This document shows positions 1-57,863 of a DNA stretch of 57,863 nucleotides, one piece after another (positions within the stretch are counted from its first letter, which is position 1; every line of letters begins with the position of its first letter). The DNA comes from Planctomycetota bacterium (GTDB lineage: Bacteria > Planctomycetota > Phycisphaerae > SM23-33). A program made the translations under genes and the position numbers. Location: the NCBI GenBank assembly GCA_030635145.1, contig DAOVZK010000009.1:1-57863 (forward strand). Reading direction: 5' to 3'. Under the pieces are notes generated by a model that saw only the letters and a list, made by a program, of their open reading frames with translations, did not search any database and was not told the origin of the DNA.

Positions 1-821
1 CCCAACGCCAGCGACAAAATCTGATGCCCGAGACATATCCCGAAAATCGGAACTTTTTTATCCAGCAGTTGCTTGACGGTGTCGATAGCGTAGTCCAGCG
101 GGGCGGGGTCGCCGGGGCCGTTGCTTAAAAACACACCGTCGGGTTTCATTCGCATGATTTCTTTTGCGGATGTTTTACCCGGTACGACCGTAACATCGCA
201 GCCGTGCGAGCGAAGCAGCCGAAGGATATTCAGCTTGATCCCGAAATCCAGGGCAACGACTTTGTATTTTGCTTCTGGCTTTTTCTCCTGAGACTCTAAA
301 ACATCAAACACGCCCTCATCCCAGCGATACGTTTTTCTGGTCGTAACGTCTTTGGCGATATCTCGGCCGACAAGTCCGGGGTATTTTTGCAGTTTTTCCA
401 TCAGGGCCTTCTTGCCGAAGACCGTTGAGGAGATAACCCCGCGCATCGCGCCCTGGGTTCGGATATGCCGCACGAGCTTTCGGGTGTCGATGCCTTCAAT
501 GCCGACGACGTTGTTTTTCTTGAGGTACTCGCTCAGCGAATTTTCGTTCCGCCAGTTGCTCGGATAGTTGGAATTTTCCTTTACGATCAGTCCGCGAGCG
601 AAAACCTTGCGCGATTCGCAGTCGGTCGTGTTTGTCCCGTAATTTCCGATCAGCGGATAGGTCATCGTGATGATTTGCTCGTTGTACGACGGGTCGGTAA
701 GAATTTCCTGGTACCCGGTCATGGCGGTGTTGAAAACAACCTCGCCGCACTTTAACCCTTTGGCACCGAAACTTGTGCCTTCGAAAATCGTACCGTCTTC
801 AAGTAGTAGAATTGCTTTCAC
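1..821 (-). CDS. carA: Carbamoyl-phosphate synthase small (glutaminase) subunit, partial
   Basis: Small subunit of carbamoyl-phosphate synthase, which hydrolyses glutamine and passes ammonia to CarB for pyrimidine and arginine synthesis. I translated this strand by hand: a GTG start at 821 lies directly against the carB stop codon (TAA at 824-822), so translation is probably coupled. The N-terminal small domain ([25 protein letters not shown]) is followed by the class I glutamine amidotransferase domain with SNGPGDP and the nucleophile elbow GICLGHQ, catalytic Cys near residue 263. The window edge cuts the gene after 273 codons, just past that Cys, so the His/Glu part of the triad is not visible. 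The order carB then carA is the reverse of the usual carAB. Family assignment is secure. Confidence 0.96.
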
Positions 822-3800
822 TTATCTTTTCCTTGACGTTTTTCGCCCGGGGATCTGCTTGTTGTAGAGCTGGATTCCCTTGACGGTGAGTTTTTTGTCT
901 TTCAGTGCGGTTATAGCTTTGACGGTGGCTTGGGCACCGCGGAGCGTTGTGACGTACGGTATTTGCGAGTCGAGGGCGGTGCGGCGGATCGAGAACGAGT
1001 CCTTGATCGATTCCTTGCCGATCGTGGTGTTGATGATCAGGTCGATCTCGCCGTTGATGATCGAGTCGACAACGTTCGGCCGCCCGTCCATAACCTTCAA
1101 CACGAAACTTGACGGGATATTATTCTCGATCAGCGTGATGCACGTGCCTTTCGTCGCGACGATTTCGAATCCCATCGCGTGCAGGTCGCGGGCGACTTCG
1201 ATGGCGCGGGCCTTGTCGCGATCTTTCACGCTGATAAACACGCGCCCGCTGGTTGGGAGATCATTCCCCGCGGCGAGCTGCGATTTTGCGTACGCCTTGC
1301 CGAACTCGTCGGAAATTCCCATGACCTCGCCGGTCGATAGCATTTCCGGGCCTAGCAGCGTGTCGATGCCCGGGAATTTCAAGAACGGGAACACCGCTTC
1401 CTTTACCGAGTAATGAGCGTGCTTAACTTCGCTGGTGAATTCGAGTTCTTCCAGCGTCATGCCCGTCATGATCTTGGCCGCGAGCTTCGCCAGCGGTACG
1501 CCGATGGTTTTGCTGACAAACGGAATCGTCCTGCTGGCACGCGGGTTGACTTCCAGAATGTAGATGTCGCTGCCTTTGATGGCGAACTGAATATTGACCA
1601 GCCCGCGAACCTTCAGCTCCAAGGCCAGCAACTTCGTCTGCCGCTTGACTTCGTCGAGAATTTTTTTGCTGATGGATACCGGCGGCAGCGAGCAGGCACT
1701 GTCACCCGAGTGAACGCCCGCTTCTTCGATATGCTCCATGACCCCGCCGATGATCACATCTTTACCGTCGCAAATCGCATCGACGTCGAGTTCGGTGGCG
1801 TCGTCGAGAAATTTGTCGACGAGAATCGGATGCTTGCCCGACACTGCCAGTGCCTCGTCGACGCACGCTTTTAGCGAAGCTTCGTCGTAGACGATTGTCA
1901 TCGCCCGCCCGCCAAGAACAAATGACGGACGAATCAGCAGGGGGTATCCGAGCCGCTTTGCGATTTTTAGCGTTTGCGGATATGACATCGCCGTGCCGCT
2001 GAACGGCTGACGCAATTTTAGTTTGCTGACGACGCGGTTGAAACGTTTGCGATCCTCTGCCCGGGCGATGCTGTCCGGGGATGTACCGATAATTTTCACG
2101 CCCGCAGCCTCCAGCGAGTCGGCGAGCTTCAGCGGGGTCTGCCCGCCGAACTGAACGATTACACCGTCGGGTTTTTCGATTTCGACGATGTTCATTACGT
2201 CCTCAAACGTGAGCGGTTCAAAGTATAACCGGTCGGATGTGTCGTAGTCGGTGCTGACGGTTTCGGGGTTGCAGTTGACCATGATCGACTCGATGCCGAT
2301 TTCCTTCAGTGCGAACGCGGCGTGCACGCAGCAGTAATCGAATTCGATTCCCTGCCCTATACGGTTCGGCCCGCCACCGAGAATGATGACTTTCCGCAGG
2401 TCGGTCGGGTTCGCTTCGCATTCGTCTTCAAATGTCGAGTAGAAGTAGGGCGTGGCGGCGGCGAATTCGGCACCGCATGTGTCGACGGTTTTGAACACCG
2501 CATTAACGCCCAGCTTCTGCCGGTGTTTTCGGAAACGCACTTCGTCGATTTTAAACAGCTCGGCGAGATACTTGTCGCTGAACCCGTACTCCTTGATCTT
2601 GCGGAGCATCTTTTTATTTAGCTTCGCCAATCCGCCGGCTGCGATCTTTGTTTCGAGATCGATGATGTCCTTTATGTTGTTCAGGAACCACGGATCGATT
2701 TTGGCCAGCTCGAAAACGTCTTCGACCGACATTTTGCGGCGGAAAGCCTCGGCTACGTACCAGAGCTTGTCCCAGCAATTGATTTTGAGTTTCTGCTTCA
2801 ATTCCGATTCGGAAACTTCGTCGATATATTCGCTGCTCAGCGAGTAGCGGTCGATTTCCAGCGATCGGATAGCCTTTTGCAGCGACTCTTTGAAGGTTCG
2901 CCCGATGGCCATCGCCTCGCCGACCGACTTCATCTGGACGGTTAGCTCAGCCTGGGTGCCGGGGAATTTTTCGAATGTAAATCGCGGCCATTTCGTGACG
3001 CAGTAGTCGATTGTCGGTTCGAAGCAGGCCGGGGTCATTTTTGTGATGTCGTTGGGGATTTCGTCGAGCGTGTAACCGACAGCCAGCAGCGATGCGATTT
3101 TCGCAATCGGGAAACCGGTGGCCTTGGAGGCAAGGGCAGAGCTTCGCGAAACTCGCGGGTTCATTTCGATGACGTAGAGTTTTCCGTCTGCGGGGTTGAC
3201 GGCGAACTGGATATTCGATCCGCCGGTTTCGACGCCGACGGCACGGATGATCTTCAGGGACGCATCCCGCATGAGCTGGTACTCTTTGTCGGTTAGCGTC
3301 TGGGCCGGTGCCACGGTGATGCTGTCGCCGGTGTGAATGCCCATCGGATCGATATTTTCAATCGAGCAGACGATGACGACATTGTCGCGGCGGTCGCGCA
3401 TGACTTCGAGCTCGTATTCTTTCCACCCGGCGACGGATTCTTCGACGAGCACCTGCGTTCGCGGGCTTAGCGACAGGCCCCAGTTGATGAACTCGCGGTA
3501 CTCGTCCATGTTGTAGGCGATATTTCCACCCATCCCACCGAGCGTATATGACGGCCGAATGATGGCGGGGAATCCGATCTGATCGAGAACCTTTTTCGCT
3601 TCAGACCATGAGTGGACGTAACCACTTTTGGGAACTTGCAGCCCGCAGTCTTCGATAATCTTTTTGAACTTGTCGCGTTCTTCCGCCCGCTTGATAACCC
3701 GCAGGTTGGCACCGAGCAGCCTGACGTTATACTTTTTCAGCACGCCCGATTCAGCTAATGCCACCGCCGTGTTAAGCCCCGTTTGCCCACCGAGTGTCTT

Positions 3801-4061
3801 TAGCAGCGAGTCGGGCTTTTCTTTGCGGATGATTTTTTCGACGATCTCGGGAGTTATCGGTTCAATGTAGGTACGGTCGGCGATTTCCGGATCGGTCATG
3901 ATGGTGGCTGGGTTGCTGTTGACGAGCACAACCTTGAACCCTTCCTGCTTGAGCACCTTGCAGGCCTGCGCGCCGGAATAATCGAATTCGCAACCTTGCC
4001 CGATGACAATCGGCCCCGATCCGATGATGAGTATCTTTTTGACGTCTTTGCGTTTTGGCAT
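822..4061 (-). CDS. carB: Carbamoyl-phosphate synthase large subunit
   Basis: Large subunit that makes carbamoyl phosphate from bicarbonate, ammonia and two ATP. At 1079 aa it has the normal length. Two homologous ATP-grasp halves are visible: the first opens with [17 protein letters not shown] and LGGQTGLN, the second with [16 protein letters not shown] and QFGGQTPL. The C-terminal MGS-like allosteric domain ([30 protein letters not shown]) follows. The ATG has AAGGA 7 nt upstream. It lies 132 bp after gltD and abuts carA. The position behind glutamine synthetase and glutamate synthase suggests co-expression, so the glutamine it uses would be made by the same operon; that is inference. Confidence 0.98.
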
Positions 4062-4193
4062 CTGGTGTCCTTATTTTCTAACCAGTTTTGTGGGCGTCGA
4101 AATTTTTGAAAATTTGGATGGTTAGTTCACCGGGCCGCGTGGCCGTGGGTTGTGGGGGATTATCGTCCTTGATTTTGCAGAATATCCGTCTAA

Positions 4194-5618
4194 TCATCCT
4201 TGTTTGAACCAGCCCTCAATCGCTGCCCCCGCCTCGCGTCCGCTGTTAATCGCACGAGCCACGAGAGAAGCACCACTGATCGCATCGCCCGCTGCGAACA
4301 CGAAAGGCTGACTGGATTGGTAATTATCTACCACGATATTACCCCTGTTGTCAAGTTTCAGCCCCAAATCCGTTACCAACCCGCTGTGCTCGACATGCAA
4401 AAATCCCAACGCCAGCAGCACCAAGTCGGCGTCGAGTGTAAATTCGGAACCTTTCACGTCCGCGGGCTTCCAGGCGCCGCCGTCTTTTGCCCATTCGACC
4501 TCGCAGCAGTGCAGCTGCATGTTTTTACCGTTACCCCCGGTGATTTTTTTCGTATCGACGGCCCACATCCGCTCGGTGCCTTCTTCGTGCGAGGTGGACG
4601 TCCGCAGAATTCGCGGCCATGTGGGCCAGGGGGTGTCGGCCGGTCGTGTTTCGGGCGGTTTCGGCAAAATCTCCAGCTGATGCACGTTCTTGGCACCTTG
4701 CCGCCGAGCCGTACCAACGCAGTCGCTGCCAGTGTCACCGCCGCCGATAACCACGACGTTTTTACCCTCGGCGGAGATGTTTGCAGTTGCATCCCCGGTA
4801 ATTTCGCGGGTGTTGAGCATGTTCTGCATCGTCAGGTAATCCATGGCGAGGTGAATGTCGGGTAGGTCGGCGCCCTCGATTTGAAGCGTGCGGGGAGTTC
4901 CGGTTCCCATGGTGAGGCAGATGCAGTCGAAACGTTTTTGCAGGTAGTGCGCGGAAATATCTTCGCCGACATTTACGCCGGTTTGAAATTCCACGCCCTC
5001 TGCTGTCATTTGCTTTAAGCGGCGATCGATGATGCGTTTCTCGAGTTTGAAATCCGGGATACCGTACCGCAAAAGTCCACCGGCGTGTTCACTTTTTTCA
5101 AACACAACCACACTGTGCCCGGCGCGGGCGAGTTGCTGTGCCGCTGCCAGGCCGGCCGGGCCTGAACCCACGACGGCAACCTTCTTGCCGGTTTTCTTTT
5201 CGGCGATTACAGGTTTAATCCAGCCTTCGTCGAAGCCTCGCTCGGTCAGCTGCAATTCGATCTGCCGGATCGTTACCGGTTCGTCGTTGATCGCAAGCGT
5301 ACACGCCGCCTCGCACATGGCGGGGCAAACGCGGCCGGTGATTTCCGGAAAATTGTTCGTCGTATGAAACAAGTAGCACGCATCTTGCCAATGGCCCTGA
5401 CGCAGCAGTTCGTTTATCTCCGGCATGGTGTTACTCAGCGGACATCCGAATCCGTGGCAGAACGGAATTCCGCAATCCATGCATCGTGACGCCTGTTGCA
5501 TGAGTTGCTCTTCGCTCAGCGGTAGGGCGATTTCGCGGTAGTCGTCCAGCCGTTCTTCGACCGGGCGATAGGCGACCTTTTTGCGTTTGTATGTAACGAA
5601 ATTATGTTGCTTAGGCAC
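4194..5618 (-). CDS. gltD: Glutamate synthase small subunit (NADPH, FAD, Fe-S)
   Basis: Beta subunit of glutamate synthase: it oxidises NAD(P)H on FAD and passes electrons through 4Fe-4S clusters to the large subunit. The 474-aa product starts with the Fe-S domain (CMDCGIPFCHGFGCP, then RVCPAMCEAAC), continues with the FAD-binding GSGPAGLAAAQQLARAG near residue 150 and the NAD(P)H-binding VVIGGGDTGSDCVGTA, and ends with the typical FAAGDAISGASLVARAI segment. The gene overlaps the end of gltB by 8 nt, so the two are translationally coupled. Length and all cofactor motifs are normal. Confidence 0.97.
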   Translation of the reverse strand: MPKQHNFVTYKRKKVAYRPVEERLDDYREIALPLSEEQLMQQASRCMDCGIPFCHGFGCPLSNTMPEINELLRQGHWQDACYLFHTTNNFPEITGRVCPAMCEAACTLAINDEPVTIRQIELQLTERGFDEGWIKPVIAEKKTGKKVAVVGSGPAGLAAAQQLARAGHSVVVFEKSEHAGGLLRYGIPDFKLEKRIIDRRLKQMTAEGVEFQTGVNVGEDISAHYLQKRFDCICLTMGTGTPRTLQIEGADLPDIHLAMDYLTMQNMLNTREITGDATANISAEGKNVVVIGGGDTGSDCVGTARRQGAKNVHQLEILPKPPETRPADTPWPTWPRILRTSTSHEEGTERMWAVDTKKITGGNGKNMQLHCCEVEWAKDGGAWKPADVKGSEFTLDADLVLLALGFLHVEHSGLVTDLGLKLDNRGNIVVDNYQSSQPFVFAAGDAISGASLVARAINSGREAGAAIEGWFKQG

Positions 5619-8600
5619 GGAAAACCTCCTCCGTTGCCGGTGTCGTATCCGAATATCGTTGCTCGGCGGCCCGCATCTTCTCGAGGGCCTTGCGATAATC
5701 CGTCGGGACGACTTTCACGAATCGCCCGACGATGTCGTCCCACGAGTCGAGAATGTATTTCGCACGGGCACTGCCGGTCCATTGCAGATGCTGCTGGATC
5801 AACTCCCGCAGCGTGTCTTTGTCGATTTGTTTCCAGACGCTTTCGAGCTCTACCATGTCGAGGTTGCACATTGTGTCGAACAACTGTGCCTCGTCGAGCA
5901 CGTACGCGATGCCCCCGCTCATTCCGGCGGCGAAGTTGCAACCGGTTTTACCAAGCACCACCACCGTTCCACCGGTCATGTATTCGCACCCGTGATCGCC
6001 GACGCCTTCGACGACGGCGATGGCTCCGCTGTTGCGGACGCAGAATCGCTCACCGGCCATCCCGTTGATAAACGCCTGACCTTGGGTGGCACCGTACAGC
6101 AACGTATTGCCGACGATGACGTTTTCGTGAACGATAAAGTGTGCCTCGTCGGGCACCTTCACAATTATTCGGCCGCCGGAAAGGCTCTTACCAAGATAGT
6201 CGTTGCTCTCCCCGATCAGCTTGAACGTAACACCGCTCGGTAAAAACGCGCCAAAACTCTGACCCGCCGAGCCGTTAAACACAACCTCAAGGGTTCCGTC
6301 GGGTAAGCCCTGCGAACCGTAACGCCTGGCGATGTGATTTCCCAAAATTCCGCCGGCGGTGCGGTTAGTGTTGCGAATTTGCATCTCGACAACCGTTGGG
6401 GTTTTGTCTTCGATCGCCGGTTTTGCTTTCTCGATGATTTCCCAGTCGATGTGGTCGTCGAGCTTGTAGCTTTGGGCTTCCGTCAGGTACAGTTTGCTGG
6501 GATCGTCGGTAGGGGGTTGGTGGAAAATTTGCGAGAAGTCCAAGCCCTGCGTTTTCCAGTGTTCGATGGCGGATTTCATTTCCAGCCGCCCGACGCGTCC
6601 GATCATTTCGTCGAACTTTCGGAATCCTAGCTCCGCCATGATTTTTCGGACGTCTTCGGCGATAAATGTCATCAGTCGTTCGATGTACTCCGGTTTCCCG
6701 GCGAATCGTTTGCGGAATTCGGGATCCTGCGTTCCGATACCAAACGGGCATGCACCTTCGTGGCATTTTCGCAACAGCGTACAACCCATCGCCACCAGCG
6801 CAGCTGTGCCGAACCCGAACTGCTCGGCACCGAGCAGCGCGGCGATGACAATATCGCGGCCGGTTTTCATTTGCCCGTCGGCCTGCAAACGCACGCGACT
6901 TCGCAGCCCATTGGCCACGAGTACTTGTTGCGTCTCGGCGACGCCAAGTTCCCACGGGGCTCCGGCGTGCTTGATTGACGACAGAGGGCTGGCACCGGTT
7001 CCACCGTCGTGTCCGCTGATGAGAACTTCGTCGGCGTTGCCCTTGACGACCCCAGCTGCGATTGTTCCGACTCCGACTTCGGAAACCAGTTTGACCGAAA
7101 TCTTCGCCGTCGGGTTGCTGCACCGCAGATCGTATATCAGCTGTGCGATGTCCTCGATGGAGTAGATGTCGTGGTGGGGCGGGGGCGAAATCAGCGTTAC
7201 GCCCGGTGTCGAGTGCCGCATCTTCGCGATTTCGGGTGTGACCTTATGCCCCGGTAGCTGGCCGCCTTCGCCCGGTTTTGCGCCCTGGGCGATTTTGATT
7301 TGCAGTTCCTTTGCGTTGGCGAGGTAGTTTATGGTTACACCGAATCGCCCGCTGGCGATCTGTTTGATCGCCGAGTTTTTCGAGTCGCCATTGGGCTCGG
7401 GCGTAAAACGAGATTCATTCTCTCCGCCCTCACCGGTGTTGCTCATGGCTCCGAGGCGGTTCATGCCGACAGCCATGCATTCGTGGGCCTCTTTGCTGAT
7501 GGAACCCTGCGACATCGCGCCCGTGCAAAAACGTTTCACGATTTCGGCGGCGGGTTCTACTTCGTCCAGCGGGGCGGACTGGCCGGGAACAAACTCGAAC
7601 AATCCACGCAACGTGCAAAGATTCGCCGAGCTGTCGTTGGCAGCGGTGACATATTGCTGGAAGGCTTCGGCGTCGTCGGATACAACCGCCCGCTGCAACG
7701 CCGACACTGTCGTCGGATTCCACGTATGCTTCTCGCCATTGTTGCGGTACTGGTAGTTTCCACCAAAGTCCAGGTCGAGGAAATTTCCCGACTCGCGGTA
7801 GGCTTTGTCGTGGCGAGTGATGGTTTCGGTGGTGACGGCGTCGAGTCCAATACCGCCGATCCGCGAACTGATGCCTGTAAAGTATTCGTCGACAAAATCG
7901 CTATTTAAGCCAATCGCCTCGAACAGCTGTGCACCGTAATAGCTGCGAAGGGTCGAAATGCCCATCTTGCTCATCGTTTTGAGGATGCCCTTTTTGATGG
8001 CTGCGATGTAATTTTCGGCGACCTGGTCGGGGGTGATCGTATCGCCCATGGCACCTTGCTTATGTAGTTCGCTCAACGCGTCAAACGCCATGTACGGATT
8101 TATCGCACTGGCCCCGAATCCGCACAGCAAGCAGAAATGCATAACCTCACGCGGTTCGCCGCTCTCGACGATTAGCCCCACATCGTGCCGCCGCCCACAT
8201 TTGAGCAAACTGTTATGCACAGCTGCGGTGGAGAGCAACGACGGAATTGCAGCGTGGGTTTTATCCGTCCCGCGGTCGCTTAGTATCAGCAGAGTTGCAC
8301 CGTCTTTGGCGGCGGTTTCTGCGGTGTCGGTCAGCTGGCGCAACCCGCGGCGCAAACTTCCGGGCGGGTCGTGGCGATCGATTTCAAACACGCATGGAAT
8401 AGTGGCGACTTTAAAGTCGTCAGCTTTGACCCGCATCAACCGGTCGATGTCCTCATTGGTCAAAATCGGGTTGGGTAGTTTGAGTTGCCGGCAATGCTGG
8501 GGAGTTTCGGTGAGCAGGTTCGGCTTTTTTCCGACGTACATCATGAGGCTCATCACAAGCCCTTCGCGAAGCGGGTCGATCGGGGGATTCGTAACCTGTG

Positions 8601-10164
8601 CGAACAACTGCTTGAAATAGTCGTACAGCAGCTTGGGTTTGTCGGAAAGCACCGCAAGCGGGGCGTCGTTACCCATCGAACCGACAGGTTCCTGCCCATG
8701 CTTACCCATCGGAGTCAGGATCATCCGAAGCTCTTCGCGAGTGTAACCAAACACCCGCATCCTGCGGACGATGCTCTCCGGGTCGCTGGTTTGCAGCGTG
8801 GGGGTGTCGAAAAATCCGCGGAGTTCAATGCGGTTATTCTCCAGCCAATTGCGGTAGTGCGATGCTCGCGCGATTTTGTTTTTGATTTCACCGTCGGACA
8901 CGATTCGGCCCTGATTCGTGTCGATCAGGAACATATGCCCGGGGCGCAGACGGCCCTTTTGCCGAATCTTCTCGGGCGGGAAATTTACGACACCGGCTTC
9001 GCTGGCGATGACGGCAAGTCCGTCGGTTGTGACGAGGTATCGGCAAGGGCGTAGCCCGTTACGATCCAGCGTTCCGCCAAGCCGCACACCGTCTGTAAAC
9101 ACCATCGCCGCCGGGCCGTCCCACGGTTCCATGAACGATGCGTGATACTCGTAAAACGCGCGTTTGTCGGTGCTGATGTGAAACTTCGGCCCGAACGCCT
9201 CGGGAACGAGCATCATCATCGAATGCGGCATTGACCGCCCGGATCGAACCAGCAGCTCGAGGGTGTTGTCGAAGCAGGCCGAGTCGCTGGCGTGGGGGTC
9301 GAGGATCGGAAACAGGTCGCTTATGTGTCGCCCGAACGCTTCAGATTCCATTTGAGGGGTGCGTGCGGTCATCCATGTGCGATTGCCGCTGAGTGTGTTG
9401 ATCTCGCCATTGTGCGCGACGCATCGCAACGGTTGTGCCAACTCCCAGCTGGGGAATGTGTTGGTGCTGTAGCGTTGGTGCACGATCGCCAAGGCAGATT
9501 TGACGTCCTGATTTTGCAGGTCGGGATAGTACTCGAACAGCTGCCACGCCATGAACATGCCCTTGTAGCAAATCGTCCGCGACGACAGCGACGAGACGTA
9601 AAAATTGTTCGCGGGGGTGGAGTTGTTCTCCTGCGAAACTTTTTCCGCACGCTTGCGAACGAGAAACAGCTTGCGTTCCAGCTGCTCGCCTTCCAGTCCG
9701 GCACCGTCGATGAAGACTTGACGGATGTGCGGTTCAGATTCCAGTGCGATTTCTCCGAGGCAGTCATTTGCGATGGGCACGTCACGCCATCCCAAAACTT
9801 TTAGCCCGTGGTAGGAGGCCGCACCTTCGAGAACCAGCTCGTTTAGCTTGCGGAGTTTTTCACACTTGGAATTGAAAATCATTCCCACGCCGTATTTTGA
9901 CGGGGCGGGTATTTTAAATCCCAGGCTCGAGCATTCGGCGGCGAAAAATTCGTGCGGTACTTGGAACAGAATTCCCGCACCGTCACCGGTAACGTCGTCG
10001 GCCCCGGCGGCGCCTCGGTGGTGGAGGTTGACGAGAATCTCTCGGCCGTGCTGCATGATGGCATGGGTTCGCTCGCCGGAAATATTCGCGACGGCCCCGA
10101 TACCGCATGCGTCATGCTCGCGCCGCGATTCGTATAGCCCTTGATCTTTTGGTTGAATCATCAT
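5611..10164 (-). CDS. gltB: Glutamate synthase large subunit
   Basis: Alpha subunit of glutamate synthase: glutamine plus 2-oxoglutarate gives two glutamate. The 1517-aa length is typical. The N-terminal nucleophile is Cys20 in HDACGIG, exposed after removal of a short propeptide, and starts the type II glutaminase domain. The FMN/2-oxoglutarate domain shows GEGGENESRF, GAKPGEGGQLPG and SGHDGGTGASP. The 3Fe-4S cysteines are in GCTLLRKCHEGACPFG. The C-terminal glycine-rich beta-helix domain (GSAGQSFGAF, GGTVVVLG) completes the family layout. It begins 15 bp after glnN and overlaps gltD. Confidence 0.98.
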   Translation of the reverse strand: MMIQPKDQGLYESRREHDACGIGAVANISGERTHAIMQHGREILVNLHHRGAAGADDVTGDGAGILFQVPHEFFAAECSSLGFKIPAPSKYGVGMIFNSKCEKLRKLNELVLEGAASYHGLKVLGWRDVPIANDCLGEIALESEPHIRQVFIDGAGLEGEQLERKLFLVRKRAEKVSQENNSTPANNFYVSSLSSRTICYKGMFMAWQLFEYYPDLQNQDVKSALAIVHQRYSTNTFPSWELAQPLRCVAHNGEINTLSGNRTWMTARTPQMESEAFGRHISDLFPILDPHASDSACFDNTLELLVRSGRSMPHSMMMLVPEAFGPKFHISTDKRAFYEYHASFMEPWDGPAAMVFTDGVRLGGTLDRNGLRPCRYLVTTDGLAVIASEAGVVNFPPEKIRQKGRLRPGHMFLIDTNQGRIVSDGEIKNKIARASHYRNWLENNRIELRGFFDTPTLQTSDPESIVRRMRVFGYTREELRMILTPMGKHGQEPVGSMGNDAPLAVLSDKPKLLYDYFKQLFAQVTNPPIDPLREGLVMSLMMYVGKKPNLLTETPQHCRQLKLPNPILTNEDIDRLMRVKADDFKVATIPCVFEIDRHDPPGSLRRGLRQLTDTAETAAKDGATLLILSDRGTDKTHAAIPSLLSTAAVHNSLLKCGRRHDVGLIVESGEPREVMHFCLLCGFGASAINPYMAFDALSELHKQGAMGDTITPDQVAENYIAAIKKGILKTMSKMGISTLRSYYGAQLFEAIGLNSDFVDEYFTGISSRIGGIGLDAVTTETITRHDKAYRESGNFLDLDFGGNYQYRNNGEKHTWNPTTVSALQRAVVSDDAEAFQQYVTAANDSSANLCTLRGLFEFVPGQSAPLDEVEPAAEIVKRFCTGAMSQGSISKEAHECMAVGMNRLGAMSNTGEGGENESRFTPEPNGDSKNSAIKQIASGRFGVTINYLANAKELQIKIAQGAKPGEGGQLPGHKVTPEIAKMRHSTPGVTLISPPPHHDIYSIEDIAQLIYDLRCSNPTAKISVKLVSEVGVGTIAAGVVKGNADEVLISGHDGGTGASPLSSIKHAGAPWELGVAETQQVLVANGLRSRVRLQADGQMKTGRDIVIAALLGAEQFGFGTAALVAMGCTLLRKCHEGACPFGIGTQDPEFRKRFAGKPEYIERLMTFIAEDVRKIMAELGFRKFDEMIGRVGRLEMKSAIEHWKTQGLDFSQIFHQPPTDDPSKLYLTEAQSYKLDDHIDWEIIEKAKPAIEDKTPTVVEMQIRNTNRTAGGILGNHIARRYGSQGLPDGTLEVVFNGSAGQSFGAFLPSGVTFKLIGESNDYLGKSLSGGRIIVKVPDEAHFIVHENVIVGNTLLYGATQGQAFINGMAGERFCVRNSGAIAVVEGVGDHGCEYMTGGTVVVLGKTGCNFAAGMSGGIAYVLDEAQLFDTMCNLDMVELESVWKQIDKDTLRELIQQHLQWTGSARAKYILDSWDDIVGRFVKVVPTDYRKALEKMRAAEQRYSDTTPATEEVFRA

Positions 10165-10179
10165 CAGTGTGTGGGCTTC

Positions 10180-12288
10180 CTATTTCAGGAACAGCATTTC
10201 GGCGTATGTTGGTAGAGGCCAAAGCTCGGCGTCGACAATTGTTTCCAGTTCGTCGGCGGCGGTTCGCAGGTCGATCATTTCCTTGATCACGTCCTTCTGG
10301 AAGTACTCTGCCTTTTCGGTCAGACCGGCGATGTCATCAGCCTTGGCGAGAACCTTTTCCAGATTCTGAATATTGGTATGCAGTTCGTTTATAAGCCCGC
10401 ACGTCCGATCCAGCATCGTCTTCTGTGCCTCAGCCGACGAACCCACAGCAGTGATGTTTCCGACAGCACATCCCAAACGCGAGGAATACTCCACGCAGAC
10501 AGGGAGAATCTGACGCTTGGCAATGTTCAGCATGGTTTTGGCTTCGATGTTGATCTTCATGGAGTAGGCTTCGATCAGAATATCGGCCCGTGCGTGCAGC
10601 TCGGTGCTGTTGAGAACGTTGTGCTTCGAAAACAGCTCGACGTTCTGCTTGGAGGTAATCGTCTTGAGCGAACTGATAGTTGTGGGGTGGTGGGCCAGTC
10701 CGCGTTTTTCGGCCTCTTCCAGCCATTTATCCGTGTAATTGTCGCCGTTAAAGACGATGTGCTTATGCTCGGTGGAAATTCGTTTGAGAATTGCCCATGC
10801 GCGATCTTTGGGGTCTTTGGCGGCTTCGAGTTCGTCGGCGATTTCCGAGAGCACTTCCGAAACGATGGTATTCAGCACAAAGCTAGGCCCGGCCGTCGAC
10901 TGCGTGGAACCCGGCATGCGGAACTCGAACTTATTGCCGGTAAATGCAAACGGGGATGTTCTGTTTCGGTCGGTGCAGTCTTTTGCAAACGACGAAATCG
11001 CGGACGTGCCCAGCATCAGCTCTTCAGCCTGCTTCGACGATGTCGGGCTGCCTTTGGCGAGCTGTTCAAGAATGTCCGTCAGCTGATCGCCCAAGAAAAT
11101 CGAGATGATGGCCGGCGGTGCTTCGTTGGCTCCGAGGCGGTGATCGTTACCGGCCGTCGCGACCGATGCGCGGAGAATGTCGGCGTACTTGTCGACCGCG
11201 CGAATGACGGTGCACAGCATCAGCAGAAAAATCATATTGTCGTGCGGAGTCTTGCCCGGTTCGAGAAGATTCACCCCGCTGCCCGTCGACATGCTCCAGT
11301 TGACGTGCTTACCGGAACCGTTGACACCGGCGAACGGTTTTTCGTGCAGCAGGCAGACTAAATCGTGACGGATGGCGACTTTCTGCAGAACTTCCATTGT
11401 CAGCTGATTGTGGTCGGTGGCTACGTTGATGGTCGAGAACACCGGGGCCAGCTCGTACTGGCTGGGGGCGACTTCGTTATGCTGCGTTTTGGCACTGACG
11501 CCCAGCTTCCACAGCTCGATGTTGACCTCGTGCATGTACGATGCCACCCGCTCCTGCAACGTGCCGAAATAATGGTCGTCCATCTCCTGCCCACGCGGGG
11601 GAGTAACACCAAACAACGTTCTGCCCGTGAGAATCAGGTCCAAACGCCGCTCGTAGTAAGATCGGTCGATGAGGAAGTATTCCTGCTCCGGGCCAAGCGT
11701 AGCCGAGACGTTGAGGAAGTCTTTATCGCCCAAGGCAGCCAAAACGCGGGAGGCTTCTTTGTTCAGTGCGTCCATCGACCGCAGCAGGGGGGTCTTTTTG
11801 TCCAACGCCAAACCCGTGTACGAACAAAACGCACTGGGGATATAAAGCGTGACGTTTGTACCGTCGGCCTTGATGAATACGGGGGATGTGTAATCCCAGG
11901 CCGTGTACCCGCGAGCCTCAAACGTTGCCCGCAATCCGCCCGATGGAAACGATGATGCGTCCGGTTCGCCCTGGCAAAGCTCTTTTCCGCTGAAGTCCAT
12001 GATGATTTTACCGTCGGATGTCGGGGAAATGAACGAGTCGTGCTTTTCGGCGGTCAGTCCGGTCATCGGCTGAAACCAGTGCGAGTAGTGCGTGGCGCCT
12101 TTTTCGATGGCCCAGTCTTTCATAACGTTGGCGATGACGGTGGCGAGGTCAAAATCCAGGGCCTCGCGATTTTCGATTGCCTTTCGCACAGCAGTGTAAG
12201 TTTCTTTCGGCAGACGCTCCCGCATGACGGCGTCATTGAAAACGTTCGATCCGAAAATCTCTGTTACGACTTCATTCTTGATACTCAT
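10180..12288 (-). CDS. glnN: Type III glutamine synthetase
   Basis: ATP-dependent ligation of ammonia to glutamate, here by the GSIII family (about 700-730 aa, against about 470 for GSI). The 702-aa product shows GSIII features: GPEQEYFLID, KTQHNEVAPSQYELAPVF, the NGSGKHVNWSMST loop and NDHRLGANEAPPAIIS. The ATG is preceded by GGAGA about 9 nt away. It is the first gene of the glnN-gltB-gltD-carB-carA array. A full-consensus sigma54 promoter lies 84 bp upstream of the start codon, so expression probably depends on RpoN and an enhancer protein, plausibly the divergent activator next door (inference). GSIII enzymes are usually not adenylylated, which would make transcription the main control. 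Confidence 0.96.
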   Translation of the reverse strand: MSIKNEVVTEIFGSNVFNDAVMRERLPKETYTAVRKAIENREALDFDLATVIANVMKDWAIEKGATHYSHWFQPMTGLTAEKHDSFISPTSDGKIIMDFSGKELCQGEPDASSFPSGGLRATFEARGYTAWDYTSPVFIKADGTNVTLYIPSAFCSYTGLALDKKTPLLRSMDALNKEASRVLAALGDKDFLNVSATLGPEQEYFLIDRSYYERRLDLILTGRTLFGVTPPRGQEMDDHYFGTLQERVASYMHEVNIELWKLGVSAKTQHNEVAPSQYELAPVFSTINVATDHNQLTMEVLQKVAIRHDLVCLLHEKPFAGVNGSGKHVNWSMSTGSGVNLLEPGKTPHDNMIFLLMLCTVIRAVDKYADILRASVATAGNDHRLGANEAPPAIISIFLGDQLTDILEQLAKGSPTSSKQAEELMLGTSAISSFAKDCTDRNRTSPFAFTGNKFEFRMPGSTQSTAGPSFVLNTIVSEVLSEIADELEAAKDPKDRAWAILKRISTEHKHIVFNGDNYTDKWLEEAEKRGLAHHPTTISSLKTITSKQNVELFSKHNVLNSTELHARADILIEAYSMKINIEAKTMLNIAKRQILPVCVEYSSRLGCAVGNITAVGSSAEAQKTMLDRTCGLINELHTNIQNLEKVLAKADDIAGLTEKAEYFQKDVIKEMIDLRTAADELETIVDAELWPLPTYAEMLFLK

Positions 12289-12371
12289 TTTTTATTTCTC
12301 CAAACATTTCCATGTTTTTGTGGTTGCAACTACAGCAGTAAGCGGGGCCATTGGCCCATAGCTGGCATATA

Positions 12372-12387
12372 AGCAATTGGTGTGCCA
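12372..12387 (-). promoter_or_regulatory. Sigma54 (-24/-12) promoter of the glnN operon
   Basis: Read on the minus strand this is TGGCACACCAATTGCT, matching the RpoN consensus TGGCACRNNNNTTGCW at every fixed base. Transcription would start near 12361, giving a leader of about 70 nt before the glnN ATG. That leader opens with a GGGCC-N3-GGCCC hairpin. No sigma70 promoter of similar quality is apparent in the gap. Confidence 0.85.
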
Positions 12388-12482
12388 GAATTTTTTAATA
12401 ATGTTTAATAATGTAAGTGCTTTATTTAAAAGGATATATCTTTTTTGCTGCCGTGCGGCAGGGGGTAATAGTCTTACAAATA

Positions 12483-12498
12483 TGTATTATATACTACA
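12483..12498. promoter_or_regulatory. TGT-N10-ACA activator site (NifA-type UAS)
   Basis: TGT-ATTATATACT-ACA matches the known upstream activator sequence of NifA-family proteins. It lies about 100 bp upstream of the -24 element of the glnN promoter, a normal enhancer distance. The divergent neighbour is a NifA-like protein, which makes the site more credible, although a 6-base match occurs by chance fairly often. Confidence 0.5.
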
Positions 12499-12504
12499 TG
12501 TGAG

Positions 12505-12685
12505 ACAAAATTGTAGTAAAAAATAAAATTATTATCGCATTCGGCAGTGAAGTCTTATCTTCGACATAGCTTCGCGGGTGGCTTGACTGAATAATGGAAT
12601 ATTTTGGGTAGCTGAAAAAGATATTTTGGCAAAAATGTTACAATTTGGTAGTATTTTATGCCGATGTTATTACAATTATGTAGTA
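12505..12685 (+). repeat. Three-copy ACAA-N4-GTAGTA motif in the divergent promoter region
   Basis: Copies lie at 12505-12518, 12640-12653 and 12672-12685; ACAA and GTAGTA are identical in all three. Copies 2 and 3 extend to an 18-bp direct repeat with two mismatches, spaced 32 bp (about three helical turns). An inverted half site TACTACA at 12492-12498 faces copy 1 and overlaps the TGT-N10-ACA site. They could be operators for the activator or another regulator. The region is AT-rich, so some similarity may be accidental. Confidence 0.5.
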
Positions 12686-12718
12686 TTGCTGTTTAGGCAA
12701 AGCAAAGGAGCTTTTATC

Positions 12719-14296
12719 ATGGCTGGACGAAGCTTGAGTTTTCAGAAAAAAATGCAGCATGCCGCTCACCACATTCACGAGCTGCAAACGCTCTACGAAA
12801 TCAGCCAAATGCTTGTGGTCGGTTCCCAGCAGCAACAGCTGTTGTCGGAAATTCTCGAAGTGCTCGACAAATCGCTCGGGATGAAAACCGGCATGGTTAC
12901 GCTGTTGAGCAGCGACGGAAACGAAATCCAGATCGAGGTGGCCCACAATATCTCGGAAGGGCAAAGCTCGAAAGTGCGATACCGCGTTGGGGATGGAATT
13001 ACCGGCAAGGTGATGCAGACGGGCAAATCTGTGTGCGTTGCCAAGGTTTCCGAAGAGCCGCAGTTTCTCAACCGTTTTGAGCGGTGGAGCCCCGACAGCG
13101 GGGAGATCAGTTTTATATGCGTTCCGATTTCGATTGGCACGCAGGTGATCGGTACGATTTCGGCGTATCGGATTTTTGACGAGTCGGCGAGGCTGGAAGA
13201 TGACCAGCGAGTTTTGAGCATCGTCGCCAGCATGATTGCCAACGACGTCCGTGCGCGCCGCGAGGCCGTTCTGCAACGCCAACGTCTCGAGAACGAAAAC
13301 CAGCGGCTGCGCTGCGAACTTGAAGATCGCTTTCGGCCTGAGAATATCATCGGCAACTCCAACGAGATGGGCGACGTGTACAGCCATATCCATCAGGTCG
13401 CCGCCAGCGACACGACCGTTTTAATTCGCGGAGAGTCCGGGACGGGTAAGGAACTCGTCGCACACGCCATCCATTATTCTTCCCCGCGTAGCAAAGGCCC
13501 GTTCGTGAAGGTCAATTGTGCGTCGTTGAACGAGAACATTCTCGAGAGTGAACTTTTCGGCCATGCCAAGGGGGCGTTTACCGGGGCGGTTCAGGATCGC
13601 TCAGGACGATTTGAAGAAGCCAACGGCGGAACGCTGTTTCTTGACGAGATTGGCGATTTTTCCGCGACGACACAAGTTAAGCTGCTTCGCGTTTTGCAGG
13701 AAGGGGAGTTTGAGCGCGTCGGCAGCAGCGAAACGCAGAAGACAAACGCGCGAATTATCGTCGCGACGAACCGCGATTTAGAGCAGGCCATCGGGTCGCA
13801 GAGTTTTCGTCAGGATCTTTACTACAGGATTAACGTGTTTCCGATTTTCCTCCCGCCGCTGCGCGAACGAAAGGGCGATATCCTGCAATTGGCCGACTAC
13901 TTCGTCGAACAATACTCGCAAAAGATGGACAAGGATGTGCGGCGCATCAGCACACCGGCGATTAACATGATGATGGTCTACCACTGGCCTGGAAATGTCC
14001 GCGAACTGGAAAACTGCATAGAACGAGCGGTACTGCTGAGCAGCGATGGTGTTATTCACGGGCACAACTTGCCCCCGACGCTGCAGACACCGGACTCGAC
14101 CGGCACTGTAGGGACGGGTTCGCTGAAAGAGCGGTTGAATCTGTTCGAGCGGGACCTTGTTGTCGATGCTCTTAAACGCTGCCGCGGGAATATCGCCGCC
14201 ACTGCCCGCGACTTAAACACTACAACCAGAATCCTCGGGTACAAAATCAAAGAGCAGAGCATCGACCCCGTCCACTACAAGCGAAATCGCAAATAA
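12719..14296 (+). CDS. NifA-like sigma54-dependent transcriptional activator (GAF-AAA+-Fis HTH)
   Basis: Enhancer-binding protein that remodels sigma54-RNA polymerase. I place the start at 12719 (525 aa) because AAAGGAG sits 7 nt upstream; an in-frame ATG at 12626 has no such site. Residues about 25-175 form a GAF sensor domain. The AAA+ domain has Walker A GESGTGK (238-244), the sigma54-contacting GAFTGA loop (285-290) and Walker B LFLDE (306-310). The C-terminus is a Fis-type helix-turn-helix ([21 protein letters not shown]). There is no receiver domain, so control is through the GAF domain rather than phosphorylation. Domain order and HTH resemble NifA/AnfA, but no nif gene is in the window. 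Divergent to glnN, which it probably activates (inference). Confidence 0.93.
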
Positions 14297-14604
14297 TGCA
14301 TTCTTGTATAGTCTACTTCTTGTAATCGTTCACGGAATTTTTAGACAGGATAACAAGATGGGTGAGATAGAGTTTAAAAATCCGAAATGCGAATATCTAA
14401 ATACTAAACAAGCACGAAATTCAAATATTGAATACAAAAAACAACTGCTCTACGGATAACGACTAAAAACCAAAGCGTTATATAAATTTTGTTTGCAGTT
14501 TTAGATTTTCATATTTTGGATTTGTTTAGGATTTCGAGATTAGGATTTAGTATTTTGGGTCAAGAATTAGTTTGATTAACAGGAGCAAGAGCGTGAACGC
14601 TTTA
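14297..14604. other. Gene-free AT-rich gap between convergent genes, decayed repeats
   Basis: No credible ORF. It holds a fragment of the GACAGGATAACA repeat seen at 34120, and a pair of loosely inverted segments (AAATCCGAAATGCGAATATC near 14378 and GGATTTCGAGATTAGGATTT near 14530) of the kind that also lies at 37665 and 43090. No clear terminator. Confidence 0.5.
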
Positions 14605-15507
14605 CTACTTCTTTGCCGTCTCCTCCGGTGACGTATCGGTCGAGACCTGATTTCGCCCGGATTGCTTGGCGTGGTAGAGGGCTTCGTCGGCGGCCTTTAC
14701 CAGGGCTTCTACGGAAGGTGAATCACTGACCTCTGCGATCCCGAAACTTGCGGTAACGTGAACGTCTTCCGTGCCAAGATTGATTTGTACGTCGCTGGTG
14801 GCTTGGCGGCAGCGTTCGGCGAGTTTGCCGGCGCCTTCAGCAGATTCCCCGGGTACTACGATGGCGAATTCTTCACCGCCGAACCTTGCGGGCAAATCGA
14901 TTTCGCGGCATTGTGAGGAGATCGCCTTGGCGACCCGCTGCAGAACTTCGTCGCCGATGCTGTGCCCGTAGGTATCGTTTACTTTTTTGAAATGGTCGAT
15001 GTCGGCCATGATGAAGGACAGTTTTCCACCGTGGCGTTGTACTCGCATCCATTCTTTTCGCAGACGTTCGGTAAGTGCCCTGCGGTTGGGTATTCCCGTC
15101 AGCGGATCGATGTTGGCGTATTCTATGAGCAGATCCTGCATGCGTTTGGTTCGCAGGGCAGCGTTAACGCGGGCCTTTAGCTCAAACGCGTCGAAAGGTT
15201 TTGTGACATAGTCGACGGCACCGACGTTTAGGCCTTTGATTTTATCTTCCGTGTTGTCGGAACCGGTGAGAAAGATCACCGGGGTCATGCAAAGGTCTTT
15301 GTTGGTTTTGAGTTGATGGCAGACATCAAAGCCGGACATCTCCGGCATGTCGACGTCGAGAAGGATCAGGTCGGGCTTTTCAGCTTCGGCGAGTTTTAAT
15401 CCCTCGTCACCGGACTGTGCGGTGATGATTGCGAGGTTTTCCTTACCCAGCCTCACTTTGGCCAGCGCCAATGCATCCGAGCTGTCGTCAATGATTAATA
15501 CCTTCAC
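14605..15507 (-). CDS. Response regulator with diguanylate cyclase output (REC-GGDEF)
   Basis: Makes the second messenger c-di-GMP under control of a phosphorylated receiver domain. The start is GTG at 15507 (300 aa), with AAAAGGAG 7-8 nt upstream; the longer frame to 15525 overlaps the kinase stop and lacks a ribosome site. REC domain residues 1-120: acidic DD at 7-8, phosphoacceptor D51 in LLDVDMPE, and K103 in VTKP. GGDEF domain about 130-290: active-site GGEEF at 210-214, substrate loop DIDHFKKVNDTYGH, and the allosteric I-site RxxD (201-204) five residues before GGEEF. It should therefore be active and product-inhibited. It follows the hybrid kinase by 14 bp, and is likely phosphorylated through that kinase's HPt domain (inference). 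Confidence 0.94.
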   Translation of the reverse strand: MKVLIIDDSSDALALAKVRLGKENLAIITAQSGDEGLKLAEAEKPDLILLDVDMPEMSGFDVCHQLKTNKDLCMTPVIFLTGSDNTEDKIKGLNVGAVDYVTKPFDAFELKARVNAALRTKRMQDLLIEYANIDPLTGIPNRRALTERLRKEWMRVQRHGGKLSFIMADIDHFKKVNDTYGHSIGDEVLQRVAKAISSQCREIDLPARFGGEEFAIVVPGESAEGAGKLAERCRQATSDVQINLGTEDVHVTASFGIAEVSDSPSVEALVKAADEALYHAKQSGRNQVSTDTSPEETAKK

Positions 15508-15521
15508 AATATAACTCCTTT

Positions 15522-18500
15522 TCAAACGGTCTTCATTTGATGACCGGCCACAACGGCGTCACACAATTGTTTTAATGTTGAAAGCACCATATTTGCCTTC
15601 TCGGTGTCCTGTTTTTTGGCGGCGTCTTCCAAAGACTTAGCCGTATCCGTCAGTAACGGATATCCATATCCACCACCCGCACCTTTAAGCTGATGAGCCA
15701 GCCTCTGTAGTTCGTCATGATGATTATGGCTCGCAGCATCGCACATCGAATTGATAGTGTTGGATAGCAGCTTGACAAAATTGTCGATAATCTCTGTCAT
15801 ATCCGGATCGTCTGCGAATTCAGACTGGATTACCGGCGGTGCATCGTCCCTATTAGCTTTTGTTGCGGGCTGACCTGTTTTTGCATCGGGTTTTGCTTTG
15901 TTTGACATTTCACTTTGTCCCGGGAAGTATTTCTCGATTGTCTTACCGAGAACATCCGGTTTGATGGGTTTGCTTACGTAGTCGTCCATGCCGGCATCGA
16001 GACATTTTTTTCGGTCGCCGGCCATGGCGTTGGCGGTCATAGCGATAATTATGATATCGTGATTTTTGACCGAGGACTTCGGATCGCGAATAACGCCGGT
16101 GGCTTCGTATCCGTCCATTTCCGGCATCTGGCAGTCCATCAGTACGAGATCATAGTCTCTTTTTGTGAGTGCTTCAACAGCTTCTTTTCCGTTGGCGGCT
16201 GCGTCGGCATGATAACCGAGTTTTCGCTTTAATGTAAGAAGCGCTACCTGCTGATTAACAATATGATCCTCAACCAGCAGAATACGCAGCCTCGAGTGCC
16301 GCCGCTCCGAAATGGTATGCTGGGTGACGAGCTGCTTTTCTTTTATGGGCGTTTTGGTTTTTGCTTTGGGTTTTGCGAGAACTATCTGCATGCAGTCGAA
16401 CAAAACCGACTGCTTGATGGGTTTGACCATATATCCGTCAAAACCGGCATCGAGGAGTTCTTTTGCGTCCCCGCGCTGCCCGAACGATGTAAGCATTATC
16501 AGTTTTATATCGCGGAGCTTGGGGTCTTTTTTGATTTGAACCCCGAGTGTTCTGCCATCTGTTACGGGCATGTTGTAGTCGAGTAACGCCATCCGGTACG
16601 GTTTACCTTTCGTGACGGCGGAGCGTAGTTCCTTAATCGCCTCCTTAGCAGAGGACACCGCGGTAACTTTGCAGCCCCACGATGCGGTGTATCGCAGCAG
16701 GATGTCCCTGTTGGTCGGGTTGTCATCGACGGCGAGAATTTTCATGCCATCGATTTTTTCGGGGTTTCGAACTTTTTGCTGCACTTCGTTTGGTGCTTTG
16801 TCCAGCCAGATAGTAAACCAGAACGTCGAGCCTTTACCGGGTGTGCTTTCAACATCTATTTCACCGCCCATCAGTTCGGTCAGCCGTTTGGAAATCGCCA
16901 AACCAAGCCCCGTACCTCCATATTTTCGTGTCATAGATGCATCGACCTGCGAGAACGACTTGAATAAGCGTTTTTTCTGTTTGTCGGAAATACCGATACC
17001 GGTATCGATGACGGCGAACCGCATTTTTATCTTGTCCTTGGTATTATCTTCCAAAGTGGCGGTTATGGAAACCTCGCCTTTTTCGGTAAACTTGATGGCA
17101 TTGTTGGCAAGGTTAATCAGAACCTGACGCAGGCGTCCAGGGTCACCGCGGACAATTTGCGGTATGTCGGGATCGACAAAGCAGGAGAATTCCAGATTTT
17201 TCTGGTCGGCCTTGAGTGCCAAAAAGTCCGTGATCTCCTCCGCCGTCGAGCGAAGATCGAAGTTGAGTGTCTCCATTTCCAATTTGCCGGCTTCGATTTT
17301 CGAGAAGTCGAGTATGTCGTTAATCAGCATCAGAAGCTGATTACCACAGCTGTGAACGATATCCGTGCAGTGCCGCTGGTCATCGTTGAGATCGCTGTCG
17401 AGCAACAAGTCGGTCATGCCGATAATACCGTTCATTGGCGTGCGAATTTCGTGGGACATGTTTGCCAGGAACTCGCTTTTGGCACGGTTGGCAGCATCGG
17501 CCTGTTCGGCCATGTCGTTGGCGCGTTCTGTTGCCAGCTTGAGCTGTTTGTTGATATCCACGGCCTTTTTTCGAGCCGCCTCTGCATCTTCCATCATGCT
17601 CAGTGCTGTTTCTCTGGACTGCTTGATTGCTTTGTCATCCTGTGCAGCCTGTATGACCTGAGCGGTGGTAGCTCCCAACGCCTCGAGCAAGGCATCTTCA
17701 TCCTGAGTTATCTTATTCTTGGAGAACAACGCCAAAACCCCGGTGGTGTCTCCTTCAGGGGGACGGAGTTGGTAACCGGCAAATGCTTTTAAGCCTAATT
17801 CTTTGGCCCAGTCTCGGTTATGAACGCGTTCGTTGTGTTCCACATCGTTTGTGAGAAATTTGCTTTCTTTCCCCGATGCCACGAGTCCAATTTTATAGCA
17901 CCCAAATGGTACGCGTTGGTGGACTTCGCCGTCTATATGTGTGTACCTTCCGGAACTTGCCATCAGGTGCAGGCACTTATCCCTGTATTTACAGACATGC
18001 GGGCCTTCCGTTAGCTTGGCGTGGATACACCCAGAGTCACACCGGTCACCGGGGTTAGTGATCCAGATTCGGCAGAAGTCGGCACCGAAGATTTTGATGA
18101 CTTCGTCCGTGATCTTCTTGAGTTTTTGATCCAATGTGACAGGCCCAAGCAGGAACTGATTAAGAGCGTTGAGTTTCTGTTGGCGTTCAAGTACATGTTT
18201 TCGATTTTTCTCGGCGTTTTTAACTGCACTGATGTCTCTGCCCGTACCGCAAACGGCTATCGGATTTCCATTTGGGTCTCGTAGCAGATTACCGTCAAGC
18301 TCGTATGGAACATAACCATTTGTCGTATTTAAACGGACTTCGACTTTGTCTTTGCCTTTTTCCCAGACAGTTTCCATTGTCTTTTTCATCTGCTGCCTGT
18401 CATCCTTGTGGAAAAGTTCAAGAAAGTTGGTGTTATGCATTTTGTCATTTGCGTATCCGATAACTTCGGTTAGAGCATTATTCCATCGCCAAAACTTTTC

Positions 18501-19895
18501 ATCTTTTCCGATCACATAGAATATGTCCTGCAGGTGATTGAGCGACGACTCGGTGAACTGCTTTTCGTTGGCGAGGTCTTTCTCCATTTGCTTACGTTTT
18601 GTAATGTCTCGGAAAGTCCAGGTTCGGCCGAGATATTGTCCGCCATTGTCGAGAACGGGCGATGAATATCTGTCAAAGGTTCTCCCGTCCGCAAATTCGA
18701 TTTCGTCTCTGCTTGCCAAGTCCCTGTGCTCGTAAAGGTACATTACCTTCTCGACAAACTGTTGGGGATACTTTGTCTGGGAGATGATGAAGTCCAGCAG
18801 CGGTTGGTCATCTTCGTTCTCAACAATATCTTGGGGAATGTTCCAAAGATCGACAAGCTGCTGGTTGAGAAGTACTCTCTTATTGTTTTCGTCGACGACG
18901 AGCAATCCATCCAGGCTTGCTGCTTCCTGAGCTTCAAGAATCGCTGTCTTGGATACGAGTTTTTCCTCTGCCTGCTTGCGTTCCGTGATTTCTTTTTCCA
19001 AGTTACCTATCGAAGTTGTGGTTCCTTCCAAATCTTCTACCATTTCGTTAAACGATTGGACTATTTCATCGATCTCGTCAGTACCACGAGAATCTGTGGG
19101 AATAATCATTGCCTTGCCGAAATTGGTTTTGGAAGTTTTGAAGTACTCGGAAATCATTTTAAGTTTGCGGCCGACCATGCGTTGAAAAGCAAAGTAAACA
19201 ACAAAAAGTAGCACAATCAATCCTGTAATCATCACGAAGGAATTTTTTACTGCTTGATTCATCGCCGCAGCTTTGTATGTGTCTTCCGGCATGACGATGG
19301 TGTCTAACGCAACCACCTCGCCGATGGGACGATGGAAACCGGCCTTATCTCCATATTGGGCTATCATAGAAGCTGGTGCGTCCTTCGGATCTCCGTGGCA
19401 CTGAAGGCAACTTTTTTTCATGCGTCTGGCGCTGAAGAGGCCAATCTGATTTTGGCCATTAATTTTAATTTTCCCGCTCCATCTTTTCGCATCCGGATTG
19501 TCGTTGAAGTATTTGATTATCTTCAGTTCTTCTTCACCGGCCTGGTTTTTGGGATTGCGGGGATTATCCGATGAGAATTTGAGCGTGTAATCAGGATATT
19601 CTTTGCGAACTTTATCAAAAACACTTCGAGCGACATAAGATGTTGACATAACTTCCGGGATAAATGCATCTTTTTCGGTATGTTCCTGGGCAAATGGGCG
19701 AACTGTTTCAGAAACATATGAACGAATGGCAAGGTCAAACTGCAGAGCAAGTTGTGCTTTATCTTTCAGCAGTTTTTCCATCTGCGCGTTACTGTTGGAC
19801 CATGAGAAATATATGATGACAAAGGAAAATATCACCACGGATATGGCAATAATCCACAAAAACCTGAATCCTAGACGTTTTTTTCTATTCTTCAT
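15522..19895 (-). CDS. Hybrid histidine kinase with CxxCH (c-heme) periplasmic sensor, PAS, GAF, two REC and HPt
   Basis: Membrane sensor kinase of about 1457 aa (a GTG at 19904 would add 3 residues; neither start has a strong ribosome site). TM1 is at about 13-35 and TM2 at about 222-241; between them is a DUF3365/Tll0287-like domain with the heme-attachment motif CLQCH. Then come a HAMP-like linker, two PAS domains, and a GAF-like domain unusually rich in Cys. The transmitter follows: HisKA ([14 protein letters not shown]), HATPase ([29 protein letters not shown]), two receiver domains (LLDYNMP and LMDCQMP phosphoacceptors) and a C-terminal HPt ([13 protein letters not shown]). This is a full phosphorelay chain in one protein. 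The heme domain suggests redox or gas sensing (inference). The downstream REC-GGDEF protein is the obvious target. Confidence 0.93.
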
Positions 19896-20023
19896 GATTA
19901 CCACACTTCTGAAAACAACCAGAAACGCCTTTCTTATACCTGTTTTTCCAAATTTGACTCTTCAAATTGGCAACTTTCTATATTCCAGCAAACTATGCCT
20001 GATCAGGCACAATGTCGACTTTT

Positions 20024-23000
20024 TTATTTTTCCAGGACACTTTCGTATTCCGGTTCCTTGCCCAGCTCGGCTAGCAGGGCGTTAACCTCTTTTTTCATTT
20101 CGATAACTCGCCCTTCGCGAGTGATCATAAGTTTATTAAACCTCTCGACTTCAGCAAGTGTAGTTTTGAGTTTTTCCTCGTCCTGCTTGCGGTCAGTGAT
20201 GTCTCGAACCGTCGCTTGAACAACCTTTTTACCATCGAGTTCCATTATAGAGAGTAGTACCTCGGCTGGGAATTCCGTACCGTCAATCTTCTTATGTACC
20301 CATTCAAAGCGGTTGCTGCCTTCCTGCATCGCCTTGCCTATACGCTCATTGGCTAGTGTCATAGAGCCTGTTCCGCAAGGCTGAAATTCAGGTGATAACT
20401 CACCTGGATGTTTACCGCAAAAATCTTCCTGATCCTTGCACCCAAACATCTGTACCGTTGCCTCATTGCAATCAAAGAAACCTTTTTCGTTCAGTAGCAT
20501 TACGGCGTCTCTGGATGAATCATACAACGATCGGAATTTTACCTCCGCCCGCTTGCGATTCTCTTCCACTTGTTTTTGGAGCGTGATATCTTTCCACATG
20601 CAATACAGCTGTTGTTTACCGAACAAGGAAACCGGCATGAGTGATACTTCGACCGGGAATATCTCACCGTCTAATCTCTGATGTGCCCACTCGAATCGAT
20701 TGGAACCATTTTCATAGGCGGCGGCGATCATTTCGCCAGCCTTATCAAACGACGATCGACCGTCAGGTTGCGTTTCCGGTGAAAGCTCAGATGGATGGGT
20801 CATAAGCACCTGTTCCTTGTTCTTTGCCCTTAGCATCTCGACTGTCTTTTCGTTGCAATCTGTAAAGACCCCATCATCTATCAGTAACGTGGCATCCATG
20901 GAATTGTAGAAGGTGTGCATGAATTGCTTGTCACCCTCAAGTATTGCTTCTTCTGCCTTTCTGCGTTCGGTAACGTCCAAACCGACACCGAGAAGCCCCG
21001 CAACATTGCCATCTTTGTCGTATATTGCGGTAACGCACAGATTTACGGTCAAAAAAGTGCCATCTTTTCGGACATAGGTCCACTCGCGTTGCTCGCTGCC
21101 TTCTATCTTGGCTTTGGCGACAAAGGTTTCAAATCCTTCAATCGGGTGTCCAAGTTCTTCGCTTAGTTCCTTGCCGCGAGCGAGAACTTCTGATTCAAGG
21201 TGTAAAATTGCCGGGCTTTGTTTATTGGTCATTTCATCGGCGCTGTATCCGAGCATTTTCTCGGCCCCGCTGTTAAACAGCGTGATAAGACCATTTTTGT
21301 CGGTGGCGATGATCGAAACTTCGCTGGAAGCGTTAAGCACGCTCTGTAGCTGCTGGTTCGTGTTTTCGACTTCAAGCTCGGCCTGCTTGCGTTGGGTGGC
21401 ATCGTGGCCGAATCCTACAACCTCGGTAATGTTACCGTTTTCGTCTGATCTGTTGTTTGAATTCCAGGCGATTGTACGTTTAGCACCATCTTTTCTGGTT
21501 AGGGTCATCTCGTAGTCTTGAACTTCACCGCCGTCAAATTTCTTGAAAAGTTTCTCAACCTGCTCATACTCCTCACCGGGATAGAAGGTTTTCCACCAGT
21601 TTTTCCCAACAAGCTCTTGCTTGCTATATCCCGTGATTTGCTCCCCTGCGGGATTGATAAACGTGCAGATGCCGTCCTTTGAAATATTACAGATAATGGA
21701 GGATGTGTTGTTGATAATATTTGTCGAGAAATCACGTTCATGCTGCAACTGCTCCTTCGCATGCCTTTGGGCAGTGACGTCCAGACTTATACCGAGAAAT
21801 CCTATGATATTACCGCCATGGTCAAGTATTCGGGTAACGGTTAGGCTGACTATGATATGCGAACCATTTTTTTGGACGTAGGTCCATTCCCGCTGCTCGC
21901 TGCCTTCCAATGCTGGTTTGGTGGAGAAAACCTCAAATCCTTCGATAGGACGTCCAAGCTCCTCGGTTAGTTCCTTACCACGAGCTATGACCTCTGATTC
22001 CAGGTGGAAAATCCCCGGGGTTTGTTTGCCGATCATTTCCTCCGCGGTGTATCCGGTGAGTCGTTCGGCCCCGCTGTTAAACACCGTTATTCTTCCCTGA
22101 GGGTCAGCGGCGACAATCGCTACTTCGCTGGAAGCGTCGAAAATACCCTGAAGATTTTGGTTCGTCTCTTCTACAGCTTTTTCTATTTCCAGGCGTTGAG
22201 AGATGTCGGTTGAAGATATGGTTATACCGACTACTTTACCGTCTTCAATCATTGGACCGATGTTGTTGAGAGTCCATATCGTAACGCTCGAACCGGCAGG
22301 AACAATTCCCGTTTCCAGTTCAACGACATTACCCGTCTCAAATACTTCGTCAAAGGCCTTGCGGAAGGCTTGGTGGTCTTTTTCGGGTATGTGGTCAAAT
22401 GTATTTGTTCCGATCAGTTCCTCTACTGTGTAACCGGGCACCTCGCGGTTAATGTACGTAATCGTACCATCGCGTTGTACGTTGAGTATCCAGCCGGGTA
22501 CAGTACCCAGAATTGAACTTATTTTTGCCTCTCGCTGCTGCAGACGTGCTTGCTGCAGAATAATGCCCCGGTCGGTTCGCCGCAGTAGCACGTACAGGAA
22601 TCCCCACAGGGCAGCTACAAGAAGAATCGCTGCTCCTGCAACAAGGACAATCAACCGACTCGATGCTGCGACTGCAGCAGTGGTGTCATACAAAAATATC
22701 AGGTCACCGACCTCAGTGCCAGATACGTCGAATAGTGGCGTGACCATAACCCGCCATGACTTTTCATCGAAGTTTACTTCATTACCCAAGTGTCCGTGCA
22801 TGTGGTTTGCTTCACCTATAAAACGTCCAGCTTCATCATTGAGTTGCCCCGATGAATATATGATCACATCATCGGCAAAGCGATCCCAGTCGGTATTTCG
22901 GCCGAGCATAGCCATTCCGGATTCCCAATTTTTGCGATCCAGGGCATTTTTGCGGATGACAGCAGTAAGGTCGATATCATATTCATTGCTGATGTCGGCC

Positions 23001-23620
23001 AGCAGGTCTTCGATTTCCTTTCCCAGCTCCAGGTATCCGATCATGGTACCTCTGTAGTAGACTGGTGTTACGACGCGCAGCGTGAACGTACCGAGTTTGC
23101 CCAGTTCAATTCCGCTGACGGGTTTGCCAGTTCGTTCTGCCTCGACTGTAGTAAAGCGGGTAATAAGGTCTCCGCTTTTTTCGGGTTTGTGCAGCCGCAA
23201 CAAGTTAACTCGATCTGGCGTTTGAAAGTAAAAATGTGTGACACCGTACAGGGCCTGGAGTTGCGTGAAGGTCTTTCCGTAATACTCTAACAACTTTTCA
23301 CGGTCTTGATCCTTCAACATATATTTTAAATTATCATCACGGAGCAGAACATCTTCAAGGGCCTTCAACGCATCAGCCTGTTCGTTTAATCCGCGTTGCA
23401 GCTCCCGAGACGCTCCCTCGAGTATCTGTTGGCTGGAGCGATCCAGACTCTGTTTCTGCGAGTACTGCACGGCTAGCACAAATCCGGTGATCATGATTAA
23501 CAGTACGATCAGAAGTGGTATAAGCAAGCGGCGTTGCACAGGCCGGGCCGAGATGTTTGCTGTAGCTGAGTCAGTTTTTTGCTTGGTTGGGTTGGAATTA
23601 TTCATGATTTTATCTTTCAT
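20024..23620 (-). CDS. dCache/multi-PAS membrane sensor protein without an output domain
   Basis: 1198 aa. A cytoplasmic tail and TM (about 30-52) are followed by a large periplasmic double-Cache-like domain (about 55-325), a second TM (about 325-347), and six PAS domains starting near residues 363, 485, 627, 753, 900 and 1030. The protein ends in a coiled coil (about 1155-1198). I find no HisKA, GGDEF, EAL, HD-GYP or methyl-accepting domain. PAS2 and PAS4 are close copies of each other, as are PAS5 and PAS6. It lies 128 bp upstream of the hybrid kinase on the same strand, so it may act as a ligand-binding partner of that kinase through the coiled coil (inference). Start is uncertain: ATG at 23620 or 23605. 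Confidence 0.85.
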   Translation of the reverse strand: MKDKIMNNSNPTKQKTDSATANISARPVQRRLLIPLLIVLLIMITGFVLAVQYSQKQSLDRSSQQILEGASRELQRGLNEQADALKALEDVLLRDDNLKYMLKDQDREKLLEYYGKTFTQLQALYGVTHFYFQTPDRVNLLRLHKPEKSGDLITRFTTVEAERTGKPVSGIELGKLGTFTLRVVTPVYYRGTMIGYLELGKEIEDLLADISNEYDIDLTAVIRKNALDRKNWESGMAMLGRNTDWDRFADDVIIYSSGQLNDEAGRFIGEANHMHGHLGNEVNFDEKSWRVMVTPLFDVSGTEVGDLIFLYDTTAAVAASSRLIVLVAGAAILLVAALWGFLYVLLRRTDRGIILQQARLQQREAKISSILGTVPGWILNVQRDGTITYINREVPGYTVEELIGTNTFDHIPEKDHQAFRKAFDEVFETGNVVELETGIVPAGSSVTIWTLNNIGPMIEDGKVVGITISSTDISQRLEIEKAVEETNQNLQGIFDASSEVAIVAADPQGRITVFNSGAERLTGYTAEEMIGKQTPGIFHLESEVIARGKELTEELGRPIEGFEVFSTKPALEGSEQREWTYVQKNGSHIIVSLTVTRILDHGGNIIGFLGISLDVTAQRHAKEQLQHERDFSTNIINNTSSIICNISKDGICTFINPAGEQITGYSKQELVGKNWWKTFYPGEEYEQVEKLFKKFDGGEVQDYEMTLTRKDGAKRTIAWNSNNRSDENGNITEVVGFGHDATQRKQAELEVENTNQQLQSVLNASSEVSIIATDKNGLITLFNSGAEKMLGYSADEMTNKQSPAILHLESEVLARGKELSEELGHPIEGFETFVAKAKIEGSEQREWTYVRKDGTFLTVNLCVTAIYDKDGNVAGLLGVGLDVTERRKAEEAILEGDKQFMHTFYNSMDATLLIDDGVFTDCNEKTVEMLRAKNKEQVLMTHPSELSPETQPDGRSSFDKAGEMIAAAYENGSNRFEWAHQRLDGEIFPVEVSLMPVSLFGKQQLYCMWKDITLQKQVEENRKRAEVKFRSLYDSSRDAVMLLNEKGFFDCNEATVQMFGCKDQEDFCGKHPGELSPEFQPCGTGSMTLANERIGKAMQEGSNRFEWVHKKIDGTEFPAEVLLSIMELDGKKVVQATVRDITDRKQDEEKLKTTLAEVERFNKLMITREGRVIEMKKEVNALLAELGKEPEYESVLEK

Positions 23621-24072
23621 AGTCTGTAATGCTAGTCACAGTTGCTCTAGTTGTCAGGATGCTTTCGTATTTCGGGCTCCAAATAGAATTATAGCGTGTC
23701 AGCCCCGGCAAGCGGCGGCAATGGGGGCGTAAAAAGGCAATGGGAGTGGTTCCACGGAATTGTGGTTCCAAGTTTGAGGTTTGTCTTTCAAACATATTTA
23801 TATTCCTTCCACACCCAGCCCTGGACTCTAAGTCCAGATGCTCCGCACACCAGTTCGGTCATATAAACTCTCAACAACTGTTAAACCTCGACACTGGTAT
23901 ATCGGAGGGCAATAAAGGATAATTTAAGGTAAAGCGACTTTTTTACTGTGATTTTCCGGAATGGTATGGTGTTTGGATAATTATCGGGGGCGATCACTTC
24001 CACATTTGCCACCTCCGGTGTAATGTGATAGACTTTCGTTTCAGAGTATTGAAAAGTTGAAAGTGGAGACTC
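23621..24072. other. Divergent intergenic region between PAS sensor and murA
   Basis: No supported gene. It should contain promoters for both neighbours; no box matched well enough to call. The murA ATG is preceded by GTGGAG at 4 nt spacing. A long minus-strand frame through here and murA is a shadow of murA. Confidence 0.5.
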
Positions 24073-25338
24073 ATGGATAAATTCGTAATTCAGGGCGGAA
24101 CGCAATTGCGTGGTGATGTTACTGTCAGCGGTGCCAAAAACGCTGCGCTTCCGATACTTGCCGCGACGCTGCTGACCGATGCGCCGGTAGTTTTGCACGG
24201 TATTCCGAACCTTGCCGATCTTACTGCCATGTGCGAGTTGCTTGGGGATTTGGGCGTTTCGATATCTCGCGAAAACAGCACCACCCTGCGTTGCCAGGTG
24301 CAAAGCACCGACAATTCTCATGCCTGTTACGATCGCGTGCGAAAGATGCGTGGTAGTATTTGCGTGCTTGGCCCGATGCTGGCGCGGCGGGGTTATGCTC
24401 GTGTGGGAATGCCCGGTGGTTGCGTGATCGGCTCTCGGCCGATAGACCTGCACCTTCGCGGGCTGCGGGCGTTGGGGGCCGAAATCGAACTTGACGGCGG
24501 TGACATTATCGCCAAAACCGACCGGCTGCGCGGGGCGAGTGTCTTTATGGGCGGCCCCTTCGGGTCTACGGTGCTGGGAACCGCGAACGTTCTCATGGCT
24601 GCCGTGTTGGCCGAGGGTGTAACGATTATCGAGTCGGCTGCCTGCGAACCGGAAGTCGAAGATCTTGTCGACGTGCTCAACGCCATGGGTGCGAAGATTA
24701 CCGGTGGTGGCACGTCGCGATTGATTATCGAGGGCGTGCGCGAACTTGGCGGTGTGGAGCATACGATTATCCCGGATCGCATCGAGGCGGGGACGTTTAT
24801 GATGGCTGCCGCGATTACCGGCGGTGAGGTTAACGTCCGCAATGCACGCATCGACCACCTCTACGCCGTCGTCGATAAGCTCCGCGACGCCGGGTTGCAT
24901 GTCGAAAGCGCGGGGGGAGGCTTGACGGTTGCGGCGGGTCAAAGGCTGACTCCGGTCGACGTTACGACGCATCCGTATCCCGGATTTCCGACCGACCTGC
25001 AAGCCCAACTGATGGCGCTGCTCTGCCTCGTCGACGGAAACAGTGCGATCATCGAAAAGATTTTTCCCGACCGCTACATGCACATGGCCGAGCTTCTCCG
25101 CCTCGGTGCCAACATCCGCAAAGAAGGCCCCGTTGCGATTATTACTGGCGTGGAGAGTTTCGTGGGTGCCCCGGTGATGGCGAGTGATTTGCGGGCGTCG
25201 GCGGCGTTGGTGTTGGCGGGCATGGCGGGGCGTGGGGAGACAGAAGTCCGCCGCGTGTACCACATCGACCGTGGATACGAACGCATCGAAGAAAAGCTCC
25301 GCCCGCTCGGCGCAAAAATCCAACGCACGAAAGAGTAA
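24073..25338 (+). CDS. murA: UDP-N-acetylglucosamine 1-carboxyvinyltransferase
   Basis: First committed step of peptidoglycan synthesis: transfer of enolpyruvate from PEP to UDP-GlcNAc, in the cytoplasm. The 421-aa length matches the family. Visible are the N-terminal AKNAALP (K22, N23) and the active-site loop RVGMPGGCVIGSRPIDLH, with the catalytic Cys at residue 117. A Cys here, rather than Asp, predicts fosfomycin sensitivity at the target level. Later motifs include RIEAGTFM, PYPGFPTDLQAQ and DRYMH. Presence of MurA implies a peptidoglycan precursor pathway, relevant if the host is a planctomycete. Confidence 0.97.
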   Translation: MDKFVIQGGTQLRGDVTVSGAKNAALPILAATLLTDAPVVLHGIPNLADLTAMCELLGDLGVSISRENSTTLRCQVQSTDNSHACYDRVRKMRGSICVLGPMLARRGYARVGMPGGCVIGSRPIDLHLRGLRALGAEIELDGGDIIAKTDRLRGASVFMGGPFGSTVLGTANVLMAAVLAEGVTIIESAACEPEVEDLVDVLNAMGAKITGGGTSRLIIEGVRELGGVEHTIIPDRIEAGTFMMAAAITGGEVNVRNARIDHLYAVVDKLRDAGLHVESAGGGLTVAAGQRLTPVDVTTHPYPGFPTDLQAQLMALLCLVDGNSAIIEKIFPDRYMHMAELLRLGANIRKEGPVAIITGVESFVGAPVMASDLRASAALVLAGMAGRGETEVRRVYHIDRGYERIEEKLRPLGAKIQRTKE

Positions 25339-25386
25339 CCCCGGCTGCGAATTTTTCCACGGTGAGCTATGTGTATAAGGGAAGAA

Positions 25387-25815
25387 ATGAATATTGAAAT
25401 CAGACAGGCTGTCTTGGCGGATGCAAATCAGATATTTTCTCTGGTCGAGAGCTTTGCCACGTCCTTCAAGCCGGAAAGAAAAGCGTTCAACCATTCGTTG
25501 CGACATTTGCTTCAAGACGATTCTGTTCTTATGAATGTTTCTGTGTGTGAAAACGAAATTGTTGCATACTGTCTTGCTTTCGATCATTATGCCTTGTATG
25601 CAAACGGACGCGTGACTTGGGTGGAAGAAATTATGGTTCGCGAGGATCTGCGTGGAAAGGGGATTGGCAAGAATCATATGAAATCGGTTGAGAAGTGGGC
25701 CGTCTCAAGGAAATCCAAACTCATCGGCCTTGCCACACGCCGTGCCGCCCCCTTTTACGAAGCAATTGGATATGAGGACTCTGCAATATTCTTTAAAAAA
25801 ACGCCAGAGAGTTAA
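25387..25815 (+). CDS. GNAT family N-acetyltransferase
   Basis: 142-aa single-domain acetyltransferase. The acetyl-CoA binding motif A is VREDLRGKGIGKNHMKSVEKWA (R/Q-x-x-G-x-G/A pattern: RGKGIG), preceded by the strand WVEEIMV and followed by the C-terminal AAPFYEAIGYE, a usual GNAT end. The start at 25387 has AAGG 6 nt upstream; an ATG at 25369 is the alternative. The substrate cannot be told. It lies 48 bp after murA and may be read with it. Confidence 0.8.
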   Translation: MNIEIRQAVLADANQIFSLVESFATSFKPERKAFNHSLRHLLQDDSVLMNVSVCENEIVAYCLAFDHYALYANGRVTWVEEIMVREDLRGKGIGKNHMKSVEKWAVSRKSKLIGLATRRAAPFYEAIGYEDSAIFFKKTPES

Positions 25816-25884
25816 GGCAATCGTTGCGAGGGTCTTGCCTTCATCATTGGACATTTCGCCAGCCGCGGGGCGCGGCCAGCCCGG

Positions 25885-26316
25885 CTATCCGGCGGTGATG
25901 TATTTTCCGAGCTGCTCGATGGTGAATTCATGATCCGAAATGATCTGCCGCACCACGTCGCCGATACTCACGACCCCGACCAGTTCGTCGTTTTCCATGA
26001 CCGGTAAATGCCGCACATGTTTGGCGGTCATCAGGGCCATGCAGTTTTCGATGTTGTCGGTCGGTTCCACGGAAATCACGTTCGGCGTCATCAGCTCGCT
26101 GATGGTGGTCTCCCTGGAAAACTTGCCCTTGAGCACCACCTTCCGCGCGTAATCACGCTCCGAAAAGATTCCGACCATCTCGTCCTGATCCAGCACCACC
26201 AAGGCCCCGATGTCCTCGTCGGCCATCAGCTGCAGGGCCTCATATGCAGTGGCCTCCGGGTCAATAGACCAAATCTCGCAGCCCTTGGCCCTTAAGAGTT
26301 CTCGTACAGTTGCCAT
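25885..26316 (-). CDS. CBS-domain-pair protein
   Basis: 143 aa made of two CBS motifs and nothing else (IDPEATAYEALQLMADEDIGALVV... and VEPTDNIENCMALMTAKHVRHLPV...GVVSIGDVVRQII). Such stand-alone Bateman modules bind adenine nucleotides and regulate partner proteins; the partner is unknown. GGAGAAG lies 6 nt upstream of the ATG. It is convergent with the acetyltransferase and divergent from the dehydrogenase. Confidence 0.88.
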   Translation of the reverse strand: MATVRELLRAKGCEIWSIDPEATAYEALQLMADEDIGALVVLDQDEMVGIFSERDYARKVVLKGKFSRETTISELMTPNVISVEPTDNIENCMALMTAKHVRHLPVMENDELVGVVSIGDVVRQIISDHEFTIEQLGKYITAG

Positions 26317-26640
26317 GACATGCTTCTCCCTTCTCCAAATAAATGGAAATAACCACCCAATATGATAATTACCACCCGGTAACCATCTACTGTAATATTA
26401 GGTTTTGATGGGAGGGGCGGCCACTGTTTTTGAAATTTTTACAGATTTGGCGAGGTAGGGGACTTACCTTACATAGCTGACCGCGGTGAAAACGCGGCCG
26501 ATTCAATCTCGCAGATGGCGTTTGCATTCTTGATTCTTGCGAGACGTTGGTCTACATTAGGCGGCATGTCGTGTGAGACTACTACAGCAGGTAGGGTCGG
26601 CCACCCACCACAGGTGAGTTTTGAATTTTTGGAGTTTTTT
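26317..26640. other. Intergenic region between CBS protein and dehydrogenase
   Basis: No supported ORF apart from an unlikely N-terminal extension of the dehydrogenase. A CCGCG/CGCGG hairpin lies near 26480. A possible sigma70 promoter reads TTGATT-N17-TACATT at about 26530-26558. A fragment of the GTAGGGTCGGCC repeat is at 26591. Confidence 0.4.
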
Positions 26641-27624
26641 ATGAATGATATGAGTGCGATGAGTGATAGTAATTGTAAAAAAAGTGAAAAGCCGGTGATC
26701 GTAGTTTCCGAGCAGCTGAAGGAAAAGGCGATGGACTTGCTCTGTGCCGAGGCCGTCGTGATTGAGTCGACGCCTGAGGATGTGCTTGACGTTATCGGCC
26801 AGGCCGACGGGCTGGTCGTGCGAACTTACACGCAGGTTAACGAGGAATTGCTGGATCGCGCGAAGAAGTTGAAGGTTGTCGGCAGGGCGGGGGTGGCGTT
26901 GGATAATATCAACGTCCCGCTGTGCCGCTCGCGCGGTGTAGAGGTTGTCCACACGCCCGAGGCAAACACGCTGGCCGTCGTCGATTACGCAATTCGCATG
27001 ATAATCGAAATGAACCGCAAGTTTTGGCCGCTGGCCGGTTACGTTGCACCCGAAAAATTCCACGAAATCCGCAAGCAGAATTTCGGGCGGTTTCTCGCGG
27101 ACATGACATTGGGCATCATCGGTTGCGGGCGAATCGGCAGCAGGGTGGGGCGGGCAGCGGCAGCCCTGGGAATGCGGGTGCTCTACAACGACATTCTCGA
27201 CATCGAGCTAGACTACCCCGCCGAGTCCGTCGACAAAGATTATCTCTACGCCAACAGCGACGTCGTTACGATTCACCTTCCCGTAACCGACCTGACGCGA
27301 AAAATCATCAACGCCGAGGCGCTCGCGAAATTCAAAGACGGCGCACAGCTCATCAACGCCGCCCGCGGCGCCTGTGTAGACTACGCCGCATTGGGGGCAT
27401 CGCTGCGAAACGGAAAAATCGGCTTTGCCGTTATCGACTGCCACGACCCCGAACCCATGCCGGAAGATTATCCGCTGTTCGGGCTGAAAAATGTGATCCT
27501 CACCCCGCATACCGCCGCCTGCGTGCCGAAGGCAAAGGAAAATATGTCAATGGTCGTCACCGATGTGCTGAAAGTCTGCAACGGCGAGGCACCGGAGTTC
27601 CCGGCCCTTGAAGGGAGCTATTAG
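26641..27624 (+). CDS. D-isomer-specific 2-hydroxyacid dehydrogenase (3-phosphoglycerate dehydrogenase-like)
   Basis: NAD-dependent oxidoreductase, 327 aa from the ATG at 26641, chosen because GGAG sits 6 nt upstream and the protein alignment begins soon after; an upstream ATG at 26515 would add 42 unlikely residues. The Rossmann fold is GIIGCGRIGSRVGRAAAALGM with the acidic D after the second strand. Catalytic residues: Arg in NAARGACVDYAAL, the acidic residue in DPEPMPEDYPLF, and His in TPHTAAC. The substrate-domain motif KVVGRAGVALDNIN is close to SerA proteins. It lacks the C-terminal regulatory ACT region of long PGDH forms, so serine synthesis is likely but not certain. Confidence 0.85.
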   Translation: MNDMSAMSDSNCKKSEKPVIVVSEQLKEKAMDLLCAEAVVIESTPEDVLDVIGQADGLVVRTYTQVNEELLDRAKKLKVVGRAGVALDNINVPLCRSRGVEVVHTPEANTLAVVDYAIRMIIEMNRKFWPLAGYVAPEKFHEIRKQNFGRFLADMTLGIIGCGRIGSRVGRAAAALGMRVLYNDILDIELDYPAESVDKDYLYANSDVVTIHLPVTDLTRKIINAEALAKFKDGAQLINAARGACVDYAALGASLRNGKIGFAVIDCHDPEPMPEDYPLFGLKNVILTPHTAACVPKAKENMSMVVTDVLKVCNGEAPEFPALEGSY

Positions 27625-27754
27625 GTAGAATTAGGAGGCAATAGGCATTAGGCCATTGGCTGCGATTGCGGACGAATATGTTATGGAAAACAAACTGGAT
27701 ACTTGAACTAAGGATTGGTAGAATCTGGATGTTGAGAGTACGGGAGATTCAAAA

Positions 27755-28054
27755 ATGTCTGTTCATATTAAAATTGACAAGCTTAAACTCGCCGAGTTTT
27801 GCCGGATGAACCATATCCATCAGCTGTCGCTGTTTGGGTCTGTTTTGCGTGATGACTTTCGTGCAGAGAGTGACGTGGATGTGCTGGTTGAATTTGACAT
27901 TGACCACGTCCCAGGTTTGTTTGGCATGGCGCGTTTGGAAACTCAGTTGTCCGAACTGTTCGGCAGAAAAGTCGATCTACGTACGCCAGAAGACCTAAGC
28001 CGCTATTTTCGCACCGAGGTAATCGCCAACGCAGAGGTGCAGTATGCAGCGTGA
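27755..28054 (+). CDS. mntA: MntA-type minimal nucleotidyltransferase antitoxin
   Basis: 99-aa MNT-domain protein. The catalytic signature GS-X10-DxD is complete: G28 S29 and D40-V-D42, within GSVLRDDF and SDVDVLVEF. In characterised type VII pairs such an enzyme adenylylates a tyrosine in HepT and so neutralises it. The downstream hepT overlaps by 11 nt, the usual coupled arrangement. GGGAG lies 9 nt before the ATG. Confidence 0.88.
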
Positions 28055-28382
28055 TGATTGTATCCGTTTGCACCACATGCTCGATGCTGCCCGCGATGCC
28101 GTGGGATTTGCACGAGACAAAAAGAGGGAGGGCCTCGATTCTGACCGCCAGTTGGTAATGGCGGTTGTAAAATGTGTCGAAATTATCGGCGAAGCTGCCA
28201 GCCAGGTTTCAGCGGAAACACGCGATACGATTCCCAGCCTTCCGTGGGGTGACATGATAAACATGCGGCATAGGCTTGTTCACGCTTATTATGACATTAA
28301 CCTGAACGTCGTTTGGGCCACGATTCAGGAAGACCTTCCATCGCTCATCAAGGCCCTTGAAGCAATTCCAGATTTGAATTAG
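28044..28382 (+). CDS. hepT: HepT-like (DUF86) HEPN toxin
   Basis: 112-aa HEPN ribonuclease-type toxin. The RX4HXY motif is intact: R75-H76RLV-H80-A-Y82. Tyr82 is the residue modified by MntA in known systems. Helical, with the [15 protein letters not shown] and [18 protein letters not shown] segments typical of DUF86. All key residues of both partners are present, so the pair is probably functional. Confidence 0.88.
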
Positions 28383-28469
28383 AAATCGCAAGAGCTGAAA
28401 TCATCAAGCCGGGCCTTGCCATGTGAGAAACAAAATCGTCGCCGAGTCATAAAATCCGGAGAAAAAGGG

Positions 28470-28497
28470 TTGACAACTCTTTGTGCGGGCATAGAAT
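28470..28497 (+). promoter_or_regulatory. Strong sigma70-type promoter
   Basis: TTGACA (28470-28475), 16-bp spacer, TAGAAT (28492-28497). The -35 matches perfectly and the -10 has one mismatch. No coding gene follows for 600 bp; the transcript would start near 28505 and run through a highly structured stretch. Confidence 0.65.
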
Positions 28498-28504
28498 AGC
28501 TCGT

Positions 28505-28832
28505 TCCGATTCTTGTAATTGGTAGATAGCGTCTTTCGTTCGCATGGAGCGACCCCGGTATGATGTTAAAAAACCGCGGGAATGGGCAGGTGAGGTTGCG
28601 GCCGCCTGCTTAGGCTTCCGGACGAAACCACAGCCGCATTTTTTGCATAGAGGCAGTTTCAAAATCTGTTTTCGTCGCGAGGCCGAAAAGCCCGTCTGCG
28701 GTGGAAACACGTTTTTGAAAAAGCCTCGACGCGAGGTTTTGCATCTGGTAGCGAGAAAGACGCCGCCGCCAGCTGCCTGCGATATAGAAAAGTCCATAGG
28801 CCACACGGTTTGGTAATTTGTGGTGTTTTTTT
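28505..28832 (+). ncRNA. Candidate structured non-coding RNA, family unknown
   Basis: Bounded by a good promoter and a terminator-like hairpin. A long-range stem closes the core: GCGTCTTTC (28529-28537) pairs with GAAAGACGC (28755-28763), extended by CGC (28541-28543) with GCG (28751-28753). Inside are CCCCGGT (28553-28559) with ACCG-c-GGG (28573-28580), GCAGG (28586-28590) with CCTGC (28605-28609), and a GGC-CGAAAA-GCC loop near 28681. I compared it from memory with tmRNA, RNase P RNA, SRP RNA and 6S RNA and saw none of their conserved cores. ORFs exist on both strands (28544-28816 plus, 28447-28806 minus) but resemble nothing known to me. Confidence 0.45.
28801..28832 (+). terminator. Rho-independent terminator-like hairpin
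   Basis: CCACA (28801-28805) pairs with TGTGG (28819-28823) across a 13-nt loop and is followed closely by seven T (28826-28832). The stem is short, so strength is uncertain. Confidence 0.45.
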
Positions 28833-28959
28833 GGATATTTTGTATGTATCGGGTTTTTCCGAATCCGGCCGGTTTTGGTTTGAACGGTATCCGCTGAGGT
28901 ATTGTGGGTTTTACCCGAACCCAAAGCGGTTTTGATTTTGTAGAGTTTTTAGTTAAAAA

Positions 28960-29031
28960 TACCCGGTGGTGTAATCGGCAACACAGAAGTTTTTGGTACT
29001 TCCGTTCCAGGTTCGAGTCCTGGCCGGGTAA
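28960..29031 (+). tRNA. tRNA-Gln (anticodon UUG)
   Basis: Full cloverleaf by hand: acceptor TACCCGG/CCGGGTA (7 bp), D-arm GTGT/ACAC, anticodon stem GAAGT/ACTTC with loop TTTTGGT (anticodon TTG, reading CAA), 4-nt variable loop, T-arm CCAGG-TTCGAGT-CCTGG, discriminator A. 72 nt. CCA is not encoded. Confidence 0.95.
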
Positions 29032-29066
29032 TTTTGGCGTAGCATTTTAGTATTAGTAACGAGACG

Positions 29067-29129
29067 ATGATGATAAGCATGACGAACAACCCAGCTGTAA
29101 CATCCGCAACGATGGGAGGCGAACTATGA
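29067..29129 (+). CDS. Possible 20-aa leader peptide overlapping the prs start
   Basis: An ORF ATGATGATAAGC... of 20 codons ends in TGA that overlaps the prs start as ATGA. The prs ribosome site GGGAGG is inside it. Its own ribosome site is weak. It may be chance or a translational coupling device. Confidence 0.2.
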   Translation: MMISMTNNPAVTSATMGGEL

Positions 29130-30061
29130 TCCTGTTTTCAGGTCGCAGTAATCCGGAGTTGTCGCAGAAGATCTCAGATTATCTGAGCGTACCGCTCGGT
29201 GACGTTCGCATCACGCAGTTTCCCGACGGGGAAGTGATGGTCAAAATCGAGGAAGACGTTCGCGGGCGAGACGTTTACATCGTTCAGCCGACATGTTCGC
29301 CGGTTAACGATTCGCTGGCCGAGCTGCTGATTTTCATCGACTGTGCCCGCCGCGCCTCGGCAAAAAATATCACCGCCGTCGTTCCGTATTTTGGTTACGC
29401 ACGGCAGGACCGCAAGGACGAGGGCAGAACTCCGATCACGGCGAAGTTGGTGGCGAACCTTATAACGACAGCCGGTGCCGACCGCGTTTTGGTTCTCGAC
29501 CTGCACGCCAATCAGATTCAGGGCTTTTTCGATATTCCCGTGGACAACCTCATGGGCGAGCCGGTTCTCTCTCGCTACTACGCCGAGCAGAACATCGACG
29601 ATCTCGTCCTCGTCAGCCCCGACGTTGGCAACGTCAAGCGTGCTCGCATTTACGCCCAGCATCTTGGCGGCGATTTGGCGATCATCGATAAGCGTCGCGT
29701 TTCCGGCGATGATGTCGATCACGGGCATCTGATTGGTGACGTCAAGGGCAAGACGGTTTTGATGGTTGACGACATGATTACGACAGCTGGTACGGTTTGC
29801 GGAGCCGCCGAGCTTTGCAAGCAGCAGGGCGCCAAGAAAGTTCTTATCAGTGCCACTCACGGAATACTCGTTGGTGACGCGATTGAGCGTTTGAAAAAGG
29901 CTCCGGTCGACGAAGTCGTAGTCACCGACACAGTGCCGATTCCGCAGGAAAAAATCGATGCGATCGGCAAATTGAAAATTCTTACAGTTTCCGCCCTGAT
30001 GGGCGAAGCGATAAATCGGATACATAATAACGAATCGGTAAGCAGTTTGTTTCTTAGGTGA
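29126..30061 (+). CDS. prs: Ribose-phosphate pyrophosphokinase
   Basis: Makes PRPP from ribose 5-phosphate and ATP for nucleotide, His and Trp synthesis. 311 aa, the usual class I length. Motifs: FPDGEVMVKI, the ATP-binding YFGYARQDRKDEGR flexible region, DLHANQIQGFFDIPVDNL, and the PRPP-binding loop VLMVDDMITTAGT. GGGAGG lies 6 nt before the ATG. It opens a gene order (prs-ctc-pth) that is widely conserved. Confidence 0.98.
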   Translation: MILFSGRSNPELSQKISDYLSVPLGDVRITQFPDGEVMVKIEEDVRGRDVYIVQPTCSPVNDSLAELLIFIDCARRASAKNITAVVPYFGYARQDRKDEGRTPITAKLVANLITTAGADRVLVLDLHANQIQGFFDIPVDNLMGEPVLSRYYAEQNIDDLVLVSPDVGNVKRARIYAQHLGGDLAIIDKRRVSGDDVDHGHLIGDVKGKTVLMVDDMITTAGTVCGAAELCKQQGAKKVLISATHGILVGDAIERLKKAPVDEVVVTDTVPIPQEKIDAIGKLKILTVSALMGEAINRIHNNESVSSLFLR

Positions 30062-30156
30062 GTCGGCTCACGGGAAACTTTGCAGGTCTTTTGCACGATA
30101 AACATTTTGCGTTAACTTGCCCTTAGGGGCCAATGGTTAAACAGGAGCACTTCGCG

Positions 30157-30786
30157 ATGGCGACAATGAAGGCAGCGAAACGAACAGAAGTAGGTACCAA
30201 CAAGGTAAAGCAGCTGAGAAAAGCTGGGAATATTCCGGGCATTATTTACGGCCACGGAATTGACCCTCAGGCTGTGACGATTTCCGAGCACGAAGTCGAA
30301 CTGGCCATGCAGCACGGCGATCGTCTGCTCGAGCTTGACGTCGATGGCGAAATCGAAAACGTGTTGATCAAGGCCCTGCAGTACGACACTTTCGGTCAGA
30401 TTATTTTGCACGTTGACTTTAATCGTGTAGATCTTGACGAACGCGTCGAAGTCACAGCCACCATCACTTTGACCGGTACACCGCAGGGTGTCAAGGACGG
30501 TGGAGTGTTGCAGCAGTCAGTGTCAAGTATTCACATCGAATGCCCCGTGCAGAACATTCCCGAAGAAATCAAGATTATGGTCACGGAAATGAAGATGGAC
30601 GACCGCATGAATCTTGGCGACATCGAGCTGCCCGAAGGCATTACGCTGCTTGACGACGCCGAAGCCTTGCTTTGCAACGTTCACGAGTTGGCAGAGGAAG
30701 AAGAAGCAACAACCGAGGAAGGCGAAGACGCCGACGCCCCAGAAGTTATCGGTGAGCGAAACGTCGAATCGGACACTGAAGAGTAA
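30157..30786 (+). CDS. rplY: 50S ribosomal protein L25/general stress protein Ctc
   Basis: 5S rRNA-binding ribosomal protein of the long Ctc (TL5-like) form: N-terminal L25 domain (RKAGNIPGIIYG) plus C-terminal beta domain. The ATG at 30157 (209 aa) follows AGGAG by 9 nt; an upstream ATG at 30133 lies before that site. The last about 30 residues are strongly acidic (ELAEEEEATTEEGEDAD). It follows prs and ends 3 bp before pth. Confidence 0.95.
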   Translation: MATMKAAKRTEVGTNKVKQLRKAGNIPGIIYGHGIDPQAVTISEHEVELAMQHGDRLLELDVDGEIENVLIKALQYDTFGQIILHVDFNRVDLDERVEVTATITLTGTPQGVKDGGVLQQSVSSIHIECPVQNIPEEIKIMVTEMKMDDRMNLGDIELPEGITLLDDAEALLCNVHELAEEEEATTEEGEDADAPEVIGERNVESDTEE

Positions 30787-30789
30787 GGC

Positions 30790-31446
30790 GTGGAAACCAA
30801 CGGCGACAGCACTTCGCGGAAGTTTATTGTCGGCTTGGGGAATCCCGGCCGAAAATACGCTGAAACTCGACACAACGTCGGGTTTAAGGTTTTGCAGGTG
30901 CTTCAGAGTCGTTGGGTTTTAGGCGACGGCCGAAAGGCCTTTGATGGGTTGACATGGGAAACCCGAATAGGACGATCCGCTGAGGGATTGATCCCGGGTG
31001 ACCAGACGTCGGTGATATTGCTGGCGCCAATGACATATATGAATGATAGCGGCCGATCGGTTCGAGCGATGTTGGACTTCTATAAGTTTTTTTGCGAAGA
31101 ACCGCAAGCCGATAACCTGCTGGTGGTGATGGACGATTTGGCGTTGCCGTTGGGTCAGCTGCGATTTCGCAAAAGCGGATCGGACGGCGGACATAACGGG
31201 CTGGCCGACATCCTGCAACGTTGTAGCACGCGGGATATTACGCGGTTGCGAATCGGCATCGGAGCGGCCCCGGGCGTGATGGATCCGAAAGATTACGTCC
31301 TCGGAAAATTTCGCCCCGACGAGCAGGAAGATATCGGAGCCGCCATACAGATCGCCGCCGACGCCGTCGAAGAATATCTTCGCGTCGGAATTATGAAGGT
31401 GATGGAAAAGTATAACCGGAAACCAGACAATGGCGAATCCCCATAG
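30790..31446 (+). CDS. pth: Peptidyl-tRNA hydrolase
   Basis: Releases peptides from peptidyl-tRNA dropped by ribosomes. 218 aa from a GTG at 30790. Active-site features are all visible: VGLGNPG (Asn), TRHNVGF (catalytic His), PMTYMNDSG (Asn) and VVMDDLALPLG (Asp), then SDGGHNGL. The N-terminus before FIVGLGN is about 11 residues longer than usual. It ends before a 130-bp repeat element. Confidence 0.96.
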   Translation: METNGDSTSRKFIVGLGNPGRKYAETRHNVGFKVLQVLQSRWVLGDGRKAFDGLTWETRIGRSAEGLIPGDQTSVILLAPMTYMNDSGRSVRAMLDFYKFFCEEPQADNLLVVMDDLALPLGQLRFRKSGSDGGHNGLADILQRCSTRDITRLRIGIGAAPGVMDPKDYVLGKFRPDEQEDIGAAIQIAADAVEEYLRVGIMKVMEKYNRKPDNGESP

Positions 31447-31470
31447 CGGGATGAAAGTTAGAAACTTAAA

Positions 31471-31600
31471 ATGCCTCGTTGAAAATATGACTTTAGTTTG
31501 TCATTGCGAGGAGCATAGCGACGCGGCAATCTAAACGGCCGAAAACGAGATTGCTTCGCTTCGCTCGCAATGACACAAAACCATGTTTTCAACAAAGCAT
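31471..31600. repeat. MITE-like 130-bp inverted-repeat element
   Basis: Ends are imperfect inverted repeats of about 40 bp: ATGCCTCGTTGAAAATATG at the left and, reverse-complemented, ATGCTTTGTTGAAAACATG at the right, both continuing into GTCATTGCGAG. The centre carries the widespread motif GCGACGCGGCAATCT. Related copies lie at 46050 and 47499. Confidence 0.7.
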
Positions 31601-31639
31601 ATTGGATGTTAAATTTTTTTAAACAAGAAACGAGAGTTC

Positions 31640-31692
31640 TCTGATCAGCTTTTTGGTAGGAGAACCAAAAAATCAGATACCGGCCAGGCCGG
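31640..31692 (+). promoter_or_regulatory. Structured leader of rpsF
   Basis: A hairpin TCTGAT-cagc-TTTTTGGT / ACCAAAAA-ATCAGA (31640-31677) with a 6-nt loop is followed by CCGG-N5-CCGG (31680-31692) and then the ribosome site TAGGAAAG. S6 with S18 represses its own operon through an mRNA hairpin in many bacteria, so an autoregulatory site is plausible; I cannot align it with the known S6:S18 motif by eye. Confidence 0.4.
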
Positions 31693-31707
31693 GTAGGAAA
31701 GATTGCA

Positions 31708-32316
31708 ATGGAAGAAAAAAAGCACTGTTACGAAGGCATGTTCCTTATGGATGCAGGTAAAGGATCGTTCGAGGTTACCGTAGAACCGCTGCAGAAACTT
31801 TTGGCTCGCTCTGAGGCTGAAATCCTTATGATAAAGCCTTGGGATGAACTCAAGCTCGCATACGAGGTCAAAGACCGCAAGCGTGGTTTGTACGTTTTGG
31901 CGTACCTGAAAATGGACCCCGCCAAGGTTGTGGAACTCGAACACGAATGCCAGCTCAGCGAAGACGTTCTCCGCATATTGATGATCCGCAAGGACAGCAT
32001 CACCGACGAAGAACTCGGCGCCGAGACACCATCCGAGCTTGCCACGGTTCAAGCTGCTGCAGCTGCCGCAGCCGCCGAAGTTGCCGCCGCCGAGGCTGCC
32101 GCTGAAGCTGATGCAAAAGCTGCCACCGCAGCCGCCGAAGCTGCCGCAGCCGCTGAAGCAATCCCCGAAGCCGACGCACCCGCCGAAGAAGTTGCCGAAG
32201 CTCTCGAAGACGCCGCCGCTGTTGCACACGCACCAGCCGAAGAACCCGTCGCCGTCGAAGAACCCGTCGCCGTGGAAGAAGCACCGGCAGCTGAAGAAAA
32301 ACCCGCCGACGAGTAG
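31708..32316 (+). CDS. rpsF: 30S ribosomal protein S6 with long Ala/Glu-rich tail
   Basis: Binds S18 on the platform of the 30S subunit. The first about 108 residues are a normal S6 (YEGMFLMDAG, WDELKLAYEVKDRKRGLYVLAYLKMD). Residues 112-202 are a low-complexity extension: runs of Ala, then acidic Ala-Pro-Glu repeats (AEEPVAVEEPVAVEEAP). Ordinary S6 is about 95-135 aa. It heads the rpsF-ssb-rpsR-rplI set, the classical bacterial order. Confidence 0.95.
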   Translation: MEEKKHCYEGMFLMDAGKGSFEVTVEPLQKLLARSEAEILMIKPWDELKLAYEVKDRKRGLYVLAYLKMDPAKVVELEHECQLSEDVLRILMIRKDSITDEELGAETPSELATVQAAAAAAAAEVAAAEAAAEADAKAATAAAEAAAAAEAIPEADAPAEEVAEALEDAAAVAHAPAEEPVAVEEPVAVEEAPAAEEKPADE

Positions 32317-32358
32317 GCCGGGCGGTATTATTGGGCACAAAAAGTGGAGTCAACACGA

Positions 32359-32384
32359 TTCGTCTGCAAGACGTTGATTGGAAA
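32359..32384 (+). promoter_or_regulatory. Leader hairpin shared by ssb and rpsR
   Basis: TTCGTC-N3-AAGACGTT-N-ATT here and at 33040-33065, each 55-60 nt before the start codon of ssb or rpsR. Each folds as CGTC-N5-GACG. The common position and sequence suggest a shared leader signal or a processing site. Confidence 0.35.
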
Positions 32385-32413
32385 GTTAAAGAACTTCGAG
32401 TAAGGAGCCAACC

Positions 32414-32953
32414 ATGGCAAGCTACAACAAAGTAATTCTGATGGGCAACTTGACCCGCGACCCGCAGCTGTCTTATCTGCCATCGCAGACAGCGGTTGTT
32501 GAGGTCGGTCTTGCTGTCAATCACAAGTACAAAGGCAACGACGGGCAGATGGTCGAGAAGGTCTGTTTCATCGACTGCCGTGCTTATGGCCGACAGGCTG
32601 AGACGATCAATCAGTATCTTCGCAAGGGCCGGTCGCTGCTTATCGAAGGCCGACTGGAATTCGACCAGTGGGAAGCACAAGACGGAGCAAAACGCAGCAA
32701 GCACCGCGTGTTCATCGAGCGATTTACATTTGTTGACAGCGGCCAGGGTGGTGGCGGCCAGCAGCAGCAAGGCGGTGGTGGATACGCTCCTCCGCAACAG
32801 CAGCAACCGCAGCAGCCGCAGCAGCAACCGCAACAGCAACAACGTCCCCCGCAGGGACAGGCCCCGCAGAATAATGACGCACCGCAGAATAATGATGCAC
32901 CCCCTCCGAGCAGTTACGACGGCGGGCCGGTAGGTGAAGATATTCCGTTCTAG
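32414..32953 (+). CDS. ssb: Single-stranded DNA-binding protein
   Basis: 179 aa. The OB-fold occupies residues 1 to about 108 (NKVILMGNLTRDPQL, FIDCRAYGRQAETI, KGRSLLIEGRLEFDQWE). A Gly/Gln/Pro-rich linker with a tandem PQNNDA duplication leads to the conserved acidic tip EDIPF, which recruits replication and repair proteins. AAGGAG lies 6 nt upstream of the ATG. Located between S6 and S18, as is common. Confidence 0.97.
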   Translation: MASYNKVILMGNLTRDPQLSYLPSQTAVVEVGLAVNHKYKGNDGQMVEKVCFIDCRAYGRQAETINQYLRKGRSLLIEGRLEFDQWEAQDGAKRSKHRVFIERFTFVDSGQGGGGQQQQGGGGYAPPQQQQPQQPQQQPQQQQRPPQGQAPQNNDAPQNNDAPPPSSYDGGPVGEDIPF

Positions 32954-33099
32954 CGGCGGTTTAATTTGAAATTGAAAACGAAATTTTAATGGTATAGGAT
33001 TTTTATTTATTGCTCCGTGTTAAAGCAGGGGCGATAAAGTTCGTCCATAAGACGTTAATTAAAAAGGTATCAACTACTAATTAAGAAGGATAAGAAGTT

Positions 33100-33360
33100 A
33101 TGGCCAGATTCATGAAAGGCAAATCGAATTCCAGGCGTCGCAAGAAACCTCGCGTTGTGGAACAGGCAAAATGCCGTTACTGCCGCGAAAAAATCGAAGC
33201 AGTAGACTACAAGGATATTCCCGGGCTCCTGAAGCTGACGACCTCGCAAGGTAAAGTCTTCAGCCGCAAGCGGAGTGGTAATTGTGCAAAGCATCAACGT
33301 TCGGCGATTAAGGCAATCAAGCGGGCCAGGTTCATGGCGATGCTGCCCTACATCGGCTAG
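33100..33360 (+). CDS. rpsR: 30S ribosomal protein S18, zinc-binding form
   Basis: 86 aa; forms a heterodimer with S6. It keeps potential zinc ligands C25-x2-C28 and C62-x2-H65, so it is the C+ type of S18, whereas many bacteria have the Zn-free form. The core CRYCREKIEAVDYKD and RSGNCAKHQR are clear. Upstream it shares a leader hairpin with ssb. Confidence 0.96.
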   Translation: MARFMKGKSNSRRRKKPRVVEQAKCRYCREKIEAVDYKDIPGLLKLTTSQGKVFSRKRSGNCAKHQRSAIKAIKRARFMAMLPYIG

Positions 33361-33425
33361 TTCGCTTTGAGAGGTTTTGAAAAGTAAATTTCGCCTATCG
33401 CGCGAACTTAACTGATTTCTTTTAC

Positions 33426-33452
33426 AACCGGGTAAGTCCGGTTTAGGAAAGG
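33426..33452 (+). promoter_or_regulatory. CCGG hairpin beside the rplI ribosome binding site
   Basis: AACCGG-GTAAGT-CCGGTT (33426-33443) directly followed by TAGGAAAGG. The rpsF leader has the same layout, CCGG-N5-CCGG then TAGGAAAG. Such a hairpin could control access of ribosomes. Confidence 0.4.
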
Positions 33453-33460
33453 CTTGAAGC

Positions 33461-34021
33461 ATGAAAGTGCTACTACGAAAAAACGTATACAAACTTGGTA
33501 AAATTGGCGACGTCGTCGAAGTCAAAAACGGTTACGCCCGTAACTTTCTGATTCCGCAGGGAGTCGCCTATCAACCAACCGAAGCAAACATCAAAACTGT
33601 CGAAAACGAAAAGGCAAAGTACCTCGAGCAACTCGCGAAGGAACGTGCAGAGCTCCAGGTCCGTGCCGACGCCGTCAACGGCAAGGAAGTTACCATCGAA
33701 GCCCGTGCCAATGTCGAAGGACACCTTTACGGTTCCGTTGGCCCGGCGCAGATCGCAGCTGCACTTTGCGAAATCGGTGCGAACGTCAATGCCGACGAAG
33801 TCATCATGGCTCAGGCGATTCGGCAGCTCGATAAATACGATGTCGAAATCCGCTTCGACGAAGAAGTCAAAGCGACCGTCAACGTCTGGGTCGTCCCGAC
33901 GAAGGATTCGCTTTTCGAGGAAGCAACCGAAGAACCGGCTCCTGTGGCTGAACCCAAACCGGCGAAGAAAACTGACGATTATGACTTCGGTGGCGGGGTT
34001 GACGCCCTGGAAACCGAATAA
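33461..34021 (+). CDS. rplI: 50S ribosomal protein L9
   Basis: 186 aa. The N-terminal domain is canonical (MKVLLRKNVYKLGKIGDVVEVKNGYARNFLIP) and is joined by the long helix to the C-terminal rRNA-binding domain. About 35 extra acidic/Pro residues end the protein (EEATEEPAPVAEPKPAKK). Standard L9 is about 150 aa. Last gene of the S6 operon; a terminator follows. Confidence 0.96.
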   Translation: MKVLLRKNVYKLGKIGDVVEVKNGYARNFLIPQGVAYQPTEANIKTVENEKAKYLEQLAKERAELQVRADAVNGKEVTIEARANVEGHLYGSVGPAQIAAALCEIGANVNADEVIMAQAIRQLDKYDVEIRFDEEVKATVNVWVVPTKDSLFEEATEEPAPVAEPKPAKKTDDYDFGGGVDALETE

Positions 34022-34055
34022 TTCGACGGTTTTTACGATCAGTTCGATAAAATTC

Positions 34056-34097
34056 AAGCATGCGTTGACGGTGCGCCCGTTTTCGCATGCTTTTTTT
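34056..34097 (+). terminator. Rho-independent terminator after rplI
   Basis: AAGCATGCG (34056-34064) and CGCATGCTT (34083-34091) form a perfect 9-bp stem, with a small ACGG/CCGT stem inside, followed by a run of T to 34097. Confidence 0.85.
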
Positions 34098-34100
34098 ATA

Positions 34101-34320
34101 GCCATCCATGCAAAAATTTGGACAGGATAACAGGATAGAATTTAGGCCTAAAAGATCCTGTTGATCAGGATTAATTTACATAGGAATTTGTATTCGCTGT
34201 GATGGTGTTTGCTGTTAATAGTTTTTGTGTTCTTTTTAATAATTCGTAGTTAATCCTGTAATCCTGTCAAAAAAGAGATTTTTTAATAAAAATTGGATTT
34301 ACGAGATAAAAAGTGCGAAC
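34101..34320 (+). repeat. 220-bp interspersed repeat, copy 1
   Basis: Nearly the same sequence as 50584-50803 read on the other strand. Both hold GACAGGATAACAGGATAGAA, GATCAGGATTAATTTACATA, AATAATTCGTAGTTAATCC and GGATTTACGAGATAAAAAG in the same order. Left and right parts carry inverted GACAGGAT ends. No coding capacity. It fills the gap between the S6-operon terminator and dnaB. Confidence 0.75.
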
Positions 34321-34414
34321 GGGTACCTTTTTTTATTTCGAGATGACAGCTCCCGGGAAGTCGGGTATACTCGGCGGGCATGGGGTTTGGTTTCGCATGG
34401 TATAGAGGATAGTG

Positions 34415-35851
34415 ATGGAGCAGCAGTTTGAAGGCAATTCGAATTTTCAGCAGCGCAGCGACGCACCGCGCCGTGGCGGAGAGATCGCCGACGTAGCTGC
34501 CAACCGCATCGTCCCGCAATCCATCGATGCCGAGGTCTGCGTGCTGGGCTCGATGATCCTTGACCCGACGGCGATGGATATTGTGGTGCAGATGCTCAAG
34601 GGCGAGTATTTTCACCGCCCGGCCCACGAAACGATCTACGATACGCTTGTCGAGATGCGCGAGCAGGCGCAAAAAAACACCGGCCTGCCAAAACCAATCG
34701 ACCTCGTACTACTTCGCGAAGAACTCGACCGCCGCAAACTTCTCGACGCCGTCGGTGGTGTGGAATATCTCGTCGCACTGGCCGAGGGCGTACCCAGCGC
34801 CGCCAATGTCGAATACTATTCCGGCATCGTTCGCGACAAGGCGTTGCTTCGCGGGCTGATCAAAGTTTCGCGCGAGATTATCAACGAGGCCTACGACTCG
34901 ACCGACCAGGCCGAGGAGGTCATCGACCGGGCCGAGCAGCAAATTTTTGAAGTCGCCAAACAGCAGGTCCAAGGCGACGCCGTGCCGATCAAAGATATCA
35001 TGGAGAGCACGTTCGAGATGCTCGTCGCCCAGGAAGGCAAGCTCATCACGGGTTTGTCGACGGGTTATAATCAGCTTGACGAGATGACGGCTGGTTTCCA
35101 AAACGGCGAAATGTGCATCCTGGCGGCTCGCCCGTCGATGGGTAAAACGGCACTGCTGTTGAACATTGCCGAATTCATGGCCGTCACCGACAAACGCCCG
35201 ATCGCGTTTTTCTCGCTTGAAATGGGCCGCGAACAACTCACCCAACGTCTGCTGGCCTCACATGCCGGGTTCAACCTGCGAAACATGCGTCGCGGAATGA
35301 TTCCGCCTGAGGATTGGACGAACCTTCAGATCTCGGCCGACAAGTTGGGGCAGTCGATGTTCCTTATCGACGACTCGCCCGAGCTGACGTCGCTCCAGTT
35401 GCGTGCCAAGGCGCGGCGACTCAAGGCGCAGTACGATATCCAATGCGTGCTGATCGACTACTTGCAGCTGATGTCGTATCACGGGAAGGCGAACTCGCGG
35501 CAGGAGCAAATTACGGAAATGTCGCGCGGAATTAAGGCGTTGGCTCGCGAGCTGGCGTTGCCGGTTATTTGTGCCGCCCAGCTGAACCGCGGCCCGGCCG
35601 ACCGCCCGACGCACACACCGCGAATGAGCGACCTGCGAGAATCCGGCTCCATCGAACAGGACGCCGACGTCGTCATGCTGCTGCACAACGAAGACTACTA
35701 CCACCGCGGGGAAGAGGGATACGTTCCCGAAAACCGCACGCAGCTGATCCTCGCCAAACAGCGTAACGGCCCGACCGGAACGGTCTGCCTCCAGTTCCAA
35801 CCCGAATACACCCGCTTCGTCGCCGCCGCCCCAGAATATATGCAGCAATAG
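34415..35851 (+). CDS. dnaB: Replicative DNA helicase DnaB
   Basis: Hexameric helicase that unwinds DNA at the fork and loads primase. 478 aa from ATG 34415, chosen because GAGG is 6 nt upstream (a GTG at 34412 is the alternative). The N-terminal collar (PQSIDAEVCVLGSMILDP) is followed by the RecA-type domain: Walker A ARPSMGKTALL, SLEMGREQL, Walker B CVLIDYLQLM, AAQLNRG and the arginine-finger region DLRESGSIEQDADVV. Full length, no intein. Confidence 0.98.
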   Translation: MEQQFEGNSNFQQRSDAPRRGGEIADVAANRIVPQSIDAEVCVLGSMILDPTAMDIVVQMLKGEYFHRPAHETIYDTLVEMREQAQKNTGLPKPIDLVLLREELDRRKLLDAVGGVEYLVALAEGVPSAANVEYYSGIVRDKALLRGLIKVSREIINEAYDSTDQAEEVIDRAEQQIFEVAKQQVQGDAVPIKDIMESTFEMLVAQEGKLITGLSTGYNQLDEMTAGFQNGEMCILAARPSMGKTALLLNIAEFMAVTDKRPIAFFSLEMGREQLTQRLLASHAGFNLRNMRRGMIPPEDWTNLQISADKLGQSMFLIDDSPELTSLQLRAKARRLKAQYDIQCVLIDYLQLMSYHGKANSRQEQITEMSRGIKALARELALPVICAAQLNRGPADRPTHTPRMSDLRESGSIEQDADVVMLLHNEDYYHRGEEGYVPENRTQLILAKQRNGPTGTVCLQFQPEYTRFVAAAPEYMQQ

Positions 35852-35890
35852 GCACTAGGGATTAGGCACTAGGCAATAGGCAATAGGTGG
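35852..35890 (+). repeat. Heptad TAGGCAA/TAGGCAC tandem repeat
   Basis: Directly after the dnaB stop the sequence repeats TAGGCAC, TAGG(GAT), TAGGCAC, TAGGCAA, TAGGCAA in about 7-bp steps. Shorter versions occur at 27632-27655 and on the minus strand at 49269. Confidence 0.5.
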
Positions 35891-35976
35891 GGAGAAGGCA
35901 GCAGGGAATCATCGTAGGGCTATTACTGGCCCGACTTTCACGTGTCCGCAGAGTTTGAAATAAATAGAATGGGAAT

Positions 35977-37449
35977 ATGGGTATTCAGGAGAAAAAGCAC
36001 GATCTTTGGATAGCGAGATATAAGACTATTCGCGGAGATTTATCTCTTTGGAGTCTGATAATCTCGAATCTTGTAGTGATATTCTGGGCAGTTATCGAAG
36101 GCTGGTCTTTGCCTACTATTATGTGTGTCTACTGGATTCAAAGCGTTAGCATTGGCATCTTTTGGTTCATGCAAATATTGAAATTAAAGGATTTCTCTAC
36201 CAAGGACTTAGAGAAAACAGGCGCAGTTAAAAATGCAACAGAACCTAGTACAGGCGTGAAAGTTCGTACAGCTCTATTTTTTTTGTTCCATTACAACCTT
36301 TTTCATGTCGTATATGCAGGTTTCCTACTTGCCGCGTTAAATGCCAAAATCACGCTATCAATTCTGACTTTTGGGGGTGTTTTCTTTCTCAATCAATTGT
36401 TCTCATTTTTATACAACAGAAACGAGTTTCGTGAGAAAAAACCAAACCTCGGTAAGGTTTTTAATATTCCATATTTTCGAATTATCCCAATGCATTTGAC
36501 TATATTCGTAGGTCTTATTTTAAGGGACAGCGTTGGGGTCTCTATAGATGGGGAATTTATACTTTTGTTATTCCTGTTGCTGAAGGCAATGGCAGACATA
36601 GGGATGTATATACACTGTAAAAAAGGTTTAGGCGATATGCCCAGCAAGGAACTGGACGATGCTGGTCCTTTTACCCAATTATTGGCAGGAAAAACACAGG
36701 CCAAAAAGAAGGCCATGAAAACTCGTGGGTATATTAAACGAGCCTATATAAAGAAACATGAATATCAAGTTGTCAACACAAAGGATTTTCCTAACGCAGA
36801 TTTGCGATACTATGACAGTATAACAAAAAAATTACAAGCAAATGGATTTACGACACTTGGCGATATCGAGGATGTGACTTTGAGTCAAGCCGACCCACAA
36901 TTGCGAGTATTCATTCGGGGTTTGGTTGATGAAACGAGAGCAATTACAGCTGGTGTTCTTAATTTTAACCCGAAATGGTACTTAAAACTTTGTTGCGTAT
37001 TATTAAACAAGCCCTTATCAGTTGAGGCAATTGGCTTGGAAACAGAATTCTCCAATGGCTGCTTTCTTTGTACAAATATAAGCAATACTAAAGATCCTAT
37101 GACTAAGCCTTCAGAGATCATAGTTAAGTATTTGCCGGCAAAAACTTCAATAACTGATTTGCTAAAGATTCACAAGAAAAGAATCCAAGAGTACCTCACA
37201 CACAATCCTGAAGCTGCAACCATTCCTATACGTTCAATAAAAGATGCTTTTGAGTCTCAAAATAGACACAATGAAATAATAGCTGCTTACCGCAATTCCA
37301 TCCCCGGGATGTTGTTGCAAGAAGAGATGGATGAAATCATGGTAGAGCCTGAGCTTCAAGAGAAAGGGGAAGATATTGTTCATGAAATGCAAAAACTTCA
37401 AGATTCAGAAGATGAAGACCCGTCGATGAATGAAAGATTAGTGAAATAG
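35977..37449 (+). CDS. Membrane protein with DUF6498-like N-terminus, unknown C-terminal domain
   Basis: 490 aa. The N-terminal about 210 residues carry five to six hydrophobic segments and look like DUF6498 (LWSLIISNLVVIFWAVIEGW, YWIQSVSIGIFWF, FLFHYNLFHVVYAGF). The rest is soluble and unrecognised; it ends in a strongly acidic tail. Codon use is AT-rich compared with dnaB and the secretion genes, which suggests recent acquisition (inference). No strong ribosome site. It ends 3 bp before a truncated ABC-F start, so it probably arrived separately. Function unknown. Confidence 0.6.
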   Translation: MGIQEKKHDLWIARYKTIRGDLSLWSLIISNLVVIFWAVIEGWSLPTIMCVYWIQSVSIGIFWFMQILKLKDFSTKDLEKTGAVKNATEPSTGVKVRTALFFLFHYNLFHVVYAGFLLAALNAKITLSILTFGGVFFLNQLFSFLYNRNEFREKKPNLGKVFNIPYFRIIPMHLTIFVGLILRDSVGVSIDGEFILLLFLLLKAMADIGMYIHCKKGLGDMPSKELDDAGPFTQLLAGKTQAKKKAMKTRGYIKRAYIKKHEYQVVNTKDFPNADLRYYDSITKKLQANGFTTLGDIEDVTLSQADPQLRVFIRGLVDETRAITAGVLNFNPKWYLKLCCVLLNKPLSVEAIGLETEFSNGCFLCTNISNTKDPMTKPSEIIVKYLPAKTSITDLLKIHKKRIQEYLTHNPEAATIPIRSIKDAFESQNRHNEIIAAYRNSIPGMLLQEEMDEIMVEPELQEKGEDIVHEMQKLQDSEDEDPSMNERLVK

Positions 37450-37452
37450 CAG

Positions 37453-37638
37453 ATGTCCATAATCGTTGATGAAAAGATATCGCAGATTTTCGGAACGCAT
37501 GAGGTTGTTCGTGCGCCGTCGTTTACATTGTCGCAGGGCGACCGCGTGGGGTTTGTCGGCCCGAACGGCGGGGGCAAAACCACGCTGCTTCGTATTATCG
37601 CTGGTGAAATACGAACCCTCGGAATATCAGATTATTGA
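37453..37638 (+). pseudogene. Truncated ABC-F type ATPase, N-terminal remnant
   Basis: About 55 residues match the start of an ABC-F protein: IFGTHEVVRAPSFTLSQGD, then Walker A GPNGGGKTTLLRIIAGE. The frame then runs into a stop at 37638. No Q-loop, signature or Walker B follows in any frame; repeat-like sequence and the minus-strand heparinase take over. A deletion remnant. Confidence 0.75.
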
Positions 37639-37686
37639 TATCTGCTTGTCAAATCCCGAATCCGAAATCCACAATCCGAAATTCTT

Positions 37687-39534
37687 TTATCCGCCGGTTT
37701 CCACGCCCTTAATTTGCAGGAACTTTTTGCCTTTAGCGGGGGCGAAGGTAATGGTGGTTTTGTTGAACTTCACCGTCGCCGTGCCGTCGACGTCTTTAAT
37801 TACGTCAAGCTTTTGAATCTTGTCGCGTGAAAATACGCTGCCCAGCAGATTCTCGCCGATCATTCCGCCAGACATCCGCATATAAGTGTCGTTACGCTGA
37901 TAGACGAGCTTGTGTTTGCCGGTGGCCATTTCGCAGGGTGCCGTTGCCGCCATTGCAAAGTTCGCCTGCACCTGTCGGCCGAGAATTTTGCCGGTCATCT
38001 TTTCCGCGTCCAGTTCAATTTCTCCGCCTGTGTGCCAGAACATATCGACGCGTTCGGGCGTACCCAGCGTCAGTTCGTCCAGCACCACCAGCGTGGAAAC
38101 CCCATTGCCGTTGGAGCCTCGCAGCATAATCACGTGCCGCAAAAATCTCGCATCTTCACCGCACGCTTCTCCACCGTCGCAAACCAGCCAGTGATACGCA
38201 TCGGTGCTTTCGGAGTGTGCGATTTCACCGCGGGCGTCGGGGCAGTGGTCTTCTTCGCCGACGATAATCGTATTGTGCGCGCGGGCCTGAACTTCGTAGA
38301 AGCGGGATCGCTTGTCGGAAAAGTATCCGCTATTGTCGTCTGGGGGATGCCCGATATCTCGCAGCAGCATTTCACCGTCGATCTGCACCTGCAGCGAGTT
38401 CATATCATGCTGCGAGTGCGACGTCGCCAGGTCCCCGGTTTTGGCGGCGACGTAAAATTGCGGGCGTGGCCAATCGTCGGCCATCGCTGCCCAGCCGATC
38501 TGATGGAAAACCTTCAGCGGTTCGAGATTCGGCACGGGTGGGGTGTCTTCTTCCGGCCGCGTGAGAATCGCAATCCCCGCCTTGGACCAGTCCATTGTCG
38601 TGACGTCATGCTTGCACGAATACTCGTCCAGCCACCACATAATATCGTCGTTGTCGAAATATTTACCCAGCAGGTACAGCGCCCCGTGCAGCGGCAGGTC
38701 GGCCGAGTCGCCAAAGCTCGCCGGCCGTCCGTTGGGGGTAAAATAAATCGGGAATCGCCCGGTGACGTCCATCCCGCGATAATGTAAAATCTTCTGGTCG
38801 TCGAGCAAACGCGAACACGCCTCGCCGTAAAGCAGCACGTATCGCATGGCGTAGCCCCAGAATCCGAGGCCTTCGTCCCATCCGCCCTCGCGGCCGAGAT
38901 CGGCGAAGAAATAGTGCAGGCCCTGACGGCTTAGCAGGTGGGCTTCGTGGGCCGAGTCGCTGTCGTCTCCGAGAACCAGCCCAACCATTCCGCACGCCGA
39001 GTTGATCACACCGTTCCAGTGATTAACCGCGGTAAACCACCACGCATCGTTCGAAACCGACTGCAAGTACGGATCGACAACGCGGGTGTGCAAAACGTCG
39101 ATGATTTGTTCGCGTTCGTTGGGTATGAGGTCATCCCACATCAGGTCGAGGCCGATAATAGCGGCGAGAGAGGCCTCGGCCGTGCAGCGGTCGATGATAA
39201 GATCGGGGCGGGAAGGATCTACCCAAGTACTCCATCGCATGAGATTGCGAAGTTCTTCGAGGGCACGGCTGCGATAGGCGCCGTTGGGGTCTAGCCCGTC
39301 GGCGATGAGCAGATCGAGGATTCGGCCTTGCACTCCGCGGGCGGCGGTGATGGCGGCTCCGCAGCATCCGTTGGCCCACGCGGCCTGCCAGTGCATTTCC
39401 GTCAGCGGGGCCGATTCTAATATCAATCCGCAACGTTGCTGCAGCACGCTAAAGAATCCTTCGAACGGTTTTTTTGAGATTCGCGAACGCAACGCCCGCA
39501 GCTCGTCTTGAGTGGTGATAATACCGCGTCTCAT
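37687..39534 (-). CDS. Heparinase II/III-like protein
   Basis: 615 aa. An alpha/alpha-toroid N-terminal half (FTAVNHWNGVINSACGM, EGGWDEGLGFWGYAMRYVLLY) is followed by a beta-sandwich half beginning near SHSQHDMNSLQVQIDGEMLLRDIG, the arrangement of polysaccharide lyases such as heparinase II/III and related alginate/oligoalginate lyases. Candidate catalytic residues are the Asn/His of VNHWN, the Tyr of GYAMRY and the His of SHSQHD. No signal peptide is visible at this start, so it would act on imported oligosaccharides in the cytoplasm. No transporter or sugar enzymes flank it. The substrate cannot be named. Confidence 0.8.
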   Translation of the reverse strand: MRRGIITTQDELRALRSRISKKPFEGFFSVLQQRCGLILESAPLTEMHWQAAWANGCCGAAITAARGVQGRILDLLIADGLDPNGAYRSRALEELRNLMRWSTWVDPSRPDLIIDRCTAEASLAAIIGLDLMWDDLIPNEREQIIDVLHTRVVDPYLQSVSNDAWWFTAVNHWNGVINSACGMVGLVLGDDSDSAHEAHLLSRQGLHYFFADLGREGGWDEGLGFWGYAMRYVLLYGEACSRLLDDQKILHYRGMDVTGRFPIYFTPNGRPASFGDSADLPLHGALYLLGKYFDNDDIMWWLDEYSCKHDVTTMDWSKAGIAILTRPEEDTPPVPNLEPLKVFHQIGWAAMADDWPRPQFYVAAKTGDLATSHSQHDMNSLQVQIDGEMLLRDIGHPPDDNSGYFSDKRSRFYEVQARAHNTIIVGEEDHCPDARGEIAHSESTDAYHWLVCDGGEACGEDARFLRHVIMLRGSNGNGVSTLVVLDELTLGTPERVDMFWHTGGEIELDAEKMTGKILGRQVQANFAMAATAPCEMATGKHKLVYQRNDTYMRMSGGMIGENLLGSVFSRDKIQKLDVIKDVDGTATVKFNKTTITFAPAKGKKFLQIKGVETGG

Positions 39535-39752
39535 AAATCTGCCTTCCTGACATCATTAAAAGCTAATCCGAAATCCATTTGGTGACTATAGGATAAGATT
39601 AACCGCACGAAAGTGCAAGAAAGTTCAGGGAAAAGCGTTCCCGATATCCGTTTCGAGCTGGCGAGACTTTTGTTATTTACAACACGAAACGGGAAATACC
39701 CCGGCGTTGCAAGATTATTCGTTACGCCGATATAAAGCCGGGTGCCGTGGTT

Positions 39753-40229
39753 GCCGGGTGCCGTGGTTGCGGAGTTTGCAACCACGTTTAATAAAAGTTC
39801 CTATTCCCGTGGTTATCCCACGAAACGAGGTGTAACCACGCCACCCGCCCGGTGGGAATTGCAAAGAAAGAGAATATCCAATATCCAACACGGAACATCC
39901 AATTTCCAAGTAAAGAGTTTCGCTCTTTTATTACCTCCGGCGTTGCCGGTGTCATCCTCGCGGCGGCGGGGATCCAGTCCGGCAACGCCGGTGGTATTAT
40001 CGCTGTCATTGCGAGGAGCGCAGCGACGCGGCAATCTATTACCTCTGTCATCCTCGCGTTTTTTGCCCCCGGTGCTACCGGCGAGGATCCAGGTTTTCTT
40101 ATATAAAAAATTTCCCGCGTCGTCCGACATTCCCTGGATGCCCGCCCCCTAACAGGGGAGGTAATAAAAAACACGAGCATGACACAAAGGGGAAACGTGG
40201 TTGCAAACTCCGCAACCACGGCACCCGGC
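39753..40229. repeat. 477-bp repeat island bounded by perfect 37-bp inverted repeats
   Basis: The 37 nt at 39753-39789 equal the reverse complement of 40193-40229. Each end is itself a hairpin: CGTGGTTGC-ggagttt-GCAACCACG. A 16-bp unit GCCGGGTGCCGTGGTT is duplicated in tandem at 39737-39768. Inside are GTCATCCTCGCG...GGGGATCCAG motifs (39951, and split around 40050-40090) and the TCATTGCGAGGAGCGCAG motif (40009). No supported gene: the short ORFs in 39535-40274 are made of repeat sequence. Confidence 0.75.
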
Positions 40230-40274
40230 TATTCAATTGGAAGTTGAAAATTGTAAATTGGAGATAGGAAGATT

Positions 40275-43067
40275 TTACTCCTGATAGCTCATGTTGTTCA
40301 GCAGAATGGCTGGCACCGCACCGTCGGCCGTGCAACTGCTGCGGTCGATGAACGTGGTGTAATACCAGACATACTTGGGGTCGTCGTCGTCAGCGGCACC
40401 GGGTTCCATCGATTGTATCTTGATATTCACAACGTATGTATCGCTGTTAACCGTAATCAAGTTACTGACGGCGGAGTAAAGCGAGTCGCGAAGCGTCAGG
40501 TAGTTAGCATCAGTTACTACAATGCCAGCGGTTGAGAGAAGTGGAATAGTATAATCAGCCAATGGAACCGCCAGCTCACCGGCCGCTAGAAATCCACCGC
40601 AATCACTGCCGCTACCGGCAGTAGGATCGGCTCGCAGCTCGCCAATACCTGTCGCCGCCGCTCGTCCAAGTCCCACTGGCGTAGCAGCATATCGTGGGCC
40701 ACCAGTGACAGGGACATTCTTTTGATCTCGATACGAAACGATGTAGTCAACAATGTCGTTAATATAAGTGGGTGGGAGGTCTTCATTGATGCCAGTCCTG
40801 ACACCATCACCGTTGAGGTCGAGGTATGACGGCCAGGGGAGTTGTTTGAGGACTTCAGGCGTGGCCGTGTTGATGTTGATTCGGCCGTAAACTTTTGTCC
40901 CATCCGGTGGAATCATGTTGAAGAATTCACTCAGCATCGCCGCGGCCGGTACGTCGGGATATTTTCCACCATTCCAACCAGGGGCCGGAACTACCCCGAC
41001 ACCGACTGCAGTCGCATAGTAAGCTGGATGGAAATCTAATCGTCCGCGTGCCGGGCCGTCGGGGAATACAGCTTTGAATGTTGGCTGGACTAATTGTTGG
41101 GGAAATGCTCGTGTGTCATCCGGGCCGGTGAAGTAGATATTGGCAGAGTCCCCCAAATTAGTAATAGAAGTACCTGGCCGAAGAATGGGAACAGGAAATG
41201 CCGCTATTTCTGGACTAAGGGTAGTAGCAGTAACTATGTCAGTCTCGGCAATGTCAAGGCCATTTGCTGCGCCGAGCTTGTGCCCTATTATAGTTGCACC
41301 AGTACTAAACACTTTCATGACGGCTACGGTTGAACGGGCACGATTATCACCGGTTGTTAGTCCATCATCACGTTGTCCGTAACGAATCTGATCAGCGTCA
41401 GTGACTTTGTTTGTGCAAGAATATCCGATATCAACATTGCTTACTTGGTCGACCGGAATATCATAGCCGCCAACAGTTCTAAAGATGACAGCCTCAACTG
41501 TAGTACCGCTGAAATCCAAGCCGGTAGCCAAGTACCATTCTGCCCCAAGATTTGGAAATACGTTAGCCGGGACGGTGTTAGCATCCACCGTACGGGGGCT
41601 ATTCAATTCAGTTGGATCTTTACCTCCCAAATTATAAAGAACCACTCTGTCGCCAGCTGAAATAGGATTAGTGATACCCAAGCTTGCAAAAGTTACAGCT
41701 GAGGATGAACCGACCTTCAGGCTATATGTCGAGGGATTAATTGCGTGTGTTTTGGATGGATTGTACAGTTCAATTGCGTACGCCCAACCATTATCACCAT
41801 AACCAACGGGAGGGAGTGCAGTGTCCATATTTTCCTTCACGCTGCACGCATATGCCTCCGCAATTACCAGCTGTGGGATGAGGCCATAGACTATGACTCC
41901 AGTTGCTGGCTCATAGCGGAATGGTTCTGTAGTAGGATCATCCGTGGACGTATATGCCCAAAGATTTGCTACGAAATGAGCGGCCATTTTAGATGCATCA
42001 CCGCCGACACCGAGCTCCGTAAGATAAGCTTTCATTTGTTCGTAAGCGGCTTCGCGGTATGTTATCACGGGAAGAACGTCAGGAACATTTGTGGTCGAGA
42101 CATCCAACATCGCCTGTGTAGTAAAACCAGTCGTCGGATGCCGGACGATGGCGCGGGAGGCGTTGTAGGTGGTGAGATATTGGCGGTCAGCCGCGGCAAG
42201 CGGTTCGACAGCGTCAAAAAGTTTTCCGGTTTCGGTGCGAGAGTTGCCATCCTCCAGCCAGCGGAGATATGATTCGTTGCCGATGCCAAAGGCTTTATAG
42301 TCATTAGTGGGGGATGACAAATGCAATGCGATGTTCTCGTTGATGTTTATCGGATCGCCTGCTTGATCATTGCGGCGTACATCGTTGAGCTCTGTGTACT
42401 TACCATTGAGCAGCCCGCTCATATTAATTTCTACGGGCGATCCGTAGAGGGGCGGTGTCCCCAAACCATCGCAGGCGATGTTTACGTTGATGAGCGAGGA
42501 TGTATCGATTACCTGAACGGCGACCTTATACGTCTGGCCGCCGCTGTTCATTACATACGACTTAACGAGATATGCGTTGGGAGTGGCACCCTCGGCGTCG
42601 GAGTCCACCGACGTGTATTTAATCGGACCACCGCCCGCCGCACCTGTTCCCAGAACGTTGGACAAGTGTTCAGTGTCATCGTCCTTGTAGTACAAAAATT
42701 TATTCATCCCGTCGGCGTCGCCTGCGTAGTCGATAAAACGAAGCCATTGTTCTGCATTGGTGGGGGTGGGTAGATTAGTGGCAATCCCGCTGTAAGGTGT
42801 GGTGCCACTGGGGGCAATATACAGACCTTCGGTGAGTTTTGTAACCACTTGCGATACGATGCCGGCGGCGAGGTGGTCGACGGAGGTTTGGGCAACGGTG
42901 GCCTCGGATGTGCGGCGGTTCATGCGGCTGATAAGCAGGAAGGTCGTACCCAGCATGGCGAGGATTGTGACTAACCCCACAGCCAGCAGCATCGCCGACC
43001 CGCGATTACCCGCTCCGCCCCGGGCCAAAGCCTGCGAACTTCGATTTTGATTTCGTATAGCTTTCAT
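40275..43067 (-). CDS. GspK-like minor pseudopilin, very large
   Basis: 930 aa from ATG 43067 (CAGGAG 7 nt upstream). The N-terminus is positively charged and then hydrophobic (GSAMLLAVGLVTILAMLGTTFLLIS), like PilX/GspK proteins, which lack the usual Glu5. The hallmark GRININTATPEVLKQLPW of GspK helix-hairpin-helix proteins lies near residue 730. Normal GspK is about 330 aa, so this is a greatly expanded form, as seen in some planctomycetes. In type II secretion GspK caps the pseudopilus tip with GspI and GspJ. It is the last gene of the cluster. A 200-bp gap with decayed repeats separates it from the GspJ-like gene. Confidence 0.75.
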   Translation of the reverse strand: MKAIRNQNRSSQALARGGAGNRGSAMLLAVGLVTILAMLGTTFLLISRMNRRTSEATVAQTSVDHLAAGIVSQVVTKLTEGLYIAPSGTTPYSGIATNLPTPTNAEQWLRFIDYAGDADGMNKFLYYKDDDTEHLSNVLGTGAAGGGPIKYTSVDSDAEGATPNAYLVKSYVMNSGGQTYKVAVQVIDTSSLINVNIACDGLGTPPLYGSPVEINMSGLLNGKYTELNDVRRNDQAGDPININENIALHLSSPTNDYKAFGIGNESYLRWLEDGNSRTETGKLFDAVEPLAAADRQYLTTYNASRAIVRHPTTGFTTQAMLDVSTTNVPDVLPVITYREAAYEQMKAYLTELGVGGDASKMAAHFVANLWAYTSTDDPTTEPFRYEPATGVIVYGLIPQLVIAEAYACSVKENMDTALPPVGYGDNGWAYAIELYNPSKTHAINPSTYSLKVGSSSAVTFASLGITNPISAGDRVVLYNLGGKDPTELNSPRTVDANTVPANVFPNLGAEWYLATGLDFSGTTVEAVIFRTVGGYDIPVDQVSNVDIGYSCTNKVTDADQIRYGQRDDGLTTGDNRARSTVAVMKVFSTGATIIGHKLGAANGLDIAETDIVTATTLSPEIAAFPVPILRPGTSITNLGDSANIYFTGPDDTRAFPQQLVQPTFKAVFPDGPARGRLDFHPAYYATAVGVGVVPAPGWNGGKYPDVPAAAMLSEFFNMIPPDGTKVYGRININTATPEVLKQLPWPSYLDLNGDGVRTGINEDLPPTYINDIVDYIVSYRDQKNVPVTGGPRYAATPVGLGRAAATGIGELRADPTAGSGSDCGGFLAAGELAVPLADYTIPLLSTAGIVVTDANYLTLRDSLYSAVSNLITVNSDTYVVNIKIQSMEPGAADDDDPKYVWYYTTFIDRSSCTADGAVPAILLNNMSYQE

Positions 43068-43268
43068 AATCAAACTCCTGTGTTTTTATTTCGGATTTTG
43101 GATTGTGGAATTCGGATTTAATATTAAGAGAAAATTCACCGCGAAAGAACACACAGAACGCAAAGATAGTTTATGTTTTATAATTTCTCTCTTTTGCGAT
43201 TTTTGCGATCCTTGTGGTAAGACTTCTTTCCTTAATTTTCAAATCGCAAATCCGAAATTCCCAACGCC

Positions 43269-44339
43269 CTATCGGCCGATAGGGCAAATAATTTCGTAAC
43301 GCCTTCTTCTGGCTTCAATACCTTGAGCCACGGGTGTATCCTTAGATTTCGCCTGCATGTCTTCAGCCATCGCCTGGTCGTAAAGAACAAAACTTATCTT
43401 GATGGCCTTTGGCCAACTAGGCGTATCCTTAGTCCATAAGGCACGGTAGTTATTGGTTGAATCTGTTGGGTATGGGATCCTAAATTCACATATACTTGGT
43501 GTGATAATAACATCGGCTATGGTTTTGTTATCCCATGTGCTGTCCCTAGGTATTTGCTTACGGCCTGTCGGCGAGGAACCGTCTGAATCGACGTCATTGT
43601 AATAAAGCCCATACCAGTTCAGAACTCCACCGGTGGTATCACCATCTGTCCACATGACAGATAGCCGCGATGTTTCGTTAGACAACACCTGCCACAATTT
43701 GCTAAGGTCGTCTTGATTACGCGGAGGTACATACAACCCATCAGTTGGTGGGGTCTCCTTAGGAAAAGCGTTGAGTAGTGAATTTGGAGTGTTATCAGCA
43801 GTGCCGATGAAATCGTTGCTGAGATCATCTACAGGGAGATTTCCTATATATGTCATATCAACTCCACCACCCCATACATCGCCAGAGCTAGTTGACGTTG
43901 GATCGAGAACCCATTTTTGGCGAACTAAACAAGAGGGAGAGGTTAAGCTTGCGTATGAAGAGTTGGTTCCCAATTGATTAGCAATCGTTCCATACATCGG
44001 AATACCATATTGTCCCGTGACGTTGTTCGTTTTACTGTATGTAGTACCAGCGGTTGTAAAAAGCAGGCGAGGTATGCTATTATCACCTTTTGTTTGCGTA
44101 ATACACAGGAATCCGTTTTGTGTGAGTTGCTTGAGGTCGTTTCGGATAACCTTAGCGATGGCGGAGGCAGTGCCGTTGGTACGCATGGATGTCTGCGAAG
44201 TTTTGATGACCTTCTGCGTTTGCGTAAGGATGGTTCCGAATGCGAGAATGATAAACGACAGAATCGCTACCGCAACGAGCATCTCGATCATTGTCATGCC
44301 CTTACGCGTTGCACCTGTATTGTTGAATGAGGTTCTCAT
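43269..44339 (-). CDS. GspJ-like pseudopilin
   Basis: 356 aa. Class III prepilin signal: GMTMIEMLVAVAILSFIILAFGTIL, with cleavage after Gly and Glu5 present. The position between GspI-like and GspK-like genes and the size fit a minor pseudopilin of the PulJ/GspJ type. The start follows the GspI-like stop by 7 bp; GGAG is within the end of that gene, implying coupling. Confidence 0.78.
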   Translation of the reverse strand: MRTSFNNTGATRKGMTMIEMLVAVAILSFIILAFGTILTQTQKVIKTSQTSMRTNGTASAIAKVIRNDLKQLTQNGFLCITQTKGDNSIPRLLFTTAGTTYSKTNNVTGQYGIPMYGTIANQLGTNSSYASLTSPSCLVRQKWVLDPTSTSSGDVWGGGVDMTYIGNLPVDDLSNDFIGTADNTPNSLLNAFPKETPPTDGLYVPPRNQDDLSKLWQVLSNETSRLSVMWTDGDTTGGVLNWYGLYYNDVDSDGSSPTGRKQIPRDSTWDNKTIADVIITPSICEFRIPYPTDSTNNYRALWTKDTPSWPKAIKISFVLYDQAMAEDMQAKSKDTPVAQGIEARRRRYEIICPIGR

Positions 44340-44346
44340 ATTTTCG

Positions 44347-45207
44347 TTACTCCAATCCGGTAAGAGTTACCAATACCGAAAGGGTAGGGCTTTTTTTGTC
44401 TTCGTTGGTTTCCTGTATGACAAAGGCTGAATTTACGTTATTGCCGCCTGTTGGGTAAATCGGACGATCCAGTTCACCTTCGGTTTGATCTGAATTAGTG
44501 GTGATAATCGTTGCATAATAACCATGTACAGCATCTATCAGTGGTGAGCCAACACGTAATTCACCGCCTCCATTTTCTATCTTTGTTTCGCCAGCAGCTA
44601 CGGTGCATCCAACCAGCTCGGCTGTCACTTCATTGTTACCGGTGGTGTCGCCGCTGCGGGCGTAGGAAACGACAATAAGTTGGTTGATGTCAGTGCTGGA
44701 GCTTAATTTTTTACCGAGCACCAGAAATCCACGCATTTTTTCGTCAGTGTCAAGATCATCATCTCTGAACCCGCGGTTTATCCAGACGGTTCCGACCTCC
44801 TCAAATTGCGATTTGTAGTGCTGGAAATTCTTACCGAGTATGCTGGTGCCGTTTGCCTCGTCGAAAATAACACCCATGTTCGAGGGCACGTCGGTTTCGA
44901 CTAAAACCGCCTTTGTTACGGCGAGGCCGTTCTCGCATACGAGTGTGCCGACGATGTCTTTGTACGATTGGTTGCTCTCGAGGATGGCGACGGGAAAGAT
45001 GGATGCGACCATCGTGATGGCCACGGCCATGATACCGATAGTCAGCATCAGTTCCATCATCGTAAAACCGGTGCGACCGGTGCGAATAAGACCGCTGCGA
45101 GCGGAGCGAATAAAACCGGTGTTGCCATTTCGGATTTTGGATTTCGGATTTCGCTTCGCGGCGCTAAAGCGTCGGAATTTCAAATCTATTTTAGCCATTT
45201 TTTGCAT
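44347..45207 (-). CDS. GspI/PilV-like pseudopilin with repeat-derived leader
   Basis: 286 aa. The prepilin segment GFTMMELMLTIGIMAVAITMVASIFPVAI is clear with Glu5. It is preceded by a leader of about 47 residues, far longer than the usual 6-20. The leader DNA is repetitive: ACCGGT-rich units encoding TGFIRSARSGLIRTGRTGF and the TTCGCGGCGCTAAA motif also seen at 47468. No closer ATG is available; GTG/TTG starts inside the repeat cannot be excluded. One bp separates it from the GspH-like gene. Confidence 0.75.
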   Translation of the reverse strand: MQKMAKIDLKFRRFSAAKRNPKSKIRNGNTGFIRSARSGLIRTGRTGFTMMELMLTIGIMAVAITMVASIFPVAILESNQSYKDIVGTLVCENGLAVTKAVLVETDVPSNMGVIFDEANGTSILGKNFQHYKSQFEEVGTVWINRGFRDDDLDTDEKMRGFLVLGKKLSSSTDINQLIVVSYARSGDTTGNNEVTAELVGCTVAAGETKIENGGGELRVGSPLIDAVHGYYATIITTNSDQTEGELDRPIYPTGGNNVNSAFVIQETNEDKKSPTLSVLVTLTGLE

Positions 45208-45208
45208 A

Positions 45209-46015
45209 TTAGTACCTGTGGAAGAATCGGCCGGTGTATATGTTAAGGGCCATGATCTGGCCCCAGTTGTTGTTCATGTAATCGCGCCGGGCGTTGCCGG
45301 TGGCGGCAGGGGTGCCACGCGTTATCGCACCCATCTCGGCGCAATTGAAAATCGTCACAGCTGTAGCGCCTGCTTCGGGATCGGGGGTGTTCCATAGAAT
45401 TGTACCGGTAACGGGGGCGCCGACACCGAAAAGACCGTTACCCGCGGAATCATCAAATACGATATTGCCAGTGCCGCCAACACCATCATCAATATACCTA
45501 ACCACCTGTCCCGACGAATCAAAAACGATAGTGAATGTTGTAAAACTTTGGAGAGTATGAGTACCGCTGTCATCCAAGCCGTCTGGATCATAATTTCCTG
45601 ATGCATTGAAGTAGTTGCCGGTCAGTTGTCCGAATGCCATATTGCCGGGGATTTTTCTGGGTTTGGCGTTATCGGCGAGCGCAAATTTCATATCGACTAC
45701 GTTGAGGGCTGGATCAACATCCTTCCAGACGACCACGGCGGAGTAGCAGTCTTTCTCGCTGTCGGCGCGGTCGGATACTTGTACGTGAACTCCGACATAG
45801 GTGCCTTTTAAGATTGCCTGCGAGCGGGCGTAGGCCAGCTGTGCCGCGAATAAGTTATACGCCTGAGCGTCGGCACCGGCGGAGAACAGTTTGATTGCCG
45901 TCGGCAAGGCCGTGGCGGCCACCAGAATGATAATCGCAATCACGACGAGCAGTTCGATGAGCGTAAACCCGCGAGCTTTGCTGCCGGTTGTTTTATTATG
46001 GTTTATTATTCGCAT
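45209..46015 (-). CDS. GspH-like pseudopilin
   Basis: 268 aa from ATG 46015 (GGAATTGACC just before; a TTG at 46027 is unlikely). Prepilin motif RGFTLIELLVVIAIIILVAATALPTAI with Glu5. The conserved AQLAYARSQAILKGTYVGVHV region after the TM helix is typical of GspH/FimT proteins. Same promoter-proximal sequence GGAATTGAC as the pseudopilin at 46958. Confidence 0.82.
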   Translation of the reverse strand: MRIINHNKTTGSKARGFTLIELLVVIAIIILVAATALPTAIKLFSAGADAQAYNLFAAQLAYARSQAILKGTYVGVHVQVSDRADSEKDCYSAVVVWKDVDPALNVVDMKFALADNAKPRKIPGNMAFGQLTGNYFNASGNYDPDGLDDSGTHTLQSFTTFTIVFDSSGQVVRYIDDGVGGTGNIVFDDSAGNGLFGVGAPVTGTILWNTPDPEAGATAVTIFNCAEMGAITRGTPAATGNARRDYMNNNWGQIMALNIYTGRFFHRY

Positions 46016-46049
46016 GGTCAATTCCAATTTTCAGTTTTCGGTTTACCTG

Positions 46050-46196
46050 TTGAAAACATGACTTTAACTTGTCATTGCGAGCACTTCGCTTTGCTCGGCA
46101 TAAACTCCGCGAAGCAATCTCGTTTTCAGGCTTTTAGATTGCCACGTCGCTGCGCTCCTCGCAATGACACGTAATTCAAAGTTTTTCATAGTTCTT
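46050..46196 (-). repeat. 147-bp interspersed repeat, copy B
   Basis: Differs from 47499-47645 at 5 of 147 positions by my alignment. Begins TTGAAAACATGACTT, holds inverted TCATTGCGAG...CTCGCAATGA, ends TTTTTCATAGTTCTT. Followed after 2 bp by the 67-bp palindrome. Confidence 0.8.
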
Positions 46197-46198
46197 TT

Positions 46199-46265
46199 GT
46201 AGGGTCGGCCATTGCCGACCAATATATCAATGCGTTTGAAGATGGTCGGCAATGGCCGACCCTAC
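46199..46265. repeat. 67-bp palindrome (REP-like), copy 1
   Basis: Perfect 23-bp arms starting GTAGGGTCGGCCATTGCC and their complement flank a 21-bp loop. The arms are identical to those at 49186-49252; only the loop differs (5 positions). Located between two pseudopilin genes. Confidence 0.85.
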
Positions 46266-46268
46266 TTG

Positions 46269-46925
46269 TTACTTGTCGGAGATAATATCGTCCTTTGCGG
46301 CTTCTTCGCGTTTTTCTTTTTCGCTAGTGGTGGTGCCCCACGTTTCTTCAGATCCATCAGGATTGAATAACTTGAGCCAGTCGCTACCATCTCTAACCGA
46401 GCCAAACAGCTCGTCCGGGCCGGATGAAACTAATCGTGGTGTTCCGCCCAAACCGGCGGCGGGTTCAAATACGAACGGCACATCGAATGCGTCCTTAAAG
46501 CCGGTGGCAGTGTTACCAGTTTTGACAAATGCGTTGCCGGGAAGCTTGTCGATGATCGGTTTGATTTTGGCGTCCCAGAATTCTTCATGATCGGTGTTAG
46601 GGCTGCTGGGCTCCGGTGATTCGCCATACTTGAAAATATCCAATAGTACATTACCTTTGAATGAGTCGTTAGCATTATGTTTTGGACATTCTTCGTATTC
46701 TTCCTGGTAGATTTCCACGGCGTGCATGATGATTTGCATGTTGGCGACGGTTTCTTTTGTTTTCGAGGCCTTGAGCACCTTATCACCGACGTACAAACCG
46801 ATAGCTGTGAGGATGGCGATGATTGCGATTACGATAATCAATTCGATGAGCGTAAATCCGCGTGGGCGTTTCGTTTTGCGTTGCGTCGTTTCGGGATTTT
46901 TTCCAATGTTTCCAATGCCAGTCAT
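46269..46925 (-). CDS. GspG-like pseudopilin
   Basis: 218 aa with prepilin motif RGFTLIELIIVIAIIAILTAIGLYV (Glu5 present). The C-terminal part shows the loop LVSSGPDELFGS, like the calcium-binding end of major pseudopilins (SxGPDG). Longer than normal GspG (about 140 aa). Stop lies 4 bp from the 67-bp palindrome. Confidence 0.8.
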   Translation of the reverse strand: MTGIGNIGKNPETTQRKTKRPRGFTLIELIIVIAIIAILTAIGLYVGDKVLKASKTKETVANMQIIMHAVEIYQEEYEECPKHNANDSFKGNVLLDIFKYGESPEPSSPNTDHEEFWDAKIKPIIDKLPGNAFVKTGNTATGFKDAFDVPFVFEPAAGLGGTPRLVSSGPDELFGSVRDGSDWLKLFNPDGSEETWGTTTSEKEKREEAAKDDIISDK

Positions 46926-46957
46926 TTTTTACCCTTTCGTGTGGGCGTTTTTCATTT

Positions 46958-47449
46958 TCAGTGTAGCCCGGCGTTTATGTTGTCGGCCATGTCGTCGAGC
47001 GCGGCACCCTGCGAAACCAGCTGCGGCGACTTACCACCAAGCCCACCCGTGCGAAAATACTCCATCGGGTACCCGTACCCGTCCATCAGTATCAGCAACC
47101 CGGCGTCGTTACGCTGCAGTGCCATCTTCGGTAGCATCTTGAGCTTGGCGAGGGCGGGCTTGTTGTTTCGCATCGCCTTGAGCATGGCGGTGGTGTTATG
47201 CGGGTCGGCCGGGTCGGCTGGTGGCCAATTGCCGGTTTCGTCGTGATATACTTTTATCGCCGCCAGCACGGTGTCCTGAATGTAGTGCGTTTCGTTGTCT
47301 TTGCTGTTGCGAAGGGCGTTGTTGGTGACCCCCACAATCAAAGCGACGCAAACCGACAAAATCAGCATTACCACCAGCATCTCCACGAGCGTAAAGCCCG
47401 CCCGCCGGGGCTGGGAAAGCATCACTTGATTATGTTTCGTGTTAGTCAT
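46958..47449 (-). CDS. GspG-like pseudopilin
   Basis: 163 aa from ATG 47449, with GGAATTGACA upstream. Prepilin motif AGFTLVEMLVVMLILSVCVALIVGV, Glu5 present. The rest resembles short GspG proteins: YHDETGNWPP, GYGYPMEYF, GKSPQLVSQG. No DG calcium motif at the end. Gap of 32 bp to the next pseudopilin. Confidence 0.8.
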   Translation of the reverse strand: MTNTKHNQVMLSQPRRAGFTLVEMLVVMLILSVCVALIVGVTNNALRNSKDNETHYIQDTVLAAIKVYHDETGNWPPADPADPHNTTAMLKAMRNNKPALAKLKMLPKMALQRNDAGLLILMDGYGYPMEYFRTGGLGGKSPQLVSQGAALDDMADNINAGLH

Positions 47450-47498
47450 TGTCAATTCCAGTTTCACTTCGCGGCGCTAAAACGTCTTGTTTTCTTTA

Positions 47499-47645
47499 TT
47501 GAAAACATGACTTCAGTTTGTCATTGCGAGCACTTCGCTTTGCTCGGCATAAACTCCGCGAAGCAATCTCGTTTTCAGGCTTTTAGATTGCCGCGTCGCT
47601 GCGCTCCTCGCAATGACATGTAATTCAAAGTTTTTCATAGTTCTT
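47499..47645 (-). repeat. 147-bp interspersed repeat, copy C
   Basis: Second copy of the 46050-46196 repeat in the same orientation. Followed by a decayed half of the palindrome (GTAGGGTCGGGCATCCCC at 47648). Confidence 0.8.
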
Positions 47646-47675
47646 CGTAGGGTCGGGCATCCCCGGCCATGTTTG

Positions 47676-48413
47676 TTAGTTCAAGTTCGTGATGTCGTCG
47701 CTATCCTTGATTTTTTCGAGTCGTTTGGCGTCTGTGTTATCGGAAGCCTCAAAGGTTGCAAAAACTTCGTCCGGCCCGGGGGATAGCAGCAGAAAGTCGG
47801 TGCGGACAGTTGCACAGGCGGCGAAGTAATTGGGGTCTGGGACTGGTGCAGTTGTGTTGTGCGCAGCTTTATATTCATCATCATTTTCGTGATACCGGTA
47901 GTAGAGAATGTCGTTATCGAAGGCATCGCGGAAGGCGGGGGTGTCGCCGCCGGATGTTTGGAGGTTTTCGGCTCCGCCGTATGGGCCGTAAACTCTACCA
48001 CGTTTGACGGTGCGGAAACCGAATCCGGTTTTCCCGTCGTCGTCCTTGAGGAAGCCGGTGCCAGAACTTGTTCGAGGTGCTGCGTCGTTGGGATCGTCGT
48101 CCGGATATCCCGTCAGAAGTAGGACGATGATCTGGCTGCCCTGAGTGAGGTCCATATCACTGTTGGCGTCGTCGCTGGGCGGGTAATCGTCGAAGTCGCT
48201 TTGGTATTGCTGGCAGCCGTCGGCGATCATGTTGATGGCCGACTCGGTCTGACGCATCTTTACCACTTTCATGCCCTTGTGTATCGACGGGCCGATAATG
48301 CCGACTAAGAGTATTATAATCGCAATTACGACAAGCACTTCGACAAGCGTAAACCCGCCGCCAGCCTTGCCGGGGTATCGCGAAAACGTTCGATTATTGG
48401 TTTGATTTTTCAT
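47676..48413 (-). CDS. GspG-like pseudopilin
   Basis: 245 aa from ATG 48413. Prepilin motif GGFTLVEVLVVIAIIILLVGIIGPSIHKGM with Glu5. The body has CQQYQSDFDDYPPSDD after the helix and LLLSPGPDEVFATFE near the end, the same GPDE loop as at 46269. The start ATG is chosen over an upstream ATG at 48455 because the latter overlaps the preceding gene by 11 nt. Confidence 0.8.
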   Translation of the reverse strand: MKNQTNNRTFSRYPGKAGGGFTLVEVLVVIAIIILLVGIIGPSIHKGMKVVKMRQTESAINMIADGCQQYQSDFDDYPPSDDANSDMDLTQGSQIIVLLLTGYPDDDPNDAAPRTSSGTGFLKDDDGKTGFGFRTVKRGRVYGPYGGAENLQTSGGDTPAFRDAFDNDILYYRYHENDDEYKAAHNTTAPVPDPNYFAACATVRTDFLLLSPGPDEVFATFEASDNTDAKRLEKIKDSDDITNLN

Positions 48414-48444
48414 AATCAGTTGTACCTGCCAGAGCATTTTCAGT

Positions 48445-49161
48445 TTATTTGTCAAAGTTCATGAGGTCGTCGTCGTTTTTACCATCGCTGTCAGCGAAGT
48501 AATTTCTGTTGATACCGGGGCTGATGAGGATAAAAGTGTCAGAGTTGTAGGCTTTAGGAGTGGTTCCACCAAAGCGGCTGTCTGTGATGGCGGTGCGAAA
48601 ACTGCCAGCATCTTCCGGGAATCCATCCGAACTTGAAAGATATGCCTCATTGTCTTCGTAAACAAAGGCATCGTCATTGGCAATGGTTCCATTGTTGCCG
48701 ACTCGTGAAGGATAGTACAAAAGCGCCCGAACATCGTCGCCTTTCCACATGTCGGTGACTGTATACGGCCGACTTGCGAGAGTATCGGTTGTCGTTTTAC
48801 CATCTTTGAATGTGAGGTAGTCGGATTCAGGCGTACCAGTAATTTCACTGGTGGAGCCATTGAGTTCTAATCCACCTAACAGGCAGATAGCCAACATTTG
48901 GCTGCCGGATACCTCACCTGATCCATCACCAATCCGATCCGCCATTTCCTGCCCCGGGAAGTAGGTGTTGTCGTTTTTGTACTGCATGGCGGCGTTGGAT
49001 ACGGAGCTGATAAAGGCTGCGACGTGGGTTTTCTTGGCCATGTCCAGAGCCTTGCTTACAGACGGCGAAATAATCGCGACAAGTAGCGCGATGATGGTAA
49101 CAACCACCAGCAGTTCAATCAGCGTAAAGCCCGGTTTCGATTTTCTTTTTAGTTCATTCAT
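48445..49161 (-). CDS. GspG-like pseudopilin
   Basis: 238 aa. Start at 49161 (AGGTGA 5-6 nt upstream). A longer frame to 49239 would read through the 67-bp palindrome and is rejected. Prepilin motif PGFTLIELLVVVTIIALLVAIISPSV with Glu5, then MQYKNDNTYFPGQE and FILISPGINRNYF near the C-terminus. First of the pseudopilin genes after gspF. Confidence 0.8.
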   Translation of the reverse strand: MNELKRKSKPGFTLIELLVVVTIIALLVAIISPSVSKALDMAKKTHVAAFISSVSNAAMQYKNDNTYFPGQEMADRIGDGSGEVSGSQMLAICLLGGLELNGSTSEITGTPESDYLTFKDGKTTTDTLASRPYTVTDMWKGDDVRALLYYPSRVGNNGTIANDDAFVYEDNEAYLSSSDGFPEDAGSFRTAITDSRFGGTTPKAYNSDTFILISPGINRNYFADSDGKNDDDLMNFDK

Positions 49162-49185
49162 GTTTTTCACCTGGTTTGTGCTGCA

Positions 49186-49252
49186 GTAGGGTCGGCCATT
49201 GCCGACCAATATGTCAACGCGTTCAAATATGGTCGGCAATGGCCGACCCTAC
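49186..49252. repeat. 67-bp palindrome (REP-like), copy 2
   Basis: Same perfect 23-bp arms as 46199-46265, with a diverged loop. Sits between gspF and the first pseudopilin gene; in mRNA it would form a very stable hairpin. Confidence 0.85.
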
Positions 49253-49282
49253 GATCTGCGACATCTTCCTAGTGCCTAATTC

Positions 49283-50533
49283 TTACTGATTCACACCGTC
49301 GATCATGCCGACCATCGGCATAAACAATGCTACGACGAAGAAACCCACGATGATACCCAGCGTGATAACCATAATCGGTTCCAGCAGTGAGACCATACTC
49401 GCCACCATCACGTCGACTTCTTCGTCGTATGTGTCGGCGACTTTGTAGAGCATCTTGTCGAGTTCGCCGGTTTCCTCACCGACGTCGATCATATTAACGA
49501 CCATCGCGTCGACGACCTTCGCCTGCCGCAGCGGCTTGGCGATGCTTTCGCCCTCGCGGATGCTTTCGCGGACTTTCAGGAGTGCACGGCGGTAAACATG
49601 GTTGCCGGAAGTCTCGGCTGTGATGTTAAGCGCATCGAGAATCGGCACACCAGCGGCCAATAGCGTCCCGAGGGTTCTGCTGAAACGCGCGATCGACGAC
49701 TTGCCGATAATGCTCCCGACAAGCGGAATCGAAAGCTTCGTCTTGTCCAGGAAAAACGACCCGCCTTCGCTCATGCCCAATAACTTAATGACTACAAAAA
49801 CACCAAACGGGAACCCGATCATGAACATCCATCCCGAGCCCATAATCCAGTCGCTCATTCCAAGCAGCATTTCTGTGGCGGCGGGGAGGTCTTGGCCCAT
49901 GTCGGAGAAAATGGTCTTAAACTTGGGGACGATGAAAATCAACAAACCCGTCACGATCAAAAATGCGAAAAAGATAACCGCACTTGGATAAATCATCGCG
50001 CCGATGATCTTACGCTTCAGGGCCTGCGACTTTTCCATGAAGTCGGCGAGGCGTTGCAGGATGATATCCAAAACACCACCAAGCTCACCGGCCCGAACCA
50101 TATTCGTAAACAGGTGGTCGAACGCCTTAGGGTGCTTCGACATGGCGTCGGAAATGCTAAGCCCGGCCTCGACGTCCTCGGCAAGCAGCCGAATCGCGAT
50201 ACGCATCATGCCGGGTTTCTGCTGATCTTCGAGAATGCGAAGACTTCGCAGAATCGGGAGACCTGCGTCCTGAAGTGTCGACAGCTGCCGCGTGAATTGC
50301 GTGAGTTTCTTGACGGGCACTTTACCGACGGTTCGAGCTCCGGGCCGACGGGCTGCGGCGGGGCCTGATCTTGCCTTACCGCCCTTACCGGCAGCAGACT
50401 TTTCCTTGATCTTCGTGGGAAAATGCCCCATCCCGCGAATCTTCGTGATTGCCTCTTCGCTGGATGCTGCCTCGACAGAACCCTTCGTAGACTGCCCCAC
50501 GCTGTTCATTGCTTCATACTGAAACGTTGCCAT
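49283..50533 (-). CDS. gspF: Inner-membrane platform protein GspF/PilC
   Basis: 416 aa from ATG 50533 (GCAGGAG 6 nt upstream). The polytopic platform couples the ATPase to (pseudo)pilus assembly. Two copies of the T2SSF domain are visible (FTRQLSTLQDAGLPILRSL and FSRTLGTLLAAGVPILDAL), with hydrophobic segments near residues 210-235, 260-285 and 385-410. The N-terminal MATFQYEAMNSVGQSTKGSVEA is typical. It is the only GspF in the window although three ATPases are present. Confidence 0.95.
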   Translation of the reverse strand: MATFQYEAMNSVGQSTKGSVEAASSEEAITKIRGMGHFPTKIKEKSAAGKGGKARSGPAAARRPGARTVGKVPVKKLTQFTRQLSTLQDAGLPILRSLRILEDQQKPGMMRIAIRLLAEDVEAGLSISDAMSKHPKAFDHLFTNMVRAGELGGVLDIILQRLADFMEKSQALKRKIIGAMIYPSAVIFFAFLIVTGLLIFIVPKFKTIFSDMGQDLPAATEMLLGMSDWIMGSGWMFMIGFPFGVFVVIKLLGMSEGGSFFLDKTKLSIPLVGSIIGKSSIARFSRTLGTLLAAGVPILDALNITAETSGNHVYRRALLKVRESIREGESIAKPLRQAKVVDAMVVNMIDVGEETGELDKMLYKVADTYDEEVDVMVASMVSLLEPIMVITLGIIVGFFVVALFMPMVGMIDGVNQ

Positions 50534-50583
50534 CGTAAACTCCTGCAATGTTTTCGGCGTCCTGCAACACCGTAATTTTGTGA

Positions 50584-50803
50584 CCGTTCACGCTTTTTAT
50601 CTCGTAAATCCAGTTAAAATCCTCTTTTTTGACAGGATTACAGGATTAACTACGAATTATTAAAAAGAAACAAGAACAAAAACTGTTAACTGCAAAACGC
50701 ATTGCAACGAATACAAACTTCTATGTAAATCAATCCTGATTAACAGGATTTTTTAAGTCCATATTCTATCCTGTGATCCTGTCTAAATTTTTGCGTAAAT
50801 GGT
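50584..50803 (-). repeat. 220-bp interspersed repeat, copy 2
   Basis: Inverted copy of 34101-34320: GGATTTACGAGATAAAAAG, AATAATTCGTAGTTAATCC and GACAGGATCACAGGATAGAA are shared. It lies between gspF and the pilB-like gene, without coding capacity. Confidence 0.75.
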
Positions 50804-50829
50804 CACCTTGTTTATTAAACGTCGAAACG

Positions 50830-52578
50830 CTATTCGTCATCTGCTATTGTCTGGGAGACGACCTCTTCAATAGTCGTGACTCCATCAAAAATCGCCAACA
50901 ATCCGCTCTCACGCAACGTTCGCATACCACGTTTTCTGGCAGCCTCGCGCAGCACGTTGGTGCTTCTTTGCTCCATGATCAATTGGCGAATTTCGTCGTC
51001 GAATGTCATGATCTCGTACAAACCCACACGGCCGCTATATCCGGTTCCGCGGCAAAAATCGCAGCCTTTACCGTGATAAAATACACGCCCGGTGACCTGA
51101 TCCTGCGTGAGGTTCAACTCCAGCAGCATTTCCTCGGTAGGGATGAACTCTTCCTTACAGTGCTGGCAGATGGTTCTGACAAGACGCTGGGCAGCAATGG
51201 CTTCCAGCGTAGCGGTGATAAGGAACGACTCCATCCCAAGGTCGAGCAAACGCGCGATAGTCGACGGTGCGTCGTTGGTGTGAAGCGTAGTAAACACCAA
51301 GTGACCCGTAAGCGACGCCTGCACCGAAATCTGTGCCGTCTCAAGGTCACGAATTTCACCAACCAGCACAATGTCGGGGTCCTGACGAAGGAAACTACGC
51401 AGGCAGCGGGCAAATGTCAAACCCACGCCCTCGTTGATCTGGCATTGGATTAACCCGTCGATGTCGTATTCGACCGGGTCTTCGCTGGTGAGAATTTTCA
51501 CGGCTACGTCGTTTAGTTCGTTCAGCGCGGCGTAGAGCGTGGTGGTTTTGCCGCTACCGGTCGGGCCAGTGACAATCACAATGCCGTAAGGTTTGCGGAT
51601 GATCTGGCGGAACTGGTTCAGGTCGTCATCGCGAAGCCCAAGTCTCTCAAGGTCCAGCGAAACGTTCGACCTGTCCAAAATACGCATAACCACGCTCTCA
51701 CCAAACATCGTCGGCAGTACGGCAACACGCAAGTCGACGGGGTTACCGTTTACGACCAGTTCGATACGACCGTCCTGTGGCAAGCGGCGTTCGGCGATGT
51801 CAAGATTCGCCATAACCTTCACACGCGACGCGATGGCGACGGCGATTGACTTCGGCGGCGGAAGCATTTCGTACAGGATACCGTCGATACGGTACCGCAT
51901 CTTGAACTCTTGCTCGAACGGTTCAAAGTGAACGTCCGACGCGCGGTTACGAATGGCCTCGAGCAGCACCATGTTCACGAGTCGCTTGACGGGGTTGGAG
52001 TCGGCCATCTCTTTGATGGTGGCCACGTCTATACTTTCACCGTGCTCCTCAATAATGAGGGCATCGTCGCCGGCAACTTCGTTGATGAGGTCAGCAATGG
52101 ATTCGGGTTCGACGTCGTAGTACTTCAGCAGGGCGCTGTCGAGATCTTCGGGATTGGTGATCTTGGCAGTGACGGTAAATCCCATCATCGTCTGCAGCGT
52201 ATCGGTCGCCCGGAAATTGTCCGCCGATCCCATCGCCACCACCAAATGGTTTCGCTCCTCATCGTATTCCAGCGGAACGACCCGCTCGGCGTTGGCCATC
52301 TGCGAGGGAATGAGGTGGATGACTTCGTCGGGAACTTCGATCGTGGCGATATCGACGTATTCGATACCGGCTTGATACGCGAGGCCCAAAGTTCGCGTCA
52401 ATTCGTCGATGTACCCCAGCTCGAGGAGTATTTCACCAATCGGCCCGCTTTTTTTCTTCTGTATATCCAACGCCTCGTGAACCTGCTCGCGGGTTAGCTT
52501 GTCCATTTTGACAAGAACCCGACCCAGCGGACGGCCTCGCAATGCGTCAATTGAAGGTGTTACTATGTCAGTTGCCAT
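50830..52578 (-). CDS. pilB: GspE/PilB family assembly ATPase
   Basis: 582 aa from ATG 52578. The N-terminal GspE-II/MshEN-type domain (LGRVLVKMDKLTREQVHEALDIQ...GEILLELGYI) is followed by the motor: ASDVHFEPFEQEFKMRYRIDG, Walker A GPTGSGKTTTLY, the Asp box DPVEYDIDG, Walker B LVGEIRDLETA, and a Cys4 zinc site (CQHC...CDFC). All catalytic parts are present. It powers pilus or pseudopilus extension. Next to gspF, which suggests it drives that platform; whether it serves a pilus or a secretion system is open. Confidence 0.93.
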   Translation of the reverse strand: MATDIVTPSIDALRGRPLGRVLVKMDKLTREQVHEALDIQKKKSGPIGEILLELGYIDELTRTLGLAYQAGIEYVDIATIEVPDEVIHLIPSQMANAERVVPLEYDEERNHLVVAMGSADNFRATDTLQTMMGFTVTAKITNPEDLDSALLKYYDVEPESIADLINEVAGDDALIIEEHGESIDVATIKEMADSNPVKRLVNMVLLEAIRNRASDVHFEPFEQEFKMRYRIDGILYEMLPPPKSIAVAIASRVKVMANLDIAERRLPQDGRIELVVNGNPVDLRVAVLPTMFGESVVMRILDRSNVSLDLERLGLRDDDLNQFRQIIRKPYGIVIVTGPTGSGKTTTLYAALNELNDVAVKILTSEDPVEYDIDGLIQCQINEGVGLTFARCLRSFLRQDPDIVLVGEIRDLETAQISVQASLTGHLVFTTLHTNDAPSTIARLLDLGMESFLITATLEAIAAQRLVRTICQHCKEEFIPTEEMLLELNLTQDQVTGRVFYHGKGCDFCRGTGYSGRVGLYEIMTFDDEIRQLIMEQRSTNVLREAARKRGMRTLRESGLLAIFDGVTTIEEVVSQTIADDE

Positions 52579-52611
52579 TTTGCTTTTTTCCAATCAATCC
52601 AATCAGCGGGG

Positions 52612-53703
52612 TTAAGTTTTCGCCTTTTCCTCGCTGATGTTTTTGTCTATCTTTTCTCGTAGCTCGCTGGGATTACTCGAACGATCGACGGCGTCTTCGG
52701 CTGAGATTTTTCCTTCGTCGACGAGGGAGTATAGGTGGTCGTCAAGCAGCTGCATGCCGAATTTCTTACCAGTCTGAATCGTCGAAGGAATACGGAAAAC
52801 CTTGTTTTCGCGGATGAGGTTCGACACGGCGCTGGTGACGTAGAGATATTCGTAGGCTGCGACCATTCCGCGGGTGTCGCAGCGGGGCATGAGTGCCTGG
52901 CAGAGCACGCCGATCAGCGAATCAGCCAACTGTATACGCACCTGCTCCTGCTGGTCGACAGGGAACTGGTCAACAATACGGGTTACAGTACCCTGGGCGC
53001 TGGAGGTGTGCAACGTGCCGAAAACAAGGTGGCCGGTTTCAGCAGCACGTAAGGCCGCCTCAATTGTCTCAAGGTCACGCAATTCACCAACGAGAATAAC
53101 ATCCGGGTCTTGACGCAACGCACGACGCAACGCCTCGCTAAAACTCGGGACGTCTACCCCGACTTCACGCTGCGAGACAATCGACTGTTTGTGCGGGTGG
53201 AAATACTCGATCGGGTCTTCCACGGTGATGATGTGCTTATCCATATTTTCATTGATGGAGTTCAGCATGGCTGCGAGCGTGGTTGTTTTACCACTACCGG
53301 TCGGGCCTGTGACCAAAAACATACCACGCGGGCGAGTCAGCAACCCTTGGATAGTTTCCGGTAGCCCGATTTCATCAAGCCCGAAAAGCTTCTGGGGAAT
53401 CAAACGCAAAGTCATCGCGATATGCCCGCGTTCCTGGTAAACCGCAGTTCTGAAACGGGCCTTGTCGGAGAATTCAAAACCAAAGTCAGTTCCACCCTGT
53501 TCCTGCAACTCCTGCTGTGCACGCTCGGGAGTAATCGCCTTCATCATCGTGATCGTGTCTTCGGGTTCGAGAATTTTCGTTTCCAAAGGCCTCAATCGTC
53601 CGTGCAAACGCAAAGTGGGGGGGCGGTTGACATGGATGTGCAAATCGCTGGCACCGCTTTTTACGCAGGTCTCCAAAAGCCGATCTATATGTACTGTAGC
53701 CAT
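52612..53703 (-). CDS. pilT: Twitching motility/retraction ATPase PilT
   Basis: 363 aa from ATG 53703 (AGAGGAG upstream). Compact form without the N-terminal GspE domain. Motifs: ASDLHIHVNRPPTLRLHGRL, Walker A GPTGSGKTTTLAAM, Asp box EDPIEYFHPH, Walker B LVGELRDLETI, and the PilT signature GTLHTSSAQGTVTRIVD. The AIRNLIRE motif appears as SNLIREN. PilT argues for a true type IV pilus with retraction rather than pure type II secretion. 18 bp gap to the pilB-like gene. Confidence 0.95.
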   Translation of the reverse strand: MATVHIDRLLETCVKSGASDLHIHVNRPPTLRLHGRLRPLETKILEPEDTITMMKAITPERAQQELQEQGGTDFGFEFSDKARFRTAVYQERGHIAMTLRLIPQKLFGLDEIGLPETIQGLLTRPRGMFLVTGPTGSGKTTTLAAMLNSINENMDKHIITVEDPIEYFHPHKQSIVSQREVGVDVPSFSEALRRALRQDPDVILVGELRDLETIEAALRAAETGHLVFGTLHTSSAQGTVTRIVDQFPVDQQEQVRIQLADSLIGVLCQALMPRCDTRGMVAAYEYLYVTSAVSNLIRENKVFRIPSTIQTGKKFGMQLLDDHLYSLVDEGKISAEDAVDRSSNPSELREKIDKNISEEKAKT

Positions 53704-53898
53704 AATCTCCTCTAAACTTTCCAAGTCGGAACAGCCCGCGAAAAGGAGTCTTCCCTTCCGAGAGCCACCTACATTATTAGGTTGAAGTCTGTAAGTACCG
53801 CAATTATCAATTTCTTAAAATAGACTCTATGTGCCTTAACATATTGAGTTTAATAGGCTTAGCTGTGAAAAAAAGAAAATCACGGAAAAGCAAAAAAT

Positions 53899-55596
53899 TT
53901 AACCGTCCATTTCCTGAGTGATGCGGGCGAGCTCTTCAGGGGTCGTAATTCCGTGCCTGATTTTCTCTTTTCCGTCATCCAGAAGGGTGCTCATTCCGCT
54001 GGCGACGGCGGCTTTTCGGACCTCCGACAGCGGGGCCAATTCAAAGGCGAGTTGGCGGATATGCGTGGTCATTTCCATCATCTCGAAAATACCCTGGCGT
54101 CCCCGATATCCTGTGCCATTACAAGCGTTGCAACCTCTGCCTATATAGAAAGTTGTGCTTTTTGACTCTTCCTTTGAAAACCCCAGCAGGGTGAGTATTT
54201 TCGGGTCTGGTTCGGGGTCTACATCTTTGCAGTCGGGGCATATGGTTCTGACGAGTCGCTGAGCCATGATTGCCTGCACACTACTAGCTACCAGGAAGGG
54301 CTTGACTCCCATGTCGATCAGACGTGTCAAAGCGGAGGGTGCATCGTTGGTATGAAGTGTACTGAAAACCAAGTGTCCAGTTAATGCGGCCTGAATCGCC
54401 ACATTTGCTACGTCTAAGTCACGAATTTCACCAACAAGTATGATATTCGGTGCCTGGCGAAGCATCGATCTGAGGATGGATGCGAACGTTAATCCGATAT
54501 CTTCGCGGACCTGGCACTGATTAATTCCGGTGAAATTGTACTCGACCGGGTCTTCGGCGGTGATGATTTTGCGGTCGGGTCGGTTGAGTTCGTTGAGGGC
54601 ACTGTAGAGGGTGGTGGTTTTACCAGAACCGGTCGGGCCTGTCACCAAGAAGATTCCATTGGGGCGGCGGATGATTCGGTCGAACAGCGCCTTTTGTTTT
54701 GGTTCAAGCCCGAGATGTTCCAGCCCGAGTTTCGCAGCTTCCGGCCTCAAAATACGCAAAACTATGCTTTCCCCGTGGTAGGCCGGGAGGGCAGATACAC
54801 GGAAGTCTATGTCTTCACCGTCGATACGCATTTTGATTCGGCCGTCGAGTGGCACGCGTTTTTCCGCAAGGTCCATGCCGGAAAGAATCTTAAATCTATT
54901 GACAACCGGGCCTTGCATACGTTTTGGGATATTGTCGCGTTCGGCACAGACACCGTCGACGCGGTATCTTACGCGAACTCGGTTTGCCATCGGTTCGATA
55001 TGGATGTCGCTGGCCCTGAGGCGGACGGCCTCGGCTATTAGCATCGAAACGAGCCTCACGATCGGGGCATCGCCTTCGTCGAGGTCTTCGTCGTCGATGG
55101 AGGAATCGTCTTCGTCGATATCTTCGAAATGTTTAACTTCTTCGTCGACGGATAGGGTCGTTCCGACGTTTTGTTCGATATAGGCACGAACTTTTGCTTT
55201 TGAGGCCAGGCAGGGGACTGGTTCTTCGTTGAGCATAAACCGGAGAACTTCCAGCGTGTCGAGGTCGAGCGGGTCGGTGATGATGACCTTGAGGCGGTTG
55301 TGCTCGTCGCGGCCCATCGGAATTACCTGATGCCGCTTGATGCGATCTTCGGGGAGAAGGCTTAGTTCGGTGGCGTTGATGAGATTGCGGTCGAGATCGA
55401 TGTATGGCATGTCGTGCTGGATGGCAAGGGCGCGTGTGACGTCTTCCTCTTCGGCCAACCCTAGCGCCATCATAGACTCGCCAATACGCGCGCCCTCAGA
55501 TTGGCAGTATTCCAGTGCCTCCTGGATTCCGGGATCCGAAATTACGCCCCAGTCTTTGAGAATTTCACCCAGCCGTTGTCGTTTTTTTACAGCCAT
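53899..55596 (-). CDS. gspE: GspE-type ATPase, second paralog
   Basis: 565 aa with an ATG at 55596. N-terminal MshEN-type domain (LGEILKDWGVISDPGIQEAL), an acidic linker (DIDEDDSSIDDEDLDEGD), then the motor: ASDIHIEPMANRVRVRYRVDG, Walker A GPTGSGKTTTLYSALN, DPVEYNFTG, Walker B LVGEIRDLDVANVA, and the zinc site CPDC...CNAC. Paralogous to the 50830 gene. First gene of the cluster; 195 bp before pilT. MshEN domains can bind c-di-GMP in some relatives, which would link it to the cyclase at 14605, but I cannot confirm the binding motif. Confidence 0.93.
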   Translation of the reverse strand: MAVKKRQRLGEILKDWGVISDPGIQEALEYCQSEGARIGESMMALGLAEEEDVTRALAIQHDMPYIDLDRNLINATELSLLPEDRIKRHQVIPMGRDEHNRLKVIITDPLDLDTLEVLRFMLNEEPVPCLASKAKVRAYIEQNVGTTLSVDEEVKHFEDIDEDDSSIDDEDLDEGDAPIVRLVSMLIAEAVRLRASDIHIEPMANRVRVRYRVDGVCAERDNIPKRMQGPVVNRFKILSGMDLAEKRVPLDGRIKMRIDGEDIDFRVSALPAYHGESIVLRILRPEAAKLGLEHLGLEPKQKALFDRIIRRPNGIFLVTGPTGSGKTTTLYSALNELNRPDRKIITAEDPVEYNFTGINQCQVREDIGLTFASILRSMLRQAPNIILVGEIRDLDVANVAIQAALTGHLVFSTLHTNDAPSALTRLIDMGVKPFLVASSVQAIMAQRLVRTICPDCKDVDPEPDPKILTLLGFSKEESKSTTFYIGRGCNACNGTGYRGRQGIFEMMEMTTHIRQLAFELAPLSEVRKAAVASGMSTLLDDGKEKIRHGITTPEELARITQEMDG

Positions 55597-55609
55597 CGCC
55601 TATCCATGC

Positions 55610-55642
55610 AAAAAGATGAGAGGTTGCTTTGAAACAGCCTCT
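55610..55642 (-). promoter_or_regulatory. Terminator-like hairpin in the gspE leader
   Basis: On the minus strand AGAGG...CCTCT (55642-55619), with inner TG/CA pairs, is followed by CATCTTTTT and then the gspE start 13 nt later. Could be an attenuator; the stem is imperfect. Confidence 0.3.
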
Positions 55643-56124
55643 AAATAAAAACAAGCCACCGTCAAGATACACCCGCGATGCATCAGCGGTAGCAGACATA
55701 ACGATATCCATATCAGGGTCGGCCCGGAACTGCGTATCGCAAGCAAGGGTTAAACCACACTGCGTCACCTGCAAGGGCCTTGGTATGAAAGTATTGGATA
55801 ATTGCTACTGTATGCTATTGCAATAGGTTAAGGCACCTCACCGAACACCGCAGGGAAACCACAAGCACAGACAGGACGTTCCCAGAAGTCCGATAACGTG
55901 ATGATAAATCTTTAACAGCGTAGCGTCAAGGGATTTACAGCCCCGCCACCGGAGAAAATTTTCCAATTACGAATTTGTAATTTTTGTCATCCTCGCGAAG
56001 GCGGGGATCCAGGGAAATTTCCAACCAAATCCTCCTTGCTGGATTACAGAATCAGTTGTATAACTATGTAGCAGGCGAGAGAAGCGGGCAGTTAATTTCA
56101 TCGTAACTTAAAGAGGATTGCATT
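55643..56124. other. Gene-free gap with an interspersed repeat
   Basis: Divergent promoter region of gspE and the AAA gene. It holds one GTCATCCTCGCG...GGGGATCCAGGG repeat at 55986-56014, related to those at 39951. A 69-aa minus-strand ORF (55565-55774) overlaps the gspE start and matches nothing I know. No c-di-GMP riboswitch core was seen. Confidence 0.4.
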
Positions 56125-57705
56125 ATGTGGGTCGAATCTATTGTATTGAAAAATTTCCGCTCTTTTCAGGAAGCAAGCCTAGAATTCTCCCAGGGCATGA
56201 ATGTTCTCATTGGAACCAACAACAGCGGCAAGAGTTCCATTATACTTCCTCTCCAGTCGCTCCAACAGGAGCTCCTCGTGACAAATGCTTCTGATCTCAG
56301 AATCGGTGAAGCCACGGGTTCTGTCGATATTATCTTTGGGGGCAGCACAGAAGCTTTCTTTCCCAAAACATATGATCGCACATGGTTTGAATTTGTGCGT
56401 GGCAAAGGTTCCCATGCCTGGGGTGGGTTCAATAAAAATACCCAGCAAGAGCCTCTTCATAAGTTACCATCATCTGAGCCCGGCAACTTCATCTACCCGT
56501 TTCTATCCAACCGAAAAGTAACAGACTTCTCAGACCAGATCAGTGAAACCACGGTCAACAGTGTTCTCCCCACGTTTTTAAACTTGTACGCAAAGGTAGA
56601 TCAGTTGGCCAACCCGGCATTCCAACCCGCGTACGAATTGTACAAGCGAGCATGTAATGATATTCTCGGCTTCTCAATCACAGCGGCCGTCAAAGGGAAT
56701 GGCAAGCGAGCTGTCTACGTAGTTCAAAATATGGATAACATTCCTCTTAAGTCAATGGGTGCAGATGTATCGAATATTTTAGGACTTGTGGTTAATCTTG
56801 CTAAGGCGAAAAACAAGCTGTTCTTAATTGAAGAACCTGAAAATGATATTCACCCACAAGCACTCAAAAGCCTTCTGGATCTTGTTATAGAAAAATCCAA
56901 AACAAACCAGTTTATAATAACCACACACTCTAATATTGTACTCAGAAAACTTGTGGCCGTGGAAGGGTCAAAAGTCTTCAAGGTAAGCTGCACCATACAA
57001 ACAGAAGATCGGTTACCTCTATCTGAAGTAAAGCCAGTTCCTGCTACTCCTGAAGATCGCCGGGAGATACTATCTGAACTTGGCTACGAACTCTGCGATG
57101 TCGACATGTGGGATGGGTGGCTGATTCTTGAGGAATCATCTGCGGAGTGTATTATCAGAGAATATCTCATACCGTGGTTTGCTGAAAAATTAAAACATCG
57201 CCTACAAACATGTGCCGCTAGTGGTGTCGAAAATGCAAAAACGAGATTTGAGTTATTCATATTCTTACATCTTGAACCTACCTATAAAGGGAAAGCATGG
57301 GTCGTTGTAGATGGCGGTGATAAGGAAAAGGAAGTTATTGATGAGCTTAAAGCTGATTACCACAATTGGCCATCAGAGCACTTCCGCCAATTCTCGAAGC
57401 ATGATTTTGAAGAGTACTATCCAGAACAATTCAGGAAGGAGATAGGGCATATACAAGCGCTGAGCGAAAAACAGGAACGCAGAGATGCTAAGAAAAAACT
57501 CCTCAAGAAAATCGTTACATGGATTGACTCTGATCCTGAGACAGCACAAGCCGCTTTCAAGAAATCCGCTGCAGAGGTGATTACGATACTTCAAGAGATT
57601 GAGGCTAAGCTGACTGAAAATAATTCCCAAAGTGTCCCGAAGAGCTTGCTGGAATCAGACACAAAATTTGTTTCTGATAGCCCCAAACCGTTGGTCAAGG
57701 ACTAA
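56125..57705 (+). CDS. OLD/GajA-like AAA ATPase with TOPRIM-like C-terminus
   Basis: 526 aa. N-terminal SMC/RecF-type ATPase: IVLKNFRSFQEASLEF, Walker A GTNNSGKS (30-37), Walker B LFLIEEPENDIHPQ (232-245) and the H-switch TTHSN (266-270). The C-terminal third looks like a TOPRIM domain: LILEESSAECIIREYL (Glu336/337) and WVVVDGGDKEKEV (D396, D399), as in OLD-family nucleases. AAAGAGG lies 8 nt upstream. Such proteins act in phage defence, alone or with a helicase, reverse transcriptase or other partner. More AT-rich than the secretion genes. The TOPRIM assignment is tentative because the third acidic motif is not obvious. Confidence 0.75.
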   Translation: MWVESIVLKNFRSFQEASLEFSQGMNVLIGTNNSGKSSIILPLQSLQQELLVTNASDLRIGEATGSVDIIFGGSTEAFFPKTYDRTWFEFVRGKGSHAWGGFNKNTQQEPLHKLPSSEPGNFIYPFLSNRKVTDFSDQISETTVNSVLPTFLNLYAKVDQLANPAFQPAYELYKRACNDILGFSITAAVKGNGKRAVYVVQNMDNIPLKSMGADVSNILGLVVNLAKAKNKLFLIEEPENDIHPQALKSLLDLVIEKSKTNQFIITTHSNIVLRKLVAVEGSKVFKVSCTIQTEDRLPLSEVKPVPATPEDRREILSELGYELCDVDMWDGWLILEESSAECIIREYLIPWFAEKLKHRLQTCAASGVENAKTRFELFIFLHLEPTYKGKAWVVVDGGDKEKEVIDELKADYHNWPSEHFRQFSKHDFEEYYPEQFRKEIGHIQALSEKQERRDAKKKLLKKIVTWIDSDPETAQAAFKKSAAEVITILQEIEAKLTENNSQSVPKSLLESDTKFVSDSPKPLVKD

Positions 57706-57736
57706 GAGATTTTTGTGTCTTGGGCGGGTGGCACCT

Positions 57737-57863
57737 ATGAAGAGTGAGGAGTCAAGTATAAACACTCCACGACCCTTCAAATTTTTGCTCCGAAGGCATC
57801 CAGTATCAAATATTGCAGAACGTTCGGCTACTGCAGAAAATTGTTTTGTCGTTGTTTCGCGGC
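57737..57863 (+). CDS. Possible start of a gene downstream of the AAA ATPase, partial
   Basis: ATG at 57737, with GGGTGG about 7 nt upstream, opens a frame of 42 codons without stop to the window edge, 31 bp after the AAA gene and on the same strand. No family can be recognised from MKSEESSINTPRPFKFLL... If real it would be the natural candidate partner of the ATPase. Confidence 0.3.
   Translation, partial: MKSEESSINTPRPFKFLLRRHPVSNIAERSATAENCFVVVSR

Follow-up and report, generated by a model that had tools for sequence, protein, structure and literature searches.

A structured RNA is encoded at positions 28525–28655 (+ strand) of the window, which is the whole 57,863-nt stretch of DNA analysed here and comes from a draft genome of 2.38 Mb. 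It lies upstream of a tRNA-Gln gene. We regard it as very nearly certain that this RNA is genuine and undescribed, meaning absent from Rfam 15 and from the searchable literature. The first-pass annotation had proposed an undescribed structured ncRNA between hepT and tRNA-Gln, and this is supported by covariation and by the absence of an Rfam match. The interval it gave, 28470–28832, contains the RNA but also includes a repeat-derived insertion, the conserved core being only 28525–28655; and it missed the pseudoknot, the constant link to tRNA-Gln, the insertion, and the spread of the RNA over many families in the class. The features of the locus are as follows.

28470–28497, + strand: promoter TTGACA-16-TAGAAT, 11/12 consensus, position conserved in homologues; drives the RNA and, by inference, tRNA-Gln
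28525–28655, + strand: conserved RNA core, full-length match to covariance model R1 (107 bits)
28529–28537, + strand: P0 5′ strand GCGTCTTTC, pairs with 28755–28763; support from close relatives only
28535–28542, + strand: P1a 5′ strand TTCGTTCG, pairs with 28619–28626; 96.7% of cells paired, 8/8 pairs compensatory
28546–28550, + strand: P1b 5′ strand GGAGC, after the 3-nt bulge CAT, pairs with 28614–28618; 97.8% paired, with A-U to G-C changes
28553–28580, + strand: P2 hairpin, variable in sequence and length; 5/5 pairs compensatory, 86.6% paired
28584–28591, + strand: P3 5′ strand GGGCAGGT, pairs with 28604–28611; 6/8 pairs compensatory, 96.8% paired
28595–28602, + strand: pseudoknot 5′ strand GTTGCGGC, in the P3 loop, pairs with 28633–28640; covariation
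28604–28611, + strand: P3 3′ strand GCCTGCTT; covariation
28614–28626, + strand: P1b 3′ strand GCTTC, followed directly by P1a 3′ strand CGGACGAA; covariation
28633–28640, + strand: pseudoknot 3′ strand GCCGCATT; 7/8 positions pair with 28595–28602 in the window copy
about 28648–28750 (right boundary approximate), no strand assigned: insertion separating the pseudoknot from the P0 3′ strand, absent from homologues
28755–28763, + strand: P0 3′ strand GAAAGACGC, completing a perfect 9-bp long-range stem
28960–29031, + strand: tRNA-Gln (TTG), the next gene after the RNA in every homologue; no second such match occurs in this genome
29126–30061, + strand: prs, ribose-phosphate pyrophosphokinase, in this genome the first protein gene of the operon; many relatives have glmU ahead of it
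30133–30786, + strand: rplY, ribosomal protein L25/TL5

The fold is an interrupted long stem, P1a/P1b, which encloses the hairpins P2 and P3, and the loop of P3 forms a pseudoknot with a strand located 3′ of P1. The general layout of the 5′ half is P1a (6–9 bp), a 3-nt bulge (mostly CAC, CAA or CAU), P1b (GGRGY/GCYUC) and a variable P2. The 3′ half consists of P3 (8 bp, with an 11–15-nt loop containing the pseudoknot strand), 2 nt (AG or AA), P1b′, P1a′, an optional P4 and the pseudoknot 3′ strand. P4 is a hairpin between P1a′ and the pseudoknot 3′ strand, and is seen in the f10, f14, f17, f21, f23, f25, f26 group. In the window, the conserved helices all lie within 28535–28640.

The covariation check on homologues suggested by the first-pass annotation was strongly positive. 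Across 55 sequences, 93.4% of cells are paired, compared to 31–49% with slid partners, and compensatory changes occur at 27 of the 34 pairs (0/500 shuffles); the covariation score is 0.59, against 0.21 for shuffled sequences. In the same sequences the pseudoknot alone is 88% paired, with 30 double-change cells against 8 in shuffles, and it covaries even though its pairs lie outside the pair set of the aligning model. Phylogeny is not taken into account by such shuffle counts; safer measures are the slid control and the number of pairs changed on both sides. A separate alignment (A7) of 25 distant leaders was made with MAFFT from sequence only, and gives 96.1% paired cells and compensatory changes at 19/27 pairs, with the mild bias that this set was chosen and trimmed by a pairing descriptor. 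Here the pseudoknot is 96% paired, with 19 double-change cells compared to 5 in shuffles.

Other structural tests were more permissive. A loose structural descriptor applied to the leaders is too permissive on its own, since 15% of shuffles reach a score of 24 and it is clean only at 26 or above, and the structural claims therefore rest on the covariance model and alignment A7. An initial pseudoknot test without anchoring was likewise permissive, with 31/41 observed against 12% for shuffled and 22% for cross-family comparisons. Single-sequence folding of 28505–28832 indicates modest stability (z = −1.9) and does not reproduce the conserved fold; a cleaner homologue, L027, has z = −0.3, though its MFE structure shows P1, P2 and P3, and five distant homologues range from 0.1 to −3.8. 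Folding energy is not evidence for an RNA here.

A switch in which the pseudoknot strand pairs instead with the P2 region is not general, reaching p ≤ 0.05 in 4/34 and 1/55. In two loci of family f21 (L108 and L109), a P2 strand GCYGUGAAA is complementary over 9–11 nt to the P3-loop strand of the pseudoknot, which is suggestive but not general to the class.

The long-range closing stem noticed in the first pass is present as a perfect 9-bp pairing between 28529–28537 and 28755–28763, and is retained as GGCGUC/GACGCC in most close relatives. As a class-wide feature, this P0 outer stem was rejected: it is found in 29/55 sequences compared to 27% by chance, with support confined to close relatives. 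The insertion of about 100 nt makes the RNA longer in the window than in its relatives. Its left approximately 40 nt have 90% identity to the end of an inverted-repeat (MITE-like) element of about 170 nt, and its inverted arms (28645–28673 and 28704–28732) account for some of the three or more internal stems described previously, the conserved helices being instead P1a/P1b, P2, P3 and the pseudoknot. The MITE-like repeat has terminal inverted repeats TAGAAGCTGTTTCAAAACCT ... AGGTTTTGAAACAGCTTCTA and occurs as three near-full copies elsewhere in the genome (G000:C56:33029, C47:6626 and C44:14148) and also in the relative L018, while a diverged end of it lies inside the RNA gene of the window.

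It could be argued that the locus is not an RNA gene at all, but either a small protein gene or GC-rich spacer DNA that folds by chance. The window does contain two ORFs, of 90 and 119 codons, which overlap each other, and the single-sequence folding energy is unremarkable. However, none of the six frames is kept open across the homologues (23–34 of 55 in each), the core length modulo 3 is spread over all three classes, and neither ORF has a Pfam match. Together with the compensatory changes at 27/34 pairs, the frame tests refute this reading, to which we attach a negligible probability. The earlier statement that there is no recognisable gene thus holds, and coding conservation, which had been named as a possible refutation of the RNA, was not seen.

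Nor does the RNA belong to a family in Rfam 15 (4227 families, gathering threshold): the window and 20 homologue loci give tRNA matches only, the match in the window being tRNA-Gln. A relaxed scan (E ≤ 10) of the window, L027 and L072 gave nothing significant on the leader RNA, so that the covariance-model hit proposed as a possible refutation did not appear even at this threshold. RNase P RNA is matched elsewhere in the genome (RF00010; G000:C29, 240 bits) and not on the leader RNA. A tmRNA match above cut-off is likewise located elsewhere (RF00023; G000:C5, 163 bits), and ARAGORN finds none in the window; SRP RNA (RF00169) is on G000:C15. For 6S RNA there is no Rfam match (RF00013), and the pseudoknotted fold conserved here is unlike the long hairpin with a central bubble that marks 6S RNA. 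The motif was not found in literature searches that included the text of large papers on RNA discovery (PMC11109978, PMC8632094 and PMC2864571), with subscription journals, preprints and supplements mostly outside their scope.

A DNA similarity search finds relatives from the same family, with the strongest matches covering approximately 28519–28645. When these are aligned, the element is each time upstream of tRNA-Gln and downstream of a TTGACA promoter. Model R1 finds the RNA in 31/35 genomes of the family, including 19/19 of those of high quality, with one copy each, and in 55/397 genomes across the class Phycisphaerae. Out of 56 matches in the class, 55 are directly upstream of tRNA-Gln(UUG) on the same strand. 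The other (L087, a second match in G114) was rejected as a chance match inside uvrA. In a sample of the phylum there were two further matches, both from the same class and both upstream of tRNA-Gln; model R2 gave few matches in this sample. Because the matches were found by the RNA alone, the link to tRNA-Gln is independent support, even for weak matches.

To follow the wider spread, a tRNA pattern was used to collect a further 60 tRNA-Gln leaders from the class. The same layout is present in most of the sampled families. It is clear in f9, f10, f13–f15, f17, f20–f23, f25 and f26, partly from model matches and partly by inspection, and was recognized by inspection only in f11, f16, f24 and f27. 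The spread beyond model matches is less certain than the 55-genome core. The long tRNA-Gln leaders of f5, f8 and f19 could not be matched to the RNA, and twenty tRNA-Gln leaders from other classes contain no such RNA. Families f12 and f3 also lack it; their tRNA-Gln comes immediately after ilvD. This arrangement, with tRNA-Gln directly behind ilvD and before glmU/prs and without the RNA, was observed at L092–L094 and L153 in these families and at L180 and L181 in another class, and is possibly the older one. The absence from ilvD-linked lineages and from the examined leaders of other classes suggests that the RNA goes with a promoter before the tRNA-Gln-(glmU)-prs operon. At one further locus (L107, in G026, a 1.7 Mb draft of family f1), a promoter-like site and tRNA-Gln are kept and the RNA is not recognisable; it may have been reduced or lost in this lineage.

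The near-consensus promoter reported in the first pass is confirmed as TTGACA-16-TAGAAT, matching 11/12 positions. Among the 55 homologues, TTGAC is present at the best −35 site in 51, and 42 have a promoter score of at least 9/12, compared to 4% of shuffles. The −10 element ends 11–32 nt upstream of the model start (10th–90th percentile), with a median of 15.5 nt where the promoter reaches that score. Directly upstream of the promoter, at 27755–28382, are adjacent nucleotidyltransferase (PF01909) and HepT-like (PF01934) genes, which are a toxin-antitoxin pair of the MntA/HepT type.

Downstream of the RNA and tRNA-Gln, prs or glmU is found in 55/55 genomes, in the order prs, or glmU then prs, followed by rplY. 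Each family genome has one tRNA-Gln gene in a search allowing up to two mismatches to the Gln-tRNA pattern, and the gene behind the RNA is therefore probably the only one in these genomes. The spacer between RNA and tRNA is often 30–50 nt but ranges from 30 to >300 nt, with neither its sequence nor its junction conserved; in the window it is 305 nt from the model end, the longest seen. Since a gap of 30–50 nt is too short for a terminator and a second promoter, we firmly infer that the RNA is co-transcribed with tRNA-Gln. The terminator-like hairpin previously placed at about 28801–28832 was not picked up by a terminator scan of the + strand and has no equivalent in the spacers of homologues, of which 9/55 contain a terminator-like hairpin (3% in shuffles). 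In genus g49 of family f15 (L076, L083 and L089), the stretch just 3′ of the RNA holds a terminator-like hairpin, GCGUCACG...CGUGRCGC, with a U-rich tract behind it. The 5′ arm of this hairpin overlaps the pseudoknot 3′ strand, in that genus only. The layout is as in transcription attenuators, and the hairpin could be an attenuator.

The RNA probably forms the 5′ leader of a tRNA-Gln-(glmU)-prs-rplY transcription unit in Phycisphaerae, and we put at about even the chance that it acts in cis. The computed basis is its conservation, single copy and pseudoknotted structure, with a sigma-70-type promoter just upstream and tRNA-Gln directly downstream; the leader position and the conserved, covarying, aptamer-like fold are those of a riboswitch kind of RNA. 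Cis action is favoured by the unbroken linkage in 55 genomes, the leader position, the absence in ilvD-linked lineages and the hairpin overlap in g49. The RNA would then act during transcription, with the P3-loop pseudoknot forming or not in response to a ligand or protein, for which metabolites around glutamine or PRPP are the natural predicted candidates. The state of the pseudoknot would set the amount of tRNA-Gln and prs/glmU transcript that is produced, or that escapes decay, downstream, and RNase P would then cut the leader from the tRNA. Against this, there is no conserved expression platform (9/55 spacers are terminator-like) and the spacer is not conserved, nor does the pseudoknot strand have a general alternative partner in the P2 region. 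In addition, the target is a tRNA, and we know of no riboswitch precedent with a tRNA gene as target. Some lineages also have the order tRNA-Gln-(glmU)-prs but not the RNA, so that linkage could partly be inherited gene order, and a single copy with wide conservation would also fit a trans-acting RNA.

Such a trans-acting RNA is the main and a serious rival, with about one third of the probability. It would be a housekeeping or regulatory ncRNA, co-transcribed with tRNA-Gln for convenience and freed by RNase P as a stable RNA of about 150–200 nt that would function away from the operon, together with a protein or another RNA. The single copy in 19/19 high-quality family genomes, the strong promoter, and the compact fold with many conserved unpaired bases would all suit this role, and the RNase P RNA needed for release is present in the genome. 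However, in 55 genomes the RNA is never away from tRNA-Gln, a link that trans action would not need, and its absence in ilvD-tRNA-Gln lineages is not accompanied by any visible replacement. The constant 5′ leader position would also suit an element for the processing or stability of pre-tRNA-Gln that senses nothing, its fold serving only to shield the 5′ terminus of the initial transcript or to offer the tRNA to RNase P. This we consider improbable, because the distance to the tRNA ranges from 30 to >300 nt and the junction is not conserved, tRNA-Gln genes of other classes lack the RNA, and the conserved interior bases and pseudoknot exceed what protection needs. Returning to the cis-acting leader, its boldest form would be a new class of sensor RNA that adjusts the transcription of a tRNA gene, and with it glmU and prs, to the supply of glutamine or PRPP; this is a tentative proposal, on the doubtful side.

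Several known RNAs resemble parts of this picture. RNase P RNA has an outer stem, a second stem and a long-range pairing across it (the order P1-P2-P4), together with an ancient link to tRNA maturation, and the helix order of the leader RNA recalls it. However, RNase P RNA is about 400 nt and the leader RNA core about 120–170 nt, the sequence differs, and a separate RNase P gene is present in the genome, so the leader RNA is not RNase P RNA. It shares pseudoknots and a single copy with tmRNA (RF00023), but lacks the tRNA-like ends and tag reading frame. T-box riboswitches are found upstream of amino-acid-related protein genes and bind tRNA. Both they and our RNA are leader RNAs linked to one tRNA species, but the latter precedes the tRNA gene itself and has no Rfam match. 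The glutamine riboswitches (glnA and Downstream-peptide motifs) are leader RNAs tied to glutamine metabolism (PMC2864571). They control protein genes, many of them of nitrogen metabolism, whereas the present RNA precedes tRNA-Gln and matches nothing in Rfam. ROOL and GOLLD are pseudoknotted RNAs whose function is unknown, often located near tRNA genes (PMC12286853). These are large phage or prophage RNAs near tRNA islands, in contrast to an RNA of about 130 nt in a conserved chromosomal operon with one tRNA.

Novelty would be at the level of the RNA family and its arrangement; the mechanism might still prove to be a familiar one. Class-wide single-copy bacterial RNAs have often proved important, as with RNase P, tmRNA, 6S, OLE and the riboswitches. 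The covariance model and structure make the cis and trans readings directly testable. If the sensor proposal is true, this would be, to our knowledge, the first riboswitch-like element upstream of a tRNA gene. Found with one and the same tRNA gene in all 55 model-positive genomes, the leader RNA would either regulate that gene in cis or be a trans-acting RNA so far overlooked in a phylum that has received little study.
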